This document shows, in pieces, positions 1-64,000 of a stretch of DNA of 64,000 nt (its first letter is position 1; each line of letters begins with the position of its first letter). Made by a program: the position numbers and the translations under genes. The stretch lies in assembly GCF_004364315.1 (NCBI RefSeq), contig NZ_SOBR01000001.1, positions 310,001-374,000 on the forward strand, written 5' to 3'. A model generated the notes under the pieces. That model searched no databases. It had not been told where the DNA came from and worked only from the letters and a program-made list of their open reading frames with translations. Origin of the DNA: Chromohalobacter marismortui. Its GTDB lineage: Bacteria > Pseudomonadota > Gammaproteobacteria > Pseudomonadales > Halomonadaceae.

Positions 1-1
1 C

Positions 2-697
2 TTCGGGCTGCAGGAAATCTTCGCCAATTTCATTTCCGGCCTGATCATCCTCTTCGAGCGGCCGGTGCGCATCGGCGACACCATCACGCTGGGCAACCTG
101 CATGGCACGGTCAGCCGCATCCGCATTCGTGCCACCACGGTGACGGACTTCGACCGCAAGGAAATCATCATTCCCAACAAGACCTTCGTCACCGATCAAC
201 TGATCAACTGGTCGTTATCCGACAACATTACCCGGGTCGTGCTGACCTACGGCGTCTCCCACGGCTCCGATCTCGAGCTGGTGCATCGTCTGCTGCGCCA
301 GGCCGCCGTGGACAATCCGCGCGTGCTCAAGGACCCCGAACCTCAGGTGTTCTGCCTCGAGTACGGGGCGACGGCGTTCAGCTTCGAATTGCGCATTTTC
401 GTCAATGACTTGATGGACCGTCTCTATGCCAGTGACGAAATCAACCGGCGTCTCGACGCCTTGTTCGATCAGCATGGCATTCGCATCGCCTTCAACCAGA
501 TGGACGTCTGGCTGCACGATGCTTCGGGGCGGCAGGCCTGGGTGAGCTCTCGGCCACAGGAGACGGCCACCTTGGGCGATGGCGCCGCATCGACGAGGTC
601 GACACGGCGCGACGGCATCGAGGACGTCGATGTCGGACGCAGCCCCAGCGGCGACGGGACGGATGCCGACGGAGGTGGAGGAGACGGCGGGCGCTAG
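2..697 (+). CDS. MscS-family mechanosensitive channel, C-terminal part (MscM/MscK-like), 5' truncated by window
   Basis: The reading frame is open from base 2 and shows the last 231 residues of a large MscS-type channel, an inner-membrane tension-gated pore that releases solutes during hypo-osmotic shock. Visible are the end of the pore helix (LQEIFANFISGLIIL), the adjacent beta-domain motif RPVRIGDTITLGN, and the alpha/beta vestibule with DFDRKEIIIPNKTF and QLINWSLSD. These are close to E. coli YjeP (MscM) and KefA (MscK). The C-terminus ends in a Gly/Asp-rich tail that looks lineage-specific. The N-terminal periplasmic part lies outside the window, so MscM and MscK cannot be separated. The stop overlaps the convergent tlyA gene by 4 bp. 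Confidence 0.88.
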   Translation, partial: FGLQEIFANFISGLIILFERPVRIGDTITLGNLHGTVSRIRIRATTVTDFDRKEIIIPNKTFVTDQLINWSLSDNITRVVLTYGVSHGSDLELVHRLLRQAAVDNPRVLKDPEPQVFCLEYGATAFSFELRIFVNDLMDRLYASDEINRRLDALFDQHGIRIAFNQMDVWLHDASGRQAWVSSRPQETATLGDGAASTRSTRRDGIEDVDVGRSPSGDGTDADGGGGDGGR

Positions 698-1455
698 GGG
701 CCAGAGTTGACCGCATGCAGCAGGAATTCGCGATTGCCGTCGCCGCCGCGCAGCGGGCTTTCCTGCCAGTGACGAATCGCGAAGCCGGCATCTGCGCAGC
801 TATCGCGAATACGTGCCTCGACGTCCGCGAAGAGCGCCGAATCGCGAACGATGCCGTGGGCATCGACCTTGCCGGGGCCGACCTCGAACTGCGGCTTGAC
901 CAGCGAGATCAACTGGCCTCCGGGCGCCAATACGGCGGCGAGTTCGGGCAGGATAAGCGTCTGTGAGATGAACGAGACATCCATGACCGCGACGTGCAGC
1001 CCCTCGGGAGCGAGTGCGGCGAGCCGCTCGCGGGGCAGGGCGCGGGCGTTGATTCCTTCCAGACAGATAACGCGGGGTTCCTCGCGCAGCACCGGGGCGA
1101 GCTGGTCGCGTCCGACCTCGATGCCGAGCACGCGAGCGGCCCCGAAGCGTAGCGCGCACTCCGTGAAGCCGCCGGTGGACTGGCCGACATCGAGCACCGT
1201 CATGCCATCGAAGCGCATCGCTAGCGTTTCTAGGACGCCTTCCAGCTTGAGACCGGCGCGCGAGACGTAACGGGCCTCGGGATCCTCGGTGACCGTGAAG
1301 CGGCTGGTGGAAGGCAGTGTCTCGCTGGGCTTGGTCAGTACGCGGGAAGGCTCCGAGGACACCAGCGTGACACGGCCATGGCGAATCAAGCGTTGCGCCC
1401 GGGTGCGTGAGCGTGCCCATCCCTGGGCGACCAGTAGTTGATCGAGGCGTGGCAT
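694..1455 (-). CDS. tlyA: TlyA-family rRNA 2'-O-methyltransferase (S4 + FtsJ-like)
   Basis: This 253-aa protein has an N-terminal S4 RNA-binding domain (about residues 1-62, MPRLDQLLVAQGWARSRTRA) followed by a Rossmann methyltransferase with the SAM-binding motif LDVGQSTGGFTE. Members called TlyA or hemolysin A methylate 2'-hydroxyls of 16S/23S rRNA cytidines in mycobacteria; the target in this organism is inferred, not known. A CGGAG ribosome-binding site lies about 6 bases before the ATG. The gene is monocistronic and its 3' end overlaps the MscS-like gene by 4 bp. The length is normal for the family. Confidence 0.9.
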   Translation of the reverse strand: MPRLDQLLVAQGWARSRTRAQRLIRHGRVTLVSSEPSRVLTKPSETLPSTSRFTVTEDPEARYVSRAGLKLEGVLETLAMRFDGMTVLDVGQSTGGFTECALRFGAARVLGIEVGRDQLAPVLREEPRVICLEGINARALPRERLAALAPEGLHVAVMDVSFISQTLILPELAAVLAPGGQLISLVKPQFEVGPGKVDAHGIVRDSALFADVEARIRDSCADAGFAIRHWQESPLRGGDGNREFLLHAVNSGP

Positions 1456-1516
1456 GTCGGCTCCGGTGTGGCGGTCGGCAAAGGCGTCGCAGTATAGCGT
1501 GAAGACAGCTCAGCGT

Positions 1517-2611
1517 TCAGGGTGGGCCATCGCTCAAGCGGGTGTACTCGCGTTGCCAGCGCTCGAGCAGCGAATGGCGCTTGAGGGTGTCGAGGGTGGC
1601 CAGCAGACTGGGATCGATGGCGATCGGGTGAATGGCGTCGCCGAGGGCCTTGCGCAAGTCCAGGGCGGTGCCTTCGCCTGCGAGTGCAGTATGTATCGCC
1701 CCGAGAGGCGTCTTGTCGCGTATCACCTGCTGCCCTTGACGACTGAGCAGATAGTCGACGAAACGCTCGGCGGTATCGGGGTGGGGCGCGCGCTTGGGAA
1801 TCAGCACGAGACGCTGCGTCACCAGGGCGTAATCCTTGGGAATGACCATGTCCAATTGCGGGTGATCGGCCACGAACTCGCGAGCATAGGAACCCAGCAA
1901 GTTGTAGCCGATGGCGTAACGTCCGTCGGCCAATCCGTCGAGCATGTCGCCGGTGGTGTCGGCCAGCGCCGCGTTCACGCCGCCCAGGGCAGCGACCAGT
2001 TCCCAGTAGCGTGGCGACATGCGTGCGTCTTGGGTGGCGTAGGTATAGCCGGCGCCGCTGCGCCAGGGGTCGTACGTCACCACGCGGCCCTTCAGGCGTT
2101 GGCGTTGGTGGGTGAGTAGACGCAGCAAGGCTTCGTGGCTATCGGGGGGCGTGGCGCCTGCCAGGGCATCGCGTCTATAGACGATGACCACGGGCTCGAA
2201 GGTGAAACCGAACAATTCGTGACGCCAGCGATACGCTTCCGGCCAAGCGCGGGCGGCGGCGCTGTCGAGGGGCTGCGCGAGCCCTCGGTTGGCGATCTGA
2301 TACTGCCATGGCATGGCGGATGACATGATGACGTCGGCCGAGGTGGCGTTCGCCGACATGAAGCGTCGATAAAGCGCCAGCGTGGTCAGATTGCGATAGA
2401 CCAGCTCGATGTCCGGGTGGCGTGCATGAAAGTCGGCCAACAACGGCGCTATCAGTTGGTTATCCAGCGCGCCGTAAATCTCCAACGGCCGTGCGGGGGA
2501 TTGTGTGGCGGGATAACGCAGCACCTGGGCGTCGGCCAGCGTCAGCGCAGATAGCATCATGCCGGCAAGCATGAGGGTCCAGCGCGCGAGCGCGCGACAG
2601 CGTGCGGTCAT
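1517..2611 (-). CDS. Periplasmic solute-binding protein coupled to a TctDE two-component system
   Basis: This 364-aa protein has a signal peptide (cleavage probably near residue 27, after LADA) and the type-2 periplasmic binding fold of the iron/putrescine-like cluster, as in PLEIYGALDNQLIAPLLADF and later GRYAIGYNLLGSYA. No permease or ATPase gene is near. It is the last gene of a four-gene run (IclR-like, response regulator, histidine kinase, this gene), and its ATG overlaps the kinase stop by 4 bp. I infer that it presents a ligand to the kinase sensor domain rather than feeding an ABC transporter. The ligand is unknown; tricarboxylates are a guess from the divergent tctCBA operon. Confidence 0.75.
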   Translation of the reverse strand: MTARCRALARWTLMLAGMMLSALTLADAQVLRYPATQSPARPLEIYGALDNQLIAPLLADFHARHPDIELVYRNLTTLALYRRFMSANATSADVIMSSAMPWQYQIANRGLAQPLDSAAARAWPEAYRWRHELFGFTFEPVVIVYRRDALAGATPPDSHEALLRLLTHQRQRLKGRVVTYDPWRSGAGYTYATQDARMSPRYWELVAALGGVNAALADTTGDMLDGLADGRYAIGYNLLGSYAREFVADHPQLDMVIPKDYALVTQRLVLIPKRAPHPDTAERFVDYLLSRQGQQVIRDKTPLGAIHTALAGEGTALDLRKALGDAIHPIAIDPSLLATLDTLKRHSLLERWQREYTRLSDGPP

Positions 2612-3990
2612 GGGATTGACTCCTCAGTGAACTGCAAGCGCACACACAACCCCGGTGACGCGGCATGTGGGTGTACCGCCCCCAGGGTGAGCCGGGCGGC
2701 ATGGGCGCGAGCGATACCGTCGACGATCGCCAGTCCGAGCCCCGATCCTTGGCCGCTTTCCATGCCGCGGTGGAAGGGGCGCAGAACGAGCAGGCGTTGC
2801 GCCTCGGGAATGCCCGGGCCGTCATCCTCGACTTCCAGGCGCCGCGGAGCCTCGCCGACGCGTACCGTGATGCGCGAGGCACCATAGCGTCTGGCGTTAT
2901 CGATCAAGTTGGTCAAGGCCTCGGCGAGCTGCCAGTGGACGGCATGCTGGATGACCGCATGCGAAGGCGTTTCCACACCCAGGTCGATCCCGGCGCGGTG
3001 GCTGCTGGACAGGGCATCGCGTACGGCTTGTCGCGCGATATCGCAAAGATCGACGTCGCCGGCCTCCGGGCTCGACTCGGGATTGTTGAGGCGCGTCAGA
3101 GAGAGCAGTTGTGAGGCGAGGCGTGCGGTTTTGTCGGCACTGCCACGCATGACGTCGAGTGCATCGTGCCAGGCGCGGGGGTCGTCTTGACGCAGGGCGA
3201 GCTCGGCGCGTGCCGAAAGCCCCGCCAGCGGGGTGCGCAACTGATGTGAGGCGTCGCCGATGAAGCGTTCCTGGTTGGTGCGTACACGGCGCATCCGTGC
3301 CAACAGGTCGTTGAGGGTCTCACGTAACTCGGCGAGCTCGCGCGGGAGCGTCAGCTCCAGTGGTGCGAGGGTACGCGGATCGCGTGCGCGAATCGCACGG
3401 CGTAGCCGGGTCAGAGGCATCAGCGCCATGCGGACCCCGAGCAGCACCACGCCGATCGCCAATAGCGCCATGGCGATCAAGCGCAGCATGCTGCCCTGGA
3501 ATAACGTTTGTGTGAGGGCTTCGCGTCCTTCACGGGTATGGGCCACGCGAACCTCGAAGGGCTGGCGATTGCGCCATCCCTCCAGCCTCGATCGCCGCAC
3601 GCCGAGGCGCAGCGCCATGTCATGCCACTCGATGTTGGCGAAGCGCATGTTGCCCTGCCCTGTGTCGATCCGGGGTAGTTCGGCGTTGCCGCTGATGAAG
3701 TTGCCATAAGAATCGTAAAGGGCATAGAAAACGCGCTCCTCGGCGTTCGAGGCCAGCATCTTCAGAGCCGCGGGAGGCAAGTCCATCCATAGTTTGCCGT
3801 GCTGGCGTTTGACCTGCTCGGCGATGGACAGCGAGGCCGACTCCAGCAAACGGTCGAACGCTCGATCGGCAGTATCGCGCGAGGCCAGGTAGGCTTGAAT
3901 CAACATCAAGGTGCCCAGGGCCAGCATGGGGACCAGTAGCCAGATCAGCAGGCGCCGATAGAGGCTGGGGGGCTTGAACGTCGGGCTCAC
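2608..3990 (-). CDS. tctE: TctE-like sensor histidine kinase
   Basis: This 460-aa inner-membrane kinase has a first membrane segment at about residues 14-36, a periplasmic sensor region at about 37-168, and a second membrane segment at about 169-192. The phospho-acceptor His249 lies in ASHQLRTPLAG, the N-box in LTNLIDNARRYG (about 360-371), and the G-boxes in EDDGPGIP and GSGLGLAIV. This layout matches TctE-type kinases that sense tricarboxylates. Its start overlaps the response-regulator stop by 4 bp and its stop overlaps the binding-protein start by 4 bp, so all three should be translationally coupled. The family-level call is secure; the signal is inferred from the neighbouring tctCBA genes. 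Confidence 0.88.
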   Translation of the reverse strand: MSPTFKPPSLYRRLLIWLLVPMLALGTLMLIQAYLASRDTADRAFDRLLESASLSIAEQVKRQHGKLWMDLPPAALKMLASNAEERVFYALYDSYGNFISGNAELPRIDTGQGNMRFANIEWHDMALRLGVRRSRLEGWRNRQPFEVRVAHTREGREALTQTLFQGSMLRLIAMALLAIGVVLLGVRMALMPLTRLRRAIRARDPRTLAPLELTLPRELAELRETLNDLLARMRRVRTNQERFIGDASHQLRTPLAGLSARAELALRQDDPRAWHDALDVMRGSADKTARLASQLLSLTRLNNPESSPEAGDVDLCDIARQAVRDALSSSHRAGIDLGVETPSHAVIQHAVHWQLAEALTNLIDNARRYGASRITVRVGEAPRRLEVEDDGPGIPEAQRLLVLRPFHRGMESGQGSGLGLAIVDGIARAHAARLTLGAVHPHAASPGLCVRLQFTEESIP

Positions 3991-4673
3991 GCCTCACTCT
4001 CCAACAGGTAGCCCAGCCCCCTCACGGTGCGCAATGTCAGCGACGAACCGGCAAGCCGTCGGCGCAGGCGATGGATATAGACCTCGATGGCGTTGTCGCC
4101 GAGCGTTTCGTTGCTGAAGACATGCTCGAGAAGGCGGGCCTTGTCTATCGGTTCCCCGGCATGCCGCATCAGATATGCCAACAGGCGTTGCTCACGGGGT
4201 GGCAGATCGAGGCTGGCCTCATCGAGAGTAAAGCGTTGCGTGAGGGTATCGAAATGCAGCGTGCCGACATGCAGTTGTGTGCCGTCGTCGTGCTGGCGCC
4301 GGCGCAACAGGGCGCGAACCCGGGCTTCCAGCTCGTCCAGGGCGAAGGGCTTGGCCAGGTAGTCGTCGGCACCTAGATCGAGCCCTTTGACGCGGTCCTC
4401 GATGGCGCCACGTGCGGTCAGGATCAAGACCGGCGTGTCCTGGTCGTGACGACGCATGGCGTCGAGAATCTCGAGACCACCCCGGCCCGGCAGGTTGAGA
4501 TCGAGCAAGACCAAGGCGTGGCCATGGCCGGGCGTGGCGAGGCGCGTGAAGGCAGCGTCGCCGTCCTCGAGGGCGTCGACGCGATAGCCAGCCAGACTCA
4601 GTGCGTCGTACAGCGTATCGGCCAGTAGGGCGTCGTCTTCGACCAGGAGCAGGGAAGCGGTGTCGGGCGTCAT
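3987..4673 (-). CDS. tctD: TctD-like OmpR-family response regulator
   Basis: I place the start at MTPDTASLLLVEDD, giving 228 aa; the longer open frame upstream runs antisense through the IclR-like gene and is not plausible. The receiver domain has acidic residues at VEDD (12-14), phospho-acceptor Asp58 in LLDLNLP and Lys108 in YLAKPF. A PhoB-type winged helix follows (TLRTVRGLGYLL near the end). It should activate tctCBA, which is transcribed divergently about 0.8 kb away. The ATG overlaps the stop of the IclR-like gene by 4 bp. Confidence 0.9.
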   Translation of the reverse strand: MTPDTASLLLVEDDALLADTLYDALSLAGYRVDALEDGDAAFTRLATPGHGHALVLLDLNLPGRGGLEILDAMRRHDQDTPVLILTARGAIEDRVKGLDLGADDYLAKPFALDELEARVRALLRRRQHDDGTQLHVGTLHFDTLTQRFTLDEASLDLPPREQRLLAYLMRHAGEPIDKARLLEHVFSNETLGDNAIEVYIHRLRRRLAGSSLTLRTVRGLGYLLESEA

Positions 4674-5260
4674 GTCGGATAGTCCTGCAATGCACGTCGG
4701 CTCAGCGCTGTCGCGGCTTCTTGCAGGGCGCGCCGCGCGTCCGCGACGGGCAAGCGCCCCTTGGGGCCCGAGAGGCTCAGCCAGTACGTGGTGCCGGGAA
4801 TGTGCTGACAGGTCATGGCGCCGCCCGGCAAGGCCAGGCGAGGGTCGCCCGCCTGCCACTGCCAGCGATATCCGGGACGCAGCGTATGGCGCAGGTCGGT
4901 GTCCGGCAAGATGCTCAGGCGGCATTCCATCTGATTTTCCTCGCATGACAGCAGCGCGGCGGTCTCTCCCGTGTCGTGGGATAAACGCTCGAGCACCGGT
5001 ATGACCAGACTCGCCAGCTGACGCGAAGGTGCATGGCGTCGTGCCAGGCGGGCCGGGGTGGCGCCCAGGCGATAGCGTCCCCGCGCATCGCGTTGTACAT
5101 AATCGTAGCGCTCCAGCGAGCCGAGCAGGCGTAACAGCGTACTTTTGTAAAGTGTGGTCGCCTCGGCCAACTCGGCCAAGGACAAGCTTTCATGCTGCGT
5201 GTCGAAGGCTTCCATGATGGATAGCGCGCGCTCTACAGCCTCCACCCTATCTTGCGCCAT
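4670..5260 (-). CDS. Short IclR-family transcriptional regulator
   Basis: The N-terminal winged helix is typical of IclR (VERALSIMEAFDT, LAELAEATTLYKSTLLRLLGSL). The C-terminal effector domain is abbreviated: the protein is 196 aa against about 250-270 usually. The end of the domain (YWLSLSGPKGRL) is present, but the middle stretch that normally carries an H-x-x-A-x-G-K-A-type motif is missing. This looks like an in-frame loss of about 50-60 residues rather than a frameshift. It is the first gene of the operon containing tctD, tctE and the binding protein, and it faces tctC across a 194-bp divergent region. It probably regulates one or both units. Confidence 0.75.
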   Translation of the reverse strand: MAQDRVEAVERALSIMEAFDTQHESLSLAELAEATTLYKSTLLRLLGSLERYDYVQRDARGRYRLGATPARLARRHAPSRQLASLVIPVLERLSHDTGETAALLSCEENQMECRLSILPDTDLRHTLRPGYRWQWQAGDPRLALPGGAMTCQHIPGTTYWLSLSGPKGRLPVADARRALQEAATALSRRALQDYPT

Positions 5261-5380
5261 GGGAACTCCCGGCGGTTGTGTACCAGCGTGATGGTGTTCA
5301 ACTTTAGTCGCGAACGACGTGATTTGCGTTGACGCTCGTTCGTGACATGCCTAGTTTTCCGCTCAAGGGAACGTTGTTCT

Positions 5381-5400
5381 GCCTTACAGAACTGTAAGGC
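5381..5400. promoter_or_regulatory. Perfect 9-bp-arm palindrome, putative operator of the tct locus
   Basis: GCCTTACAG-AA-CTGTAAGGC is a perfect inverted repeat (arms 5381-5389 and 5392-5400). It sits 55 bp before the tctC start, inside the divergent region between the IclR-like gene and tctC. No terminator-like T-run follows it. A binding site for TctD or the IclR-like protein is inferred. Its CTGT/ACAG steps face outward-in, so it is not a LexA box. Confidence 0.55.
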
Positions 5401-5454
5401 AAGTGTCAGCTTTCTCGCAACCCATTTCAATCTCGTGCAAGGGAGACAACAACA

Positions 5455-6441
5455 ATGGCTTTCAAGACGCCACTCAAAATTCTCATGGCAGCTGCGCTGA
5501 CACTCAGTGCCAGCACTGCCATGGCGTTCCAGCCGGAAGGCAAGGTCGAGTGCATCGCTCCCTCGGATCCCGGCGGCGGTTGGGACTTCACCTGCCGCAG
5601 CGTAGGTAACGTGATGGAAGATCTCGGCTTGGTGCCGGGCAGCGTGCAGACCATCAACATGGCCGGCGCCGGCGGCGGTGTCGCGTATGCGCATACGATC
5701 AGCAAGCGTGCCGGCGACGATCAGTTGCTGGTGGCGGCGTCCACCGCGACCACGACGCGTCTGGCGCAAGGTCAGTTCCAGGGCCTGGACGCCGACATGG
5801 TCAACTGGATCGGTGCGCTGGGGGCCGATTACGGCATTATCGCCGTCTCCAAGGATGCGCCGTATCAGAACCTCAACGACCTGATGGCCGCCCTCAGAGA
5901 AGATCCGCGCAGTGTCACCTTCGCTGGTGGTAGCGCCAAGGGCGGCTGGGATCATCTCAAGGTGCTGATCGCGGCGCAGGCGGCGAACGTCGATAACCTG
6001 CCGCGGATTCCGTATCTGTCCTACAACAACGGTGGCGAGGCCATGACCCAGGTGGTCGGCGGGCATGTCGATGCCTTCACCGGTGATATCAGTGAGGCCC
6101 AGGGCTTCATGGAATCTGGCGATCTACGCGTGTTGGCCGTCCTGTCCGACAAGCGGCTGCCTGGCGAGTTCAACGATCTGCCCACCGCCAAGGAACAAGG
6201 CATCGATGCCGTGGGGGCGAACTGGCGCGGCTTTTACATGCCGGCGGATATTTCCGGTGAAGCCAAGCAGTACTGGATCGATGCGGTCGACAAACTGTAT
6301 GCCAGCGACGAATGGAAGAAGGTCATGAAGAATAATGGCCTGATGCCGTTCCATGTCAGCGGTGCCGAGTTCGAAAAATATGTGAAGCAGCAGATCCAAG
6401 ACATCCAGTCGCTCTCCAAGGAAATCGGGTTGATCAAGTAA
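5455..6441 (+). CDS. tctC: Tripartite tricarboxylate transporter substrate-binding protein TctC
   Basis: This 328-aa periplasmic protein has a Sec signal peptide ending in STAMA (residue about 23). The TctC/Bug fold is recognised from VECIAPSDPGGGWDFTCRSV at the start and NNGGEAMTQVVGGHVDAF further on. It captures a carboxylate for the TctAB membrane part, which uses an ion gradient. The ribosome-binding site AAGGGAG lies about 10 bases upstream. The TAATG junction with tctB makes a 1-bp overlap. Citrate or another tri/dicarboxylate is likely, but the ligand cannot be read from sequence. Confidence 0.93.
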   Translation: MAFKTPLKILMAAALTLSASTAMAFQPEGKVECIAPSDPGGGWDFTCRSVGNVMEDLGLVPGSVQTINMAGAGGGVAYAHTISKRAGDDQLLVAASTATTTRLAQGQFQGLDADMVNWIGALGADYGIIAVSKDAPYQNLNDLMAALREDPRSVTFAGGSAKGGWDHLKVLIAAQAANVDNLPRIPYLSYNNGGEAMTQVVGGHVDAFTGDISEAQGFMESGDLRVLAVLSDKRLPGEFNDLPTAKEQGIDAVGANWRGFYMPADISGEAKQYWIDAVDKLYASDEWKKVMKNNGLMPFHVSGAEFEKYVKQQIQDIQSLSKEIGLIK

Positions 6442-6896
6442 TGACCCAGCTCAACGACCGTATCTTCGGTGTGCTGATGCTCGTCCTGGCCGTCGCGTAC
6501 GGCTGGGGCGCCACACAGTTTCCGGTACCATTCGGCGGGTCCGAGGCTGTCGGACCCGAGACCTTTCCCAAGGTCCTCGCGGTGGTGCTGGCACTGTCCA
6601 GCCTCTATCTGATGTTCAAGCCGGACCCCGACAACGCCTGGCCCAAGGGCCGTATCATCCTCGAGCTGGTAATTGCCGTTCTGGTGTTGGTCGCCTACAC
6701 GTTGCTGCTGCAGCCGCTGGGCTTCATTCCCTCGACGCTGCTGGCCGTGGGAACGCTATGCTGGCGCATGGGCGCTGCCCCGGTGCGGGCGTATGTCACT
6801 GGCGCGGTTGCCGGTGTCGTGGTCTATCTGCTGTTCACTTACGCCCTCAATCTGGCGCTGCCGTTGGGCGTGCTTAGCGTCCTGGAGGGAAGCTGA
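6441..6896 (+). CDS. tctB: Tripartite tricarboxylate transporter small membrane subunit TctB
   Basis: This 151-aa integral membrane protein has four predicted hydrophobic segments: one at the N-terminus (GVLMLVLAVAYGWGA), two in the middle and one at the C-terminus. It is the size and layout of TctB, the small subunit that pairs with TctA in the inner membrane. The start overlaps the tctC stop by one base and the stop overlaps the tctA start by one base (TGATG), so the three genes form a coupled operon. Sequence conservation in this family is low, and the call rests largely on position. Confidence 0.9.
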   Translation: MTQLNDRIFGVLMLVLAVAYGWGATQFPVPFGGSEAVGPETFPKVLAVVLALSSLYLMFKPDPDNAWPKGRIILELVIAVLVLVAYTLLLQPLGFIPSTLLAVGTLCWRMGAAPVRAYVTGAVAGVVVYLLFTYALNLALPLGVLSVLEGS

Positions 6897-8410
6897 TGGA
6901 AACCCTGGGTTTTCTGATCGACGGGTTCGGCGTCGCTCTGGCGCCGCACAACCTGATGTTCGCCCTGATCGGTGCCTTCCTGGGTACCTTGATCGGGGCC
7001 TTGCCGGGGTTGGGCCCCGCCAATGGCGTGGCGATTCTGATTCCGCTGGCCTTCACGCTGGGCCTGCCGCCGGAAACGGCCTTGATCATGCTGACCTCGG
7101 TCTATGCCGGGGCCATGTACGGGGGGCGTATCTCGTCGATACTGCTCAACATTCCCGGCGACGAGCCGGCGATGATGACCTGTCTCGACGGTTATCCGAT
7201 GGCCCAGAAGGGCAAGGCCGCCGAAGCACTGGCGATCTCGGCGATCGCCTCGTTCATGGGCAGCCTGATCGCCACGATCGGGCTCATCCTGCTGGCGCCG
7301 CTGCTGGCCAAGTTCGCCTTGACCTTCGGTGCGGCGGAATACTTTGCGCTGTTCGTGCTGGCCTTCGCCACCCTGGGCGGTATCACCGGCAAGAACCCGG
7401 TCAAGACGATTCTTGCCGCCGCGATCGGCCTGATGATCGCCACGGTGGGCATCGACTCTACCGGTACGCAGCGCTATACCTTTGGCATCTTGAAACTCTA
7501 CGAAGGCGTGGACTTCATCATCGCCATCGTCGGCCTGTTCGCGATTTCCGAGTTGCTGTTCTTCATCGAGGACCGCGCCGGTGGCGGCAAGGGGCCGATG
7601 AAGGTCAACAAGCTCACGCTGTCCTTCAAGGAAGTCCGCGAGATCATGCCGTCCAGCATCCGCGGTGGCATCCTCGGCTTCATCGCCGGTGTCCTGCCGG
7701 GCGCGGGCGCGTCACTGGGCAGCTTCATCGGTTACACCCTCGAAAAGAAGGTGGTGGGCAAGAAAGGCTACTTCGGTGAAGGTGATCCGCGCGGCGTGGC
7801 CGGTCCCGAGGCCGGCAACAATGGGGCCTCGAGCGGTGCGCTGGTACCCATGCTGACACTCGGTGTGCCGGGCAGCGGCACGACCGCCGTGCTGCTGGCG
7901 CTGCTGATCTCGATGAACATTACGCCCGGGCCGCTGATGTTCACCCAGCATGCGGACATCGTGTGGGGCGTGATCGCAGCGTTATTGATCGGCAACTTCC
8001 TGTTGCTGCTGCTCAACATTCCGCTGGTGGGGATCTTCGTCAAGCTGCTCTCGGTACCGCCCAAGTACCTGCTGCCGATCGTGACCATGGTGGCGTTCGT
8101 GGGCATCTACTCGATCAGCAACTCGGCGTTCGACCTGTACTTCATGGTCGCCTTCGGCGTGCTCGGGTACTTCCTGCGCAAGCTGGAAATTCCCATGGTG
8201 CCGATCATCCTCGGCCTGCTGCTGGGGCCGGAGATGGAGAAGAATCTGCGCCATGCCTTGACGCTGTCCGATGGCGACTGGACGGTGCTGTGGAGCAGCG
8301 GCCTGGCGATCGGCCTGTGGGTCGTGGCCTTCGTCGGCCTGGTGCTGCCATACATCGTCGGCCCGATCCTGCGGCGGCGCATGAAGGCTGCGCAGGAGCT
8401 TACCGACTGA
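6896..8410 (+). CDS. tctA: Tripartite tricarboxylate transporter large membrane subunit TctA
   Basis: This 504-aa protein has about 11-12 membrane segments. The two Gly/Pro-rich signature loops of TctA are present: GTLIGALPGLGPANGVAIL near residue 30 and GFIAGVLPGAGASLGSFIGY near residue 265, with EAGNNGASSGALVPMLTLG downstream. It forms the translocation pathway with TctB and receives substrate from TctC. It is the last gene of the operon and is followed by a strong hairpin. The length matches the family. Confidence 0.95.
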   Translation: METLGFLIDGFGVALAPHNLMFALIGAFLGTLIGALPGLGPANGVAILIPLAFTLGLPPETALIMLTSVYAGAMYGGRISSILLNIPGDEPAMMTCLDGYPMAQKGKAAEALAISAIASFMGSLIATIGLILLAPLLAKFALTFGAAEYFALFVLAFATLGGITGKNPVKTILAAAIGLMIATVGIDSTGTQRYTFGILKLYEGVDFIIAIVGLFAISELLFFIEDRAGGGKGPMKVNKLTLSFKEVREIMPSSIRGGILGFIAGVLPGAGASLGSFIGYTLEKKVVGKKGYFGEGDPRGVAGPEAGNNGASSGALVPMLTLGVPGSGTTAVLLALLISMNITPGPLMFTQHADIVWGVIAALLIGNFLLLLLNIPLVGIFVKLLSVPPKYLLPIVTMVAFVGIYSISNSAFDLYFMVAFGVLGYFLRKLEIPMVPIILGLLLGPEMEKNLRHALTLSDGDWTVLWSSGLAIGLWVVAFVGLVLPYIVGPILRRRMKAAQELTD

Positions 8411-8446
8411 TGTAAGCAGCGTCGTGTCTGACCGCGATGCGTGTCT

Positions 8447-8485
8447 CTCGCCCCCATCGGCTTGCCGGTGGGGGCGAGCTTGTTG
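8447..8485 (+). terminator. Hairpin downstream of tctA
   Basis: A 10-bp perfect stem (8447-8456 CTCGCCCCCA with 8469-8478) is extended by inner pairs CGG/CCG. The tract after it (CTTGTT) is only moderately T-rich. It lies between the convergent tctA and 672-aa gene ends and could serve tctA. Confidence 0.5.
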
Positions 8486-8494
8486 CAGGCCTCA

Positions 8495-10513
8495 TTATGG
8501 CGCGGAAAGGGCCTGTAGTTCCGCGGCCGGGACCCGGTCGGCCCCCCAGCTGCAGTACACATGCCGGATCACCCGGTCGAGCTCGGCCTGAGGGATATTG
8601 GCCAGCTCACCGTGTTCCAGTGGGTCGTAATGGAAGATATACAGGCGTGAGGCGAATTGCTCGAAGGGCAGCGACGCCTCACCGAAGCGTTCGCCGCAAC
8701 CGGCGGTGCTGACTTTGGTGTCGTCGCCCCAGTCCTGGCCGCTATCGTTATTGGGATTGAAGAAGTAGGCGCGCATCACGTCCTGGGGGTCCAGGTTGAC
8801 CCGTAACAGGGTGATGGCGTGCCAGCCGATGAAGCGTGCCGCACTGTCGGTTACCGCGATGCCTGCGGGTTGCGGGTGAATCAGCGGCTGATTGCCGTTG
8901 TAGTAGGGGTGGTAGCTGGCATAGAAGTGACGCAAGAACGCGTCGAGGTCTCGGAGCTGGCCGGTCCCCACGTCGACATTGATACGAAAGCCGCGGCCGG
9001 CCCACCAGCCATGAAACTCCGGATTGACCCAGCGGTGCGGGTCGCCCTCGCGGCCGGCACAGCGGCGGCCCATCTCGGCGTAGATGCGGTCGAGATGCGG
9101 CACCACGATCAGCGATACCGGGTCGAGATCCAGCGGCAGGGCGGTAGCCACGCCGGATAGACTGGCCATCGACGATAGCGGCATGCCCTCGAAATGCATG
9201 ATGATCTCGTCGTCTCGGGCCGCCCAGGCAACCATCTGTAGCAGATAATCCGGATCGTTATAGGCCCACATCGACAGCGCGCGTGCCGATTGACAGGTCG
9301 GGTTGTTGCCCTGACCGACCCCCAGTGGCAGGCCGAGCATGCACAGCACGCCCTCGAGGAGTCGCGCCCGGGGCGCCACGGCGTCGCCATAGGCCATGCG
9401 GATGCGTTCCTGCGACCAGGCCGAGACCGGCAGGCTGATCTGGCGCCACAGCGCGGGGGCGACCGGCGGCTGATAGAGGATGCCGCGCTCGAGCATCAAC
9501 GCCAGTCCATAGACCGCCTGGGGGGTCTCGGGAAAGACGCCTTCCTCGATGAGGGCCTGCACCAGCTGGCGGTAGCAGAGCAGACAGTCGCGCCCGGTGG
9601 CCGACAGCCCCAGCGCCTCGGCCAGCAGATGATCGCCTTGGTCGAGTAGATGGCGCAGCAACACCGCATGATAGGCCGACACCAGGCCGGTATCGTGCAT
9701 GGCGCGGGCGAACCCGGTGGCCTCGTACTGCAGGGCGCCGCTGTCCATTGCTTGCAGGCGTTCGAGGTAGACCTCGACACCGGGATCCTCGCGGCAGGCC
9801 TGGGTGGCACCGAACAGACTGCTGACCAGGCGGTCGGCGCCCTGACCGCTGGCGCCCAGATCGATGTCGGGATTGGCCTGACAGATAGCGATCTGGGCGA
9901 TCATGCGCTTGATCGCATCGACCTGGATGGGGCGTTGCTGCAGGATGCGCCAGATTTCGTCGATCAACTGATCGATGACGTGTTCGTAGCCGATGGTTTC
10001 GGCCAGATGCGCGAACAGGCCACGCGTCAATTGCGCCAGGCGTCCTTGGGTTTCGCGTTCGGCCTCGCTGGGCGTACTGAACAGCAGCTCGAGATTGAGC
10101 GCCAGGACCTGGGTGAGATAGTGATGCGCCTGCTCGGTGGAGATCAGCGCATGCGCGTAGCGGCCCTGAGCCACGGCAAGCAAGCGCAACTCGCTGAGCG
10201 CCTCGAGCACCACGGTGTCGCTCTCGGGGCTCTTTAGCGAATGCACGGTCAGCGATGGCACCAGAATCTGCGGCTGGGCCCAGTCGGAACCCGCGAAGAT
10301 GCCGGCGGCCTCGATCATGTGGGCGCGCGCTTCAATGGCGGCGCAGCCACCCGGTTGCAGCATCACCTTGCGGGCGCCGTCGAAGACCCGGCGTAGCTTG
10401 CCGGGCTTGGCGAAGTCGGGGGCGTTGGCGAGGATCTCGATCGCTTCGTCGAGCTTGGTCAGCGCAGCGTCCAACTTGGTGTTATCCGGGGTTTGTTCGT
10501 CGTGACTCGTCAC
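8495..10513 (-). CDS. Uncharacterised 672-aa protein with putative papain-like Cys/His/Asn site, partner of ATP-grasp gene
   Basis: I do not recognise a named family. Residues about 1-380 look all-helical. The C-terminal part has features of a papain-like thiol hydrolase: Gln401 six residues before Cys407 (QGNNPTCQSARALSMW, the oxyanion-Gln to catalytic-Cys spacing of papain), then His565 in FIGWHAITLLR, then Asn586/Asn588/Asp590 in FFNPNNDSGQDWG. The order and spacing fit a Gln-Cys-His-Asn site, but this is my reading and not a profile match. There is no signal peptide or membrane segment, so it is probably cytoplasmic. It is the second gene of a minus-strand pair, 33 bp after the ATP-grasp gene. 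An isopeptidase, amidase or transpeptidase acting on the ATP-grasp product is the inference. Confidence 0.6.
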   Translation of the reverse strand: MTSHDEQTPDNTKLDAALTKLDEAIEILANAPDFAKPGKLRRVFDGARKVMLQPGGCAAIEARAHMIEAAGIFAGSDWAQPQILVPSLTVHSLKSPESDTVVLEALSELRLLAVAQGRYAHALISTEQAHHYLTQVLALNLELLFSTPSEAERETQGRLAQLTRGLFAHLAETIGYEHVIDQLIDEIWRILQQRPIQVDAIKRMIAQIAICQANPDIDLGASGQGADRLVSSLFGATQACREDPGVEVYLERLQAMDSGALQYEATGFARAMHDTGLVSAYHAVLLRHLLDQGDHLLAEALGLSATGRDCLLCYRQLVQALIEEGVFPETPQAVYGLALMLERGILYQPPVAPALWRQISLPVSAWSQERIRMAYGDAVAPRARLLEGVLCMLGLPLGVGQGNNPTCQSARALSMWAYNDPDYLLQMVAWAARDDEIIMHFEGMPLSSMASLSGVATALPLDLDPVSLIVVPHLDRIYAEMGRRCAGREGDPHRWVNPEFHGWWAGRGFRINVDVGTGQLRDLDAFLRHFYASYHPYYNGNQPLIHPQPAGIAVTDSAARFIGWHAITLLRVNLDPQDVMRAYFFNPNNDSGQDWGDDTKVSTAGCGERFGEASLPFEQFASRLYIFHYDPLEHGELANIPQAELDRVIRHVYCSWGADRVPAAELQALSAP

Positions 10514-10546
10514 AAGGGCTCCTTTTGCCCAAGAGTACAGGCGCGA

Positions 10547-11770
10547 TTATACATAGAAGTCGAGCTCTTCCTGGTGCTTGAGCAAGTCGCGCATGGTATG
10601 CGGATCGTCGCCGAAGAAATACAAAAGTCCCCAGTGGGTCCCGAAGGCCGTCCGTTTGGTGACGGTTTCCTCGAGCGGTGCGGTCAACTCATGGGATTCG
10701 AAGTAGGGGTGATCCTCGGTTTCCTCGGGCATCTGCAGGCGACTGACCACGCGGCGACGCGGGTATACCCCGAAACAGCCGGCGACGCCCTTGGCATCGA
10801 CCACCTCGCGGGGAAAGAAGTCGGTGATCTCCTGCTCGGTGGTCTTCGGGTCGAAGGACAGGATCAGCCCCTGGTAGGCATTGAAGCCATAGGCGCGTTC
10901 GAGCAGTTCGAAGACTTTGAACCCCGGGGGGCGGTAGGCGACTTCGCCGAAGTACATCTCGCCGTCGCTGGTGACGAAGTATTCGGGATGCACGAAGCCG
11001 AAATCGATGTCGAAGGTCTTGATCAGTTTCTCGATCTGGCGGGTGATCGACTCGCGGTATCTTTCGAGTTCCGGGGTCGCCGGGACGAACACCGAGTAAC
11101 CCAGGGTCACGTATTCGGAAATGTTGAGAAAGCGAATCTTGCCGTTGTGGATCCATGCCTCGACGGCGAATTCCCAGCCATCGAGGTGCGATTCCATCAG
11201 CACCGGGAATTCTTCTTCGGGGATGGTATCGACCTCGTCCGGCGTGCGGATCACGCGGTGCCCCAGGCAGCCCGCCTTGTCGAAGGCCTTGAGATGAATC
11301 GGATCATTGGGGTCGCCGTCGAGCTTGAGCAGCGTCTGGTTGACGCGCTTGAGGAAGCGGATGACATCTTCCTTGTCGTGGGCTTCCTCGAAGATGCCCA
11401 CACGGATGCCCCCCAACTGCGCGCGGCGCTTCATCAGCGCCTTGTCACGCAATAGCAGCGCCTGGCCATACAGACGGGGATTGTCGAGCAGCACCGAGTT
11501 GATCGCGCCGGCCCATTCGACGGTTTCTTCGTAAAGCGGAATGGCGACGTCTACGCCCATCTCCTGGAGCGTCTCGGCGATTTCCATCGAGCGATCATTG
11601 AGGCGCTCGAAGTTCCAGGGCACATAGGGGATCGCGTGCTCCTGGCAGTATTCCTCGGCCCAGTCGGGGGCCACGACGACATAGCGGCGGTCGAAGTTCT
11701 CGGCGGCTTCGATGGCATTCAGACTCCAGCCCAGTAGCGCGATATGTCCCTTCTCGGGGTTCTTGTCCAT
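10547..11770 (-). CDS. ATP-grasp carboxylate-amine ligase of unknown substrate
   Basis: This 407-aa protein has an N-terminal pre-ATP-grasp Rossmann-like part (GHIALLGWSLNAIEAAENF) and an ATP-grasp core. Candidate ATP-binding Lys161 lies in HLKAFDKAGCLGHRVI, Glu193 in LMESHLDGWEFAVEAW, and the metal/phosphate residues in HPEYFVT (261-267) and GEVAYRPPG (275-283). These enzymes join a carboxylate to an amine through an acyl-phosphate. The acceptor here is unknown. A strong site (AAGGAG) precedes the ATG. The gene is first in an operon with the papain-like 672-aa gene, which suggests a make/cut or make/transfer pair on a peptide or amino-acid conjugate. No clear precursor peptide gene is visible nearby. 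Confidence 0.78.
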   Translation of the reverse strand: MDKNPEKGHIALLGWSLNAIEAAENFDRRYVVVAPDWAEEYCQEHAIPYVPWNFERLNDRSMEIAETLQEMGVDVAIPLYEETVEWAGAINSVLLDNPRLYGQALLLRDKALMKRRAQLGGIRVGIFEEAHDKEDVIRFLKRVNQTLLKLDGDPNDPIHLKAFDKAGCLGHRVIRTPDEVDTIPEEEFPVLMESHLDGWEFAVEAWIHNGKIRFLNISEYVTLGYSVFVPATPELERYRESITRQIEKLIKTFDIDFGFVHPEYFVTSDGEMYFGEVAYRPPGFKVFELLERAYGFNAYQGLILSFDPKTTEQEITDFFPREVVDAKGVAGCFGVYPRRRVVSRLQMPEETEDHPYFESHELTAPLEETVTKRTAFGTHWGLLYFFGDDPHTMRDLLKHQEELDFYV

Positions 11771-11985
11771 GCTGATTCTCCTTGAACGCGGGAAAGGGCC
11801 ATGCCCTTCCAGCCTAGACTATAATGCTGGGTAGGCGTTGAATTCTTTGATGTCTTGCCGACCGGCGGGCACGCTGTTATAGTGCTGCGGCGTTCGAGGC
11901 AAGTCATTGAAAGCGCATGGCGTTTCCCTGATGTTCGAACGTTTCGGTGGCGACCCTCATGGCGCTCGTCGACCGGATGCACTGT
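11771..11985. other. Divergent intergenic region between ATP-grasp gene and 4.5S RNA
   Basis: This 215-bp region holds the ATP-grasp leader on the minus strand (AAGGAG before its ATG, and a TATAGT-like -10 near 11818-11823) and upstream sequence of ffs on the plus strand. I see no convincing small ORF and no repeat in it. Confidence 0.4.
11855..11883 (+). promoter_or_regulatory. Candidate sigma-70 promoter upstream of ffs
   Basis: TTGCCG (11855-11860) and TATAGT (11878-11883) are separated by exactly 17 bp, a near-consensus vegetative arrangement. The predicted start is about 95 bases before the mature 4.5S RNA, longer than the short leader in E. coli. Either the precursor is processed or a second promoter exists closer in. 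Confidence 0.35.
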
Positions 11986-12097
11986 GGTGGCCCTGTCGGT
12001 CCTCCCGCAACGCTAAACCGCGAACCCCGCCAGGCCCGGAAGGGAGCAACGGTAGTGGTGGCTGCGTGTGCCGGGATGTGGCTGGCGGGGCCGCCTC
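11986..12097 (+). ncRNA. ffs: 4.5S RNA of the signal recognition particle
   Basis: The sequence matches the bacterial small SRP RNA. The 5' arm GGTGGCCCTGTCGGTCCTCC pairs with the 3' arm that ends in GGGGCCGCC. The apical domain has AGGCCCGGAAGGGAGCA with the GGAA tetraloop at 12038-12041, and the conserved GTGTGCCGGGATGT stretch returns on the 3' side. This hairpin binds Ffh and directs membrane proteins to the translocon. It lies just upstream of dnaX, as in pseudomonads. The exact ends are uncertain by a few bases. Confidence 0.95.
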
Positions 12098-12260
12098 CAT
12101 TTCGACCCCCGTATTTCTATTCGGCCCCGATGTCGACTCGCCTCTCGTCGAAGTTCCCGCTACCCGCTAGAATGGACGCTTTAACGATACTCCCCTCTGT
12201 GTCGAGTGCTTAGTGCTGCCAGGTGGGAATCGGCCCGATCTGCAAGGACATCCCGACGGT

Positions 12261-14300
12261 ATGAGTTACCAGGTTCTGGCCCGCAAATGGCGCCCCCGCA
12301 CGTTTCACGAACTGGTCGGCCAGGAGCATGTCTCGCGTGCGCTGGTCAACGCGCTCGATCAGGGGCGTCTGCACCATGCCTATCTGTTTACCGGCACGCG
12401 CGGCGTCGGCAAGACGACGTTGGCGCGGATTCTCGCCAAGTGCCTGAACTGCCGACAGGGCGTGACCTCGGTACCGTGCGGTGAATGCGAGACCTGCCGC
12501 GAGATCGACGAGGGCCGCTTCGTCGACCTGATCGAAGTCGATGCCGCGTCCCGCACCAAGGTCGAGGATACGCGCGAACTGCTCGATAACGTGCAGTACG
12601 CGCCGACGCAGGGGCGCTACAAGGTGTACCTCATCGACGAGGTGCACATGCTGTCCACGCACAGTTTCAACGCACTGCTCAAGACGCTCGAAGAGCCGCC
12701 GCCCCACGTCAAATTCCTGCTGGCGACCACCGATCCGCAGAAGCTTCCGGTCACGGTGCTGTCGCGCTGCTTGCAGTTCACGCTCAAGAACATGCCCCCC
12801 GAGCGCGTGGTGGGACACCTCTCGCATATTCTCGAGGCCGAGTCGGTGGCGTTCGATGAGCAAGCGTTGTGGCTGCTGGGCAAGGCCGCCGAGGGCTCGA
12901 TGCGCGACGCCTTGAGCCTCACCGATCAGGCCATCGCCTTCGGGCAGGGAGAGGTGCGTCATGCCGACGTCGCGGCCATGCTGGGCACCCTCGATCATCG
13001 CCACCTGCTGGCACTGGCCGAAGCGCTGGCCGAGGTCGATGCCGCGCGGGTGCTGCAGGAGGTCGCCAACCTGGCCGAACAAGGGCCGGATTTCGGCGCT
13101 ATCCTCGACGATCTGGCCGGCATCTTCCACCGCCTGGCGATCGCGCAGATGGTGCCCGATGCGCTGGACAACGGCCACGGTGACCGCGACACGTTACTCC
13201 CGCTGGCGGCACGCTTCACCGCCGAGGACGTACAACTCTATTACCAGATCGCCCTGCAGGGGCGGGGCGACATGGAGAGTGCGCCGGATCCGCGTACCGC
13301 GCTGGAGATGACGCTGCTGCGCATGCTGGCGTTCCGTCCCCAGGGGGTGCCCAAACCGCCGCAGACACCGTTGCCGATTCGCGGCGCTGCCGATGGCGAG
13401 TCGCCGGCCACGGCAGCGGCGAATTCCCCGGCGGCTGAGTCTGCGCCTGGCCAGCCCGCAGCGGCTGACCCTGCGCCTGGCCAGCCGGCGCCTCCCGAAA
13501 CCCAAGCGCCCGCGGCGGGTGATATCAGTCCCGTAGCGGATGATGGCGGTGAAGATGTACTGAACGCGTCACCTGAAGCCGAATCGCCTGAGGCCGAGGT
13601 GGCTGACGTCGAGGCGACCTCGAGAGTGGAAGAGACACCGCCTCCCGTGGCTGATGCGCCTGATGATGCTGTCGATGCCGCGCTCGAAGACGAGGCGCAA
13701 CGCCAGGCAGACGCCGCTGGCGTTGCTGATGTGGACGATGCGCCTCCCTGGGCGCTCGACGAGGCCCCGGCGCCGGCCGCCTCCGAGCCATCCGCGGCCG
13801 CGCCGGAGCCCCCGGCAATGGATGTCGTTGCAGAGACGGCTGAGCCCGAGCCCGCGACGCCGACGCCCGTCGTTGCCACGTCCGAAACGGGCGCTTTCGA
13901 CCATGGACGCTGGCTGGCGAGTTTCGACGCGCTGGCGCTGGGTGGGCTGACGCGTAACCTGGCGGCGCACTGCATCGTCGAGCATGACGACGGCGCAACG
14001 CTGGCGTTGCGGCTGGATCCTTCGCAGGGGGCGATGCTGGCCGATGTACACGTCGAGCGTCTCACCAAGGCCTTGGCCGATCAGGGCATCGAGCGGCGCT
14101 TGAACATCACGGTCGCGGACTTGCCCGAGGGCCTGGAAACACCGCGCGCGCAAAACGAGCGTCTGGCACGCGAGCGTCATGCCCAGGCGGTTGAAGCGTT
14201 GCGCCGCGACCCGCACATTCAAATGTTGGAACACGATTTCGGCGCCCACTTGCTGGAACGCAGCGTGACGCCGACCGACGGCGCCGCCTCCGATGCGTAA
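12261..14300 (+). CDS. dnaX: DNA polymerase III subunit tau (DnaX)
   Basis: I start at MSYQVLARKWRPRTF (679 aa), the usual DnaX N-terminus. The 16-residue extension in the open frame is not conserved. It is the clamp-loader ATPase of the replisome: Walker A GTRGVGKT (45-52), a zinc module with Cys64, Cys73, Cys76 and Cys79, Walker B YLIDEVHM and sensor DPQKLPVTVLSRC. Residues about 370-560 form an Ala/Pro/Glu-rich linker, and the rest is the tau-specific polymerase-binding domain. I find no in-frame A-rich slippery heptamer for a gamma product. A TAGAAT -10-like element lies at 12168-12173. ybaB and recR follow in the same direction. Confidence 0.96.
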   Translation: MSYQVLARKWRPRTFHELVGQEHVSRALVNALDQGRLHHAYLFTGTRGVGKTTLARILAKCLNCRQGVTSVPCGECETCREIDEGRFVDLIEVDAASRTKVEDTRELLDNVQYAPTQGRYKVYLIDEVHMLSTHSFNALLKTLEEPPPHVKFLLATTDPQKLPVTVLSRCLQFTLKNMPPERVVGHLSHILEAESVAFDEQALWLLGKAAEGSMRDALSLTDQAIAFGQGEVRHADVAAMLGTLDHRHLLALAEALAEVDAARVLQEVANLAEQGPDFGAILDDLAGIFHRLAIAQMVPDALDNGHGDRDTLLPLAARFTAEDVQLYYQIALQGRGDMESAPDPRTALEMTLLRMLAFRPQGVPKPPQTPLPIRGAADGESPATAAANSPAAESAPGQPAAADPAPGQPAPPETQAPAAGDISPVADDGGEDVLNASPEAESPEAEVADVEATSRVEETPPPVADAPDDAVDAALEDEAQRQADAAGVADVDDAPPWALDEAPAPAASEPSAAAPEPPAMDVVAETAEPEPATPTPVVATSETGAFDHGRWLASFDALALGGLTRNLAAHCIVEHDDGATLALRLDPSQGAMLADVHVERLTKALADQGIERRLNITVADLPEGLETPRAQNERLARERHAQAVEALRRDPHIQMLEHDFGAHLLERSVTPTDGAASDA

Positions 14301-14344
14301 GTCGTCGTCGGCGCTGACTTTTCGAACTCGATGAGGATACGACC

Positions 14345-14671
14345 ATGATGAAGGGCGGAATGGGCAACATGATGAAACAGGCCCAGGAAATGCAGGAAAA
14401 GATGCAAAAGGTCCAGGAGGAAATCGCCGAGACCGAAGTCACGGGTGAGGCCGGGGCCGGCATGATCAAGGTCACCATGAACGGGCGTCACGATGTGAGC
14501 GACGTGAATATCGACCCCTCGGTGATGGAAGAAGACAAGGAGTTGCTCGAGGATTTGCTGGCCGCTGCTGTCAACGACGCGGTGCGCAAGGTCGAGACGA
14601 CATCCAAGGAGCGCATGGAAGAAGTCACCGCGGGAATGAACCTGCCGGCGGGCTTCAAGATGCCGTTCTAA
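14345..14671 (+). CDS. ybaB: YbaB/EbfC nucleoid-associated protein
   Basis: This 108-aa protein begins [20 protein letters not shown], the Met/Gln-rich helix of YbaB/EbfC, and contains the conserved core [20 protein letters not shown]. These dimeric proteins bind DNA and associate with the nucleoid. The gene sits between dnaX and recR, its standard position in gammaproteobacteria, and only 3 bp separate its stop from the recR ATG. ATG at 14348 is an equally possible start, two residues in effect shorter. Confidence 0.95.
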
Positions 14672-14674
14672 ACG

Positions 14675-15286
14675 ATGGCATTTTCTCCCCTCGTCGACCA
14701 ACTGCTGGAGACGCTGCGTGTGTTGCCGGGCGTAGGCCCCAAGACCGCGCAGCGCATGGCCCTGCATCTGCTGGAGCGCGACCGCGATGGCGGCCGTCGG
14801 CTGGTCGCGTCATTGGGCGAAGCCTTGGAGCACGTTGGCTATTGCCGGCGTTGCCGGACGCTCGCCGAAACGCCGCTATGCAGCATCTGCGAGGATGCAC
14901 GGCGCGAAGAAGGGCTGCTGTGCGTGGTCGAATCGCCGGCCGACATGCTGGCGATCGAGCAGGCCGGCGGCTATCGTGGCCACTATTTCGTGCTCCACGG
15001 CCATTTGTCGCCCTTGGATGGTATTGGCCCCGAAGACATCGGGCTCGATCAGCTCGATGAGCGACTCGCGGACGGTGCCATCGAAGAATTGATTCTCGCC
15101 ACCAACCCCACTGTGGAAGGCGAGGCGACTGCGCACTACATCGCCGAGCAATTGCGCGGCACGGGCGTGCGGTTGTCGCGTCTGGCGTACGGTGTACCCA
15201 TGGGGGGCGAGCTGGAATACGTGGATGGCGGGACGCTGAGCCGCGCCTTCAATGGCCGACTGCCGTTCGCGCAAGAATCGAGCTGA
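14675..15286 (+). CDS. recR: Recombination mediator RecR
   Basis: This 203-aa RecFOR-pathway protein helps load RecA on gapped DNA. It has the N-terminal helix-hairpin-helix region ([20 protein letters not shown]), a four-Cys zinc finger ([16 protein letters not shown]) and a Toprim domain ([14 protein letters not shown], then [18 protein letters not shown]). The length and architecture are standard. It follows ybaB by 3 bp in the dnaX-ybaB-recR unit. Confidence 0.97.
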
Positions 15287-15314
15287 CCCTCTTTATCATC
15301 GACAAGGATACGGG

Positions 15315-16442
15315 ATGCCCCCGAGTTTCGAGATGCGCTGGGTGGAAACGCCCGCCGCGCTGGCCGAGGCGTGCGAGACGCTGGCCGACGCCGATTGGCT
15401 GGCGGTGGACACCGAGTTCCACCGTGAGTCGACGTTCTTTCCCATTGCCGCGCTCGTGCAGCTCTACGCCGGCGGTGATGAGGTCTTTCTGATCGACCCG
15501 CAAGTCGTGGCGGTCGATAGTGCTCTGCAGGCGCTCCTGGGGGCGGACGGACCGCTCAAGTTGCTGCATGCCAGTGGCGAGGATCTCGAAGTACTGGAGA
15601 GTTGGGCGGGGGTGGCCGTCGCGCCGATCGCCGATACGCAGGTCGCGCAGAGCTTGCTGAGCCCCCAGGCGTCACTGGGTTATCAGCGGCTGGTCGAGCA
15701 TTGGACCGGTGACGTCTTGCCCAAGGAGGAAACGCGCTCGGACTGGCTGCAGCGCCCATTGTCGGACGCGCAGTTGCAGTACGCCGCGCTGGATGTAGTC
15801 TATCTGCCGCTTGTCTGGCAGGCACAGCGGGACGCGCTGGTACAACAGGGACGCCTGGCCTGGCTCGAAGAGGAATGCGCGCGTCTGTGCGAGGCCAATC
15901 GTCGTAACCGCGATGCCGATGAACAGTGGTATCGTCGGCATCGTCAATTGTGGCGGCTCGAACCGCGTCAACTGGCGCTTTATCAGGCGCTGACGCGGTG
16001 GCGTGAAGGTGAGGTGCGACGCCGGGACCTGCCGCGTGGCTGGCTGGCGAGCGATAAGGTACTGTTTGCGATTGCGGTGGAGATGCCGCGCAATCGCCAT
16101 CAGCTCGCGACCGTCGAGGGTGTCCGGCCTAAGCTGATCAAACATGACGGCGATACCTTGCTGGCGATGGTACAAGCGGCCATGCACCTCGATGACGAGG
16201 CGCTGCCGGCGCCGTTGCCACCGCCGCATTCCTCGGCGTTCAAGGCGCGTCTCAAGGCACTCAAGAGTGTCGTCAGCCGCGAGGCCGAGCGTCTGGATAT
16301 CGCCCCCGAGGTATTGGCCAACCGTCGCGATCTCGAAGCGCTGGTGATGGCGGACTTGGATGGCGTGCCGTTGTCGTTGCCTCAGGGGTGGCGTGGCACC
16401 TTGCTTGCCGAGGCATTTACCCAGGCACTGGCCGAATACTGA
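15315..16442 (+). CDS. rnd: Ribonuclease D
   Basis: I start at MPPSFEMRWVETP (375 aa), which follows a GGATACGGG leader; the longer frame overlaps recR by 35 bp. It is a 3'-5' exoribonuclease of the DEDDy type that trims tRNA and other stable RNA precursors. The exonuclease motifs are visible: VDTEFHRE (Exo I), LLHASGEDLEVL (Exo II) and YAALDVVYL (Exo III, with Tyr and Asp). HRDC domains follow in the C-terminal half. It heads the conserved rnd-ycgL-ycgN set. Confidence 0.95.
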   Translation: MPPSFEMRWVETPAALAEACETLADADWLAVDTEFHRESTFFPIAALVQLYAGGDEVFLIDPQVVAVDSALQALLGADGPLKLLHASGEDLEVLESWAGVAVAPIADTQVAQSLLSPQASLGYQRLVEHWTGDVLPKEETRSDWLQRPLSDAQLQYAALDVVYLPLVWQAQRDALVQQGRLAWLEEECARLCEANRRNRDADEQWYRRHRQLWRLEPRQLALYQALTRWREGEVRRRDLPRGWLASDKVLFAIAVEMPRNRHQLATVEGVRPKLIKHDGDTLLAMVQAAMHLDDEALPAPLPPPHSSAFKARLKALKSVVSREAERLDIAPEVLANRRDLEALVMADLDGVPLSLPQGWRGTLLAEAFTQALAEY

Positions 16443-16454
16443 CAGGTGAAGACG

Positions 16455-16745
16455 ATGTCCAAGCGACTCTGTGAAATCTTCAAGAGCCCGCGTCGCGACG
16501 AGATGTATTTATACGTGGATCGCACGCGAGGGCTAACGGATGTTCCCGAAGCCCTGCTCGAGCGGTTCGGCAAACCGGTATCGGTGACCGTGATGATGCT
16601 CAGTGACGACAGGTCGCTGGCGCGGGCCAAGGCGAGCGACGTGCTGGCCGCCATCGCGTCGCAAGGCTTTTACCTGCAGATGCCGCCGGCGCGTGAGACT
16701 TACATGCTGGATTTATACAAGGCGCCCACCGAGGCGCGGTACTGA
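16455..16745 (+). CDS. ycgL: YcgL domain protein
   Basis: This small protein of about 96 aa contains the YcgL signature CEIFKSPRRDEMYLYVDR and later GFYLQMPP. The ATG at 16455 is chosen because AGGTGA lies 5-6 bases before it; an in-frame GTG at 16446 would add three residues. The biochemical function of YcgL is not established. It lies between rnd and ycgN, 3 bp from the latter, an arrangement seen in many gammaproteobacteria. Confidence 0.9.
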   Translation: MSKRLCEIFKSPRRDEMYLYVDRTRGLTDVPEALLERFGKPVSVTVMMLSDDRSLARAKASDVLAAIASQGFYLQMPPARETYMLDLYKAPTEARY

Positions 16746-16748
16746 CCC

Positions 16749-17195
16749 ATGCGTGAACGTTTCTGGGAACGCTTTTCCCTGCAAGAGCTCGACGATGAAG
16801 AGTGGGAAGCCCTCTGCGACGGGTGCGGTTTGTGCTGCCTGCTCAAGCTCGAGGACGACGAAAGCGGCGATATCGCCACGCTCAACGTGGCCTGCCAGCT
16901 GCTGGATATCGATACGTGCCGCTGCAGCGATTACGACAACCGCTTCCAGCACGTACCGGGATGCACCAAGCTGACCCGCGACAATCTGGCAACATTTAGT
17001 TGGCTGCCGGCGTCGTGTGCCTATCGCCGGCTGGCCGAAGGACGCAAGCTTGCCGCCTGGCATCCATTGATTGCTGGCGATGCCCGACGCATGCACCGCA
17101 AGCAGAAGAGCGTGCGGCACTTCGCGGTCAGCGAGCGTGAGGTGGCGGACGATGATCTCGAGGATCACATCATCGATATCATCCCCTGTCAGTAG
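16749..17195 (+). CDS. ycgN: YcgN-family cysteine-cluster protein (UPF0260)
   Basis: This 148-aa protein carries the cysteine pattern of the YkgJ/YcgN group: CDGCGLCC near residue 22, then CRCSDYDNRF, GCTKL and SCAYRRL. The Cys set suggests a metal or iron-sulfur site, which is inference; no function is proven. The start is 3 bp after ycgL. The size agrees with YcgN. Confidence 0.9.
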   Translation: MRERFWERFSLQELDDEEWEALCDGCGLCCLLKLEDDESGDIATLNVACQLLDIDTCRCSDYDNRFQHVPGCTKLTRDNLATFSWLPASCAYRRLAEGRKLAAWHPLIAGDARRMHRKQKSVRHFAVSEREVADDDLEDHIIDIIPCQ

Positions 17196-17252
17196 GGTGC
17201 CACGCGTGGCCGCACGAACGCTGGTGCGCAACAGCCCGTGTGGAGAGAGTGT

Positions 17253-17274
17253 CGGCCCCGTCTCAGCGGGGCCG
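17253..17274. repeat. Inverted repeat between convergent ycgN and ptrB
   Basis: CGGCCCCG-TCTCAG-CGGGGCCG makes an 8-bp stem with a 6-base loop. No T-run follows on either strand, so intrinsic termination is possible but unproven. Confidence 0.4.
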
Positions 17275-17288
17275 GCGTCGTTCTGGCG

Positions 17289-19370
17289 TCAGCGTGCCAG
17301 GGGCTCGGCGAGGCCCAGTGCCCAGAGGATGAAGGCATCCTGACGGGCGTTATCGTGCCAGGCCTTGAAGCGCCCCGAGGCGCCGCCATGTCCGGCGGCC
17401 ATATCGGTGCGCAGGAGGATGGGGCGGCTCTGGTCGGCGGGGAGCTGGGCGGCGAGCTCGGTCAAACGGGCATACAGCTTGGCCGGTTCCCAGTAGGGCA
17501 CACGTGAGTCATGCCAACTGCCTTGCAGGAACAGCGTGGGATAAGGCTGCGCGACGAGGTTGTCGAGGGGCGAGTAGTCGCGTATGCGGCGTTTCGCTTC
17601 GGGGTCATTGGGGTTGCCCCATTCGCTGTATTCCGCGGTCGTCAACGGCAGGTCGGGATTTTCCATGGTGCGCAGCACGTCGACGAAGGGCACGTCGAGC
17701 ACGGCGGCGCAGAATGCCGAGGGGTCGAGATTGAGGCTGGCGCTGACCAGCAGGCCACCGGCGCTGGCGCCGTAGGCGGCGATGCGCTCGCCATCCGCGA
17801 TGCCGTGCTCGACCAGCGCGTGCCGTGCGGCCAAGAAATCACGGAAGCTGTTTTCCTTGTGCTCCAGCTTGCCGGCCAGGTACCACGGCTCGCCCCGATC
17901 ACCGCCGCCACGTACATGGGCGACCGCGAAGGCCACCCCGCGTGACAACAGCTCGAGTCGCGCCACCGAGAACCATGGGTCGAGGACTTCCCCGTAAGCT
18001 CCATAGCCGTAAAGCAGCGTGGGCATGGGCCCCTGCTCCCAGAGATCGTCTCGTGCCACCACGGAGACCGGAATTCGCTCGCCGTCGTGCGCTTCTGCCC
18101 AGACGCGCCGGCAGACCAGCCGCTCGGGCAGCATGTCGCCGTAGACCGGTTGGACCTTGAGCAGTGTGCGGGCGTCGGTGTCGAGATCGTGCTCGATCCA
18201 GCGCGGCGGTAGCGTGAACGACTCCTCGTGCAGCCGCAAGCGGCGGGTATCGAACTTGGGGGTATCGCCGAGTACCAGACTGCAGGGCGCTTCAGGCAGG
18301 GGCAACCGGCGGCGGGTCGGGGACGGCGCGTCGAGGTCGAGCACGCTGAGATGCACCTGGGCTTCGCGGTGATCGCGCTCGGTGATGATCAGACCCCAAG
18401 CGAAGGCATCGACGCCTTCCAGCGTGATGTGTTGCTGGTGCTCGAGCAGCGGTACCCAGTCACGCGGCGTGGCTTCGGCTGCCACGTCGAGTCGGAAGTG
18501 CGGTGCGTCCTGGTTATGCAGGATGTAGAAATGGCCGGGACGATGCTCGAGACCGTATTCGACGCCCTTGACGCGTTCGCGTACGCAGCGCGGTGATGTC
18601 TCGGGCGTTGCCGCGGGGATCAGGTGGCACTCCGAGGTGTCCTTGGAGGCGGTTTCCAGCACCAGCCATTCACGCGACCGCGTCTTGCTCATGCCGACCC
18701 AGAATTCGGCGTCCACTTCGCGAAAGATGCACGCGGTGTCACCGCTTTCGATGTCCAGGCGCCAGACGCTGTCCGGGCGCTGCGTGTCGTCGTAACGCGT
18801 AAACATCAGCGTTCGGTTGTCCTCGGCGCAACACAGCTCGGGGCCGATATCGCTGAGCAGGCATCGTGGGTCACCGTCGGGCAGAACGCGCAGGAACAGT
18901 TCGAAATTCTCGTCGCCGCTGGTGTCTTCGGTCCATGCCAGCCAGCTCTCATCGGGGGCAATGGCCATGTCGGCGACTTCCATGAAGGCGTGATGCTGGG
19001 CGCGCGTCTGGACATCGAGCACGCATTCTCGCCGTGACGCGTCGTGGTTGGGATGACGCCACCAGACGGGGTAGTCGGCGTCGTGGGCGGTCTCGCTCCA
19101 GTAGGTATAGTGGTCGAGCGGCGTACCCAGCCCTTTGACGGCCAGCTCCCGTCGCGCGAGGTGGCCGGCATGCAGGGCCTCGACCAGCGGCGCCAGGGGG
19201 GCGGACCATTGCGAACATTCCTGGTTGGCCTGTTCGAGAAAGGCGACGACCTCGGGATCGTCGCGGTTTTCCAGCCAGTGCCAGTGCGGATCGTCCTTGC
19301 GTTGGAAGCGTGCTACCGGCGAGAGTTGGGTCGCGTCGTGAAGCGCAGGGATGTGCGGCTGTGCTTTCAT
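17289..19370 (-). CDS. ptrB: Oligopeptidase B, S9A serine peptidase
   Basis: This 693-aa protein has the prolyl-oligopeptidase architecture: an N-terminal beta-propeller (about residues 70-410) and a C-terminal alpha/beta hydrolase. The catalytic triad reads Ser536 (GASAGG), Asp621 (SWHDSRVP) and His661 (AAGHGGASG). The region HVRGGGDRGEPWY precedes the nucleophile as in oligopeptidase B, which cleaves short peptides after Lys/Arg. No signal peptide is present, so it should be cytosolic. The gene is monocistronic and divergent from a small membrane-protein gene. Confidence 0.92.
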   Translation of the reverse strand: MKAQPHIPALHDATQLSPVARFQRKDDPHWHWLENRDDPEVVAFLEQANQECSQWSAPLAPLVEALHAGHLARRELAVKGLGTPLDHYTYWSETAHDADYPVWWRHPNHDASRRECVLDVQTRAQHHAFMEVADMAIAPDESWLAWTEDTSGDENFELFLRVLPDGDPRCLLSDIGPELCCAEDNRTLMFTRYDDTQRPDSVWRLDIESGDTACIFREVDAEFWVGMSKTRSREWLVLETASKDTSECHLIPAATPETSPRCVRERVKGVEYGLEHRPGHFYILHNQDAPHFRLDVAAEATPRDWVPLLEHQQHITLEGVDAFAWGLIITERDHREAQVHLSVLDLDAPSPTRRRLPLPEAPCSLVLGDTPKFDTRRLRLHEESFTLPPRWIEHDLDTDARTLLKVQPVYGDMLPERLVCRRVWAEAHDGERIPVSVVARDDLWEQGPMPTLLYGYGAYGEVLDPWFSVARLELLSRGVAFAVAHVRGGGDRGEPWYLAGKLEHKENSFRDFLAARHALVEHGIADGERIAAYGASAGGLLVSASLNLDPSAFCAAVLDVPFVDVLRTMENPDLPLTTAEYSEWGNPNDPEAKRRIRDYSPLDNLVAQPYPTLFLQGSWHDSRVPYWEPAKLYARLTELAAQLPADQSRPILLRTDMAAGHGGASGRFKAWHDNARQDAFILWALGLAEPLAR

Positions 19371-19418
19371 GTGCAGCGGTGTACCATGTCGAGGAAAGAT
19401 CGAACGCGAGAGGACGCG

Positions 19419-19886
19419 ATGCTGATTTCTGATTCCTTGCCACAGTTGTGGCTGAGTTACCTCGTATTATCGCTGCTGGTGCTGGCCACCGGCTACCTTG
19501 GGGTGGGTTTTTTACCGCGTTTGCCACGTTGGATCGTCACCGGTGTGGTGGCGGGCATGCTGTGGTCCGTGGCACCGTTCACGTCTCCTCTGGTGGAAAA
19601 AGGCGAGCACTACTCAGGCCTGGCGCCTGCCGTCGTCGTGACCGCCGTGGGCGCCTTGCAGGGCGATGGCGGCCAGCTTTCCGTGGCCACACCGCTATTG
19701 TTGGTCGGCATGGCGATGGGTGGCGTGCTGGGCGCGTTGATCTATATGTGGCGCCGCCGTCGCGATAGCAATGGCAGCAGTGACGACGACGCACCACGCG
19801 GTGGTCGAGGCCAACGGCGTGCGACGCAAACACGTGGCGGTGCGCGGGACGATGACGTTCGACGTCGCGAGCCGGTGCTCAACTGA
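19419..19886 (+). CDS. Small inner-membrane protein of unknown function
   Basis: I start at MLISDSLPQLWLSYL (155 aa), preceded by AGAGGA; an alternative ATG at 19386 adds 11 residues. Three to four hydrophobic segments are seen: LSYLVLSLLVLATGYLGV, WIVTGVVAGMLWSVAPF, a middle one, and LLLVGMAMGGVLGALIYMW. A highly charged Arg/Asp/Gly-rich tail follows, probably cytoplasmic. I do not recognise the family. It sits 50 bp upstream of the VWA-domain gene in the same direction, so the two may be co-transcribed. Confidence 0.6.
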   Translation: MLISDSLPQLWLSYLVLSLLVLATGYLGVGFLPRLPRWIVTGVVAGMLWSVAPFTSPLVEKGEHYSGLAPAVVVTAVGALQGDGGQLSVATPLLLVGMAMGGVLGALIYMWRRRRDSNGSSDDDAPRGGRGQRRATQTRGGARDDDVRRREPVLN

Positions 19887-19936
19887 TACCCTCTGATACC
19901 CGTATTACGCAAGACATTACAAAAGAAGGAAGGGTC

Positions 19937-21757
19937 ATGCGAGCGCTGTTCGCATTGTGGTTGTTATGTGTTGGCGGGGGGCTCGCGTCTCCCGTCTGGG
20001 CACAGGATTCCGTCGCGTCCCGGACACCGGATGTGCGCATGATTTTCGATGTCTCGGGGAGCATGAAAGCCAACGATCCCGGCAATTTGCGGGCCTCGGC
20101 CCTGCAACTGGCGGCGACCTTGCTGCCCTCGCGGGCGCGGGGATCGGTGTGGACGTTTGGTTCCCAGGTACGCAATCCACTGCCCGATGGCAACGTCGAT
20201 GCCCAATGGCGTCGGCGTGCCCGATCGCTAGCCCCGCAACTGGTCGACTATCAACAGTTCACGGATATCGAGCAAGCACTACGTGAAGCAAGCCAAGCAG
20301 ACGGTGGTCAGCGTCATATCATCTTGCTGACCGATGGCATGGTCGACCTGCCAGGGAGCGGAGAGGCAAAACGCATGCGTGATCAAGCCTCGCGGGAGGC
20401 CTTGATTGCGTCACTGGCGCCCGCATTGGCCTCGCGTGGCGTGGTGGTACATACCATTGCGCTATCGCAGAACGTGGATCGTGAACTGCTCGAGCGGATA
20501 TCCCGGATCACGGGGGGCTTGGCGGCAGTGGCCGAAACCCCCGAAGCATTGCTGCGCGCGTTTCTGGATGTGCTCGAGCGCATCGTGCCCCGGGATCAAC
20601 TGCCGATCGAGAAAGGCGGTTTCGATGTCGACGACGAGGTCGAGGGCTTCAATGCGCTGCTGTTCCACGATGAGGATGCCCCCGAGATTTCCTTGGTGGG
20701 CCCTGATGGCAAGCGTTACACGCGAGACGATCATCCCGATGACATGCTCTGGCAGAGCAATCCGCGTTATGACGTGATCCGTGTGCCTGAGCCGCAGGTG
20801 GGCAAGTGGCGCATCGAAGGGCCGATAGGGCGCGATAGCCGCGTGAGTATCGAGTCAGCGTTGCAACTGCGCAGTGACACCTTGCCGCCGACCCTGTATC
20901 TGGGCTTCGATATACCGCTCGACGCATGGCTATCCCGCGAGGGTGAGATGCTCACCGGCGCTGCGCTACCCGATGGCATACAGGTGCGAGGAGAGCTGCG
21001 CGGGCTCGAGGGCGACACGCGGGCATCCACGTCCCTGGCGGCGGGGGACGACGGCCACTTCACGGGCACGCTGCAGGCCCCCGAGAGGATAGGCAACGCT
21101 CGTATCGTGCTCAATGCCGATAGCGACGCCTGGACGCGTGAGCGCGTGCAGGGCGTCAATATCGTCCCGCCCGTGACCACGACGCTGAATGACGACGCCT
21201 CTCAGGTGACGCTCAAGGCGCAGCACCCGCGCTTGAACGTCGGCAATACGCAAATCTCGGCGAGCCTGCTGGGCGAAACGCTCGACGTGGCGTCGGATGG
21301 CGAACGGACATGGCAGATCGCGCTGCCGAAAGTCGACCCCGACCAGTCGGTACCGCTGAATCTCGACATGACGGTGACGCTCGATGGCCATACCTGGTCC
21401 TTTGCCCTGCCCACGTTACGTCTCAACCCCGAGGCGCGTATCGGCGTGTCCGGCGCCGACGTCAATGTCAATGATGGGAGCATGCGTGCCAAGGCGTTGC
21501 CGGACGACGATGCTGGTTTCGAGAAGAAACGTGACGCACGCCAAGAGCAGGATCTGCTGGCCAAGGCCGGCGCATTATGGGATCAGGCGAGTGACGATTG
21601 GCAGGCCCTGCGCTCGAATGTCGGGCCTTATGCCCGGCATCCCACGACCTGGGCGGTGTTTGCTGCGCTGCTGTTGGCGCTGACCATCCTGTGGGGATGG
21701 CGCCGACATGTCAGACGTCGGCGACGGCACCGGAGGCGGCGCGAACCGCACGTATAG
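19937..21757 (+). CDS. Membrane-anchored VWA-domain protein
   Basis: This 606-aa protein has a signal peptide (residues 1-22, ending PVWA) and a von Willebrand A domain with the MIDAS motif DVSGS (Asp38, Ser40, Ser42), followed by QFTDIEQAL and LLTDGMVD. A long beta-rich extracytoplasmic part comes next, then one C-terminal membrane segment (about 574-592) and a short Arg/His-rich cytoplasmic tail. Such proteins use metal-dependent adhesion for protein-protein contacts in the periplasm. The partner is unknown; there is no MoxR ATPase gene beside it, unlike many VWA operons. An intrinsic terminator follows. Confidence 0.78.
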   Translation: MRALFALWLLCVGGGLASPVWAQDSVASRTPDVRMIFDVSGSMKANDPGNLRASALQLAATLLPSRARGSVWTFGSQVRNPLPDGNVDAQWRRRARSLAPQLVDYQQFTDIEQALREASQADGGQRHIILLTDGMVDLPGSGEAKRMRDQASREALIASLAPALASRGVVVHTIALSQNVDRELLERISRITGGLAAVAETPEALLRAFLDVLERIVPRDQLPIEKGGFDVDDEVEGFNALLFHDEDAPEISLVGPDGKRYTRDDHPDDMLWQSNPRYDVIRVPEPQVGKWRIEGPIGRDSRVSIESALQLRSDTLPPTLYLGFDIPLDAWLSREGEMLTGAALPDGIQVRGELRGLEGDTRASTSLAAGDDGHFTGTLQAPERIGNARIVLNADSDAWTRERVQGVNIVPPVTTTLNDDASQVTLKAQHPRLNVGNTQISASLLGETLDVASDGERTWQIALPKVDPDQSVPLNLDMTVTLDGHTWSFALPTLRLNPEARIGVSGADVNVNDGSMRAKALPDDDAGFEKKRDARQEQDLLAKAGALWDQASDDWQALRSNVGPYARHPTTWAVFAALLLALTILWGWRRHVRRRRRHRRRREPHV

Positions 21758-21785
21758 ATGGCGGTCATCATCAGCAAACCTAGGG

Positions 21786-21811
21786 CCCCGGCATGATTGC
21801 CGGGGTTTTTT
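21786..21811 (+). terminator. Rho-independent terminator after VWA gene
   Basis: CCCCGGCA (21786-21793) pairs with TGCCGGGG (21798-21805) around a TGAT loop and is followed directly by six T residues. This is a textbook intrinsic terminator 29 bp after the stop. Confidence 0.9.
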
Positions 21812-22069
21812 GTCTTCCGTTCTTTGTGTACATGTGTCGGTAGGCGGTATTGAACGTTAGTTTCAATCGACTGTTTTAATTCTTGCTGGCCTGTTATAAC
21901 GGAAACGGCACGTCGATGGGATTGTCCGATGATTGTCGAACAATGTTTCATCATGCGCGCCGGGCCGGCTGGTGTCGTGGCCGGTGTCGCGCTATCTTGC
22001 GGAAAGCCTGTGTTTTTCAAGCATGGCCCAGGCGCGAGATTCAATAATAAATGTCGGCGCCCTGAGGGG
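21812..22069. other. Upstream part of the 464-bp gap before fadD
   Basis: This stretch is less GC-rich than the neighbouring genes and has no credible ORF. It contains a TATAAC -10-like hexamer at 21895-21900 without a good -35, and a short palindrome ATTGTCGAACAAT at 21932-21944 that could be a regulator site for fadD. The repeat element starts directly after it at 22070. Confidence 0.4.
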
Positions 22070-22183
22070 TTACAAAACAGGCGAACGAAGGCAAAGCAAG
22101 GCAAAATTGGGCGAAAAAACGGAGTTTACATGGGGGTAAATGAGTATTTTAACGCCGAATTGTCGAGTGCAGCCCTTTTGTAA
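22070..22183 (+). repeat. Interspersed repeat with TTACAAAA terminal inverted repeats, copy 1 (upstream of fadD)
   Basis: The element opens with TTACAAAA and closes with TTTTGTAA, a perfect 8-bp terminal inverted repeat. It matches, in opposite orientation, the segment 59896-60020. By hand alignment I count about 13 mismatches over 113 aligned bases. Conserved internal blocks include CGGAGTTTAC and GTAAATGAGTATTTTAA, which make a smaller inverted repeat (TTTAC/GTAAA). It has no coding capacity. The right end lies 39 bp before the fadD ATG, so it forms most of the fadD leader or promoter. A MITE-like or REP-like origin is inferred. Confidence 0.8.
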
Positions 22184-22221
22184 GCACCCTCTGAAGTCGA
22201 CACGGTCAGCGGAGATATACA

Positions 22222-23913
22222 ATGAGCCACGCCACCTCGCCGGTCGTTTCCGGTCCGCCTCTCGAGGGAATGGAAGCGTTCGCCTCGGTCAACGAGGTGT
22301 TCGTCCACAGCTGTCGGCGCTTCGCCGACAAGCCGGCGTTCACCTGCATGGGGCGGACACTGAGCTATGCGGAACTCGAGCGTCTCTCGCGTGATTTCGC
22401 CGCCTGGCTAAGCAAGGAAACCGACTTGGTGCCGGGAGACCGCATCGCCATCCAACTGCCCAATGTGCTGCAATTTCCCGTGGCCATTTTCGGTGCCATG
22501 CGTGCCGGGATGGTGGTGGTCAATACCAACCCGCTGTACACCGAACGCGAGATGGCGCATCAATTTCAGGATGCCGACGTCAAGGCGATCCTGATTCTCG
22601 CCAACATGGCCGACAAGCTCGAGCGAATACTGCCGCGCACGGCGATTCGCCACGTGCTGGTGACCGAACTCGGCGACATGCATGACTTTCCCAAGCGCAC
22701 GCTGATCAATGCGGTGGTCAAGCACGTCAAGAAGATGGTGCCGCGCTACACATTGCCCGAGGCGATACGCTTTCGCGATGCGCTGAGGCGCGGGCGAGAG
22801 CAGTCGAGCGACGCCGCGACATGCCAGACCGATGATGTGGCCGTATTGCAGTACACCGGCGGTACCACCGGCGTGGCCAAGGGCACCATGCTCACGCATC
22901 GCAACCTGATCGCCAACATGCTGCAAACGCGCCAGATGATCGCCGGACTGATCGAGGAAGGGCGCGAGACGATCATCGCGCCGCTGCCCGTTTATCATAT
23001 CTATACCTTCACGGTGAATTGCCTGTTCACCATGGTCACCGGCAATCACACCGTGCTGATTCCCAATCCCCGCGATATCGACGGCTTCATCAAGACGCTG
23101 CGCAAGACCGATTACACCGGTTTCGTGGGACTCAACACGCTCTTCAACGCGCTCTGTCAACGCGAGGATTTCCGAGCGCTGGATTTCTCGCGCCTCAAGC
23201 TGACCATTTCCGGTGGCATGGCGCTGACCAAGGCGACCGCCAAGCGTTGGGAAGCGGTCACCGGCTGCGCGATCCTGGAAGGCTACGGCATGACCGAGAC
23301 CTCACCCATCGTATGCGTCAATCCGCCGGACGGCATTCAACCGGGCACCATCGGCAAGCCGGTGCCGGGTACCGCGATCATGGTCATCGGCCCCGAAGGC
23401 GAAGAGGTCGCGCGAGGCGAGCCGGGCGAGTTGTGCGTTCAGGGCCCGCAGGTGATGAAAGGATATTGGAATCGCCCCGAGGATACCGCCAGGGCGATGA
23501 ACGCCGAGGGCTGGATTCGCACCGGTGATATCGCCGTGATCCAGGACGACGATTACGTGCGCATCGTCGACCGCAAGAAGGACATGATCATCGTCTCCGG
23601 TTTCAACGTCTATCCCAACGAAGTCGAGGATGTGGTCGCCACGCACGAGGACGTGGTCGAAGTCGCCGCCATCGGGGTGCCCGATGACGCCACGGGCGAA
23701 GCGATCAAGCTCTTCGTGGTGAGCCGCAACGAGGCATTGGACGCCGACACGTTACGTAGCTGGTGCAAGCGGGAACTCTCCGCCTACAAGGTGCCCAAGC
23801 TCATCGAGTTTCGCGATGAGTTGCCCAAGACCAATGTCGGGAAGGTGTTGCGGCGTGAGCTTCGCGACGGCCAGGAGGACAAGGAATCGGCGCCGAGTGA
23901 CGGGGCAAGATAG
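22222..23913 (+). CDS. fadD: Long-chain fatty acid-CoA ligase FadD
   Basis: This 563-aa protein is the size of E. coli FadD. It has the AMP-binding motif YTGGTTGVAKGTMLTHRN, the adenylate motif GYGMTETSPI, and the fatty-acyl-CoA synthetase signature RTGDIAVIQDDDYVRIVDRK. It activates exogenous fatty acids to acyl-CoA at the inner face of the cytoplasmic membrane for beta-oxidation. A GGAGATATACA leader precedes the ATG. Its upstream region is occupied by the interspersed repeat, and a hairpin separates it from hrpA. Confidence 0.95.
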   Translation: MSHATSPVVSGPPLEGMEAFASVNEVFVHSCRRFADKPAFTCMGRTLSYAELERLSRDFAAWLSKETDLVPGDRIAIQLPNVLQFPVAIFGAMRAGMVVVNTNPLYTEREMAHQFQDADVKAILILANMADKLERILPRTAIRHVLVTELGDMHDFPKRTLINAVVKHVKKMVPRYTLPEAIRFRDALRRGREQSSDAATCQTDDVAVLQYTGGTTGVAKGTMLTHRNLIANMLQTRQMIAGLIEEGRETIIAPLPVYHIYTFTVNCLFTMVTGNHTVLIPNPRDIDGFIKTLRKTDYTGFVGLNTLFNALCQREDFRALDFSRLKLTISGGMALTKATAKRWEAVTGCAILEGYGMTETSPIVCVNPPDGIQPGTIGKPVPGTAIMVIGPEGEEVARGEPGELCVQGPQVMKGYWNRPEDTARAMNAEGWIRTGDIAVIQDDDYVRIVDRKKDMIIVSGFNVYPNEVEDVVATHEDVVEVAAIGVPDDATGEAIKLFVVSRNEALDADTLRSWCKRELSAYKVPKLIEFRDELPKTNVGKVLRRELRDGQEDKESAPSDGAR

Positions 23914-23944
23914 GCGCGAGGTCGGCCTTGGCGTTACAATTGAT

Positions 23945-23975
23945 GGCTCGCCCTCCCATAGAGGCGAGCCGTTTT
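23945..23975 (+). terminator. Hairpin between fadD and hrpA
   Basis: GGCTCGCC (23945-23952) pairs with GGCGAGCC (23963-23970), and GTTTT follows. The T-tract is short, so termination may be partial and hrpA may receive read-through. Confidence 0.6.
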
Positions 23976-23995
23976 GCTGATTCCATGAGGCGCCC

Positions 23996-26900
23996 TTGAG
24001 CACGACACCGACGAGCGATTCCCGCGATCAACTGGCGCGTCTGCGCGCGCAACTCGACGACTGCCTGCTGCGCGATGCCCATGAACAGGGGCGTCGCCTG
24101 GCCAAGCTGAATGGGCGGGCGCGCAGCGGTAAACCCATCGACCGCTCGCTGCGCGATATCGAAACGCGTCTGGCGCGCTCCCGCGAGGCCCTGGCGGCGC
24201 GCCGTGCGCAGTCGCTGACGCTGCGTTACCCCGATGACTTGCCCGTAGTCGAACGCCGTGAGGACCTGCTGGCGGCGCTCGACGAACATCAGATCGTCGT
24301 GGTGGCGGGGGAAACCGGCTCGGGCAAGACGACCCAGCTCCCCAAGCTGTGTCTCGAATTGGGGCTGGGGCGGCGTGGCTTGATCGGCCATACGCAGCCC
24401 CGGCGGCTGGCGGCGCGTACCGTGGCCACGCGTCTGGCCGAAGAACTGGAGGTGCCGCTGGGGGCGCAGGTCGGCTACCAGGTGCGCTTTACCGATCAGA
24501 CCGACGAGCGCACCCTGGTCAAGCTGATGACCGACGGTATCCTGCTTGCCGAGACGCAGCACGATCCGGATTTGACGCGCTACGAGGCGATCATCATCGA
24601 TGAGGCCCACGAGCGCAGCCTCAACATCGATTTCCTGCTCGGTTATCTCAAGCGCCTCACCGAGCGGCGTCCGGATCTCAAGATCATCATTACCTCGGCG
24701 ACCATCGACGTCGAGCGCTTCAGCCAACACTTCGGCCGTGAGGGCAAACCGGCGCCGGTGGTCGAGGTCTCGGGGCGCACCTACCCGGTGGACGTGTTCT
24801 ATCGGCCGCTGGTGCGCGATGCCGACGACGAGGAAGACCGCTCCCTGCAGGAAGGCATTCTGCATGCGGTGGAAGAAATCGAGGCCATCGAGCGCGAGCG
24901 ACGCTGGTTCAGCGGGCCGCGCGATGTCTTGATCTTTCTGCCCGGCGAGCGGGAAATTCGCGAGACGGCGGATACCCTGCGGCGTGCCGATCTACGCGGC
25001 ACCGAGATCCTGCCGCTTTATGCACGGCTCTCCAATGCCGAGCAGAATCGCGTGTTCCAGTCGCATACCGGGCGCCGCATCGTACTGGCCACCAACGTGG
25101 CGGAAACCTCGCTGACCGTGCCCGGCATCCGTTATGTCATCGACCCCGGTCTGGTGCGGATGAGCCGTTATAGCTATCGCGCCAAGGTGCAGCGTCTGCC
25201 CATCGAGCCGGTCAGCCAGGCCAGCGCCGATCAGCGCAAGGGGCGTTGCGGACGTATCAGCGAGGGCGTGTGTATTCGCCTCTACAGCGAAGAGGATTTC
25301 CTGGCGCGGCCGACGTACACCGAACCCGAGATTCAGCGCACCAACCTGGCCTCGGTGATCCTCTCGATGCTGGCGCTCAAGCTCGGTGATATTGCCGCGT
25401 TTCCATTCGTCGACGCCCCGGATCCGCGCTTCATCAAGGATGGCTATCGGCTGTTGTTCGAACTGGGCGCGGTCAACGCCGAGCATCGCTTGAGCGAGCT
25501 GGGACGACGCCTGGCGCGCTTGCCCATCGACCCACGGCTGGCACGCATGGTGCTGGCCGGCGCCGAACAAGGGAGCCTGCGCGAGACCTTGATCGTGGTC
25601 AGCGCGCTGGCCGCCCAGGACCCGCGCGACCGTCCCGCCGACAAGCGCCAGGCGGCCGATCAGCAACATCGCCAATGGCAGGATCCCGAGTCCGATTTCA
25701 TGGCCTGGCTGAATCTATGGCATGGCGTCGAGCATGCGCGCGAGACCTTGTCCGGCAACCAGCTACGACGTTGGTGCCGTGACAATTTTCTGAGCTATCT
25801 GCGACTACGCGAGTGGCATGATACCTTCCGCCAGCTCAAGCAACTGACCCGTGACATGGGGCTCGAGCCCTCCAGCGCGGTGCTGCCGCCCAAGGAGGAC
25901 GCCCCCGCAACGGCGCATCCGCGCGTCGATGGCGAGCGCCTGCACAAGGCGCTGCTGTCAGGGCTGCTCTCGCACCTGGGCACGCTGCAGGAAAATCGCG
26001 AATACCTCGGCGCGCGCAACCGCAAGTTCATGATTCACCCCGGCTCGGGGCTGGCCAAGAAGACGCCCAAGTGGGTCATGGCCGGCGAGCTGGTGGAAAC
26101 CTCGCGACTGTATGCGCGTGACGTGGCGCGCATACAGCCGGCCTGGGTAGAGCCCATGGCCGAGCATCTGATCAAGCGCAGCCATAGCGAGCCGCATTGG
26201 GAAATGAAGCGCGGCCAGGTGGTCGCCTTCGAGCAGGTCACGCTGTTTGGTCTGCCCATCGTCACCGGGCGGCGCGTCGACTACGCCAAGGTGGCACCGG
26301 TAGAGGCGCGCGAAATATTCATCCGGCGCGCGCTGGTGGAAGGCGAGTATCGTAGCCAGGCCGATTTCTTTCAGCATAATCGCGCCTTGATCGACGACGT
26401 CGAGGAACTCGAAGACCGCGCCCGCAAACGCGACATCCTGGTCGACGAGGAGACGCTGTTCGCCTTCTACGACGCGCGCTTGCCGGCGGATGTCGCTGGC
26501 GCCCGCAGCTTCGAGCGCTGGCGCAAGCAGGCTGAGCGCGAGACCCCTGACGTACTCAAGCTCGATCGCGACACGTTGATGGCGCGCGATGCCGAGGAAA
26601 TCACGCAGGAAGCCTATCCCGATGTGCTGGTACACAACGGCGTGCGTTACCCGCTAAGCTATCATTTCGCACCCAGGCAACCCGACGACGGCGTGACCTT
26701 GACGGTGCCGGCGGCGATGCTGTCGCAACTGCCCGAAGGACGCCTCGAATGGCTGGTGCCGGGGCTGTTGCGCGAGAAGTGCATCGCGTTGCTCAAGACG
26801 CTGCCCAAGGCGATTCGCCGCCAGGTGGTGCCGATTCCCGACTGGGTGGATGCTGCCCTGGCAACGCTGGTGCCCGATGAGCGTCCGTTGACCGAGGCGC

Positions 26901-27979
26901 TGGGCGAGTTCCTGCGTCGACGCACTGGTGTGCGCTTGGGTCCTGATGATTGGCATACCGAGGCCCTCGAGGCGCATCTGGTCATGAATCTGCGTGTGGT
27001 CGATCATGACGGCAAGGTGCTCGGCGAAGGGCGCGACTTGAGCGCCCTCAAACGGCGCTTCGACGAGGCGGCGAGCCAGGGCGCCAAGGCGCTGGCGGCG
27101 AGTGGGCCGACGGCCGAGGCGCTGGCCGAGCTGCCGGCACAGGCGATCCCCGAATCGCGCTCCACCCAGCAGGCGGGGATTCGCGTCGAGGCCTATCCCG
27201 CCTTGGTCGACCAGGGCGACAGTCTGGCCATCGAGTCATTCGATCACCCCGACAAGGCACATGCCGCGCATCGCCATGGCGTCAAGCGTGCCGCGATGCT
27301 GCGTCTCCCCGAGCAGGTGCGCTACCTCGCCCGTGAGCTCAAGGGCGTGGATCGCTGTGCGTTACTGTTCGCCAAGGTGGGGAGCAAGCAGCAACTCATC
27401 GACGATCTGATCGACGCGGTTTTCCTGCAAGTGATCGCCGTGGATCCGCTGCCGCGCGACCGCCAGACCCTGGAGGCGCGCATCGAGGTCGCGCGGGGCG
27501 AGCTCTTCGCACATGCCGAGTCCTGGGTTGCGACACTCGAGAAAGCGTTGCAGGGACATCTCGAGGTGACCAAGGCCCTCAAGGGCAATCTCAATTTGTC
27601 CCTGGCCTTGGTCTACAGTGATTTGAAGGCTCAGATGGCGCGCCTGGTCTATCCCGGTTTCATCAGTGATGCCGACGCCTGGCTCGAGCAGTATCCGCGC
27701 TACATGCAAGCAGCGCTGATCCGCCTCGAAAAGGCGCCGCGCGAACGTAACCGCGATCAGGCAGCGATGCAGCAGGTGCATGAATTCGAGGAGCGTCTAT
27801 ACGCACGTCTCGAGGCCGATCGACGCGAGGGGCGTCGCGATCCGCGCTTCGTCGAGTTTGGCTGGTGGCTCGAAGAACTGCGCGTGTCGCTGTTTGCCCA
27901 GCAGCTCGGCACTCTTGCGCCGGTGTCGGTCAAGCGCCTCGAGCGTCGCTGGGCGGAGCTGACGGGGCGTCAGCAGTGA
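23996..27979 (+). CDS. hrpA: ATP-dependent RNA helicase HrpA
   Basis: This 1327-aa DEAH-box helicase has Walker A GETGSGKTT (from residue 105), DEAH at 202-205 (IIIDEAHERS) and motif III SAT. The QRKGRCGR region, an OB-fold and the long HrpA-specific C-terminal half (DUF3418) follow. Its length matches E. coli HrpA. The start is TTG: GAGG lies 6 bases before it, and no ATG is in frame nearby. A four-codon mini-ORF (ATG at 23985) overlaps the leader. HrpA processes fimbrial mRNA and rescues colliding ribosomes in E. coli; the targets here are not known. Confidence 0.95.
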   Translation: MSTTPTSDSRDQLARLRAQLDDCLLRDAHEQGRRLAKLNGRARSGKPIDRSLRDIETRLARSREALAARRAQSLTLRYPDDLPVVERREDLLAALDEHQIVVVAGETGSGKTTQLPKLCLELGLGRRGLIGHTQPRRLAARTVATRLAEELEVPLGAQVGYQVRFTDQTDERTLVKLMTDGILLAETQHDPDLTRYEAIIIDEAHERSLNIDFLLGYLKRLTERRPDLKIIITSATIDVERFSQHFGREGKPAPVVEVSGRTYPVDVFYRPLVRDADDEEDRSLQEGILHAVEEIEAIERERRWFSGPRDVLIFLPGEREIRETADTLRRADLRGTEILPLYARLSNAEQNRVFQSHTGRRIVLATNVAETSLTVPGIRYVIDPGLVRMSRYSYRAKVQRLPIEPVSQASADQRKGRCGRISEGVCIRLYSEEDFLARPTYTEPEIQRTNLASVILSMLALKLGDIAAFPFVDAPDPRFIKDGYRLLFELGAVNAEHRLSELGRRLARLPIDPRLARMVLAGAEQGSLRETLIVVSALAAQDPRDRPADKRQAADQQHRQWQDPESDFMAWLNLWHGVEHARETLSGNQLRRWCRDNFLSYLRLREWHDTFRQLKQLTRDMGLEPSSAVLPPKEDAPATAHPRVDGERLHKALLSGLLSHLGTLQENREYLGARNRKFMIHPGSGLAKKTPKWVMAGELVETSRLYARDVARIQPAWVEPMAEHLIKRSHSEPHWEMKRGQVVAFEQVTLFGLPIVTGRRVDYAKVAPVEAREIFIRRALVEGEYRSQADFFQHNRALIDDVEELEDRARKRDILVDEETLFAFYDARLPADVAGARSFERWRKQAERETPDVLKLDRDTLMARDAEEITQEAYPDVLVHNGVRYPLSYHFAPRQPDDGVTLTVPAAMLSQLPEGRLEWLVPGLLREKCIALLKTLPKAIRRQVVPIPDWVDAALATLVPDERPLTEALGEFLRRRTGVRLGPDDWHTEALEAHLVMNLRVVDHDGKVLGEGRDLSALKRRFDEAASQGAKALAASGPTAEALAELPAQAIPESRSTQQAGIRVEAYPALVDQGDSLAIESFDHPDKAHAAHRHGVKRAAMLRLPEQVRYLARELKGVDRCALLFAKVGSKQQLIDDLIDAVFLQVIAVDPLPRDRQTLEARIEVARGELFAHAESWVATLEKALQGHLEVTKALKGNLNLSLALVYSDLKAQMARLVYPGFISDADAWLEQYPRYMQAALIRLEKAPRERNRDQAAMQQVHEFEERLYARLEADRREGRRDPRFVEFGWWLEELRVSLFAQQLGTLAPVSVKRLERRWAELTGRQQ

Positions 27980-28025
27980 CACCGCCCCTAACGATTACAT
28001 GCCAAGCGCACTTGGGAGCACGCTC

Positions 28026-29168
28026 ATGACGCATGCGGTCATCACCGGCACGGGGCTCTATACGCCTCCTAATGTCATCGACAATGCGACGTTGGTGGCG
28101 TCGTTCAACGCCTGGGTGGATCGCGAGAACGCGCGCCATTACGAGGCGATTCGTGACGGACATCGCCAGCCACTCGAGCACTCGAGCAGCGAGTTCATCG
28201 TCAAGGCGTCGGGGATTCATAGCCGTCATGTGGTCGAGGCGGCGGGTATCCTCGATCCCGACCGCATGCGACCGCAACTGGCACCACGCGGTGATGATGC
28301 GCTCTGTATTCAGGCCGAAATGGGCGTGGCGGCAGCGCGCCAGGCACTGTCCAATGCCAAGATCTCGCCCGAGACCCTGGATATGGTGATCGTGGCCTGC
28401 TCCAACCTGCAGCGTGCATATCCGGCCATTGCCGTGGAGTTACAGGCGGCGCTGGGGGCCGGCGGACATGCCTTCGACATGAACGTGGCGTGTTCGAGCG
28501 CCACCTTCGCCATCGATCTGGCCAACAATGCGATCCGTGCCGGTAGCGCCAGGCGCGTCTTGGTAGTGAGCCCGGAAATCTGCTCGGCGCACCTCAACTT
28601 CCGCGACCGTGATAGTCACTTCATCTTCGGTGATGCGTGCACGGCGGTGGTGCTGGAGGCCAATGACGTGGCGTGTGCCGAGGCACGTTTCGAGGTCATG
28701 AGCACGCGTTTGGTGACGCGTTTCTCGAACGCGATTCGCAACAATTTCGGCTTTCTCGACCGCGTCACCGAGCACGGGGTCGATGCCGAGCCGGCGTTCG
28801 TTGCCGACAAACTGTTCGTGCAGGAAGGGCGTCGGGTTTTCAAGGAAGTATGCCCGCTGGTGGCCGAGTTGGTCGGTGGGCATCTCGAGGCGCAGAATGT
28901 GGCGCCTAGCGACCTCAAGCGGCTGTGGCTGCATCAGGCCAATCGCCACATGAATGACTTGATCGCCCGGCGCGTGCTGGGCCGCGAGCCGAGCCTTGCC
29001 GAGGCGCCGGTGATACTCGACCGCTATGCCAACACCAGTTCCGCCGGCTCGATCATCGCCTTCCACCTGCATCGCGATGACTTGGCCGTGGGCGATGTGG
29101 GGGTGGTCTGTTCGTTCGGAGCGGGCTACAGTGCGGGCAATATATTATTGCGTAAGGTGAAAGCTTGA
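28026..29168 (+). CDS. Beta-ketoacyl-ACP synthase III (FabH-like, PA3286 type)
   Basis: I start at MTHAVITGTGLYTPP (380 aa), with GGGAG upstream. The thiolase-fold triad is present: Cys156 (NVACSSATFA), His303 (LWLHQANRHMND) and Asn336 (RYANTSSAGS). At 380 aa it is longer than classic FabH (about 317 aa) and resembles P. aeruginosa PA3286, reported to divert a beta-oxidation acyl-CoA intermediate into fatty acid synthesis. That role is inferred here; proximity to fadD agrees with it. The stop overlaps the mlaA start by one base (TGATG). Confidence 0.85.
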   Translation: MTHAVITGTGLYTPPNVIDNATLVASFNAWVDRENARHYEAIRDGHRQPLEHSSSEFIVKASGIHSRHVVEAAGILDPDRMRPQLAPRGDDALCIQAEMGVAAARQALSNAKISPETLDMVIVACSNLQRAYPAIAVELQAALGAGGHAFDMNVACSSATFAIDLANNAIRAGSARRVLVVSPEICSAHLNFRDRDSHFIFGDACTAVVLEANDVACAEARFEVMSTRLVTRFSNAIRNNFGFLDRVTEHGVDAEPAFVADKLFVQEGRRVFKEVCPLVAELVGGHLEAQNVAPSDLKRLWLHQANRHMNDLIARRVLGREPSLAEAPVILDRYANTSSAGSIIAFHLHRDDLAVGDVGVVCSFGAGYSAGNILLRKVKA

Positions 29169-29917
29169 TGAAGACGACCAAGTGGCTGGCCGTGGGATGC
29201 ATGGTAGCGGCGGTAAGCGGCTGCGCGTCACAAGGGCAGATCGACGCCAATCCCGACGATCCATGGGAGAGTTACAACCGCAAGGTCTTTGCGTTCAATG
29301 ACACGCTGGACCGATATGCGTTGAAACCCATCGCCCAAGGGTATGACTACGTCGCCCCCGAACCGGTTGAGACCGGGGTGGGCAATTTCTTCAGCAACCT
29401 CGGCGAGATCGGTACCGCATTCAATAGCGTATTGCAGTGGAAGTGGGCCAATGCCGGCGTGGCGTCCGGGCGTTTTGTGATCAATTCCATTCTCGGCATC
29501 GGTGGGGTCCTCGATCCGGCCTCGCGCATGGGACTCGAAGAACGCGAAGAAGATTTCGGCCAGACGTTGGCTACCTGGGGCGTCGCGTCAGGGCCCTACG
29601 TGGTGCTGCCGGTGCTCGGCGGCCGGACGCTGCGTCATGCCTCGGGACTCCCCGTGGACTGGTACACCGACCCGGTCACCTATGTCGAGGAAGATCCGGT
29701 ACGCTACGGCCTGAGGTTCGTCGATCTCGTCGATACGCGGGCGGGACTTCTCGAGCGCGAGAAGCTGATTCGTGGCGACCGCTACAGCTTCATTCGCGAC
29801 GCGTATCTGCAACGCCGGCGTTACATGGTCAACGATGGCGAGACGGGGAGAGACCCCTTTGCCAGCGGTGATTTCGGCGACGATTTCGAATACGACGAAG
29901 ACGCCTTCGCCGAGTGA
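29168..29917 (+). CDS. mlaA: MlaA/VacJ outer-membrane lipoprotein
   Basis: This 249-aa lipoprotein has a lipobox ending at Cys22 (AAVSGC) after a 21-residue signal. The conserved MlaA opening DPWESYNRKVFAFNDTLDR and later ASRMGLEEREEDFGQTLA are clear. MlaA forms a ring-shaped channel in the outer membrane and passes mislocalised phospholipids to the MlaC shuttle, keeping lipid asymmetry. The other mla genes are not in this window. An acidic tail of about 20 residues ends the protein. Translation is probably coupled to the FabH-like gene. Confidence 0.95.
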   Translation: MKTTKWLAVGCMVAAVSGCASQGQIDANPDDPWESYNRKVFAFNDTLDRYALKPIAQGYDYVAPEPVETGVGNFFSNLGEIGTAFNSVLQWKWANAGVASGRFVINSILGIGGVLDPASRMGLEEREEDFGQTLATWGVASGPYVVLPVLGGRTLRHASGLPVDWYTDPVTYVEEDPVRYGLRFVDLVDTRAGLLEREKLIRGDRYSFIRDAYLQRRRYMVNDGETGRDPFASGDFGDDFEYDEDAFAE

Positions 29918-29931
29918 TCCAGAGGCCCGCT

Positions 29932-31071
29932 ATGGCCAACTCACGTACTCTGATCGGTCTACTCGACACGCCCGGTGCATCGCGCGATGCGCTGGCGCGT
30001 CTTATTGGCAGAGAGCACTTTGCCGTCTTCGCGGCGGTGTCCGCCGACGCGTTACCCGACGATGTCGCCTTGGTGGTGGCCCATGTGAGGGCGGTCGAAC
30101 GGGGCGACTGGGCGATGTTGGCCGCGCGCTGGCCGACTATCGTGATCAGCGAAACGCGTCTCGATGGCGATCTGCTGCAGGCTGTCGACGCTGGGGTGGT
30201 CGATTACCTGGTCGAACCGGAAGGTCATGGCGATATCCTGCGTCGTCTGATCGAGCGTTCCATCGAGCATCACCGATTGAGCCAGGAGCATGCGCGCGAT
30301 CGCCAGCGTCTGGCCGAGCTCAATGAAAGCTTGGAAACCCACCTGGCCATGCTGCGGCTTGATCAACAGGCTGGCTGGCAGATCCAGCGCAAGCTGTTGC
30401 CCGCGAATCCGGTGACGTTGAATGGCGTGAGGGCCGAGTATTACTTGGCACCGTCGCTCTATCTTTCGGGCGATTTTCTTGACGTGCAGCGCTGTGATGC
30501 ACGCTACAGTTTCTTTTATTTCGTCGACGTCTCGGGGCATGGGGCGTCTTCAGCTTTCGTGACCGTGCTGCTCAAGTACCTCAGTAATCGTTGGCTGACG
30601 CAATGGTGGTCGCAGGAAGCCGCGACCTTCCCCGCGCGGTGCCTGACGGAGCTCAATCGCGAGCTGCTGGAGACGGGCATCGGCAAGCATGCCACGGTGT
30701 TTGCCGGGGTACTTGACCATGAGCAACACTATCTCCACTATTCGCTCGGCGCGCAGATGCCAATGCCTTTCTTGCAAGTGGGCGGTGATGTCAGCGTGCT
30801 CTCGGGCGAGGGGCCGCCCGTGGGGTTGTTTCCCCATGTCGAGTTCCCCACCTATGGTTGTTCATTGCCGGAACGATTCCGTTTGTGGCTATGCTCCGAC
30901 GGCATCCTGGAATGCCTGCAAGGTGACACGCTCGATCAGCGTCTCGATGCCTTGCAAGGCAGGATTGCCTCGTGCGCGTCGGTAGATGCGTTGAAAGATG
31001 GGCTCGTGCTGGGCGATGAATTGCCGGATGATCTCACCATGATGACTTTGAGTGGATTCGACCATGCATGA
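29932..31071 (+). CDS. hsbR: HsbR-like PP2C (SpoIIE) phosphatase with degenerate receiver domain
   Basis: I start at MANSRTLIGLLD (379 aa), with AGAGG 6 bases upstream; a GTG overlapping the mlaA stop would add six residues. The N-terminal 110 residues have a CheY-like fold pattern but lack the phosphorylation site: the expected Asp is Ala50/His51 in LVVAHV and the conserved Lys is replaced in YLVEPEG. A helical linker leads to a PP2C domain with metal-binding SGDFLDV and VDVSGHG. It resembles P. aeruginosa HsbR, which controls the STAS protein HsbA. The next gene, overlapping by 8 bp, encodes that STAS partner. Confidence 0.82.
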   Translation: MANSRTLIGLLDTPGASRDALARLIGREHFAVFAAVSADALPDDVALVVAHVRAVERGDWAMLAARWPTIVISETRLDGDLLQAVDAGVVDYLVEPEGHGDILRRLIERSIEHHRLSQEHARDRQRLAELNESLETHLAMLRLDQQAGWQIQRKLLPANPVTLNGVRAEYYLAPSLYLSGDFLDVQRCDARYSFFYFVDVSGHGASSAFVTVLLKYLSNRWLTQWWSQEAATFPARCLTELNRELLETGIGKHATVFAGVLDHEQHYLHYSLGAQMPMPFLQVGGDVSVLSGEGPPVGLFPHVEFPTYGCSLPERFRLWLCSDGILECLQGDTLDQRLDALQGRIASCASVDALKDGLVLGDELPDDLTMMTLSGFDHA

Positions 31072-31570
31072 AGGGCGTATTCAGGCAGCGTTCGACGCTG
31101 GCGTGTTCGTGCTCAAGCTCAGTGGTGACGTGCGTCTGACGCTGTGTGCGACGCTTGATCAGCAGGCACAGCGAGTGGCCGATAGCCCGGGCCTGGAGGC
31201 GGTGATGATCGACCTTCGAGAAGCCACCAATGTCGATTCCACGGCCTTGGGGTTTCTGGCCAAGGTGGCCATGGCCGTTCAGGGCCGGCTCGAGCAACCA
31301 CCGACCATCGTCGCCGAGCATCCCGACGTGCGCCGGATGCTCGATGTGATGGGCTTTTCGCGCTATTTCACGCTGCTCGATGCACCGCTCACCGAGCCGG
31401 CGAGTCTCGACGAGTTGCCGCCGGTGAGCGCCGACGCGCATGACATGCAGCAGCGCATCCTCGAAGCCCACCGTATTCTCATGCGCATGAGCGATCACAA
31501 TCGCGATGAGTTCCAGCCCCTGGTCGATCTGCTCGAAGAGCAGCAGACATGCTCCAGGACGCACCACTGA
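31064..31570 (+). CDS. hsbA: HsbA-like STAS anti-sigma factor antagonist
   Basis: This 168-aa protein has an N-terminal STAS domain (about 5-105) with the switch serine in ATNVDSTALGFLAKVA (Ser59, aligned with the phospho-Ser of SpoIIAA/HsbA). A helical tail of about 60 residues follows. HsbA switches partners according to Ser phosphorylation and in P. aeruginosa links HptB/HsbR to flagellar FlgM and to a diguanylate cyclase. The ATG lies inside the end of hsbR (8-bp overlap), so production of the pair is coupled. The chemoreceptor gene downstream is convergent. Confidence 0.85.
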   Translation: MHEGRIQAAFDAGVFVLKLSGDVRLTLCATLDQQAQRVADSPGLEAVMIDLREATNVDSTALGFLAKVAMAVQGRLEQPPTIVAEHPDVRRMLDVMGFSRYFTLLDAPLTEPASLDELPPVSADAHDMQQRILEAHRILMRMSDHNRDEFQPLVDLLEEQQTCSRTHH

Positions 31571-31617
31571 CGGTATCGGTAAGCGCCGACCGGTGCGTCC
31601 CTGTCAGTGACGCGTCC

Positions 31618-33312
31618 TCAGGTGGCGGCGGCCAAGGCGGGAGCGGCCGTGTCCTGTCTGCCAGGGGGCGTGTCCGTTTCGCGTATCGCCGGCACGTGTG
31701 ACACAGGGGCATCGTCCGCGTCGAGAACGAACTCGCTCACCGAGGCATGCAGTCGTGTGGTTTCTGCGCCCAGTTGAGTCGCGGCTTGCGTCGCTTGCGT
31801 GGCCATGGCGGCATTGCCTTGCGTGAGTTGTTCCAGTTGCTCGATCGCGCGGTCGATCTGTGCGATGCCCTGATGCTGTTCCTGGCTGGCATCGGCGATG
31901 TCGCGCATGAGTTGCGCCGTCTGCTCCACCGAGGCGACGAGCTCACCGATGGTGGCACCGGTCTGCTGCACGCGTTGACTGCCGACCTCGACATCGCGCC
32001 GGGCGTTGTCGGTCAGGGTACGGATATCGCGGGCGGCCTCGGCGCTCTGGCTGGCGAGGCGCCGCACTTCGTTGGCCACCACCGAGAAGCCGCGTCCATG
32101 TTGACCGGCGCGGGCCGCCTCGACCGAGGCATTGAGCGCCAGCAGATTGGTCTGGAATGCCAGCGAGTCGATCATGGCGACGATGTCCTCGACCTGGCGC
32201 GAGCCGGCACGGATGCTTTCCATGCTGGTGGTAACCTGCGCCACGGCTTCCTGACCCCGCTCGGCGGACTGCGAGGCCGTGGCGGCCAGGGTCACGGCTT
32301 GTTCGGCATGCTCGGCATTGCGTCCCACGGTGGCGGTGAGCTGCGCCATGCTGGCGGCGGTTTCTTCCAGGGCGGCGGCTTGCCGATCGGTGCGCGAGGC
32401 CAGGGCCTGACTGTCTGCGGCGATGCGCTGGGTATCGTCATGGATCGTCTGGCTGCTGGTACGCACCGCACCGACGTTGGCGGCGAGACGCTGGCGCATG
32501 CCGTCGAGCGCCTCGAACAGGCGGCGGATGTCGCGTTGTCCACGCGCAACGACGGGATGATCCAGGCGCCCCTCGGCGATGTGGTCGAAGTGTTCGCGCA
32601 ATCCGTTGAGGGGCGTTACCACGCGACGTGTCACGCCCCACATGACCAGCGCAATGGCGATCAAGGATGCCAGGATTGCCGCGCCGATCAACATGCGCAG
32701 GCCGTCGGCCATGACGCCGACATCATTCACCAGGGTCGCGCCGCGCTGCTGGCTGGCGGCCATGAAGGCATCGGCGCTTTTCATGAAAGCGGCATTCATG
32801 CCGTTCAAGCGCGACTGGCCGGAACGATAGCCACTGAGATCGCGTGCCGCATCGTCACCGGCGGCGAGACGTGCGTTGGCTTCTTTCAGCTGTATCAATT
32901 GCAGGGACATGCCGGTGTCGAGCAACGATTGGAAGCGTTGACCCAGGGTATCGAGCGCTGGAGAAGAGGCCGTGGGCGCGAGGCGTTCGAAGGCCTCCTT
33001 GGCTTGGCCCATCAAGGCCTCGGCCTGCTCGATGACCGGTCCTGGGGCATCGAATGATGGCCGCTCGATCAGCGATGCGGCACGGTTCATGGCCAGTTGG
33101 GCGCGCAGGGTGTCGACGTAGACGTCCTCGAGCACGGCGGTGCGTTCGGCATTGAGGCGATCGAGCGTATCGAAGGCGTCTTGACTGACCTGCAATGCAT
33201 ATCCCCCCAATAGGCCGACGGTAATCATCATCAGGCTGAACGCGCCCATTACCAGCATGCTGATGGCGCGGATCGTCAAGGGCGGTAGGCGGCGAGGCAA
33301 GGAAACGCGCAT
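31618..33312 (-). CDS. Methyl-accepting chemotaxis protein
   Basis: I start at [15 protein letters not shown] (564 aa), with AGGGA upstream. Membrane segments are at about residues 15-40 and 195-220, bracketing a four-helix-bundle-like periplasmic domain of about 150 residues. A HAMP domain and the signalling hairpin follow, with the tip near [25 protein letters not shown]. The C-terminus has no NWETF-like CheR-docking pentapeptide and ends in Ala-rich sequence. The ligand is unknown. No che genes are in the window, so this is a scattered receptor. Confidence 0.92.
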
Positions 33313-33543
33313 GGTGTCAATCCCTATTTTTTCTGATGTCACGAGAGTCGCACTGGCGATGTCTGCGTGCGAAGCGGCTAACATGATGACCCGGGATTGT
33401 TGCGGTTTGCGGACACCGCGTCGTCGCTCGGTCCTCAGCGAAGGCGTAATCGGCTATGATGAGCACACTAGCCATTAGCCTTCTTCATGAGCGCGTGCCG
33501 CCACATCAGGGCGCCAGCACGGCGATGTTTTTCGGGAGATTTC

Positions 33544-34758
33544 GTGACTCAACTCAATGCGCGACGTTTGGCGCTGTTAGTAGCGGCCAATACCGCCCTG
33601 GCGCCTTTTGCCATCGATGCCTACTTGCCTGCCATCCCCACGCTTGCCGACGCGGTGAATGCCAGCGTGCATCATACCGAGCTGTCGCTTAGCGTATTCC
33701 TGTTCGGGTTCGCTATCGGGCAACTGATGTGTGGGCCCCTGTCCGATCGCTTGGGACGCCGTCCGGTGCTGTTGACAGGCCTGGTCGTGTTCTTGCTCGC
33801 CAGTCTGGGCATCATGCAGGTGTCGTCGCTGGAGACGCTATGGGGGCTGCGATTCATCCAGGCGCTTGGGGGCGGGGCCTGCGTGGTCAATTCCGCGGCC
33901 ATCGTGCGCGATTGCTTCAGCGGCCGCGAGGCCGCCAAGGTGATGTCGACCATGGCGATGATCCTGATGCTGGCGCCGCTGGTGGCGCCCACGGTAGGCA
34001 GCGTGCTATTGGGGATCTTCAACTGGCAGTCGATCTTTCTGTTTCTGGCACTGTATGCGGCGTTTTTGCTGTTCTTTTTGGGCACTCGGCTGCCCGAAAC
34101 TCACGGTCGTGACCCAGACGCGCCGTCGCCACGCCAGGTGCTGGGCAACTATGTCAGCGTGCTTCGTCACCGCGAGGCGATGGGGTACATATGTGCGGTG
34201 TCGATGTCTTTTGCGGGCATGTTCGCGTTCATCACCGGCTCGCCGTACCTGTACATGGAGCATTACGGATTATCGGCGACGATCTATCCGTTCGTGTTCG
34301 GGGCCAATATCCTGGTCATGGCGTCCTCCAACCGCCTCAACATTCATCTGTTGAAGAAGCGGACGCCTCAGCAGAACCTGGTCGTCGGGCTGGGTATTCA
34401 GCTATGTGCTGGCGTGGCTCTGGTAGGGCTGATCTTTTCGGGGTTGGATTCGATCTACAGCGTGGCGCCGCTGATGGTTATCTTCGTGGGTATGCAGGGC
34501 TTGATCGCACCGAATGCGATGTCGTCGATGCTCGATCACTTTCCGGCCATGAGTGCGACGGCGACGGCCCTGCAGGGCTGCCTGCAATTTTCCAGCGGGG
34601 CGTTCGCCGGCATGCTGGTGGGGGCTTTCGAGATCGCCAGTGCCTGGCCGACGGTGCTGACGATGCTGGGCGCCTCGTTGCTCGGCAATATCGGCGTGCG
34701 GCTGCTGGCCGGTCGGGCGTTGGGGGCGCAAGAAGAGGCGGCGGTGACGGAGCGTTAG
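33544..34758 (+). CDS. Bcr/CflA-family MFS drug exporter
   Basis: I start at the GTG giving MTQLNARRLALLV (404 aa), with GGGAG about 6 bases upstream; the longer frame begins in an Arg/Cys-rich stretch not seen in the family. Twelve membrane segments are predicted. The DHA1 signature is clear: PFAIDAYLPAIPTLA in segment 1 and GPLSDRLGRRPVLLTGL in the 2-3 loop. Bcr/CflA proteins export bicyclomycin, chloramphenicol or other compounds using the proton gradient. The substrate is not predictable. The gene is monocistronic. Confidence 0.9.
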   Translation: MTQLNARRLALLVAANTALAPFAIDAYLPAIPTLADAVNASVHHTELSLSVFLFGFAIGQLMCGPLSDRLGRRPVLLTGLVVFLLASLGIMQVSSLETLWGLRFIQALGGGACVVNSAAIVRDCFSGREAAKVMSTMAMILMLAPLVAPTVGSVLLGIFNWQSIFLFLALYAAFLLFFLGTRLPETHGRDPDAPSPRQVLGNYVSVLRHREAMGYICAVSMSFAGMFAFITGSPYLYMEHYGLSATIYPFVFGANILVMASSNRLNIHLLKKRTPQQNLVVGLGIQLCAGVALVGLIFSGLDSIYSVAPLMVIFVGMQGLIAPNAMSSMLDHFPAMSATATALQGCLQFSSGAFAGMLVGAFEIASAWPTVLTMLGASLLGNIGVRLLAGRALGAQEEAAVTER

Positions 34759-34805
34759 CCGCTGCCGAGACGCACTGTATGCGGTCCGGCCTCGTTGTTT
34801 GATAT

Positions 34806-34842
34806 TTGTCATTTCCTGTCATGAAGCTGTCATTTTTGTCGG
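34806..34842 (+). promoter_or_regulatory. Pho box upstream of pstS
   Basis: Two perfect CTGTCAT heptamers (34816-34822 and 34827-34833) are separated by GAAG, the canonical PhoB site. Weaker flanking copies TTGTCAT (34806-34812) and TTGTCGG (34836-34842) extend the array. A -10-like CATCTT lies about 10 bp after the second heptamer, as in PhoB-activated promoters where the box replaces the -35. Confidence 0.92.
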
Positions 34843-34894
34843 GCATCTTAGGTGTCGCGAAGGTTGAACACTCTCATCGACAGGAGTTACCCGC

Positions 34895-35914
34895 ATGAAC
34901 CGTATCCTCAAGACTACCGCGTTGGCCGCTGCCGTAATGGGCGTCGTGGGTGTCGCTCAGGCTCAGGAGCGCGAGCAGTTACGCATCGTCGGTTCCAGCA
35001 CCGTCTACCCGTTCGCCAGCTACGTCGTCGAGGAATTCGGCGTGACCACTGACTACCAGACGCCTGTCATCGAATCCACGGGCTCGGGTGGCGGTCTCAA
35101 GCTGTTCTGCGAAGGCGTCGGCTTGGATACACCGGATATCACCAATGCGTCACGTCGCATCAAGGTGTCCGAGTTCCAGCGTTGCCAGGATAACGGTGTG
35201 ACCGACATCACTGAAGCCAAGATCGGTTATGACGGTATCGTGCTCGCCGAAGACGCGTCCAATGAGGCGGTCAACTTCACGCGCAAGCAGCTTTTCCTGG
35301 CGTTGGCCGCCAAGGTGCCGCAAGACGGCAAGCTGGTCGCCAATCCCTACGAAAAGTGGAGCGATATCGATCCCTCCCTGCCGGATCGCGAAATCGAGGT
35401 CTATGGACCGCCGACTACCTCCGGTACGCGTGATGCCTTCGAAGAGCTGGTGATGGAAGCCGGTTCCGAGCATTTCGATATTTACGGCGATGAAGGCTAT
35501 ACCAATATCCGTCAGGATGGCGCTTACATCGACGCCGGCGAAAACGATAACCTCATCGTTCAGCGCCTTCAGGAAAATACCACGGCGTTCGGTATCTTCG
35601 GTTACTCCTTCCTCGAGGAAAACCAGGATGCGCTGACGGCCGCGACCATCGAGGGCGTCGAACCGGTTCCCGAGGCGATTGGTTCCGGTGAGTATCCGGT
35701 GGCACGTTCGTTGTTCTTCTACGTCAAGAACCAGCATGCCGATAGCGTTCCGTCCATGTATCCCTACGTCAATCTCTTCATGAGCGAGAAGATGATCGGT
35801 CCGATGGGCTATCTCAAAGGATTGGGCCTGATTCCGCTTCCGGAAAAAATGCGTGAACAGCAGCGTGAAGATATCGAAAACCGTGAGCAGCTGAAGCTCA
35901 GCGATCTGAAATAA
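34895..35914 (+). CDS. pstS: Phosphate-binding periplasmic protein PstS
   Basis: This 339-aa protein has a signal peptide ending VAQAQ (about residue 23). The phosphate-binding motifs are recognisable: VGSSTVYPFA near the mature N-terminus, ESTGSGGGLKLFCEG, and PTTSGTRDAFEELV. It delivers inorganic phosphate to the PstCAB ABC importer. Expression should respond to phosphate starvation through the Pho box just upstream. A GACAGGAG site precedes the ATG. A hairpin follows the stop and probably lets pstS be made in excess of pstCAB. Confidence 0.95.
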   Translation: MNRILKTTALAAAVMGVVGVAQAQEREQLRIVGSSTVYPFASYVVEEFGVTTDYQTPVIESTGSGGGLKLFCEGVGLDTPDITNASRRIKVSEFQRCQDNGVTDITEAKIGYDGIVLAEDASNEAVNFTRKQLFLALAAKVPQDGKLVANPYEKWSDIDPSLPDREIEVYGPPTTSGTRDAFEELVMEAGSEHFDIYGDEGYTNIRQDGAYIDAGENDNLIVQRLQENTTAFGIFGYSFLEENQDALTAATIEGVEPVPEAIGSGEYPVARSLFFYVKNQHADSVPSMYPYVNLFMSEKMIGPMGYLKGLGLIPLPEKMREQQREDIENREQLKLSDLK

Positions 35915-35936
35915 CCAGTCGTTGGCTCGCTGAAAT

Positions 35937-35960
35937 GACCGGCAGCTCTGGCTGCCGGTC
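35937..35960 (+). terminator. Intercistronic hairpin between pstS and pstC
   Basis: GACCGGCAGC (35937-35946) pairs perfectly with GCTGCCGGTC (35951-35960) around a TCTG loop, followed by CATTTGC. Without a T-run this is more likely a pstS mRNA stabiliser or a partial terminator than a full stop. Confidence 0.55.
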
Positions 35961-36024
35961 CATTTGCTTGATGGGCCCTGGGGTGATGGCACTCAAGGGA
36001 ACAATGTTTTTCTGAGAGACTGAT

Positions 36025-37281
36025 ATGTCGACGAATATCGTCTTCCTGCTGTTTTGTGCAGTCCTCGTAGGACTCGGTGGAGTAGCTTTCGTCCTGAGCC
36101 GGGCAAAGGCCTCGCGTGTACGCGCGTCGGGTACGTTGATGCACGCTCAGCCGGATCAATATGGCTGGTTCGCGGTACTGACCACTGCAGGGCCGGCGCT
36201 TCTGGTCAGCGCCCTCGGGGCGTTCGCGCTGCTGTTGCTGGGGGCGGAGATCCCCGTGCTGTATTTATTGGCAGCAGGCCTGATCATCGCGGCGTTGGGA
36301 CTGGTGCTGGGCTTGAAGCAGGTCCGTCCGGACTTTCACGCGCGGCGCGCCATCGAGAGCGTCATTCGCAAGCTGTTGGCGGCGGCGGCGACGATCTCGA
36401 TTCTCACTACGCTAGGCATACTGATATCCATCGTCGGTGAGGCGATAAGTTTTTTCCAACTACATAGCTTCTGGGATTTCGTAACCGGTACCACGTGGAA
36501 CCCGGGAGCAAGTTTCCTCTCCGCCGCCGGCCGTGGCGATGAAGGGGGGAGTGCCGCCCAGTTCGGATCGGTCCCGCTCTTTGCCGGTACCTTCATGATC
36601 ACGCTGATCGCCATGTTGGTGGCGATTCCCTTCGGCTTGGGCGCGGCCATTTATATGGTCGAGTTTGCGCCGCTGACGGTGCGTAAAGCCGCCAAACCGG
36701 TCCTGGAAGTGCTGGCGGGGATTCCCACCGTTGTCTATGGCGTCTTCGCGGCCTTGACCGTGGCACCGTTGGTGGTGGATATCGCGGGGCTGTTCGGACT
36801 CGATGCCTCGTATTCCAATGCGTTGGCCCCGGGGCTGGTGATGGGCATCATGATCATTCCGTTCATTTCCTCGCTCTCCGACGATGTCATCAACTCGGTA
36901 CCCAGTAGCCTGCGCGAAGGCGCCCTGGCACTGGGAATCACCAAAGGGGAAATGGTACGCAACGTGGTGGTGCCGGCGGCGGCACCGGGCATCATCTCGG
37001 CTTCGTTGCTGGCCGTCTCTCGTGCCCTGGGCGAAACCATGATCGTGGTCATGGCGGCCGGCATGCGCCCTAACCTGACGGCCAATCCACTGGAAGACAT
37101 GACCACCGTCACGGTGAGCATCGTGGCGGCTTTGACCGGTGATCAAGAATTCGGCAGTGCCCAGACGCTTTCCGCCTTTGCCCTGGGACTGGTGCTGTTC
37201 ATCGTGACGCTGACGCTGAATATTGTCTCAGTGATCATGATTCGTCGCTTCCGTGAGAAGTATCGCGTCAACAACCTGTAA
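36025..37281 (+). CDS. pstC: Phosphate ABC transporter permease PstC
   Basis: This 418-aa inner-membrane permease is longer than E. coli PstC (319 aa). It has about 80 extra N-terminal residues with two added membrane segments (STNIVFLLFCAVLVGLGG and a second pair) before the standard core. The ABC-permease loop EGALALGITKGEMVRNVVVPAAAPGI is present near the C-terminus. It forms the phosphate channel with PstA. It lies 17 bp upstream of pstA and belongs to the Pho-regulated operon. Confidence 0.93.
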   Translation: MSTNIVFLLFCAVLVGLGGVAFVLSRAKASRVRASGTLMHAQPDQYGWFAVLTTAGPALLVSALGAFALLLLGAEIPVLYLLAAGLIIAALGLVLGLKQVRPDFHARRAIESVIRKLLAAAATISILTTLGILISIVGEAISFFQLHSFWDFVTGTTWNPGASFLSAAGRGDEGGSAAQFGSVPLFAGTFMITLIAMLVAIPFGLGAAIYMVEFAPLTVRKAAKPVLEVLAGIPTVVYGVFAALTVAPLVVDIAGLFGLDASYSNALAPGLVMGIMIIPFISSLSDDVINSVPSSLREGALALGITKGEMVRNVVVPAAAPGIISASLLAVSRALGETMIVVMAAGMRPNLTANPLEDMTTVTVSIVAALTGDQEFGSAQTLSAFALGLVLFIVTLTLNIVSVIMIRRFREKYRVNNL

Positions 37282-37298
37282 TCCGATAGGTCGAGAGC

Positions 37299-38465
37299 AT
37301 GAGCCAATCGTTCGAAGAGATTTCCGCGCAGCTCAAGAAACGCCACCGGCGTTCGGCGCGCATGAAATGGCTGACCATGGGCGCCTTGATCCTGTCGGCA
37401 GCATTTCTCGTCGTCTTCATTTCCGACATGGTAGTACGTGGTTGGCCCGCGTTTCAGCAGGCGCAGATTCAGGTCGATGTCACCTACAACGAGCAGTCCA
37501 AGGAAATACCCTTGGCCGCTGTCAGCGAAGAATTTCGGCCACTGGTGTCACGCGGGTTCTTCCGCATATTGCCGCTGCGGATGGAAGATAATCCGGCATT
37601 GATGGGGACGACGAAAACCCAATGGGTGATTGCCGATAGTCCCGTCGATCAATACCTAAAGGGTAACAAGAACGAACTGAGCAGTTCGCAAAGGAACGTG
37701 GTCGACAAGCTGGTGAAGCAAGGACGTGCGGAGCTCAAGTTCAATACGACGTTCTTCACCACGGGTGACTCCAAGATGCCGGAGCTGGCGGGGATCGCCG
37801 CAGCGGCCATCGGCACGATGATGACCATGCTGGTCACCATGGCGGTATGCTTTCCCATCGGGGTCATGACAGCCGTCTATCTCGAGGAATTCGCCCCTGA
37901 CAACAAGCTGACCCAGATCATCGAAATCAATATCAACAACCTGGCGGCCGTCCCTTCCATTCTGTTCGGCTTGCTGGGGCTGGCAATTTATATCAGCTTC
38001 TTCGGAGTGCCGCGTTCATCGCCGCTGGTGGGCGGCTTGACCCTGGCGCTGATGACGCTGCCGGTGATCATCATTTCGACGCGCGCAGCGCTTCGCAGTG
38101 TGCCGGATAGTATCCGGCATGCGGCATTCGGTGTGGGATGCTCGCGTTGGCAGGTGGTACGAGATCACGTGTTGCCGGTATCGCTGCCGGGCATTCTGAC
38201 AGGGTCGATCATCGGTCTGGCTCAGGCGATGGGGGAAACCGCGCCACTGATCATCGTGGGCATGGTGGCGTTCATTCCCGAGGCCTCGATGACGCTGACG
38301 GATGCCTCGACCGTCATGCCGGCGCAGATCTTTACCTGGGCCAGTCAGCCGGAGGCGGCGTTTGCCGAGAAGACAGCGGGCGGCATCCTGGTGCTGCTGG
38401 CGGTGCTGATCTTCCTCAATGCGCTCGCCGTTTGGCTACGCAACAAATTCGAACGCCGCTGGTAA
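37299..38465 (+). CDS. pstA: Phosphate ABC transporter permease PstA
   Basis: This 388-aa permease is longer than E. coli PstA (296 aa) because of a periplasmic insert of roughly 120 residues between the first membrane segment ([20 protein letters not shown]) and the permease core. The insert includes [16 protein letters not shown]. The coupling loop [20 protein letters not shown] contacts PstB. A similar enlarged form is known in pseudomonads. It is co-transcribed with pstC and pstB. Confidence 0.93.
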
Positions 38466-38490
38466 GCGACTTCTGACAGGACTCATTGCC

Positions 38491-39387
<897 letters not shown>

Positions 39388-39413
39388 TGGCCAGATAACG
39401 CGAATGACCTCAA

Positions 39414-39437
39414 GGGGCGCTTCGGCGCCCTTTTTTT
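39414..39437 (+). terminator. Rho-independent terminator of pstSCAB
   Basis: GGGCGC (39415-39420) and GCGCCC (39425-39430) enclose a TTCG tetraloop and are followed by seven T residues. Confidence 0.93.
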
Positions 39438-39567
39438 GTGATTAAGACGATATAGTAGAGGCAGGCGTTGGTAGTATCCATGCGGCATGGCCTGACGCTT
39501 TATGCGTTTGGGGGACGACGAAGTAGGCAGGCAGGAAAGTCGTCAGGCCCGGTAGGCAGGAAAAGCG

Positions 39568-39909
39568 CTATTGCGCGCAGTCGATGCACTTGAGCGTGGC
39601 GTAATCAAGGGTTAGCCGCTTGGCTGAGATCCATTCACCGCATTCGATGCATTCGCCGTACGTATCATCGTCGATGCGTTTGAGGGCGAGATCGATGAAA
39701 CGAATGCTTGCCTCGCGGCGTTGCTGGGTCGCCTTGGCCATGGCCTGGGATTGCATGGCATCCATGCGCGTCAGCCGTCCATTGGCGGTCTGATCGAGTT
39801 CGACGACGTCCCGACTCTGCGCGCTTTCTCGTCCTTCATCGAGCAATTGCTGGCGCTTGCTTTCCAGTTGATGGCGAACCGTCGCCATGTCGAGATCGGG
39901 GTGGTTCAT
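39568..39909 (-). CDS. DksA/TraR-type zinc-finger protein
   Basis: I start at MNHPDLDMATVRHQL (113 aa). A coiled-coil-forming helical N-terminus is followed by a C4 zinc finger (GECIECGEWI and LKCIDC). It is shorter than DksA (151 aa) and nearer in size to TraR/YbiI-type proteins. The coil tip between the helices reads ELDQTANGRLTRMDAMQ and keeps acidic residues, so action in the RNA polymerase secondary channel is possible but unproven. The ATG overlaps by 4 bp the stop of a decayed MFS gene, so its original operon partner was probably a transporter. Confidence 0.8.
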   Translation of the reverse strand: MNHPDLDMATVRHQLESKRQQLLDEGRESAQSRDVVELDQTANGRLTRMDAMQSQAMAKATQQRREASIRFIDLALKRIDDDTYGECIECGEWISAKRLTLDYATLKCIDCAQ

Positions 39910-40250
39910 GGCCGCACCTCCCTGCGTTGTTCGCGTACTTGCCGTGTCAAAGGCCCCCAGGCCAGCAAGAAACCAATGCAGACCATGACGATCATCATGA
40001 TCAAAATGCCGGTGAAGGAAATGCCCGGGTCGAGCATAATGCCGAAGGTCGCCGGTGCCAGGCCCGAGGCGAATACCATGCCTGCCACGAAGATCGAGCG
40101 CAGACGCCCCAGGTGTTCGCTGCCCCAGAACTGGATAAGCAGACTGGTGACCGTCGGTTCCTGCATTCCCGTCACCATGCCTGAAAGCAGCATATAGGCC
40201 AAGATCCCCCAAGCATTATGCAGGATGATGCGTGGATCACCTTCCTGTCG
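39906..40250 (-). pseudogene. C-terminal remnant of an MFS transporter
   Basis: Only about the last 110 residues of an MFS protein remain. Typical late membrane segments are present (GILAYMLLSGMVTGMQEP, IFVAGMVFASGLAPATFG, ILIMMIVMVCIGFLLAWG). The frame is open back to a stop at 40266-40268, but recognisable similarity stops at about 40250 and no upstream membrane segments exist. The cfa stop codon lies immediately there. A deletion or rearrangement that joined cfa to the middle of the transporter gene is inferred. A TTG at 40202 could start a short peptide. The 3' end overlaps the DksA-like ATG. Confidence 0.7.
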
Positions 40251-40265
40251 GTGAGTTGAATGGGA

Positions 40266-41432
40266 TTACGACGTGATGCGCTGGTACCCGCCGAGGACGC
40301 CCGGCTTGGCGAGCACCCACTGCCACAGCTGAATGTCGCGGGCTCGAAAGGCCGCCGCGCAGGACAGCAGGTAGTAGCGCCACATGCGGTAGAATTCGTC
40401 GCCGTAGCGAGCCCTGAACTGCGGCCAATGATGCTCGAAGTTTTCCTTCCAAGCCATCAGCGTCTTGTCGTAATCGGCACCGAAGTTGTGAAGATCCTCG
40501 GTGACGAACAACCCACCGGCCGCGTCGCCGATCTGGCCGATGGACGGCAGGTCACCGTTGGGGAAGATGTACTTGTCGACCCATGGGTCCGGCGTGCTTT
40601 CGCGGACGTTCTTGCCGATGGTATGCAGCAGGAAAAGGCCGCCTTCCTTGAGGCAACGATGGGCGACTTCCATGTACTCGCGGTGATTCTTGCGGCCCAC
40701 GTGCTCGAACATGCCGATGCTGATGATGGCGTCGAACTGCTCGTCGATCTCGCGATAGTCCTGAAGCCGAAATTCCACGGGAAGTCCCTTTTTCATCAAG
40801 GACTTCCCGTAGTCGGCCTGCTCGCGCGAGATGGTGAGACCCACGCACTTAACGCCATAGTGCTCGGCGGCGTAGGCCATGAAGCTGCCCCAGCCGCAGC
40901 CGATGTCGAGAATGCGCATGCCGGGCTTGAGATCCAGCTTGCGACAAATCAGGTCGAGCTTGGCCTCTTGCGCGGCATCCAGAGTCTCGGCGTCGTGCCA
41001 GTAGCCACAGGTGTAGGTCATGCGCTTATCGAGCATCGCGGCGTAGAAGTCGTTGCCCAGGTCGTAATGCGCTTCGCCGACTTTCCAGGCACGTTTCACG
41101 CTTTGCAGGTTGGTGAACTTGGCGCGCAAGGCATGAAACACCAGTTTGGAAGGCTGCACGGCCTTGTCGATCTTGGAACGTAGTAGGCGAAAGAAGAACT
41201 CGTCGAGGCGTTCGGCGTCCCATTGACCGGCCATGTAGGCTTCACCGAGCCCGAGATTTCCCTCGGCGAGCGCACGATCGAAGACGTCGGACGAATGTAC
41301 TTGCATGTCCCAAGGGCGCGAGCCGTTGATCTGGATGTCGGCGCGGGCCAGGAGGTCGGCGACGAATCGGTAGCTCTTGTGCTGTTCAAGCGCCTGGTCT
41401 GAAGTGGTGGTTTCCTTGAGTGGAGCGTTCAC
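40266..41432 (-). CDS. cfa: Cyclopropane-fatty-acyl-phospholipid synthase
   Basis: This 388-aa SAM-dependent enzyme adds a methylene bridge to unsaturated acyl chains of membrane phospholipids, often on entry to stationary phase or under osmotic or acid stress. The SAM motif LDIGCGWGSFMAYAAE is at about residue 170. The family motifs HYDLGNDFYAAMLD and MTYTCGYWHDAETL precede it, and GMFEHVGRKNH and FPNGDLPSI follow. The size matches E. coli Cfa (382 aa). Downstream it abuts the MFS remnant. Confidence 0.96.
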   Translation of the reverse strand: MNAPLKETTTSDQALEQHKSYRFVADLLARADIQINGSRPWDMQVHSSDVFDRALAEGNLGLGEAYMAGQWDAERLDEFFFRLLRSKIDKAVQPSKLVFHALRAKFTNLQSVKRAWKVGEAHYDLGNDFYAAMLDKRMTYTCGYWHDAETLDAAQEAKLDLICRKLDLKPGMRILDIGCGWGSFMAYAAEHYGVKCVGLTISREQADYGKSLMKKGLPVEFRLQDYREIDEQFDAIISIGMFEHVGRKNHREYMEVAHRCLKEGGLFLLHTIGKNVRESTPDPWVDKYIFPNGDLPSIGQIGDAAGGLFVTEDLHNFGADYDKTLMAWKENFEHHWPQFRARYGDEFYRMWRYYLLSCAAAFRARDIQLWQWVLAKPGVLGGYQRITS

Positions 41433-41595
41433 TGCTGATCTTCCTCTTGCTCTTGCTCACGCTTCCAGTGCGTTGGGAAGCTTATGCGGGCTTTTTGATC
41501 CTTTTAGGCTAGATGAAGATTATACGCCAATGATACCGTTTGCACGCTACCGAGCTGATAGTTTTTGTGGATCAGCGAATATAAATGAATCTATG

Positions 41596-41623
41596 AAAAG
41601 ATGATCGCAAGGTGCCGCGATCA
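41596..41623 (-). terminator. Possible terminator downstream of arsJ
   Basis: Read on the minus strand, TGATCGC and GCGATCA (7-bp arms, 8-base loop) are followed by ATCTTTT. The stem is short, so this is a weak call. It is the only stem-loop seen in the 235-bp gap between cfa and arsJ; otherwise that gap holds an AT-richer cfa upstream region with no ORF. Confidence 0.35.
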
Positions 41624-41667
41624 CCGCCATGCGCCGTCTATTGCATGCGTCAGCGCGTGACTGCCGA

Positions 41668-42891
41668 TCATTGCGTGTGGCGCGGCAACCCCATTGCCAT
41701 GCCGGCGCTGGCGGCGACCAGTACCGCGGATACTGCCAGGCAAGGCGCCAAACCGTAGGCCTGATAGACCCAACCGGAGAGGACCGTACCGATGAGTCGC
41801 CCCATGGCATTGGCCATGTAGTAGACCCCCACGTCCATGGAGACGCCCTCGGCGCGGGCGAAACGCACGATCAGGTAGCTGTGCCAGCTCGAGTTGATGG
41901 CGAAGAGTATACCGAAGGCCAGTAGCCCCGCGATCAACCAGATGACGGTGGTCGCCAGCGGGGTGAAGGCGAGCAGGGCCGGGAGCAGGGCGAGGACCAC
42001 GGCCAGGAAGACGGTGATGCTGCGCGTATCGCCGTGCAGATGTCGCGTGATGCGCGGGGCCTGGGTCTGAACGCCACCGTAACCGATCACCCAGACGGCC
42101 ATCAGAATGCCGACGCTCCAGAAGTTCCAGCCATGCTGGTCGTAGAGAAACACCGGCAATGCCACCACGAACCAGATGTCGCGTGAGGCGAACAGGCACA
42201 GGCGCGCCGCCGCGAGAACGTTGACCGCGCGCGACGTGGAGAAGACCTCGCGGAACCTGGGCTTGGCCTTCCGGCGCCCCAGGTCGGCACGCAGACGCCA
42301 TAGCGACAGCCCCAGCACCACGGCCAGCATCAGCCACATGGCGAGTATCGCGCCCTGGAAACCGATCAGTGTCAGCAACACGCCGCCGGCGAAGAAGCCG
42401 GCGCCCTTGAGGGCATTCTTGGACCCCGTGAGGATGGCCACCCAGCGATACAGTGCCCCTTGGGCATTGCGGCTGTCCTTGGGGACCAGCACCTTGACCG
42501 CACTCTTGGCGCTCATCTTGTTGAGGTCCTTGGCGACCCCCGAGAGCGCCTGGGCAGCCATGACCCAGGGCACCGTCAAGACCGAGGCCGGTACCATCAA
42601 CATGCCCAGGGCAATCAACTGCAGCCCCAGACCGAGGTTCATGGTGCGGTTGAGCCCCAGGCGAGCGCCGAGCCAGCCACCCACGACGTTGGTGACCACG
42701 CCGAAGGCCTCGTAGAACAGAAACAGGAGGGCGATTTCCAGCGGCGAATAGCCGAGCTGGTGGAAATGCAACACCACCAGCATGCGCAAGGCGCCGTCGG
42801 TCAGCGTAAAGGCCCAATAATTGCCCGTGACCAGCAGGTACTGGCGTATTTCGAAGGGCAGGGCGCGCAGGCGATGCAGGGTCGTCGTCAT
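41668..42891 (-). CDS. arsJ: ArsJ organoarsenical MFS efflux permease
   Basis: I start at [16 protein letters not shown] (407 aa), whose ATG overlaps the GAPDH stop by 4 bp. About 11-12 membrane segments are seen; [15 protein letters not shown]-like loop residues ([18 protein letters not shown]) and [17 protein letters not shown] are ArsJ-like features. ArsJ is known to export 1-arseno-3-phosphoglycerate, the unstable product made when GAPDH uses arsenate in place of phosphate. The adjacent dedicated GAPDH gene and the arsenic context make the identification firm. It is the last gene of the arsC-arsR-gap-arsJ run. Confidence 0.9.
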
Positions 42892-43928
42892 GATGATTCC
42901 CGGGCGTTGCCGACTTTCAAGGCCAGTTCGGCGGTACGGTTGGCATAGCCCCACTCATTGTCGTACCACGCATAGAGTTTTACCTGGGTCTCGTTGATCA
43001 CCATCGTCGACAGGGCATCGATGATCGCGCTGCGCGGATCGGTGCGGTAGTCGATCGACACCAGCGGGCGTGTCTCGTAACCAAGAATACCGGCCAGCTC
43101 GCCTTCGGCCGCGGCTTCGAGCGCGCCGTTGACTGCGTCGACCGTGACGCCCTGTTCCAGCTCGAGGACCATGTCGGTAAGCGAGGCATTGGCCAGCGGC
43201 ACGCGTACGGCGTGTCCGTTGAGCTTGCCCTCCAGCTCGGGAAAGATCGCCGTGATCGCCTTGGCCGAGCCCGTGGTGGTGGGAATCAGGCTCATGCCGC
43301 AGGCCCGTGACCGTCGCAGGTCGGGGGTGTGGAGAGCGCTCGGGGCGTCGAGGAGCGTCTGGGTATTGGTGATGTCGTGCACCGTGGTCATCGAGCCATG
43401 GCGGATGCCGAAGGTGTCGTGAATGACCTTGATCACCGGTGCCAGGCAGTTGGTAGTGCAACTGGCCGCCGTGACGATGCGGTGTCGCTCGGGGACGAAA
43501 TCGCCATCGTTGACGCCCATCACCACGTTGAGCACCTCGGGGTCCTTTACCGGCGCCGAGACCACGACGCGCGGCACGCCTTGATCGAGGTAGGGCTGCA
43601 GCTTGGCGGCCTTGGTCATGGCGCCCGAGGCTTCGATCACCACATCGCACTGGGACCAGTCGCTGTCGGCGAGATCGCGATGGGGGCTGAAGATGATCGG
43701 GGTGTCGTCGATGACGAGCGAATCCGCCTCGGCGCGAATGCCCGTGCCGGGAGACCAATGGCCGTGGACCGAATCGAATTCCAGCAGATGGGCGAAGGTC
43801 GCCGCGTCGCCGCCGGGATCGTTGATGCGAACGATCTCCAGGGATTGCGTCGCGCGCGACGCCCACAGGACGCGTAGGGCAAGGCGGCCGATGCGCCCGA
43901 AGCCATTGATGCCGATGCGTACTGTCAT
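42888..43928 (-). CDS. gap: Arsenic-locus glyceraldehyde-3-phosphate dehydrogenase
   Basis: I start at [15 protein letters not shown] (346 aa); the longer frame is antisense to the arsR gene. The Rossmann motif [10 protein letters not shown], nucleotide-binding RINDPGG and catalytic Cys157 in TAASCTTNC are intact. In the arsJ system this enzyme forms 1-arseno-3-phosphoglycerate from glyceraldehyde-3-phosphate and arsenate, and ArsJ then exports it. 4-bp overlaps on both sides (arsR stop with gap start, gap stop with arsJ start) support a dedicated arsenate-resistance role rather than central glycolysis. Confidence 0.9.
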
Positions 43929-44332
43929 GCGCTGTCTCCTGGTATGAAAGGAAAGGGGGCCGTCGTGGACTCGGCGTGGCATGCCGCCTGACGTTGGCTG
44001 GCGGCGCCGGCATCGCCGAGTCGTCGGCAGGCCGCGGTGACCTCCACCGGCGCGGCGTCGCGCGAGGCCTCGAGAATGATCGAGACCCATGTGGGCAGTG
44101 TCGGTTCGAGGCGATAGTAGATCCAGGCACCCTGGCGACGCCCGCGCAGCAGGCCGGCACGACGCAGGTAGGCCAGATGGCGCGATATCTTTGGCTGCGG
44201 GGCGGCCAGGGCCTGGGTCATTTCGCAGACGCACAGCTCGGACTCGGCGCAGAGCAGCAGCGTCAGCGTCAGGCGCGTCTCGTCGGCGAGACAGCGATGC
44301 AAGGCCGCCGGGGTCAGCACTGGCGTGGCCAC
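43925..44332 (-). CDS. arsR: ArsR repressor, E. coli type (CVC metalloid site)
   Basis: This 135-aa winged-helix repressor carries the arsenite site SELCVCEMT (Cys34 and Cys36), positioned as in E. coli/R773 ArsR, followed by the recognition helix [17 protein letters not shown]. Arsenite or antimonite binding should release it from DNA. It lies 4 bp after arsC and overlaps gap by 4 bp, so it probably autoregulates the arsC-arsR-gap-arsJ unit. A second, different ArsR is encoded at 45592, so the island has two sensor types. Confidence 0.92.
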
Positions 44333-44336
44333 TGGT

Positions 44337-44753
44337 TCAGGTCGCCCGAGGCTGGACGTTCAGCCATAGCCGCAAGCGGCCGCGAATTTCCTCGAGGGTC
44401 TGGGTATAGGCGCCGTCACGCGGATTGAGGCGTGGGTCCAGGATGTCCCAGAACAGCCGCTCGTCGGTGTTGCCTTGCCAGTCGCGGCAGCGCTGCTGGG
44501 CTTTTTCGCAGAGGATGATCACGCTGTCGAAATGCTCGCCGGCATAGGCCTCCAGCGATTTGCTGGCCAGCCCCGTGGTATCGATGCCCAACTCTTCGAG
44601 CGCTTGCAGTGCCGCTTGCTGCGGCGCATCGGGCTCGACACCGGCGCTGTAGGCCTCGAAGCGCTGTCCGGCCATGTGACGCAGCAGGGCTTCGGCCATC
44701 AACGAGCGGGCCGAGTTGGCGTTGCAGAGAAAAAGAACGCGTTTTTTGCTCAT
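44337..44753 (-). CDS. arsC: Thioredoxin-coupled arsenate reductase ArsC (LMW-PTP fold)
   Basis: This 138-aa enzyme has the P-loop CNANSARS (Cys10 to Arg16, CX5R) and the two further redox cysteines Cys82 and Cys89 in LCEKAQQRC. The numbering coincides with S. aureus ArsC (10/82/89). The three Cys residues pass electrons in a disulfide cascade that thioredoxin resets, reducing arsenate to arsenite for export. The family is therefore not the glutaredoxin-type E. coli ArsC. It has its own upstream region with a direct repeat and is followed by arsR after 4 bp. Confidence 0.93.
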   Translation of the reverse strand: MSKKRVLFLCNANSARSLMAEALLRHMAGQRFEAYSAGVEPDAPQQAALQALEELGIDTTGLASKSLEAYAGEHFDSVIILCEKAQQRCRDWQGNTDERLFWDILDPRLNPRDGAYTQTLEEIRGRLRLWLNVQPRAT

Positions 44754-44767
44754 GGGTCAGCCTCTCG

Positions 44768-44790
44768 GAATATGTGGCTAGACGAATATG
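44768..44790 (-). promoter_or_regulatory. Direct repeat upstream of arsC, putative ArsR site
   Basis: Read on the minus strand, CATATTC occurs twice with a 16-bp period (44784-44790 and 44768-44774) in the 72-bp gap between arsH and arsC. An operator for one of the ArsR proteins is inferred. I cannot assign -35/-10 boxes with confidence. Confidence 0.35.
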
Positions 44791-44825
44791 CCCTAACGCC
44801 ATGTCATTTCGATGAATGTGCCGGG

Positions 44826-45536
44826 CTACATGCCACGCTGATTGACGCGTCGAGAGACCGCTTCGGCACTCTCCTTGCGTTCGGAGTAGCGGTCGGTGAG
44901 CAGGTCGCTGCGGTCGCGTGTCAGCACGGTGAACTTCACCAGCTCTTCCATCACGTCGACGATACGGTCGTAGAGCGGCGAGGGCTTCATGCGGTCATCG
45001 TCGCCGAATTCCAGAAACGCCTTGGGCACCGACGACTGGTTGGGGATGGTCAGCATGCGCATCCAGCGACCCAGAATGCGTAGCTGATTGACCGTATTGA
45101 AGGACTGCGAGCCGCCGCAGACCTGCATGACCGCCAGGGTCTTGCCCTGGGTCGGGCGGACGCCGCCCAGCGCCAGCGGAATCCAGTCGATCTGCGCCTT
45201 CATGATGCCGGTCATCGCGCCGTGACGCTCCGGGGAGCACCACACCATGCCTTCCGCCCACTGCGCCAGCTCGCGGAGCTCCTGCACCTTGGGGTGCGAG
45301 GCGTCCTCGCTGTCCGGCAAGGGCAGGCCGCGCGGATCGAAGCAGCGTGTCTCGGCCCCCATGGCAGCGAGCAAACGCGCGGCTTCCTCGCTGACCAGGC
45401 GACTGAACGCGCGTTCACGCAGCGAGCCATGCAGCAGCAGAATGCGCGGCGGATGCGTGCTGAGTCGAGGCGTCATCAGCGCATCGCCGTCGGGGACGGC
45501 GAAAGAGGCGGTGTCGAGATGGGGAAGGTCGTGCAT
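44826..45536 (-). CDS. arsH: ArsH NADPH-dependent FMN reductase / organoarsenical oxidase
   Basis: This 236-aa flavodoxin-fold protein has the FMN phosphate loop [32 protein letters not shown] and [22 protein letters not shown], all typical of ArsH. Known ArsH proteins oxidise trivalent methylated and aromatic arsenicals to less toxic pentavalent forms and reduce other acceptors with NADPH. It is divergent from the second arsR across 55 bp and upstream of arsC by 72 bp. The AGGAG site precedes the ATG. Confidence 0.92.
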
Positions 45537-45582
45537 GAACGACTCCTGTGTGGGATAGTCGGGTCAACGTAACTTCTATCGT

Positions 45583-45600
45583 TGTGCAAATATGGAAACG
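45583..45600 (+). promoter_or_regulatory. Putative ArsR operator at the arsR2 start
   Basis: TGTGCAAATATGGAAACG overlaps the arsR2 ATG and matches 15 of 18 positions of the arsB upstream sequence TGTTCAAATATAGAAGCG (minus strand, 47258-47275). Both have the same orientation relative to the gene they precede, which suggests a common regulator, most simply ArsR2 acting on itself, on arsH and on arsB. Confidence 0.5.
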
Positions 45601-45918
45601 AATGACGCTCTCAAGGCCTTGTCGGCGCTGGCGCAGCGCACGCGACTGGCGATCTTTCGGCACCTGGTGGGGGTCGGCCCCGATGGCGCCTTCGCCGGCG
45701 ATATCGCCGAGGCTCTCGGGGTCTCGCCCTCGACGCTCTCCTTCCATCTCAAGGAGCTCGCGCACGCCGGTCTGGTGCATGGCGAATCGCATGGCCGGCA
45801 TGTTCACTACCGTGCCGATTTCTTGCAGATGCGCGGTCTGATGGATTACCTGACCGCGCATTGTTGTGACGATCAACCCGAGCAGTGTCGATTGCCGGAT
45901 GACGTCGGCCGTTGCTGA
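45592..45918 (+). CDS. arsR: ArsR-family repressor with C-terminal Cys cluster (A. ferrooxidans type)
   Basis: This 108-aa winged-helix protein lacks the CVC site in the helix of classic ArsR. It has a C-terminal cluster Cys91, Cys92 and Cys99 (HCCDDQPEQC), like the Acidithiobacillus ferrooxidans ArsR, whose arsenite site is C-terminal. An additional Cys108 ends the protein. The recognition helix reads SPSTLSFHLKELAHAG. It is divergent from arsH (55 bp) and convergent with arsB (16 bp). It probably controls arsH, arsB and itself. Confidence 0.9.
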   Translation: METNDALKALSALAQRTRLAIFRHLVGVGPDGAFAGDIAEALGVSPSTLSFHLKELAHAGLVHGESHGRHVHYRADFLQMRGLMDYLTAHCCDDQPEQCRLPDDVGRC

Positions 45919-45934
45919 TCCCGGGTCTGCCGCT

Positions 45935-47227
45935 TCATGCCGCGAGCAACTGTAGCCAGGCGGCCAGCGCCAGCAAGGTGACCGTCAGTACGGGGACGGT
46001 GAGCACGATGCCCACGCGGAAATAGTAGCCCCAACCGATGGTCATGCCTTTACGTGACAGAACGTGTAGCCACAGCAGGGTGGCGAGACTGCCGATGGGC
46101 GTGATCTTGGGCCCCAGGTCGCTGCCGATGACGTTGGCATAGACCATCGCCTGCTGGGTCAGGTCGGTGACGTCGCTGGCGTCGATGGACAAGGCGACCA
46201 CCAGCACGGTGGGCATGTTGTTCATCACCGAGGAAAGGCCGGCGGCGATGAAGCCGGTGCCCAGCGTGGCGATCCAGGGGCCATGGCCGCCCAGCCATTC
46301 CAGACCGCCGGCGATCATGTCGGTCAGCCCGGCGTTGCGCAGGCCATACACCACCAGGTACATGCCCAACGAAAACACCACGATGTTCCAGGGGGCGTCG
46401 CGCAAAACCTTGCGAGTGCGGATGTGATGACCGCGCTGGGCGATCACGAACAGGACTAGCGAGCCGATAGCGGCGATCACGCAGACTGGCACGCCCAGCG
46501 GTTCGGCCACGAAGAAGCCCACCAGCAAGAGCCCCAGCACCCACCAGCCGGCCTTGAAGACCGCCGGATCGCGAATCGCCTCACGCGGCTTGCGCAGATC
46601 GCCGAGGGCATAGGTCGAGGGCACCGCGCGTCGAAAGAACAGGTACAGCATGCCCAGCGATGCCAGCACCGAGACGATATCCACGATCACCATCACCCGC
46701 GCGTACTCACCGAAGGCGATGTCGAAATAGTCCGCCGAGACGATGTTGACCAGGTTGGAGATCACCAGTGGCAGGCTGGCGGTATCGGCGATGAAGCCGG
46801 CGGCCATCACGAACGCCAGTGTCGCCCCGGCGCTGAAGCCCAGCGCGACGAGCATCTCGAAGACGATCGGGGTGAGGATCAAGGCTGCACCGTCGTTGGC
46901 GAAGAACGCCGCGACCCCGGCGCCAAGCAGTACCACCAAAACGAACAGGCGACGCCCCCGGCCGTTGCCCCAGCGGCCGACGTGCAAGGCCGCCCATTCG
47001 AAGAAGCCGGCCTCGTCGAGCAGCAGGCTGGTGATGATGATGGCGATGAACGTGAAAGTGGCGTTCCAGACGATCGACCACACGGCGGGAATGTCCGCGG
47101 GGTGGATGACGCCGGTGAGCAGCGCGATCAATGCACCGGCGCTTGCGCTCCAGCCGATCCCCAGGCCACGCGGCTGCCAGATGACGAAAATGAGCGTGGC
47201 GATGAAGATGGGCAGGGCAAGCAGCAT
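45935..47227 (-). CDS. arsB: ArsB arsenite efflux pump
   Basis: I start at [15 protein letters not shown] (430 aa, E. coli ArsB is 429); a TTG-started extension would run through the putative promoter. About 12 membrane segments and the ArsB-type motifs [15 protein letters not shown] and [10 protein letters not shown] (NMPTVL of the second half) are seen. It exports arsenite and antimonite, coupled to the proton gradient or to an ArsA ATPase; no arsA is present here. A promoter with an ArsR-like operator lies upstream. Its 3' end faces arsR2. Confidence 0.92.
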
Positions 47228-47257
47228 GAGGCGTCCGTCGCGACTATCGAAAAATGA

Positions 47258-47293
47258 CGCTTCTATATTTGAACAATCATGGAAATATTGCAA
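47258..47293 (-). promoter_or_regulatory. arsB promoter with overlapping ArsR-like operator
   Basis: On the minus strand TTGCAA (47293-47288) and AAATAT (47270-47265) are spaced 17 bp. An inverted pair ATATTT/AAATAT brackets the spacer. The operator-like TGTTCAAATATAGAAGCG (47275-47258), shared with arsR2, covers the -10. The rest of the 124-bp gap to ktrB shows nothing notable. Confidence 0.5.
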
Positions 47294-47351
47294 CCGTTCG
47301 CCTGCCGTCGCCCGCGTGCGGGCAACGGCAGTGGCACCACGAGCCGGTATC

Positions 47352-48713
47352 TCAGCCGATCTGGATGTGGCCCTCCGCGTAGCGCATTCCCCGCGTGCGC
47401 CGCGTGGCCAGGAAGTACCCCAGCGACAGCGGTCCGACGCGGCCGAGCAGCATGGTAAGCATCAGCATCCATTGCCCGGGAAACGACAGTTCCTCGGTGA
47501 TGCCGCGCGACAAGCCCACCGTGCCGAAGGCGGAGACGCTCTCGAAGGCCAGGTCGAGAAACGCGAGCCGCCCATCGGTGATGCACAGCACTAGCAGCGT
47601 CACGAACACCAGCGCCACCCCGGCCAGTGCCACGGCGACGGCCTTCATGACCGTCTGTTCGCCGACGGCGCGTCCATAGGCCGCAGGCTGGGTCCCGCGG
47701 AGGAAGGCCCGCGCCACCAACAACAGTACGATGAAGGTGGTGAGCTTGATACCGCTGGCGGTAGAGCTCGTGCCGCCGCCGATGAACATCAGCAACATGG
47801 TGAGCAGCGTCGAGGCATCTGACATGGCGGCGGTATCGACGCTGTTGAAACCGGCGGTGCGTGGTGTCACGGCCTGAAACCAGGCTGCTTGCAATTTGTC
47901 GCTGAAGGTGTCCAGTCCGCCCAGCGTCGCGGGATTGTGCCATTCGAGCGACGCGATCGCCGCCATGGCCATCAGGTTGATCGCCAGGGTCGCGCTCAGC
48001 ACGATCTTGGTCTGCATGGAGAAACGTCCCCAGCGTCGCTTTTCGCGGATGTCGCTGATCACCATGAACCCCAGCCCGCCGACGATGAACAGCGCACTGA
48101 CCACCAGTGTGACCAGGGGCGTGCCGACGTCGCGCGTCAGGCTGTCGGGCCACAGCGAGAAACCGGCATTATTGAAGGCGGAGACAGCATGAAACAGGCT
48201 GGCCCACAGGCCGCGCGACCAGCCCAGCTCCGGCACCCAGTGGAGTGCGAGAAGGGCCGTCCCCAGCGCCTCGACCACCATCGCAAAGGCCACCACCAGA
48301 CGCACGAGCTGGGAAAGTTCGCTCAATGAGCTGCTACCCAGCGTTTCACGCACCAGGGTTTGCTGCTGTAGAGGAAGACGTGCCCCCAGCAACAGCAACG
48401 TCAGTGCCCCGAAGGTCATGAATCCCAGTCCGCCGACCTGGATCAAGATCAGCAGTACGAGCTGACCGAACCCCGTAAACCCACTGGTATCGACGACGGT
48501 CAGGCCAGTGACCGTCACCGCCGAGGTGGCGGTGAATAGCGCTTCTTGCCAGTCGAGCGGTACCGTCGCGGCCATGGGCAGTCGCAACAGGCCACCCCCG
48601 ATCAGGCAGAGCAGGGTGAAGCCCAAGAGCAGAATTTCCGGCGGCGAAAGCCGCAGCATGCGGCCATGCGGCGTATGCCGCCAGGGGCGTGACAAACGTT
48701 GCCAGACCCCCAT
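47352..48713 (-). CDS. ktrB: KtrB/TrkH-type potassium transporter subunit
   Basis: I start at [15 protein letters not shown] (453 aa). The four-repeat K+ channel-like fold is supported by filter-type motifs [35 protein letters not shown] and [12 protein letters not shown]. The length fits KtrB better than TrkH (about 483). It mediates Na+-stimulated K+ uptake at the inner membrane together with the regulatory ring KtrA, encoded just upstream (52-bp gap). Rapid K+ uptake is the first osmotic response of halophiles, which fits the suspected host. Confidence 0.9.
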
Positions 48714-48765
48714 GTTTAAAGGCCTCGTGTCGGGACGGCGACGGGCGGGGGCAAATGGTGTGGCA

Positions 48766-49422
48766 TTATAATTGACTCCCCAGCTCACGCAGGGCGGCGA
48801 GATCGCCCATCAGGATCAGGTGGTCGCCGCACGCGAGCTCCGTGTCGCGCTCGGGGGCACGAATCACCTCGTCGCCGCGTTTGATGGCGACCAGGGAAAG
48901 CGCGCGTTCGTCGATATCGAGCTGCGCCACGGTCGCGCAGTGCTGGGTGAGGCGTTCGGTGGTCTCGATCTCGACGATGAACTCGCGTTCGCCGAGACGA
49001 ATGAAATCGACCATGGCATGATAATTGAGGCTTTCGGCGACACGCAGGCCGGTATCGTACTCCGGGTAGACGATATGGTCGGCGCCGAGGCGTTTGAGCA
49101 GCTTGTAGTGGGCGTCGGAGTGTGCCTTGGCCCAGATGTCGCGGGCGCCTAGTTCCTTGGCGTGCAATGTACAGATCACGCTGGCCTCGAGGTTGCCGTC
49201 GACGTCGATGACCACGGCGTCATAGCTCTCCAGCGAGAGTTCGGCGAGCGTCTTTTCGTCGGTGACATCGGCAATGACGGCATGATCGAGGTGCTCGGCC
49301 ATGGCATCGACACGGCTCTCGTTGCGGTCGACGCCAAGTAGCTGATTGTCATGGCGCTTGAGCTCGCGCGCGACCGTACTGCCGAAATAGCCGAGACCGA
49401 GAATGGCGAATTGGCGTGTCAT
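48766..49422 (-). CDS. ktrA: KtrA-type RCK regulatory subunit of potassium uptake
   Basis: I start at MTRQFAILGLGYFGS (218 aa), directly after the perfect ribosome-binding site AGGAGGTCGC; the larger open frame is unsupported. It has one RCK-N Rossmann domain (GLGYFGSTVARELK, dinucleotide motif) and one RCK-C domain. The single-copy size (about 220 aa, not the 458 of TrkA) identifies KtrA. The octameric ring binds ATP/ADP and gates KtrB. It forms an operon with ktrB and is divergent from the symporter gene. Confidence 0.92.
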   Translation of the reverse strand: MTRQFAILGLGYFGSTVARELKRHDNQLLGVDRNESRVDAMAEHLDHAVIADVTDEKTLAELSLESYDAVVIDVDGNLEASVICTLHAKELGARDIWAKAHSDAHYKLLKRLGADHIVYPEYDTGLRVAESLNYHAMVDFIRLGEREFIVEIETTERLTQHCATVAQLDIDERALSLVAIKRGDEVIRAPERDTELACGDHLILMGDLAALRELGSQL

Positions 49423-49629
49423 GCGACCTCCTGGGCTATGGATGCGCGTGATGCGCCGGGTCCGGGGGGCAGCTTCGCATACGCCGGCAATGGGCTCCAG
49501 CGATTGCCCCGCCGTCGCGGTTCGGGCAGACGCGGTTCGCGAAGTCTGGGTGGAAAACGGTAGAATCGCCCGGTGGCAAATGCTCGCGCCGCGTTGCATG
49601 AACCACAACAATAACTCTTCAGGTGAACC

Positions 49630-51090
49630 ATGACGGCAAGACAGCAACCCAAAAATCTTTGGATCGGCCGCTGGGGCTTCGTGCTGGCGGCGACGGGCTC
49701 GGCAGTGGGCCTGGGCAATATCTGGAAATTCCCTTACATGACCGGGGAGTATGGCGGCGGCGCCTTCGTGCTCGTCTACTTGGCTTGTATCCTGTGCATC
49801 GGCATTCCCGCGATGATGACCGAGATTGCGTTCGGGCGGCGCGGGCGCGGGAGTCCCATCGATGCCGTCAAGCGCGTGGCGCAGGAATCCGGGCGCGGCA
49901 AGATCTGGTCCGGTTTCGGCTGGATGTCGATGCTCGCCGGGTTCATGATCCTGTCCTTTTACGTGGTCGTCGCCGGCTGGTCGCTGGCCTATCTGTGGAA
50001 GGCGATCAGCGGTGGCCTGCAAGGCGGCAGCGTGGAAGACATGGCGGCGATCTTCGGCGCCAACAACGCCAACCCGCTGACCCTGGGGGCGTGGAGCACG
50101 CTGGTGACGGTGGTGACCATGTTCATCGTCGGCAAGGGCGTGCAGGAGGGCATCGAGCGCAACATGCGCTGGATGATGCCGGGCATGGTGCTGTTGCTGC
50201 TGGTCATGATCGTCTATGCCATGTTCTCGGGGGGCTTCGGCGAGGCGGTGACGTTCTTGTTCTCCTTCGAAGTGGGCAAGCTGTCGAGCGAGGGACTATT
50301 GGCGGCGATGGGGCATGCCTTCTTCACGCTGTCGCTGTCGGCGGGCGCGATCATGGCCTACGGTGCTTATTTGCCCGACAACAAGTCCATCGCGCGGACG
50401 ACCTTCACGGTGGCGATCTGCGATACGCTGATCGCGCTGATGGCCGGGTTGGCGATCTTCCCGGCGATCTTCGCCAACGGTATGGATCCGGCCAGTGGCC
50501 CGGGACTGATCTTCATGAGCCTGCCCCTGGCTTTCCAGCAGATGCCGCTGGGCAGTGTGCTGCAGGTGATCTTCTTCGTGATGCTCAGCGTGGCGGCGTT
50601 GACCTCGGCGGTGTCGATGATCGAGGCGACCGTGGCCTGGTTGACCGAGCGCAAGGGCATGAGTCGCAAGCGCGCGGCCTGGAGCAGTGGCATCGTGCTC
50701 TGGTTGCTGAGCACGCTGGCCATGCTGTCGTTCAACCTGGGCGCCGACTGGACCTTCGCCGGCAAGAACTTCTTCAACTGGCTCGATTACCTGACCTCAC
50801 GCTGGATGATGCCGCTGGGCGGTCTGGGGCTCTGCTTGATGGCCGGCTTCCTGCTGCGTGACGGGACCTTCCGCGACGAGTTGCGCCTTTCCAAGCGTCA
50901 GCATGCGCTATGGTTGTTGATGGTGCGTTATGTCAGCCCGTTGGGGATCGTGCTGATCTTTATCGACGCGTTGGGGGTGATGAGCATCGACATCGGCAGC
51001 CAGTGGCCGTGGTTCCTCGCGGTGCTGGTGGTGATCACCGTGCTCGGCGAAATGCTGAGCCCTCGCGTCGGGCGTCAGCTCGCCGGTTGA
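49630..51090 (+). CDS. Neurotransmitter:sodium symporter (SNF) family transporter
   Basis: This 486-aa LeuT-fold protein starts with AGGTGA upstream. The first segment has the sodium/substrate motif GFVLAATGSAVGLGNIWKFP, followed by YGGGAFVLVYL. About 11-12 membrane segments are present. Family members import an amino acid or related amine with Na+ (and sometimes Cl-). The substrate cannot be read from sequence. The gene is separated by 207 bp from divergent ktrA; promoters for both should lie there, but I do not see clear boxes. Confidence 0.92.
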   Translation: MTARQQPKNLWIGRWGFVLAATGSAVGLGNIWKFPYMTGEYGGGAFVLVYLACILCIGIPAMMTEIAFGRRGRGSPIDAVKRVAQESGRGKIWSGFGWMSMLAGFMILSFYVVVAGWSLAYLWKAISGGLQGGSVEDMAAIFGANNANPLTLGAWSTLVTVVTMFIVGKGVQEGIERNMRWMMPGMVLLLLVMIVYAMFSGGFGEAVTFLFSFEVGKLSSEGLLAAMGHAFFTLSLSAGAIMAYGAYLPDNKSIARTTFTVAICDTLIALMAGLAIFPAIFANGMDPASGPGLIFMSLPLAFQQMPLGSVLQVIFFVMLSVAALTSAVSMIEATVAWLTERKGMSRKRAAWSSGIVLWLLSTLAMLSFNLGADWTFAGKNFFNWLDYLTSRWMMPLGGLGLCLMAGFLLRDGTFRDELRLSKRQHALWLLMVRYVSPLGIVLIFIDALGVMSIDIGSQWPWFLAVLVVITVLGEMLSPRVGRQLAG

Positions 51091-51121
51091 ATGGGCCCCG
51101 GCAAAGTGCGTATGACGGATA

Positions 51122-51149
51122 CAGAAGTCCGGCCAAGGCCGGACTTCTG
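51122..51149. repeat. 13-bp-arm inverted repeat between convergent genes
   Basis: CAGAAGTCCGGCC (51122-51134) and GGCCGGACTTCTG (51137-51149) form a near-continuous perfect palindrome. It lies between the symporter gene and the convergent SIMPL gene. No T-run exists on either side, so it may be a bidirectional processing or Rho-assisted terminator structure. Confidence 0.6.
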
Positions 51150-51184
51150 CATGTCGGCAACGACGTGGTCGAGTCGTTAGGCGC

Positions 51185-51958
51185 CTAGTCTTCGATTTCC
51201 CAGGTGACGTTCACGCCGGCCTCGATGGGGATTTCCCCGGCGCGGTATTCCGGTGCCGCTTTGGCATCGGCGGATTCGGCGCGCATCATCATGGTACGCG
51301 GCGTGTAGGTGGGCGACTGCGTTTCCTCGACATTGATCACATCGCCGAGCTTGATCTGGAGCGTGTCGGCCATCAGCCGAGCCTTGTGTGTGGCGCGCTC
51401 GAGGGCTTTCGACAGCGCCTTGTCGGTGGCTGCGTCGCGGTCCTTCAGGCCATATTCGACACCCTCCAGTGCATCCACGCCGGCAGCGGTCAGGGCATCG
51501 AGAATGCTGGGCAAGCGTTCGAGGTCATTGATCGTCACGCTGACGGGACGCGTGACCTGGGTGCGCACTTGATCTTCGGCGTTATCGTCCTCCTGGGAGC
51601 GCACGATGATCTCGGGATGTACGCTGAGCGAGCCGGCTTTGATGTCACTGCTTTTTACACCGGCCTCTTCCAGGGCGCGGATCAGCGTACCGGTGCGTGA
51701 CTCGAGACGTTGGCGTGCGTCGGCAAGCGCCTGGGCGTCATTGCCGGCCTTGCTACGGGCCACGGCCGGGGTACGCTCCCATAAGCGTGCATTGAGCCGT
51801 GCCATGTTCGGTGCCACGTTGAGGCTCGACTGTGCTTGCACGTGAAGTGCATGCGAGGCGTTGGGGCCGGGCTTGGCTTGCGCCTGGGGAGTGACCACCA
51901 GCAACGCGCCGAGTAGCGCCGTCGCCATGCCGGGAAGACGAATATCCTTGCGCATCAT
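51185..51958 (-). CDS. SIMPL (DUF541) domain periplasmic protein
   Basis: I start at MMRKDIRLPGMATALL (257 aa), with AGGAGAG 6 bases upstream. A signal peptide ends at about residue 28 (QAQA). The SIMPL fold is seen in SSLNVAPNMARLNARLW, the helical RQRLESRTGTLIRALEEAGVK stretch and VNVTWEIE at the end. Family members such as E. coli YggE are periplasmic and linked to oxidative-stress defence, but their biochemistry is unclear. Upstream is the divergent btuF gene. Confidence 0.85.
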   Translation of the reverse strand: MMRKDIRLPGMATALLGALLVVTPQAQAKPGPNASHALHVQAQSSLNVAPNMARLNARLWERTPAVARSKAGNDAQALADARQRLESRTGTLIRALEEAGVKSSDIKAGSLSVHPEIIVRSQEDDNAEDQVRTQVTRPVSVTINDLERLPSILDALTAAGVDALEGVEYGLKDRDAATDKALSKALERATHKARLMADTLQIKLGDVINVEETQSPTYTPRTMMMRAESADAKAAPEYRAGEIPIEAGVNVTWEIED

Positions 51959-52058
51959 GCAACTCTCCTGTGGGTGTTGAGAACACTGAGCCGTCGTCGA
52001 GACGAATGACTCAAGTGACCATGCTATCCTGCGCGCCCGAGAGTGGCTATGGGAGGGC

Positions 52059-52958
52059 GTGAGGTTGCGCCGTATTGACGCGTTTCTGACACATCTGCTG
52101 GTGCTGGTGACGTTGTTATCGTCCGATCTGGCGCTGGCGGCGATCGAGGTGACCGACGATGCCGGCAACAAGATCACGCTGGATAGTCCCGCCGAGCGTG
52201 TCGTGGCGCTGGCGCCGCATATCGTGGAGATGCTCTATGCGGTGGAGGCCGGCGAACGTCTGGTGGGCGTGCTGCAGGGCAGCGATTTTCCGCCTGCCGC
52301 TCGGGACATTCCGCGGGTGGGCAGTTATCGAGGCATCGCGCTGGAGGCCATCATGGCGCGTGAGCCGGATCTCGTCGTGACCTGGCGCAGCGGCACGCCG
52401 CGCAGCGTGGTGGAGCGCCTTGCGGCGCTGGGCGTGCCGGTCTACGAGAGTGAGCCTCGCCGGCTCGACGATGTGGCGAATGACTTGCGTGATCTGGGCC
52501 GTCTCACCGGTCATGCGAAGGCGGGCGCGCGGGCGGCCGAGGCGTTCGAGTCACGCCTGGCTGCCTCGCGGCAAACGCTGAGCGAGACGCCGCGCGTCTT
52601 CTATCAGTTGGGACGCACCCCGCTGACCACGTTGGGCGATGGGCATATCATCACCCAGGCAATCCGCCATTGCGGGGGGACGCCGTTGTTTGCCGAACGC
52701 TCGGTACTGGTGCCGGAGATCGGGCGCGAGGCGTTGATCGAGGCGCGTCCCGAGGTGATCCTGTCGGCCTCGCGCAGCGATGACTGGCAGCACACCTGGC
52801 AAGGCCACGACTGGCTGCCGGCGGTGCGCAACGGCCATCTTTACACGCTCGCCCCGGATCTCATCAGCCGCCCCGGTCCACGACTCGTCGAGGGCATCGC
52901 ACAGGTCTGTCAGGCCCTCGAGCGGGCATCACAACCCCCTGAACAAGACACTCAATAA
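52059..52958 (+). CDS. btuF: Cobalamin-binding periplasmic protein BtuF-like
   Basis: This 299-aa class-III binding protein has a signal peptide (to about residue 28, LALA), then EVTDDAGNKITLDSPAERVVALAPHIVEMLYAV, the standard opening of BtuF/FepB-type proteins. The GTG start has GGGAGG only two bases before it; a TTG six bases on (52065) has better spacing and may be the true start. It should hand vitamin B12 to BtuCD, which is not in the window. The cobO gene beside it (7-bp convergent overlap) and btuB at the window end support cobalamin. I see no B12 riboswitch in the 100 bp upstream. Confidence 0.8.
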   Translation: MRLRRIDAFLTHLLVLVTLLSSDLALAAIEVTDDAGNKITLDSPAERVVALAPHIVEMLYAVEAGERLVGVLQGSDFPPAARDIPRVGSYRGIALEAIMAREPDLVVTWRSGTPRSVVERLAALGVPVYESEPRRLDDVANDLRDLGRLTGHAKAGARAAEAFESRLAASRQTLSETPRVFYQLGRTPLTTLGDGHIITQAIRHCGGTPLFAERSVLVPEIGREALIEARPEVILSASRSDDWQHTWQGHDWLPAVRNGHLYTLAPDLISRPGPRLVEGIAQVCQALERASQPPEQDTQ

Positions 52959-53551
52959 TCGATGCCGCGACGTGCCTGGACGCCGGCATTGAACGCATGT
53001 CGTACTTCCTGCATCTCGGTGACGGTATCGGCCATGTCGAGCAGTTCACGATGGGCATTGCGGCCGGTGACGATCACCGTCTGCTCGCGTGGCCGGTTGG
53101 CGAGGGCTTCGCGCAGCGTGGCGATGTCGAGATAGCCGAACTTGAGCATGTAGGTGATCTCGTCGAGCACTACGAGGTAGACATCGGGGTCGCTCAGCAG
53201 GCGTTGGGCGTCCGCCCACACGGCCTGACAGGCCTGGGTGTCAGACTCCCGGTTCTGGGTTTCCCAGGTGAAGCCGGTGGCCATGATATGCACGCTCAGG
53301 TTGGGATCATCCTCGAGGCGTTCGCGCTCGCCGCATTCCCACATCCCCTTGATGAACTGCACCACGCCGGCCCGATAGCCGTAGCCGAGCGCGCGGGTAA
53401 CGGTGCCCCAGGCGGCGGTCGTCTTGCCTTTGCCGTTGCCGGTGAAAACGAGCAACAGGCCGCGTTGCTCGGTGGCGGCGGCGACCTTCTCGTCGACATG
53501 CGACTTGAGGTTGCGCATGGCGTTGCGATGGCGGGATTGACGGTCGGTCAT
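52952..53551 (-). CDS. cobO: Cob(I)alamin adenosyltransferase CobO/BtuR
   Basis: I start at MTDRQSRHRNAMRNL (199 aa). Walker A GNGKGKTTAAWG and later MWECGERERLEDDP and VVLDEITYMLKFGYLD identify the CobA/CobO/BtuR family (E. coli BtuR 196 aa). It transfers adenosyl from ATP to corrinoids, a salvage and late biosynthesis step. Its 3' end overlaps btuF by 7 bp in convergent orientation. The upstream neighbour on the same strand is a ParA-like gene ending 72 bp away. Confidence 0.93.
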   Translation of the reverse strand: MTDRQSRHRNAMRNLKSHVDEKVAAATEQRGLLLVFTGNGKGKTTAAWGTVTRALGYGYRAGVVQFIKGMWECGERERLEDDPNLSVHIMATGFTWETQNRESDTQACQAVWADAQRLLSDPDVYLVVLDEITYMLKFGYLDIATLREALANRPREQTVIVTGRNAHRELLDMADTVTEMQEVRHAFNAGVQARRGIDY

Positions 53552-53623
53552 GCGATATTCCTGGACAAAAGAGGCAACGTAACGCGCGACGGGTACGCCG
53601 CACAATGTCATGACGCACGCGGC

Positions 53624-54355
53624 TTACAGGCGCTGTTCGAGTTCCTGCCACAGGCTACGATAGGCCCTTGCCGCAGGTGAGGAGCGCGCGAACTGCGTGA
53701 CCGGGGCGCGCTCGAGTCCCATGCGCTCGATGGCGCTGGCGTTGGGGATGGTGGTGGACAACATCAGGGGCCAATCCTGCTTGAGGGTGGCCATGACCTC
53801 GAGGTGGAGTTTCTTGCGGCGATCGGCGAGCGCGAAAAAGGGCCAGACCGGGCAGGTATGGTCGGCTTCATCGAGGTACTCGCGCAGCTGTTCCAGGGTG
53901 CGCAGCGAGAGCGTCGTCGGCACGATTGGCACCAGCAGGGCATCGACGCTCGAGAAGACATGTTCGGAGAGTGTGGAAATGCTTGGCGGGCAATCGAGTA
54001 TCACCAGATCGTAATCGTCGTGAACCGGTTTGAGTATCTTGCGTAGCCGACTGAGCTTGCGATCCTCGAGCAGGTGGTCCATTTCACGCGAGCCGAACGA
54101 GGCCGGAAGCAGGTCAAGACCAGGCATCTCGCTGGTGCGGATGACCTTGTCGAACGAGGCTTTGCCCTTGACGAGCTTGTCCACGCCACCGCGTATCTTG
54201 GGTTTGACGCGTAGATAGTAGGTAGTGGCCGCCTGCGGATCGAGATCCCAGAGCAATACGCGATAACCGGCCTGGCTCGCCAAGGTGGCCAGATTGACGG
54301 CCGAGGCGGTTTTGCCCACGCCGCCTTTGATACTGTAGATGGCGAGCATTTTCAT
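53624..54355 (-). CDS. ParA/MinD-family ATPase (orphan)
   Basis: I start at MKMLAIYSIKGGVGK (243 aa). The deviant Walker A KGGVGKTASA (with signature Lys), Walker A' DLDPQAATTYYL and Walker B LVILDCPPS are intact. No HTH extension precedes it and no parB or comparable partner is adjacent, so chromosome partition is unlikely. Orphan ParA proteins position other cargo (chemoreceptor arrays, storage granules, conjugation or cellulose machinery). The cargo here is unknown. The gene is upstream of cobO on the same strand and divergent from the MpaB-like gene. Confidence 0.85.
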   Translation of the reverse strand: MKMLAIYSIKGGVGKTASAVNLATLASQAGYRVLLWDLDPQAATTYYLRVKPKIRGGVDKLVKGKASFDKVIRTSEMPGLDLLPASFGSREMDHLLEDRKLSRLRKILKPVHDDYDLVILDCPPSISTLSEHVFSSVDALLVPIVPTTLSLRTLEQLREYLDEADHTCPVWPFFALADRRKKLHLEVMATLKQDWPLMLSTTIPNASAIERMGLERAPVTQFARSSPAARAYRSLWQELEQRL

Positions 54356-54496
54356 CGCGATTTCTCCCGGGCAATGGCGTCGGGTAAGGTGACAGTCGAT
54401 GGTGACACTTACATGACCGGCCAAGCGTACCATCGACGCGTGTGTCGGCGCTCCTGCAGACGATAACGCGGTACCCTGATGATACGTTCATTGTGA

Positions 54497-55456
54497 ATGT
54501 TCGACAGGAGCAAGGGAAGTGCCAGCTCTGCGGCACGGGAGGCGACGGTGGAAGTACTCAGGCGGCGTATCGAGCGTCAGATCATGGGGGTGACGGGCAT
54601 GGCGCTGGGCGGTATCGATTATGAGCAGCCGCCCGGCGACCCCGGGTTGTTCGGCCCGCAGAGCGTCTGCTGGCGTGTGCACAGCGATTTCACCTCGATG
54701 CTGTGCGGCGGCATCAGCGCGTTGATGTTGCAGATGCTGCATCCTCTGGCACTGGCCGGTGTGTGGGACCATTCCAACTTTCGCGACGATATGCTCGGCC
54801 GGTTGCGCCGCACCAGCCAGTTCATTGCCGCCACCACCTTCGCCTCTACCGCCGATGCCGAGCGCCTCATCGATCGGGTGCGGCGGATTCATGACAGCGT
54901 GGCGGGTACCGCGCCTGATGGTCGGCCCTATACCGCCAATGACCCGGGCCTGCTGACCTGGGTGCACACCGCCGAGGTCAGTCGTTTTCTTGCCGCACAT
55001 CTGCGCTACCGCAACCCTGACCTGAGTGCTGCCGACCAGGATCGTTACTATGCCGAAGTGGCACGGATCGCCGAGGCACTGGGGGCGCGTGACGTGCCAC
55101 GCACGCGCGGTGATACCGATGCCTATCTCGAGGCGATGCGTCCGCAGTTGCGCTTCGATGCGCGTACCGCCGAGGTCTTCAGGCTGTTGATCGGGGCGCC
55201 GGCGCCGCATCCGTTGGCGCGACCGCTGGTGGCGCTGACGATGCGCGCCGGTGTCGACTTGTTACCGTTCTGGGCGGCCGAGATGGCCCACCGCGACATG
55301 CCGCGCTGGCAGCGTCATGCCGTGCGCACGGGCGTGCATCGGCTGGTGCCGATCATGCGCTGGTCGGTGCGCAATGGCGCCTCGAACCGTGCACGTCGGC
55401 GAATCGCCGGAACTACGACGGCGGCCGGGTCACCGACGGCGCCTGACCGTACTTGA
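54497..55456 (+). CDS. MpaB-like (DUF2236) heme oxygenase-family protein
   Basis: This 319-aa all-helical protein belongs to the DUF2236 group that includes latex-clearing protein and fungal MpaB. Typical features are FGPQSVCWRVHSD, MLQMLHPLALAGVWDHSNFR, TSQFIAATTFAS, and an RxxH pattern in VRRIHDSVAG that aligns with the heme-site Arg/His of latex-clearing protein. Whether heme is bound here, and what is oxidised, is inference. No signal peptide is seen. A start at 54497 lacks a clear Shine-Dalgarno but GGAGCAAGGGAAG follows. Its 3' end overlaps the convergent 104-aa gene by 44 bp. Confidence 0.78.
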   Translation: MFDRSKGSASSAAREATVEVLRRRIERQIMGVTGMALGGIDYEQPPGDPGLFGPQSVCWRVHSDFTSMLCGGISALMLQMLHPLALAGVWDHSNFRDDMLGRLRRTSQFIAATTFASTADAERLIDRVRRIHDSVAGTAPDGRPYTANDPGLLTWVHTAEVSRFLAAHLRYRNPDLSAADQDRYYAEVARIAEALGARDVPRTRGDTDAYLEAMRPQLRFDARTAEVFRLLIGAPAPHPLARPLVALTMRAGVDLLPFWAAEMAHRDMPRWQRHAVRTGVHRLVPIMRWSVRNGASNRARRRIAGTTTAAGSPTAPDRT

Positions 55457-55727
55457 GTTCGAACTGCTCGGTCATCTCCTGGCAGCGTTTCTCGGTGGTA
55501 TGCCGTTGGCGATCGTTCATCTCCGGCGCTGCCAGCGACTGCCAGCACTGGGCGATGGCGCGTTCCTCGCCGGCTTCGTCTTCCGGGGTCGCGCCCTGGC
55601 TGATGAAATAGATGATGACGGCGTACACCGCCACGATGAAGGCAATGGCGCCGACGATCAGGCCCAGGCAGCCTGGCTTGTTGGCACGGCGCGGCGTCGC
55701 ATCGCGCGAGGATGAAGCGTCTTTCAC
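55413..55727 (-). CDS. Small single-span membrane protein of unknown function
   Basis: This 104-aa protein starts with GTG (MKDASSSRDATPRR) and has one membrane segment at about residues 20-43 (CLGLIVGAIAFIVAVYAVII). A charged C-terminal domain with two Cys (AQCWQSLAAP and EKRCQEMTEQ) follows; if it is periplasmic the pair could form a disulfide. I do not recognise the family. The start has only a weak ribosome-binding site. The last 44 bp lie antisense to the end of the MpaB-like gene. Confidence 0.6.
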   Translation of the reverse strand: MKDASSSRDATPRRANKPGCLGLIVGAIAFIVAVYAVIIYFISQGATPEDEAGEERAIAQCWQSLAAPEMNDRQRHTTEKRCQEMTEQFELKYGQAPSVTRPPS

Positions 55728-55877
55728 GGCGGACTCTTTCTGCGTCGATTGAATGCGTGTCGAGATTATAACAAAGCTGGCCCCGGTGGCGGGGCGGCGC
55801 AATGTCGCGTGCTGCCATATCGCCAGGCAAGGCGCGTTGTACTTGGGTCGCCAGGACGCGGTTGCTATCATGTGCCC

Positions 55878-57554
55878 ATGAACGCTACGCCGCTCCCGCC
55901 GCGCCCCGCGTCCCTCGACGATCCACTTTATTATCTGCATAACTTCCGTAGCGCCTTGCGCTGGATCGAGGCCTGCTACGTGGATCTGCTCGACGACCAC
56001 GAACGCGACTTCCTCACGCGCTTTGACACCTTGCCGCAGTCCGCGCAGGCGCTGTGGGTGCGTATGGTCATGCGCAAAGGCGATACGTTTCGTGACGATC
56101 GGCTCGACTATGCGGAAATCGGAACGCCGTCTGCGGCGATGCTGCCGTTGATCGAATGCGAATGGGTGGACGCCGATCCGCCTCTATCGCTGGCGGCGCT
56201 GTGGCCCTTGCTGACCAAGGTCGAGATCGGCCGCCATCTGCACGGGCTGTTGCGGGATCACGGCCTCACGCGTGGCGCGCGCAAGGCGGACATGATCGAG
56301 GTGCTCGCCGAGGCCGACCTTGGCGAGCATTCGCTGGCCACTTGGTGCCCCGAGATTCCCTTCAAGGTGGTGCGCATGACGCGGATGGCGTTGTGCGAGC
56401 GGCTGCGGTTGATGTTCTTCGGCAATCTGCATCAGGACTGGAGCGAGTTCGTGCTCGCCGATCTTGGCATCCGCCGCTTCGAGCGAGTACCGCTGAGCCC
56501 GGCGTCGCGGGCCTTTCAGCGCCGCGAGGACATTCACGCCTACGCTCATCTGCATGCTTGTCGCGAACGCCTGGAGGCGGGCGAGCCGATTGCCGACATA
56601 TTCGATGACGTGCCGCCGCCGAATGCCAATCCGTGGCTGGAAAACCGACGCGGCAAGCTGCTGTTCCTGCTGGCTCGGGCGCATGAGCGTGAGGGCGAAC
56701 TGGCGGCGGCGGAAGGCCTCTACGCGCAGAGCGTTCACCCCGGTGCCCGTGGGCGTCGACTGCGCATGCTGGAGCGCCAGGCCTGCCACGCCGAGGCTCT
56801 GACGCTGGCCAACGAGGCCTTGGCGGCGCCGGAAAGCGAGGCCGAGCGTCAGCAGCTGGACCGCCTGTTGCCGCGCCTGCATCGTCGTCTCGAACTCGCG
56901 CCGCCGTCCGTGACCGAGGAGCCTGTCCCGGCGCGCCTGGCGATGACGCTACCCCGTACGGCGTCGGTGGAACGCGCCGTGGCGGCGCAACTGTCGTGCG
57001 AGTCGATGCCGGTGTACTACGTCGAAAATACGCTGATCAATGCACTGTTCGGTTTGCTGTGCTGGGAGGCCGTGTTCGCGCCGCTTCCCGGGGCCTTCTT
57101 TCATCCGTTCCAGCGTGCCCCGGCGGATCTGCTGCGCCCCGAGTTCGCATCGCGTCGCGAGACACTCTTCGCTCGCTGTCTGGCGCGTCTCGAGGTGCCC
57201 GAGGGCGCGCATGGCTATCGCGCCGTGATCCGTCGCACCTATCATGACAAGCACGGGCTCGAATCCCCCTTCGTGCAGTGGGAGGCACTCGATGAGGCGT
57301 TGCTGGACATGGCGCTGGCGTGCCTGCCGGCGGCGCATTTGCGACTGTGGTTCGAGCGTTTGCTGCGTGACGTGCGTGCCAATCGGGCGGGCATGCCGGA
57401 TCTGATCCAGTTTCGTCCCGCGCAGGGCGGCTACCGGATGATCGAGGTCAAAGGGCCGGGCGATCGGCTGCAGGACAATCAACGCCGGTGGCTGGCGTTT
57501 TGCGCACATCACGGCATGCCCCTCGATGTCTGCCATGTGACGTGGGCATCATGA
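55878..57554 (+). CDS. fan1: FAN1-type VRR-NUC nuclease
   Basis: I start at MNATPLPPRPASLDD (558 aa). The C-terminal VRR-NUC domain has the catalytic set Asp508 (MPDLIQF), Glu523 and Lys525 (IEVKGPGDRLQDNQ) with Gln535. A SAP-like region (TRGARKADMIEVLAE, about residue 140) and TPR-like helices in the middle match the bacterial FAN1 architecture described in Pseudomonas. FAN1 cuts 5' flaps and DNA near interstrand crosslinks. It overlaps the helicase gene by 4 bp (ATGA), so both products should act together. No clear Shine-Dalgarno precedes the ATG. Confidence 0.88.
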   Translation: MNATPLPPRPASLDDPLYYLHNFRSALRWIEACYVDLLDDHERDFLTRFDTLPQSAQALWVRMVMRKGDTFRDDRLDYAEIGTPSAAMLPLIECEWVDADPPLSLAALWPLLTKVEIGRHLHGLLRDHGLTRGARKADMIEVLAEADLGEHSLATWCPEIPFKVVRMTRMALCERLRLMFFGNLHQDWSEFVLADLGIRRFERVPLSPASRAFQRREDIHAYAHLHACRERLEAGEPIADIFDDVPPPNANPWLENRRGKLLFLLARAHEREGELAAAEGLYAQSVHPGARGRRLRMLERQACHAEALTLANEALAAPESEAERQQLDRLLPRLHRRLELAPPSVTEEPVPARLAMTLPRTASVERAVAAQLSCESMPVYYVENTLINALFGLLCWEAVFAPLPGAFFHPFQRAPADLLRPEFASRRETLFARCLARLEVPEGAHGYRAVIRRTYHDKHGLESPFVQWEALDEALLDMALACLPAAHLRLWFERLLRDVRANRAGMPDLIQFRPAQGGYRMIEVKGPGDRLQDNQRRWLAFCAHHGMPLDVCHVTWAS

Positions 57555-59872
57555 GCGAGACGGTGACCTATACGGTAGCGGTGCGCAGCCTGTGCGATTT
57601 CACCGCCAAACGCGGCGATCTCGATTTGCGTTTCACGCCATCGCCCAGCGCGGAAGAGGGCATCGAGGGGCATGCCTGGGTGACCTCGCGTCGCGCGGCT
57701 CATTACGAGTGCGAAATTGCCTTGAGCGGTGTCTATCGGAGCGCTGCCGGACATGGCTTGCGAGTGCGTGGACGTGCCGACGGTTTCGATCCGCAACGTG
57801 GCCGTCTGGAAGAGATCAAGACCCATCGCGGTGACCTGACGCGTCAACCGGAGAATCATCGTCATCTGCATTGGGCCCAGTTGCGCCTTTACGGCTGGCT
57901 GCTGTGCGAGACGCGAGGCCTCGACGAACTCGAACTGGCGCTGGTGTATTTCGATATCGCTCGCCAGGTCGAGACACCGCTCGTCGAGCGCGTGGGCCGC
58001 GACACCCTGCGTCGCTTCTTCGAGGCGCAGTGCGCGGCGTTTCTCGACTGGGCGTTGCAGGAAACCGCGCACCGTACGGCACGCGACAGCGCCCTCGAAA
58101 CGCTGCGTTTTCCGTATGCGAACTGGCAGGGTGAGCAGCGCACACTGGCGGAAAACGTCTACAAGGCGGCGAGTACCGGGCGCGCGCTGCTCGCCCAGGC
58201 GCCCACGGGCACCGGCAAGACCCTGGGCACGCTCTTCCCGATGCTCAAGGCGATGCCCACGCAACGCCTCGACGGCCTGTGCTATCTCGCCGCCAAGACC
58301 CCCGGGCGACAGCTGGCGCTGGATGCCCTGAAACCCGTGGTGGAAACGACCCCGCTGCGTGTGCTGGAGCTGACCGCGCGCGACAAGACCTGCGAGCATC
58401 CCGACCTTGCTTGCCACGGCGAGTCCTGCCCGTTGGCGGCGGGCTTTTTCGATAAGCTGCCTGACGCACGGCGTGCATTGATCGCCGGTGGCGACTGGGA
58501 TCGCGCGCACGTGCGCGATGTCGCCTTGGCGCATGACGTCTGCCCGTATTACCTGGGGCAGGAAATGGCGCGCTGGAGCGATGTCACGGTGGGCGATTAT
58601 CACTATTACTTCGCCAGCGGCGGCATGCTGCATCTATTGACCCAGGCCAACGACTGGCGCCAGGGCGTGCTGGTCGACGAGGCGCATAATCTCATCGAAC
58701 GCGCACGTAGCATGTACAGCGCCAGTCTCGATCAAGGCGATCTGCGTGCCCTGATCCGCGAGAAACCGGCCGGTGTCACTGCCGCGCTCAAGCAGCTCAA
58801 TCGCGAATGGAACGCGCTGGGTCGCGAGTGTGTCACTGAGCATACCGCGCTCGAGCGCGTCCCCGAGGCGTGGCTGGCTGCGTTGCAGCGCCTGGTGGGG
58901 ACGATCGGGCAGGTCGCCGCCGAGCCGCCTTATACCTTGTCACCGGCCTTGCAGCGTTTCTATTTCGATGCCTTGAAGACAGTGCGCATCGCCGAACTCT
59001 TCGATCGCCATTTCGTCTGCGACATCGCCATGCGCCCGGGCCACCGCGGCCTGCGCCATGCGTGCCTGAGTCTGCGCAACATCGTGCCGGCGCCCTTGCT
59101 GACCCCGCGTTTTAAGGCGGCGCATGCCAGTGTGCTGTTTTCGGCCACCCTGACGCCCGAGCGTTATCAGCGCGATCTACTGGGCTTGCCCGAGGACAGT
59201 GTGTGGCTGGACGTGGCATCGCCCTTCGCCACGGAACAGCTCCGCGTGCATATCGCGCGGCACATCTCCACGCGCTTTCGTGATCGCCAGGCATCGTTGG
59301 CACCTATCGCCGACTTGATCGCCGCCACCTATGCGCGTCGGCCGGGTAATTATCTGGCCTTCTTCAGCAGCTTCGCTTATCTGGAAGATGTCGCCACGCA
59401 TTTGCGCGAGGCGCACCCCGAGGTGCCGCAATGGCAGCAGGCGCGAGGCATGGATGAAACGGCACGGACGGATTTCCTGGCGCGTTTCACGCCGGACGGG
59501 GGCGGGGTCGGGTTTGCGGTACTCGGCGGGGCCTTCGGCGAGGGCATCGATCTTCCGGGGGAGCGATTGATCGGTGCCTTCATCGCCACCCTGGGACTGC
59601 CGCAGGTCAATCCGGTCAACGAGCAGCGTCGGCGCTATCTACAGGCGATGTTCGGTGCCGGCTACGACTATGCTTACGTTTATCCTGGGGTACAGAAAGT
59701 GATTCAGGCCGCCGGTCGGGTGATTCGTGGACACGAGGACCGGGGCACGGTTCACTTGATTGATGACCGTTTCGCCGAGCCCCGCATTCAAGCGCTATTG
59801 CCGTCATGGTGGCATGTCACCCACAGCGTTGGCGCTCAGGCTCGCAACCCGGGCAGCGCTTCTCTAGGGTAG
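57551..59872 (+). CDS. XPD/DinG-like iron-sulfur helicase with N-terminal RecB-like nuclease domain
   Basis: This 773-aa protein starts at MSETVTYTVAVRSLC. The first 120 residues have a PD-(D/E)XK pattern: Asp77 (GRADGFD), Glu88/Lys90 (EEIKTHRGD) and a RecB-family QxxxY motif (Gln110, Tyr114). The helicase has Walker A APTGTGKT (217-224), four Fe-S cysteines (281, 288, 293, 331) and DEAH at 376-379, with the C-terminal AAGRVIRGHEDRG motif VI. It should be a 5'-3' DNA helicase working with the coupled FAN1-like nuclease in crosslink or flap repair. An interspersed repeat starts 23 bp after the stop. Confidence 0.88.
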   Translation: MSETVTYTVAVRSLCDFTAKRGDLDLRFTPSPSAEEGIEGHAWVTSRRAAHYECEIALSGVYRSAAGHGLRVRGRADGFDPQRGRLEEIKTHRGDLTRQPENHRHLHWAQLRLYGWLLCETRGLDELELALVYFDIARQVETPLVERVGRDTLRRFFEAQCAAFLDWALQETAHRTARDSALETLRFPYANWQGEQRTLAENVYKAASTGRALLAQAPTGTGKTLGTLFPMLKAMPTQRLDGLCYLAAKTPGRQLALDALKPVVETTPLRVLELTARDKTCEHPDLACHGESCPLAAGFFDKLPDARRALIAGGDWDRAHVRDVALAHDVCPYYLGQEMARWSDVTVGDYHYYFASGGMLHLLTQANDWRQGVLVDEAHNLIERARSMYSASLDQGDLRALIREKPAGVTAALKQLNREWNALGRECVTEHTALERVPEAWLAALQRLVGTIGQVAAEPPYTLSPALQRFYFDALKTVRIAELFDRHFVCDIAMRPGHRGLRHACLSLRNIVPAPLLTPRFKAAHASVLFSATLTPERYQRDLLGLPEDSVWLDVASPFATEQLRVHIARHISTRFRDRQASLAPIADLIAATYARRPGNYLAFFSSFAYLEDVATHLREAHPEVPQWQQARGMDETARTDFLARFTPDGGGVGFAVLGGAFGEGIDLPGERLIGAFIATLGLPQVNPVNEQRRRYLQAMFGAGYDYAYVYPGVQKVIQAAGRVIRGHEDRGTVHLIDDRFAEPRIQALLPSWWHVTHSVGAQARNPGSASLG

Positions 59873-59895
59873 GGCGCACATGTCTCAGAGAGTGT

Positions 59896-60020
59896 TTACA
59901 AAAGGACTGCGCTCGACAATTCGGCGTTAAAATCGGCTTTAAAATACTCATTTACCCCGCGTAAACTCCGCTTTTTCGCCCGCTTTTGCCTTGTCTTGAC
60001 GTCGCTCGCCTATTTTGTAA
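59896..60020 (-). repeat. Interspersed repeat with TTACAAAA terminal inverted repeats, copy 2 (upstream of CaCA exchanger)
   Basis: This is the inverted counterpart of 22070-22183, with the same perfect TTACAAAA/TTTTGTAA ends. It is 11 bp longer: it contains two tandem 12-bp units (TTTTAAAGCCGA, TTTTAACGCCGA on the minus strand) where the other copy has one, and one base fewer in the G-run. It starts 23 bp after the helicase stop and ends 23 bp before the exchanger ATG. It therefore supplies the exchanger's leader or promoter. No ORF and no transposase are associated with it. Confidence 0.8.
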
Positions 60021-60043
60021 CCCCCCTCTCAAGGACGAGTAAT

Positions 60044-61063
60044 ATGAGTTTGATGCTGAGTGTGGTGCTATTCGTCGGATGTGCCCTGGTCATCGGCGTG
60101 GTCGGGACGCGCCTGACCGGCGTGGTGGACACGCTGGCCGACCGTACCGGCATGGGAGAAGCGATTGCCGGGGCGGTGCTGATGGGCATGGCGACGTCGT
60201 TATCCGGCATCGTGCTGTCGGTGACGGCAGCCTGGAACGGCCAGCCCGAACTGGCGATGAGCAATGCCGTGGGTGGGATTGCTGCACAGACGTTGTTCCT
60301 GACTTTCGCCGATGCGGCGCTGCGACGCGTCAATCTCGAGCATGCGGCAGCATCCATCGGCAATCTGGCGCAGGGCACATTGTTGATGTGCCTGCTGGGC
60401 ATGTTGCTGGTGGCGCGTTACTCGCCGGAGTGGACATTGTGGGGCATTCACCCGGTCACGCCGCTTCTGTTTCTGGGCTATGTGTATGGGCTGCGCATCA
60501 TCGATGAAGTGCGTAGCCAGCCGATGTGGACGCCGCGACGCACGCGTGAAACCCGCGAGGATGCACCGGATGACGAGGCTCAGCGCTATTCCTTGATGCG
60601 TCTGTGGGGCGCATTTGCCGCGCTGGCCTTGTTGCTGGGCGTGTCCGGCTGGGTGATGGAGAAAGCGGCGACGACGCTGGCGGCGGAAACGGGCATGAGC
60701 CAGACCGCCGTGGGCATACTGTTGACCTCGGTCGCGACCTCCTTGCCCGAGCTGGTGACCGCCGTGGCGGCCGTGCGTCGCGGAGCGCTGACCCTGGCCG
60801 TGGGTGGGATCATCGGCGGCAACGCCTTCGATACGCTGTTCGCCGCCGCCTCGGACATCGCCTATCGCGACGGGTCTATCTATCACGCCGTTTCCGAGCA
60901 GACATTGCTGTGGATCGCACTGTCGGTACTGATGACGGCGGTATTGCTGCTGGGTCTGGTGCGTCGCGAGAAACATGGGCCGGCACGCATCGGCTTCGAG
61001 AGCGTGGCGCTGGTGCTGTTATACGGCGCCGGGGTGGCGATGGTCTTTCAAGAGGCGTCCTGA
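60044..61063 (+). CDS. CaCA-superfamily cation exchanger with atypical first alpha repeat
   Basis: I start at MSLMLSVVLFVGCAL (339 aa), with AAGGA 8 bases upstream. Ten membrane segments in two halves are predicted. The second alpha repeat is canonical (TSVATSLPELVTAVAA, then GGIIGGNAFD). The first reads GMATSLSGIVLSVTAAWNGQ, so the usual Pro-Glu is replaced by Ser54-Gly55 and the cation-binding Glu is missing. The protein may have altered ion stoichiometry or selectivity. A cytoplasmic loop of charged residues (about 165-185) links the halves. The leader is formed by the interspersed repeat. Confidence 0.82.
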   Translation: MSLMLSVVLFVGCALVIGVVGTRLTGVVDTLADRTGMGEAIAGAVLMGMATSLSGIVLSVTAAWNGQPELAMSNAVGGIAAQTLFLTFADAALRRVNLEHAAASIGNLAQGTLLMCLLGMLLVARYSPEWTLWGIHPVTPLLFLGYVYGLRIIDEVRSQPMWTPRRTRETREDAPDDEAQRYSLMRLWGAFAALALLLGVSGWVMEKAATTLAAETGMSQTAVGILLTSVATSLPELVTAVAAVRRGALTLAVGGIIGGNAFDTLFAAASDIAYRDGSIYHAVSEQTLLWIALSVLMTAVLLLGLVRREKHGPARIGFESVALVLLYGAGVAMVFQEAS

Positions 61064-61091
61064 GCCGCGTGATTCGATGCGGGCGGCCGCC

Positions 61092-62171
61092 TCAGTCGAA
61101 CAGGTCGCCCTGGGCGTGCGGAGCGCGAAATGCGCTGGTGTCGAGGCCCATCTCGGTACGATTGCCGATGCCCAGGCGCCGACAGGTGGTGCGGAAACGT
61201 TGCCCCAGAAGTGTCGCGAACACGCCTTCGCCGCGCATGCGATGGCCGAAGCGGGCATCGTAGTCCTCACCGCCACGGCACTGGCGGATCAGGCTCATGA
61301 CCTTGTCGGCGCGTAGCGGGTAGTGCTCGTTGAGCCAGGTCTCGAACAGCGGCGCGACCTCATGCGGAAGGCGCAACAGCATCCAGGCGGCGGTGCGCGC
61401 GCCGGCATCGTGGCCGGCTTCCAACAGGGACTCGAGTTCATGATCGGTCAGCCCCGGAATCACCGGTGAAATCAGGGTGCCCACGGGGATGCCGGCTTCG
61501 CTGAGTTCGCGGATGACCTTGAGGCGCGTGCGCGGCGCCGCCGTGCGTGGTTCCAGCGTGCGCTTGAGGTCATCATCGAGGCTGGTCAGGCTGACGAACA
61601 CACGCACCAGGCGGTGCTCGGCCATCTCGGCGAGCAAGGCCTTGTCACGCAGGATCAGGGCGCTCTTGGTGACCAGCGTGACGGGATGGCGGGTATCCAG
61701 CAGCAATTCCAGCAGGGCTCGCGTCGTGCCGCGTTCCGCTTCCAGCGGCTGATAGCAGTCGGTGTTGCCCGACAGGTTGATCGGCCGGCAGACATAGCCG
61801 GGTTTGTCGAGTTCATCGCGCAGTCGCTCGACCATGCCGGTGCGCGCGATCAGCTTGGTTTCGAAGTCGAGCCCCGGTGACATGTCCCAGTAGGCATGGC
61901 TGGGACGTGCGTAACAGTAGATGCAGCCGTGCTCGCAACCGCGGTAAGGGTTCAACGAGCGATCGAAGGACAGATCCGGCGAGTGGTTCCAGGACAGCGC
62001 ACTCTTGGCCGGTTCGTCACGCACTTGCGTTGCTAGTCGTGTGGGCGCTTCTTCCTGCCACCAGCCATCGTCGACGGCGTCGCTGACCGTGGGTGAAAAA
62101 CGATTGTGAGGGTCGAAGGTTGCGCCTCGGCCCTTGCGGGCGAGGGAGCGGTCTCTGGGCGTCGTCATCAT
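61092..62171 (-). CDS. Radical SAM protein of the PA0069/SplB-like family, LexA-controlled
   Basis: I start at MMTTPRDRSLARKG (359 aa), with AAGG about 7 bases upstream; ATG at 62168 is equivalent. The radical SAM cluster motif is RGCEHGCIYCYARP (Cys79, Cys83, Cys86, CX3CX2C), with NLSGNTDCYQPLE and LVTKSALILRD typical of SPL-related proteins. Spore photoproduct lyase relatives repair DNA, but this subgroup has no proven substrate. A LexA box overlaps its promoter, so DNA damage should induce it. As I recall, PA0069 of P. aeruginosa is also in the LexA regulon. Confidence 0.87.
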   Translation of the reverse strand: MMTTPRDRSLARKGRGATFDPHNRFSPTVSDAVDDGWWQEEAPTRLATQVRDEPAKSALSWNHSPDLSFDRSLNPYRGCEHGCIYCYARPSHAYWDMSPGLDFETKLIARTGMVERLRDELDKPGYVCRPINLSGNTDCYQPLEAERGTTRALLELLLDTRHPVTLVTKSALILRDKALLAEMAEHRLVRVFVSLTSLDDDLKRTLEPRTAAPRTRLKVIRELSEAGIPVGTLISPVIPGLTDHELESLLEAGHDAGARTAAWMLLRLPHEVAPLFETWLNEHYPLRADKVMSLIRQCRGGEDYDARFGHRMRGEGVFATLLGQRFRTTCRRLGIGNRTEMGLDTSAFRAPHAQGDLFD

Positions 62172-62183
62172 GCAATGCCTTGA

Positions 62184-62225
62184 CTGTATACATGAACAGT
62201 ATAGAGGCCATGCAGATGGGTTCAA
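62184..62225 (-). promoter_or_regulatory. SOS promoter: sigma-70 boxes with overlapping LexA box
   Basis: On the minus strand TTGAAC (62225-62220) and TATACT (62203-62198) are 16 bp apart. The 16-bp LexA consensus CTGT-N8-ACAG lies at 62184-62199 (plus-strand reading CTGTATACATGAACAG) and overlaps the -10 by two bases. The box ends 13 bp before the radical SAM ATG. Confidence 0.88.
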
Positions 62226-62241
62226 CCCGGCTGGCGGGGTG

Positions 62242-62541
62242 TCAGCCGGGCGGATAGCCCAGGGCATCGCGCAAGCGTTCGGCATGCGTGGCGACCCAGG
62301 TCGGATCGATGGGCCCCCAGTCGCGGATGACGTAACGTCCGATATGATGTCGGGCGCCGGACTGCTGTTGGAATTCGCAGTGGATGTCCAGCTCGACCAG
62401 GGCGTTGACGGTGTCCTGGGCAGTACGGCGCGGCATGCCGGTAGCCTCGATCAGCGCGGGCACGCTAGTCGTCCCGTTGTCGATGAGGTGCGCCACATAT
62501 AGCCGGCGATAGAAGCTGCTTTGCGTCTTGCTGAGTGCCAT
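62242..62541 (-). CDS. Small winged-helix DNA-binding protein
   Basis: I start at MALSKTQSSFYRRLY (99 aa), with GGAG 8 bases upstream. The pattern LIEATGMPRRTAQDTVNALVEL is a helix-turn-helix with recognition helix, followed by a beta wing (IHCEFQQQSGARHHIGRYVI). It resembles small stand-alone winged-helix proteins of unknown target found in Pseudomonas and Halomonas. It lies between btuB and the SOS-controlled radical SAM gene on the same strand and may be read with either. The target is unknown. Confidence 0.7.
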   Translation of the reverse strand: MALSKTQSSFYRRLYVAHLIDNGTTSVPALIEATGMPRRTAQDTVNALVELDIHCEFQQQSGARHHIGRYVIRDWGPIDPTWVATHAERLRDALGYPPG

Positions 62542-62581
62542 GGGCGTGCTCCGGAAGAGGAAAGGAGGCGGATAGCATAAC

Positions 62582-62606
62582 GCCCCACCCCGGAAAGGGG
62601 CAGGGC
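62582..62606 (-). terminator. Hairpin downstream of btuB
   Basis: The minus-strand RNA can form a 10-bp stem (62597-62606 with 62582-62591) that includes two G-U wobbles; on the plus strand the same positions mismatch, which argues for a minus-strand structure. GTTATG follows instead of a real T-run, so the terminator call is weak. Confidence 0.4.
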
Positions 62607-62637
62607 GCATGCGCTGCACCGCGTGGGGAGGACGCAG

Positions 62638-64000
62638 TCAGAAGCGCAGCGTCACACCGCCTTCCACGTAGCGATCCCGGGTGTTGTAGCCGTCGACCCG
62701 TTGGTATTGCTTGTCGAAGGCGTTCTCGACCTTGGCCGAGAGCTCGATCATCGACGTGACCTGCCAGGCAGTGCGCAGATCGACCACGCCGTAGCCGGCG
62801 ACAGTGGTGTTGCCATAAGTGACGAAATCGGTATCGCGACGATCACCCGCCGCGCGCAGAGTCGCGCCGAACGACCAGTCGGCCAAGGCGTAGTCGGCAT
62901 CCAGGCGGCCGAAGGTCCGGGCACGGCGAAGCAGGCGTTCGCCGGTCTGGCGGTTTTCTGGGTTCTGGTGCGTGAGGCTGGCGCGGAGCGTCAGGCCGCC
63001 ACTCTGCCAGCCGCCGCTGAGTTCCACCCCGCGAATGCGCGCTTCGTCGACGTTGTAGGGGATATACGTAACGGGGGCGTAACTGATCAGGTCGTCGATA
63101 CGGTTATCGAAAACGGTGACACGTCCTTGCCAGCCACCACGCTCGTAGGCCCAGAACGCTTCGAGATTCTCGGCGGTTTCCGCCTCGAGGCTTGGGTTGG
63201 TGCCATAAGGGCCATAGAGATCGATCAGGTTGGGCGCCTTGTAGGCCGTGGCGATGCTGGCGCCGAGTCGTTGGTACGGCGTGAGCTGATAGGCGTAGCC
63301 GAGGCTGCCGGTGGTCTCGTCGCCGAACAGGGAGTCGTCGTCATAGCGCAATGCGACGCTCATTTCATGGGCGCCGTAAGTACGCCGCATCATGGCGTAG
63401 ATACCGACGTTCTCGCGACTGTCGCGGGCATAGCTGGCGCCAGCGCGGTTGTTGAAGTCGACGCTGTCTTGGCGATAATCGATGCCCAGCACGTCCACGC
63501 CGTTGTCGCGGGTGAAACGATGTTGCAGGCCGACCTCGTCACGGTGGCTCTCGATCAGGCTCTGACGTTCCCCCGCGCGGCGTTCTTCACGCTGTTCGTC
63601 GAAATGGCCGGCGGTGACCAGCATTTGCCAGTCCGACTGGAGCTGAACAGCGAGCTGGCCGCCGAAGGACTGCAGGTAGCCTTTGGTGACACAGTCCTGA
63701 GAGGCGGGGAACCCGCAATTATCGTATTCGCCCTCGAAGTTCTGGCGCAGGGCGTTGACGCTCACCTCGACGTCGTCGGTGACACGATGCGACAGCCCCA
63801 GTTGCGCGCCTGCGCGCTCGAAGCCGTCGCGTTCGCCGCTTTCATCCGCCTGCGTGGCATTGAAGCCGTCGCCATCGCGGTGAAAGAGCGAGGCGTTCAA
63901 CCGGGTGTCGTCATCGCCGGTGGCGATCCAGGCACTTTCGTGGTGCGTATCGTTGCTGCCCGTGCTCGCCTTGAGCCCACCTTGCGTACCGGTGGCTGCG
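62638..64000 (-). CDS. btuB: TonB-dependent outer-membrane receptor BtuB, C-terminal part, truncated by window
   Basis: About 454 residues of the beta-barrel are visible and the frame is open to the window edge. Features shared with BtuB include SIATAYKAPNLIDLYGPYG, EARIRGVELSGGW, LLRRARTFG, and a terminal strand ending in VTLRF with C-terminal Phe, needed for outer-membrane insertion. BtuB imports vitamin B12 with TonB energy; btuF and cobO about 10 kb away support the substrate. The plug domain, TonB box and any upstream B12 riboswitch are beyond base 64000. A cysteine pair (DNCGFPASQDC) sits in an extracellular loop. Confidence 0.85.
   Translation of the reverse strand, partial: AATGTQGGLKASTGSNDTHHESAWIATGDDDTRLNASLFHRDGDGFNATQADESGERDGFERAGAQLGLSHRVTDDVEVSVNALRQNFEGEYDNCGFPASQDCVTKGYLQSFGGQLAVQLQSDWQMLVTAGHFDEQREERRAGERQSLIESHRDEVGLQHRFTRDNGVDVLGIDYRQDSVDFNNRAGASYARDSRENVGIYAMMRRTYGAHEMSVALRYDDDSLFGDETTGSLGYAYQLTPYQRLGASIATAYKAPNLIDLYGPYGTNPSLEAETAENLEAFWAYERGGWQGRVTVFDNRIDDLISYAPVTYIPYNVDEARIRGVELSGGWQSGGLTLRASLTHQNPENRQTGERLLRRARTFGRLDADYALADWSFGATLRAAGDRRDTDFVTYGNTTVAGYGVVDLRTAWQVTSMIELSAKVENAFDKQYQRVDGYNTRDRYVEGGVTLRF

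Follow-up and report, generated by a model that had tools for sequence, protein, structure and literature searches.

A pair of genes on the minus strand of the window, that is, of the 64,000-nucleotide stretch of Chromohalobacter marismortui DNA analysed as a whole, raises the question whether two enzymes encoded side by side make and unmake one and the same bond. According to the ORF list, a putative ATP-grasp ligase of 407 aa (positions 10547–11770, minus strand, start codon ATG) is encoded directly upstream of a putative papain-like thiol hydrolase of 672 aa (positions 8495–10513, minus strand, start codon GTG). The initial annotation had described two same-strand genes spaced by 33 bp, and the gap indeed comprises bases 10514–10546. 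A GGAG sequence is present ahead of the start codon in both genes. Upstream of the pair lie the SRP RNA and a gene that we take to be dnaX, and the convergent gene downstream presumably encodes a transporter of the tripartite-tricarboxylate type.

The answer that we favour, at slightly less than even confidence, is that the pair represents one functional unit making and unmaking one kind of amide, with a papain-like thiol enzyme as second component. The ligase would consume ATP in coupling a carboxylate and an amine through an amide bond on the substrate, and the papain-like enzyme with its helical N-terminal platform would hydrolyse or transfer the amide made by the ligase. The ligase activity, the hydrolase activity and the amide cycle, in which one enzyme attaches what the other removes or transfers, are predicted; observed in their support are the linkage and co-occurrence of the genes, the conservation of residues, ligase stubs beside intact hydrolases and an association with an HDAC-like amidohydrolase.

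Relationship of the putative ligase to ATP-grasp enzymes

Comparison of the ligase with Pfam revealed a match to ATP-grasp_4 (E 2.7e-5) that, at 24.3 bits, lies slightly below the cutoff of 27, and a profile built from eight relatives matched the solved L-amino-acid ligase 3vot in the PDB (E 9.5e-4). The initial annotation had reported ATP-grasp motifs for this gene. The profile yielded four PDB matches in total (E 9.5e-4 to 0.069), all of which we take to be ATP-grasp-type ligases or synthetases. The L-amino-acid ligases (3vot, BL00235; 4wd3) can be aligned at the E, E and R positions and over the C-terminal portion of the ATP-grasp region, at a modest similarity (E 9.5e-4 to 3.7e-3); to our knowledge, L-amino-acid ligases have no thiol-hydrolase partner. 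K161, E263, E276 and R280 are invariant across an alignment of eight rows. Glu263, Glu276 and Arg280 (positions 10931–10984, minus strand), which align with the E, E and R of 3vot, are putative Mg2+/phosphate-binding residues, a catalytic role that we presume from ATP-grasp enzymes. An AlphaFold2 model derived from 29 ligases (28 of them from the 80 named loci introduced below) reached a mean pLDDT of 43.1 with a shallow alignment (78–98% identity to the first row).

Conserved residues and predicted fold of the putative thiol hydrolase

Gln401, Cys407, His565, Asn586 and Asp590, which the initial annotation had picked out in the hydrolase, are all found at these positions. Its proposal leaned on conservation of Cys407 and His565 in homologues, and these two, along with the other three residues, occur in every one of the 169 distinct relatives examined, namely those with a single tblastn piece spanning residues 401–590 (E ≤1e-60). 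All five are likewise invariant in 24 C-terminal domains that are 53–87% identical to the domain in the window, and Cys407 is the sole invariant Cys in a full-length alignment of eight rows. Judged by these sequences, conservation of the Gln, Cys, His, Asn and Asp residues exceeds chance. Cys, His and Asn/Asp appear in papain order in all 169 sequences. The segment Gln401-Gly-Asn-Asn-Pro-Thr-Cys407 (positions 9293–9313, minus strand) has the Gln-x5-Cys spacing of papain and would provide the oxyanion Gln and the nucleophile Cys, roles that we assume by analogy with papain; His565 (positions 8819–8821, minus strand) is the putative catalytic His, and Asn586-Pro-Asn-Asn-Asp590 (positions 8744–8758, minus strand) may contribute the third catalytic residue.

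For structure prediction, AlphaFold2 was run on 51 hydrolases (50 of them from the 80 named loci), whose alignment is shallow (74–94% identity to the first row). The model averages pLDDT 67.7, and the catalytic domain lies mostly below 50 (residues 396–509 and 541–567). Residues 1–395 (positions 9329–10513, minus strand) are helical and devoid of strands, mostly at pLDDT >65, as foreseen by the initial annotation, which had called the N-terminal part all-helical; this region is a putative helical repeat for binding of a partner or substrate. Cys407 falls close to where a predicted helix begins, the pLDDT of this helix being near 30, and His565 and Asn586 are placed just before one predicted strand and just after the next, respectively, within the catalytic domain that is mostly below pLDDT 50. 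An excerpt of PMC10318531 states that the core helix of papain-like enzymes invariably begins with the Cys. A papain-like fold of the hydrolase is putative, and the protein matched neither a Pfam family of clan CA nor a PDB chain of this kind. Foldseek found nothing at E ≤0.001 and VIA-align nothing with Z ≥8 (best Z 6.6, to generic helical repeats, mainly over residues 9–234); both fold searches effectively covered these residues.

In sequence searches with the hydrolase, the best E values against Pfam and NCBIfam were 0.18 and 0.24, respectively, no match was obtained in PADLOC or among PDB sequences, and a profile of the catalytic domain matched no PDB sequence even at E 10. Clan CA was absent among the six weak Pfam families listed for 24 hydrolase members at E up to 10. 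Going by these comparisons, the hydrolase has no family in Pfam, NCBIfam or PADLOC, which leaves a large and well-conserved hydrolase family of culturable halophiles without family annotation in the libraries searched. The combination of a ligase, a thiol enzyme and a helical protein is also a feature of the amidoligase operons of Iyer 2009, which reportedly contain ATP-grasp, alpha-E and transglutaminase-like proteins. Alpha-E, CP_ATPgrasp and Transglut_core, which we take as the feature list of such operons, were not among the Pfam hits of the pair at E ≤1.

Co-occurrence and linkage of the two genes

The initial annotation had made its proposal depend on co-occurrence of the two genes, and the sets of genomes carrying them turned out to be identical in three samples. 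Genomes with the hydrolase were the genomes with a close ligase in the class sample (8 of 274) and in a second sample (11 of 398), and in one Marinobacter-type genus both genes were present in 70 of 81 genomes and both missing from the same 11. Fisher tests gave p values of 1e-15, 1e-21 and 8e-14, respectively, treating genomes as independent although they are related; the three samples also have a few genomes in common. A ‘close’ ligase was defined after the fact, at a wide gap in the class sample (at least 80% versus at most 38% identity). As joint keeping and loss of the two genes is very strict, ligase and hydrolase very probably work on a common substrate. Since the hydrolase was never without its ligase partner in the genomes examined, this substrate should be findable.

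Among the best 80 named relatives, which by their record titles belong mainly to the salt-loving Halomonas and kin, the ligase gene is located directly upstream of the hydrolase gene on the same strand in 73; the remaining seven have a ligase of 77–79% identity elsewhere in the genome. Linkage also exists in divergent, convergent and reversed orders, as read from a table that counts certain loci repeatedly and was used solely for which gene orders exist. A search with two patterns returned at least 586 stretches, a figure that is not a gene count. Literature searches on the gene pair found no paper.

The patchy distribution, together with the expansion of paralogues in one genus, would also fit a toxin-antitoxin or anti-phage unit, but this is extremely improbable: neither protein matched a PADLOC family at E up to 1, a pattern scan of a viral collection found no relative, the single relative in 72,556 plasmid records resides on a replicon of 1.8 Mb, and the partner ligase can sit at a distant locus.

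Ligase stubs and solitary hydrolase paralogues

In ten genomes, a ligase stub is located directly upstream of the hydrolase and a full-length ligase is encoded elsewhere (L069, L090, L092, L093 and L097; in a further set, G667, G686, G702, G723 and G733). Stubs were detected by tblastn at permissive E, and the evidence is weak for L069 (E 0.003); the pieces in G667, G686 and G723 have E values of 1e-3 to 1e-6, and L050, with a mere trace (E 0.13), was left out of the count. Because all ten cases are from close relatives, they may represent few independent events. Moreover, solitary hydrolase paralogues occur at many loci, and hydrolases outnumber ligases in many genomes of the Marinobacter-type genus. 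Such paralogues agree poorly with a fixed two-step cycle unless one ligase is common to all. One strongly conserved ligase could serve several diverged hydrolases, also from another locus.

These numbers bear on two other explanations. The ligase is 79–92% identical in seven other genomes, whereas the hydrolase family shows 41–77% identity in the same kind of sample. This disparity, the surplus of hydrolases and the helical platform in the AlphaFold2 model would suit a reversible protein modification, with the ligase attaching a tag to a conserved protein of the cytosol and the hydrolases, each directed by its helical N-terminal part, taking the tag off different targets. We nevertheless consider it unlikely, as the analysis turned up no target, tag or carrier protein and small-molecule enzymes fit the same pattern. 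A protein substrate would imply a novel type of reversible modification in bacteria that comes with an HDAC. Alternatively, the genes may serve linear biosynthesis, that is, the ligase would be followed by a thiol acyl- or aminoacyltransferase to yield a small amide, e.g. a stress solute or peptide-like metabolite, from which the HDAC takes off a protecting acetyl. The L-amino-acid ligases as nearest solved relatives, the lack of an exporter next to the pair in the ORF list and the prevalence of Halomonas and kin among the best 80 named relatives speak for this possibility, but the solitary paralogues and the failure to find any further dedicated gene near the pair or the diverged hydrolases make it somewhat unlikely. 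With a metabolite as substrate, the genes would belong to a new amide pathway of Halomonas and Marinobacter relatives.

An HDAC-like amidohydrolase as frequent third partner

Returning to a cycle that makes and unmakes one amide, a subfamily of full-length HDAC-like amidohydrolases is a frequent third partner and was present exclusively in pair-positive genomes in the samples studied. In the class sample, the full-length enzyme was detected in 6 of 8 pair-positive versus 0 of 266 pair-negative genomes. For the Marinobacter-type genus, the counts are 55 of 70 versus 0 of 11 at E 1e-75 or better, with 15 misses; G719, counted among the 55, has an incomplete match where its contig ends. Hand-picked genomes gave 21 of 25 versus 0 of 31 among the matches listed, the positives overlapping the class, phylum and locus samples. 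‘Full-length’ in the class and hand-picked sets means that the match begins at query residue 7 or earlier; pair-negative genomes carry other HDACs that are up to 51% identical over residues 47–347 (G214). The partner is not obligatory, because it is missing from the genome of the window itself (G000), from G160, G293 and G661, and from 15 of the 70 pair-positive genus genomes.

The HDAC gene adjoins the gene pair in L014, L018 and L180, and by eye it lies within ~3.2 kb of the ligase or hydrolase gene in 7 of the 55 genus genomes (G707, G697, G733, G716, G672, G725 and G406), as compared to a rough expectation of 0.5 genomes, which relies on rounded anchor counts and ignores shared ancestry. 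Around 22 HDAC loci, apart from the HDAC and the ORF antisense to it, no cluster occurred in more than six. The partner matches class-II HDAC-like amidohydrolases (HDAC6, HDAC10, HDAH) and has RPPGHH and EGGY; it differs in a matching N-terminal stretch of ~45 residues, which is not seen in the HDACs listed for genomes without the pair. In many genomes, this HDAC-like zinc amidohydrolase would act on the same amine chemistry. We envisage, as a possible but rather doubtful extension, an amide cycle of three enzymes, not described before, in halophilic and marine bacteria: a single ATP-grasp enzyme as writer, several papain-like enzymes as erasers and a dedicated deacylase of the HDAC type would have as their common target either one set of modified proteins or one metabolite.

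Ligase at another locus, solitary hydrolase paralogues and the HDAC-like third partner are features beyond those contained in the initial annotation.

The matches of the partner HDAC include the polyamine deacetylase HDAC10, and a potFGHI-type polyamine transporter operon is located by a solitary hydrolase paralogue in 6 of 56 loci (L173, L174, L253, L255, L257 and L262), its identity being established for two of the six. Both point weakly to polyamine conjugation in the manner of glutathionylspermidine synthetase/amidase, which combines ATP-grasp amide synthesis with papain-like amide hydrolysis, a pairing predicted here as well. In contrast to that enzyme, the present activities would reside in separate genes that share no Pfam family with it, and there is an extra helical region of 395 residues. 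Moreover, all six potFGHI loci are from one genus, an opposite-strand gene intervenes in four of them (L253, L255, L257 and L262), and neither GSP_synth nor CHAP was among the Pfam hits at E ≤1. The PEG/PIS motifs, tied to polyamine deacetylases in an excerpt of PMC11532494, could not be made out when the partner HDAC sequences were read by eye. Taken together, a role in polyamine conjugation is improbable.

Further neighbours

Inspection of the gene clusters around 50 chosen loci (top 60 clusters) and around the diverged hydrolases pointed to no third gene, other than the HDAC, that recurs consistently. An S41-type protein near L171/L181 was present in 12 of 44 pair-positive versus 0 of 11 pair-negative genomes (55 of the 81 genus genomes; p 0.10), and an association is not claimed. 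Many of the neighbour clusters reflect synteny within the Halomonadaceae.

The ligase and its putative thiol hydrolase partner

As the initial annotation had it, the two genes lie on the same strand 33 bp apart, the ligase gene (10547-11770, minus strand) being an open reading frame for 407 aa and the hydrolase gene (8495-10513, minus strand) one for 672 aa. Each has a single match in the window's own genome, and among the matches listed the closest named relatives of the hydrolase are from C. sarecensis and Chromohalobacter sp. 11-W (94-95% identity). In Pfam, the ligase matched ATP-grasp_4 at E 2.7e-5, with a score that falls short of the curated cutoff. A profile of eight relatives, across which Lys161, Glu263, Glu276 and Arg280 are invariant, retrieved from the PDB the L-amino-acid ligases 3vot (E 9.5e-4) and 4wd3 (E 3.7e-3) as well as 4dim (E 1.1e-3), named phosphoribosylglycinamide synthetase. 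Identity to the window's proteins is 79-92% for the ligases of seven other genomes as compared to 41-77% for the hydrolases of a similar set.

The hydrolase gave nothing of note against Pfam and NCBIfam (best E 0.18 and 0.24) and no match against PADLOC or PDB sequences. Its C-terminal domain, searched as a profile of 24 rows, did not match the PDB even at E 10, and none of the 24 members matched the Pfam families of clan CA. Gln401, Cys407, His565, Asn586 and Asp590 were found at the positions claimed and are kept in all 169 distinct hydrolase sequences, which bears out the expected conservation of Cys407 and His565 in homologues; Cys407 is also the sole invariant cysteine in eight full-length rows. 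However, Asp475, His493 and His535, among others, are likewise invariant in the 169 sequences, and the triad is therefore not identifiable from conservation alone. AlphaFold2 places Cys407 close to the beginning of helix 405-419, His565 immediately ahead of strand 568-574 and Asn586 immediately after strand 580-585. This order of Cys helix, His and Asn is the expectation for papain-like enzymes according to PMC10318531. Since pLDDT is ~30 over the part with the Cys407 helix, the papain-like fold is putative. Residues 1-395 are helical, and here structure searches matched generic helical repeats only.

The two genes are retained together

Co-occurrence of the genes elsewhere, as predicted, was seen in every sample, with identical genome sets. 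In the class sample, the hydrolase is present in 8/274 genomes and the same eight carry a ligase at ≥80% identity, 14 others having distant ligase matches only (≤38% identity). Likewise, identical sets of 11 of the 398 genomes of the phylum sample carry both genes, with weak ligase matches only in 10 others. In the genus of Marinobacter changyiensis, a partial control for relatedness, each gene occurs in 70 of 81 genomes and the identical 11 lack both.

Linkage was assessed in named relatives, the best 80 of at least 586 confirmed stretches from the scan. The ligase gene is directly upstream of the hydrolase gene on the same strand in 73 of them, ~7.5 kb off on the opposite strand in one, and absent from the DNA stretch examined in six; all seven exceptions have a 77-79% identical ligase in the genome. 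Five of the six relatives without a nearby ligase carry a C-terminal ligase stub directly ahead of the hydrolase gene (L069 being weak), as do genomes G667, G686, G702, G723 and G733. As the stub genomes also have a full-length ligase, a decayed neighbour is accompanied by another ligase in at least two genera. In other clades, the two genes occur together in divergent, convergent and reversed orders.

A candidate third partner and a proposed common substrate

A full-length subfamily of HDAC-like amidohydrolases, close to HDAC6, HDAH and HDAC10, frequently joins the pair. Its gene follows the hydrolase gene by ~40 bp in locus L014, sits between hydrolase and ligase genes in L018 and is convergent to the hydrolase gene in L180. 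The subfamily occurs in 6/8 pair-positive versus 0/266 pair-negative genomes of the class sample, in 55/70 versus 0/11 of the genus sample and, among the matches listed for a hand-picked, overlapping set, in 21/25 versus 0/31. It is absent from the window's genome and thus not essential to the pair.

ATP-grasp enzymes form amides via acyl phosphates, and papain-like enzymes cleave or transfer amides through thioesters. The best-fitting explanation for the strict co-retention, the replacement of the ligase in trans and the frequent presence of another amide hydrolase is that the three proteins share one amide substrate (a protein or a metabolite), which the ligase would make and the hydrolase and HDAC-like enzyme would take apart. 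In many genomes of one genus hydrolases outnumber ligases, which suggests that the ligase product may be common and used in several places. That the pair's substrate might be a polyamine is weakly supported. The pair is alike in kind to glutathionylspermidine synthetase/amidase and to amidoligase operons, yet its Pfam matches put it in neither group. A literature search, with most subscription journals outside its scope, found no paper on the pair.

Other neighbouring genes

In the window, a bacterial small SRP RNA gene (11994-12090, plus strand) lies upstream of the ligase gene, ahead of what we take to be dnaX. On the other side, genes presumably for a tripartite tricarboxylate-type transporter and a two-component system (1517-8410) separate the hydrolase gene by ~7 kb from a gene (694-1455, minus strand) whose product we regard as a TlyA-like rRNA methyltransferase. 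A TlyA-like gene was found in 67 of the 80 named loci (the best 80 of at least 586 stretches), often <200 bp downstream of the hydrolase gene on the same strand; in L094 it is convergent.

In the genus sample of 81 genomes (the genus of G442), hydrolase paralogues have multiplied to as many as seven matches per genome, partial matches counted (G731), many without an adjoining ligase. Solitary paralogues adjoin a potFGHI-type polyamine transporter operon in six loci of one genus (L173, L174, L253, L255, L257, L262). In L013, a gene for a large protein (3400-7260, plus strand) resembling TOMM kinase/cyclase fusions, under that model's cutoff, ends ~130 bp from the convergent hydrolase gene. Finally, a presumably S41-peptidase-like gene, sporadic within its genus, lies near the ligase or hydrolase gene in L171 (9735-11078, plus strand) and L181 (4866-6158, minus strand).
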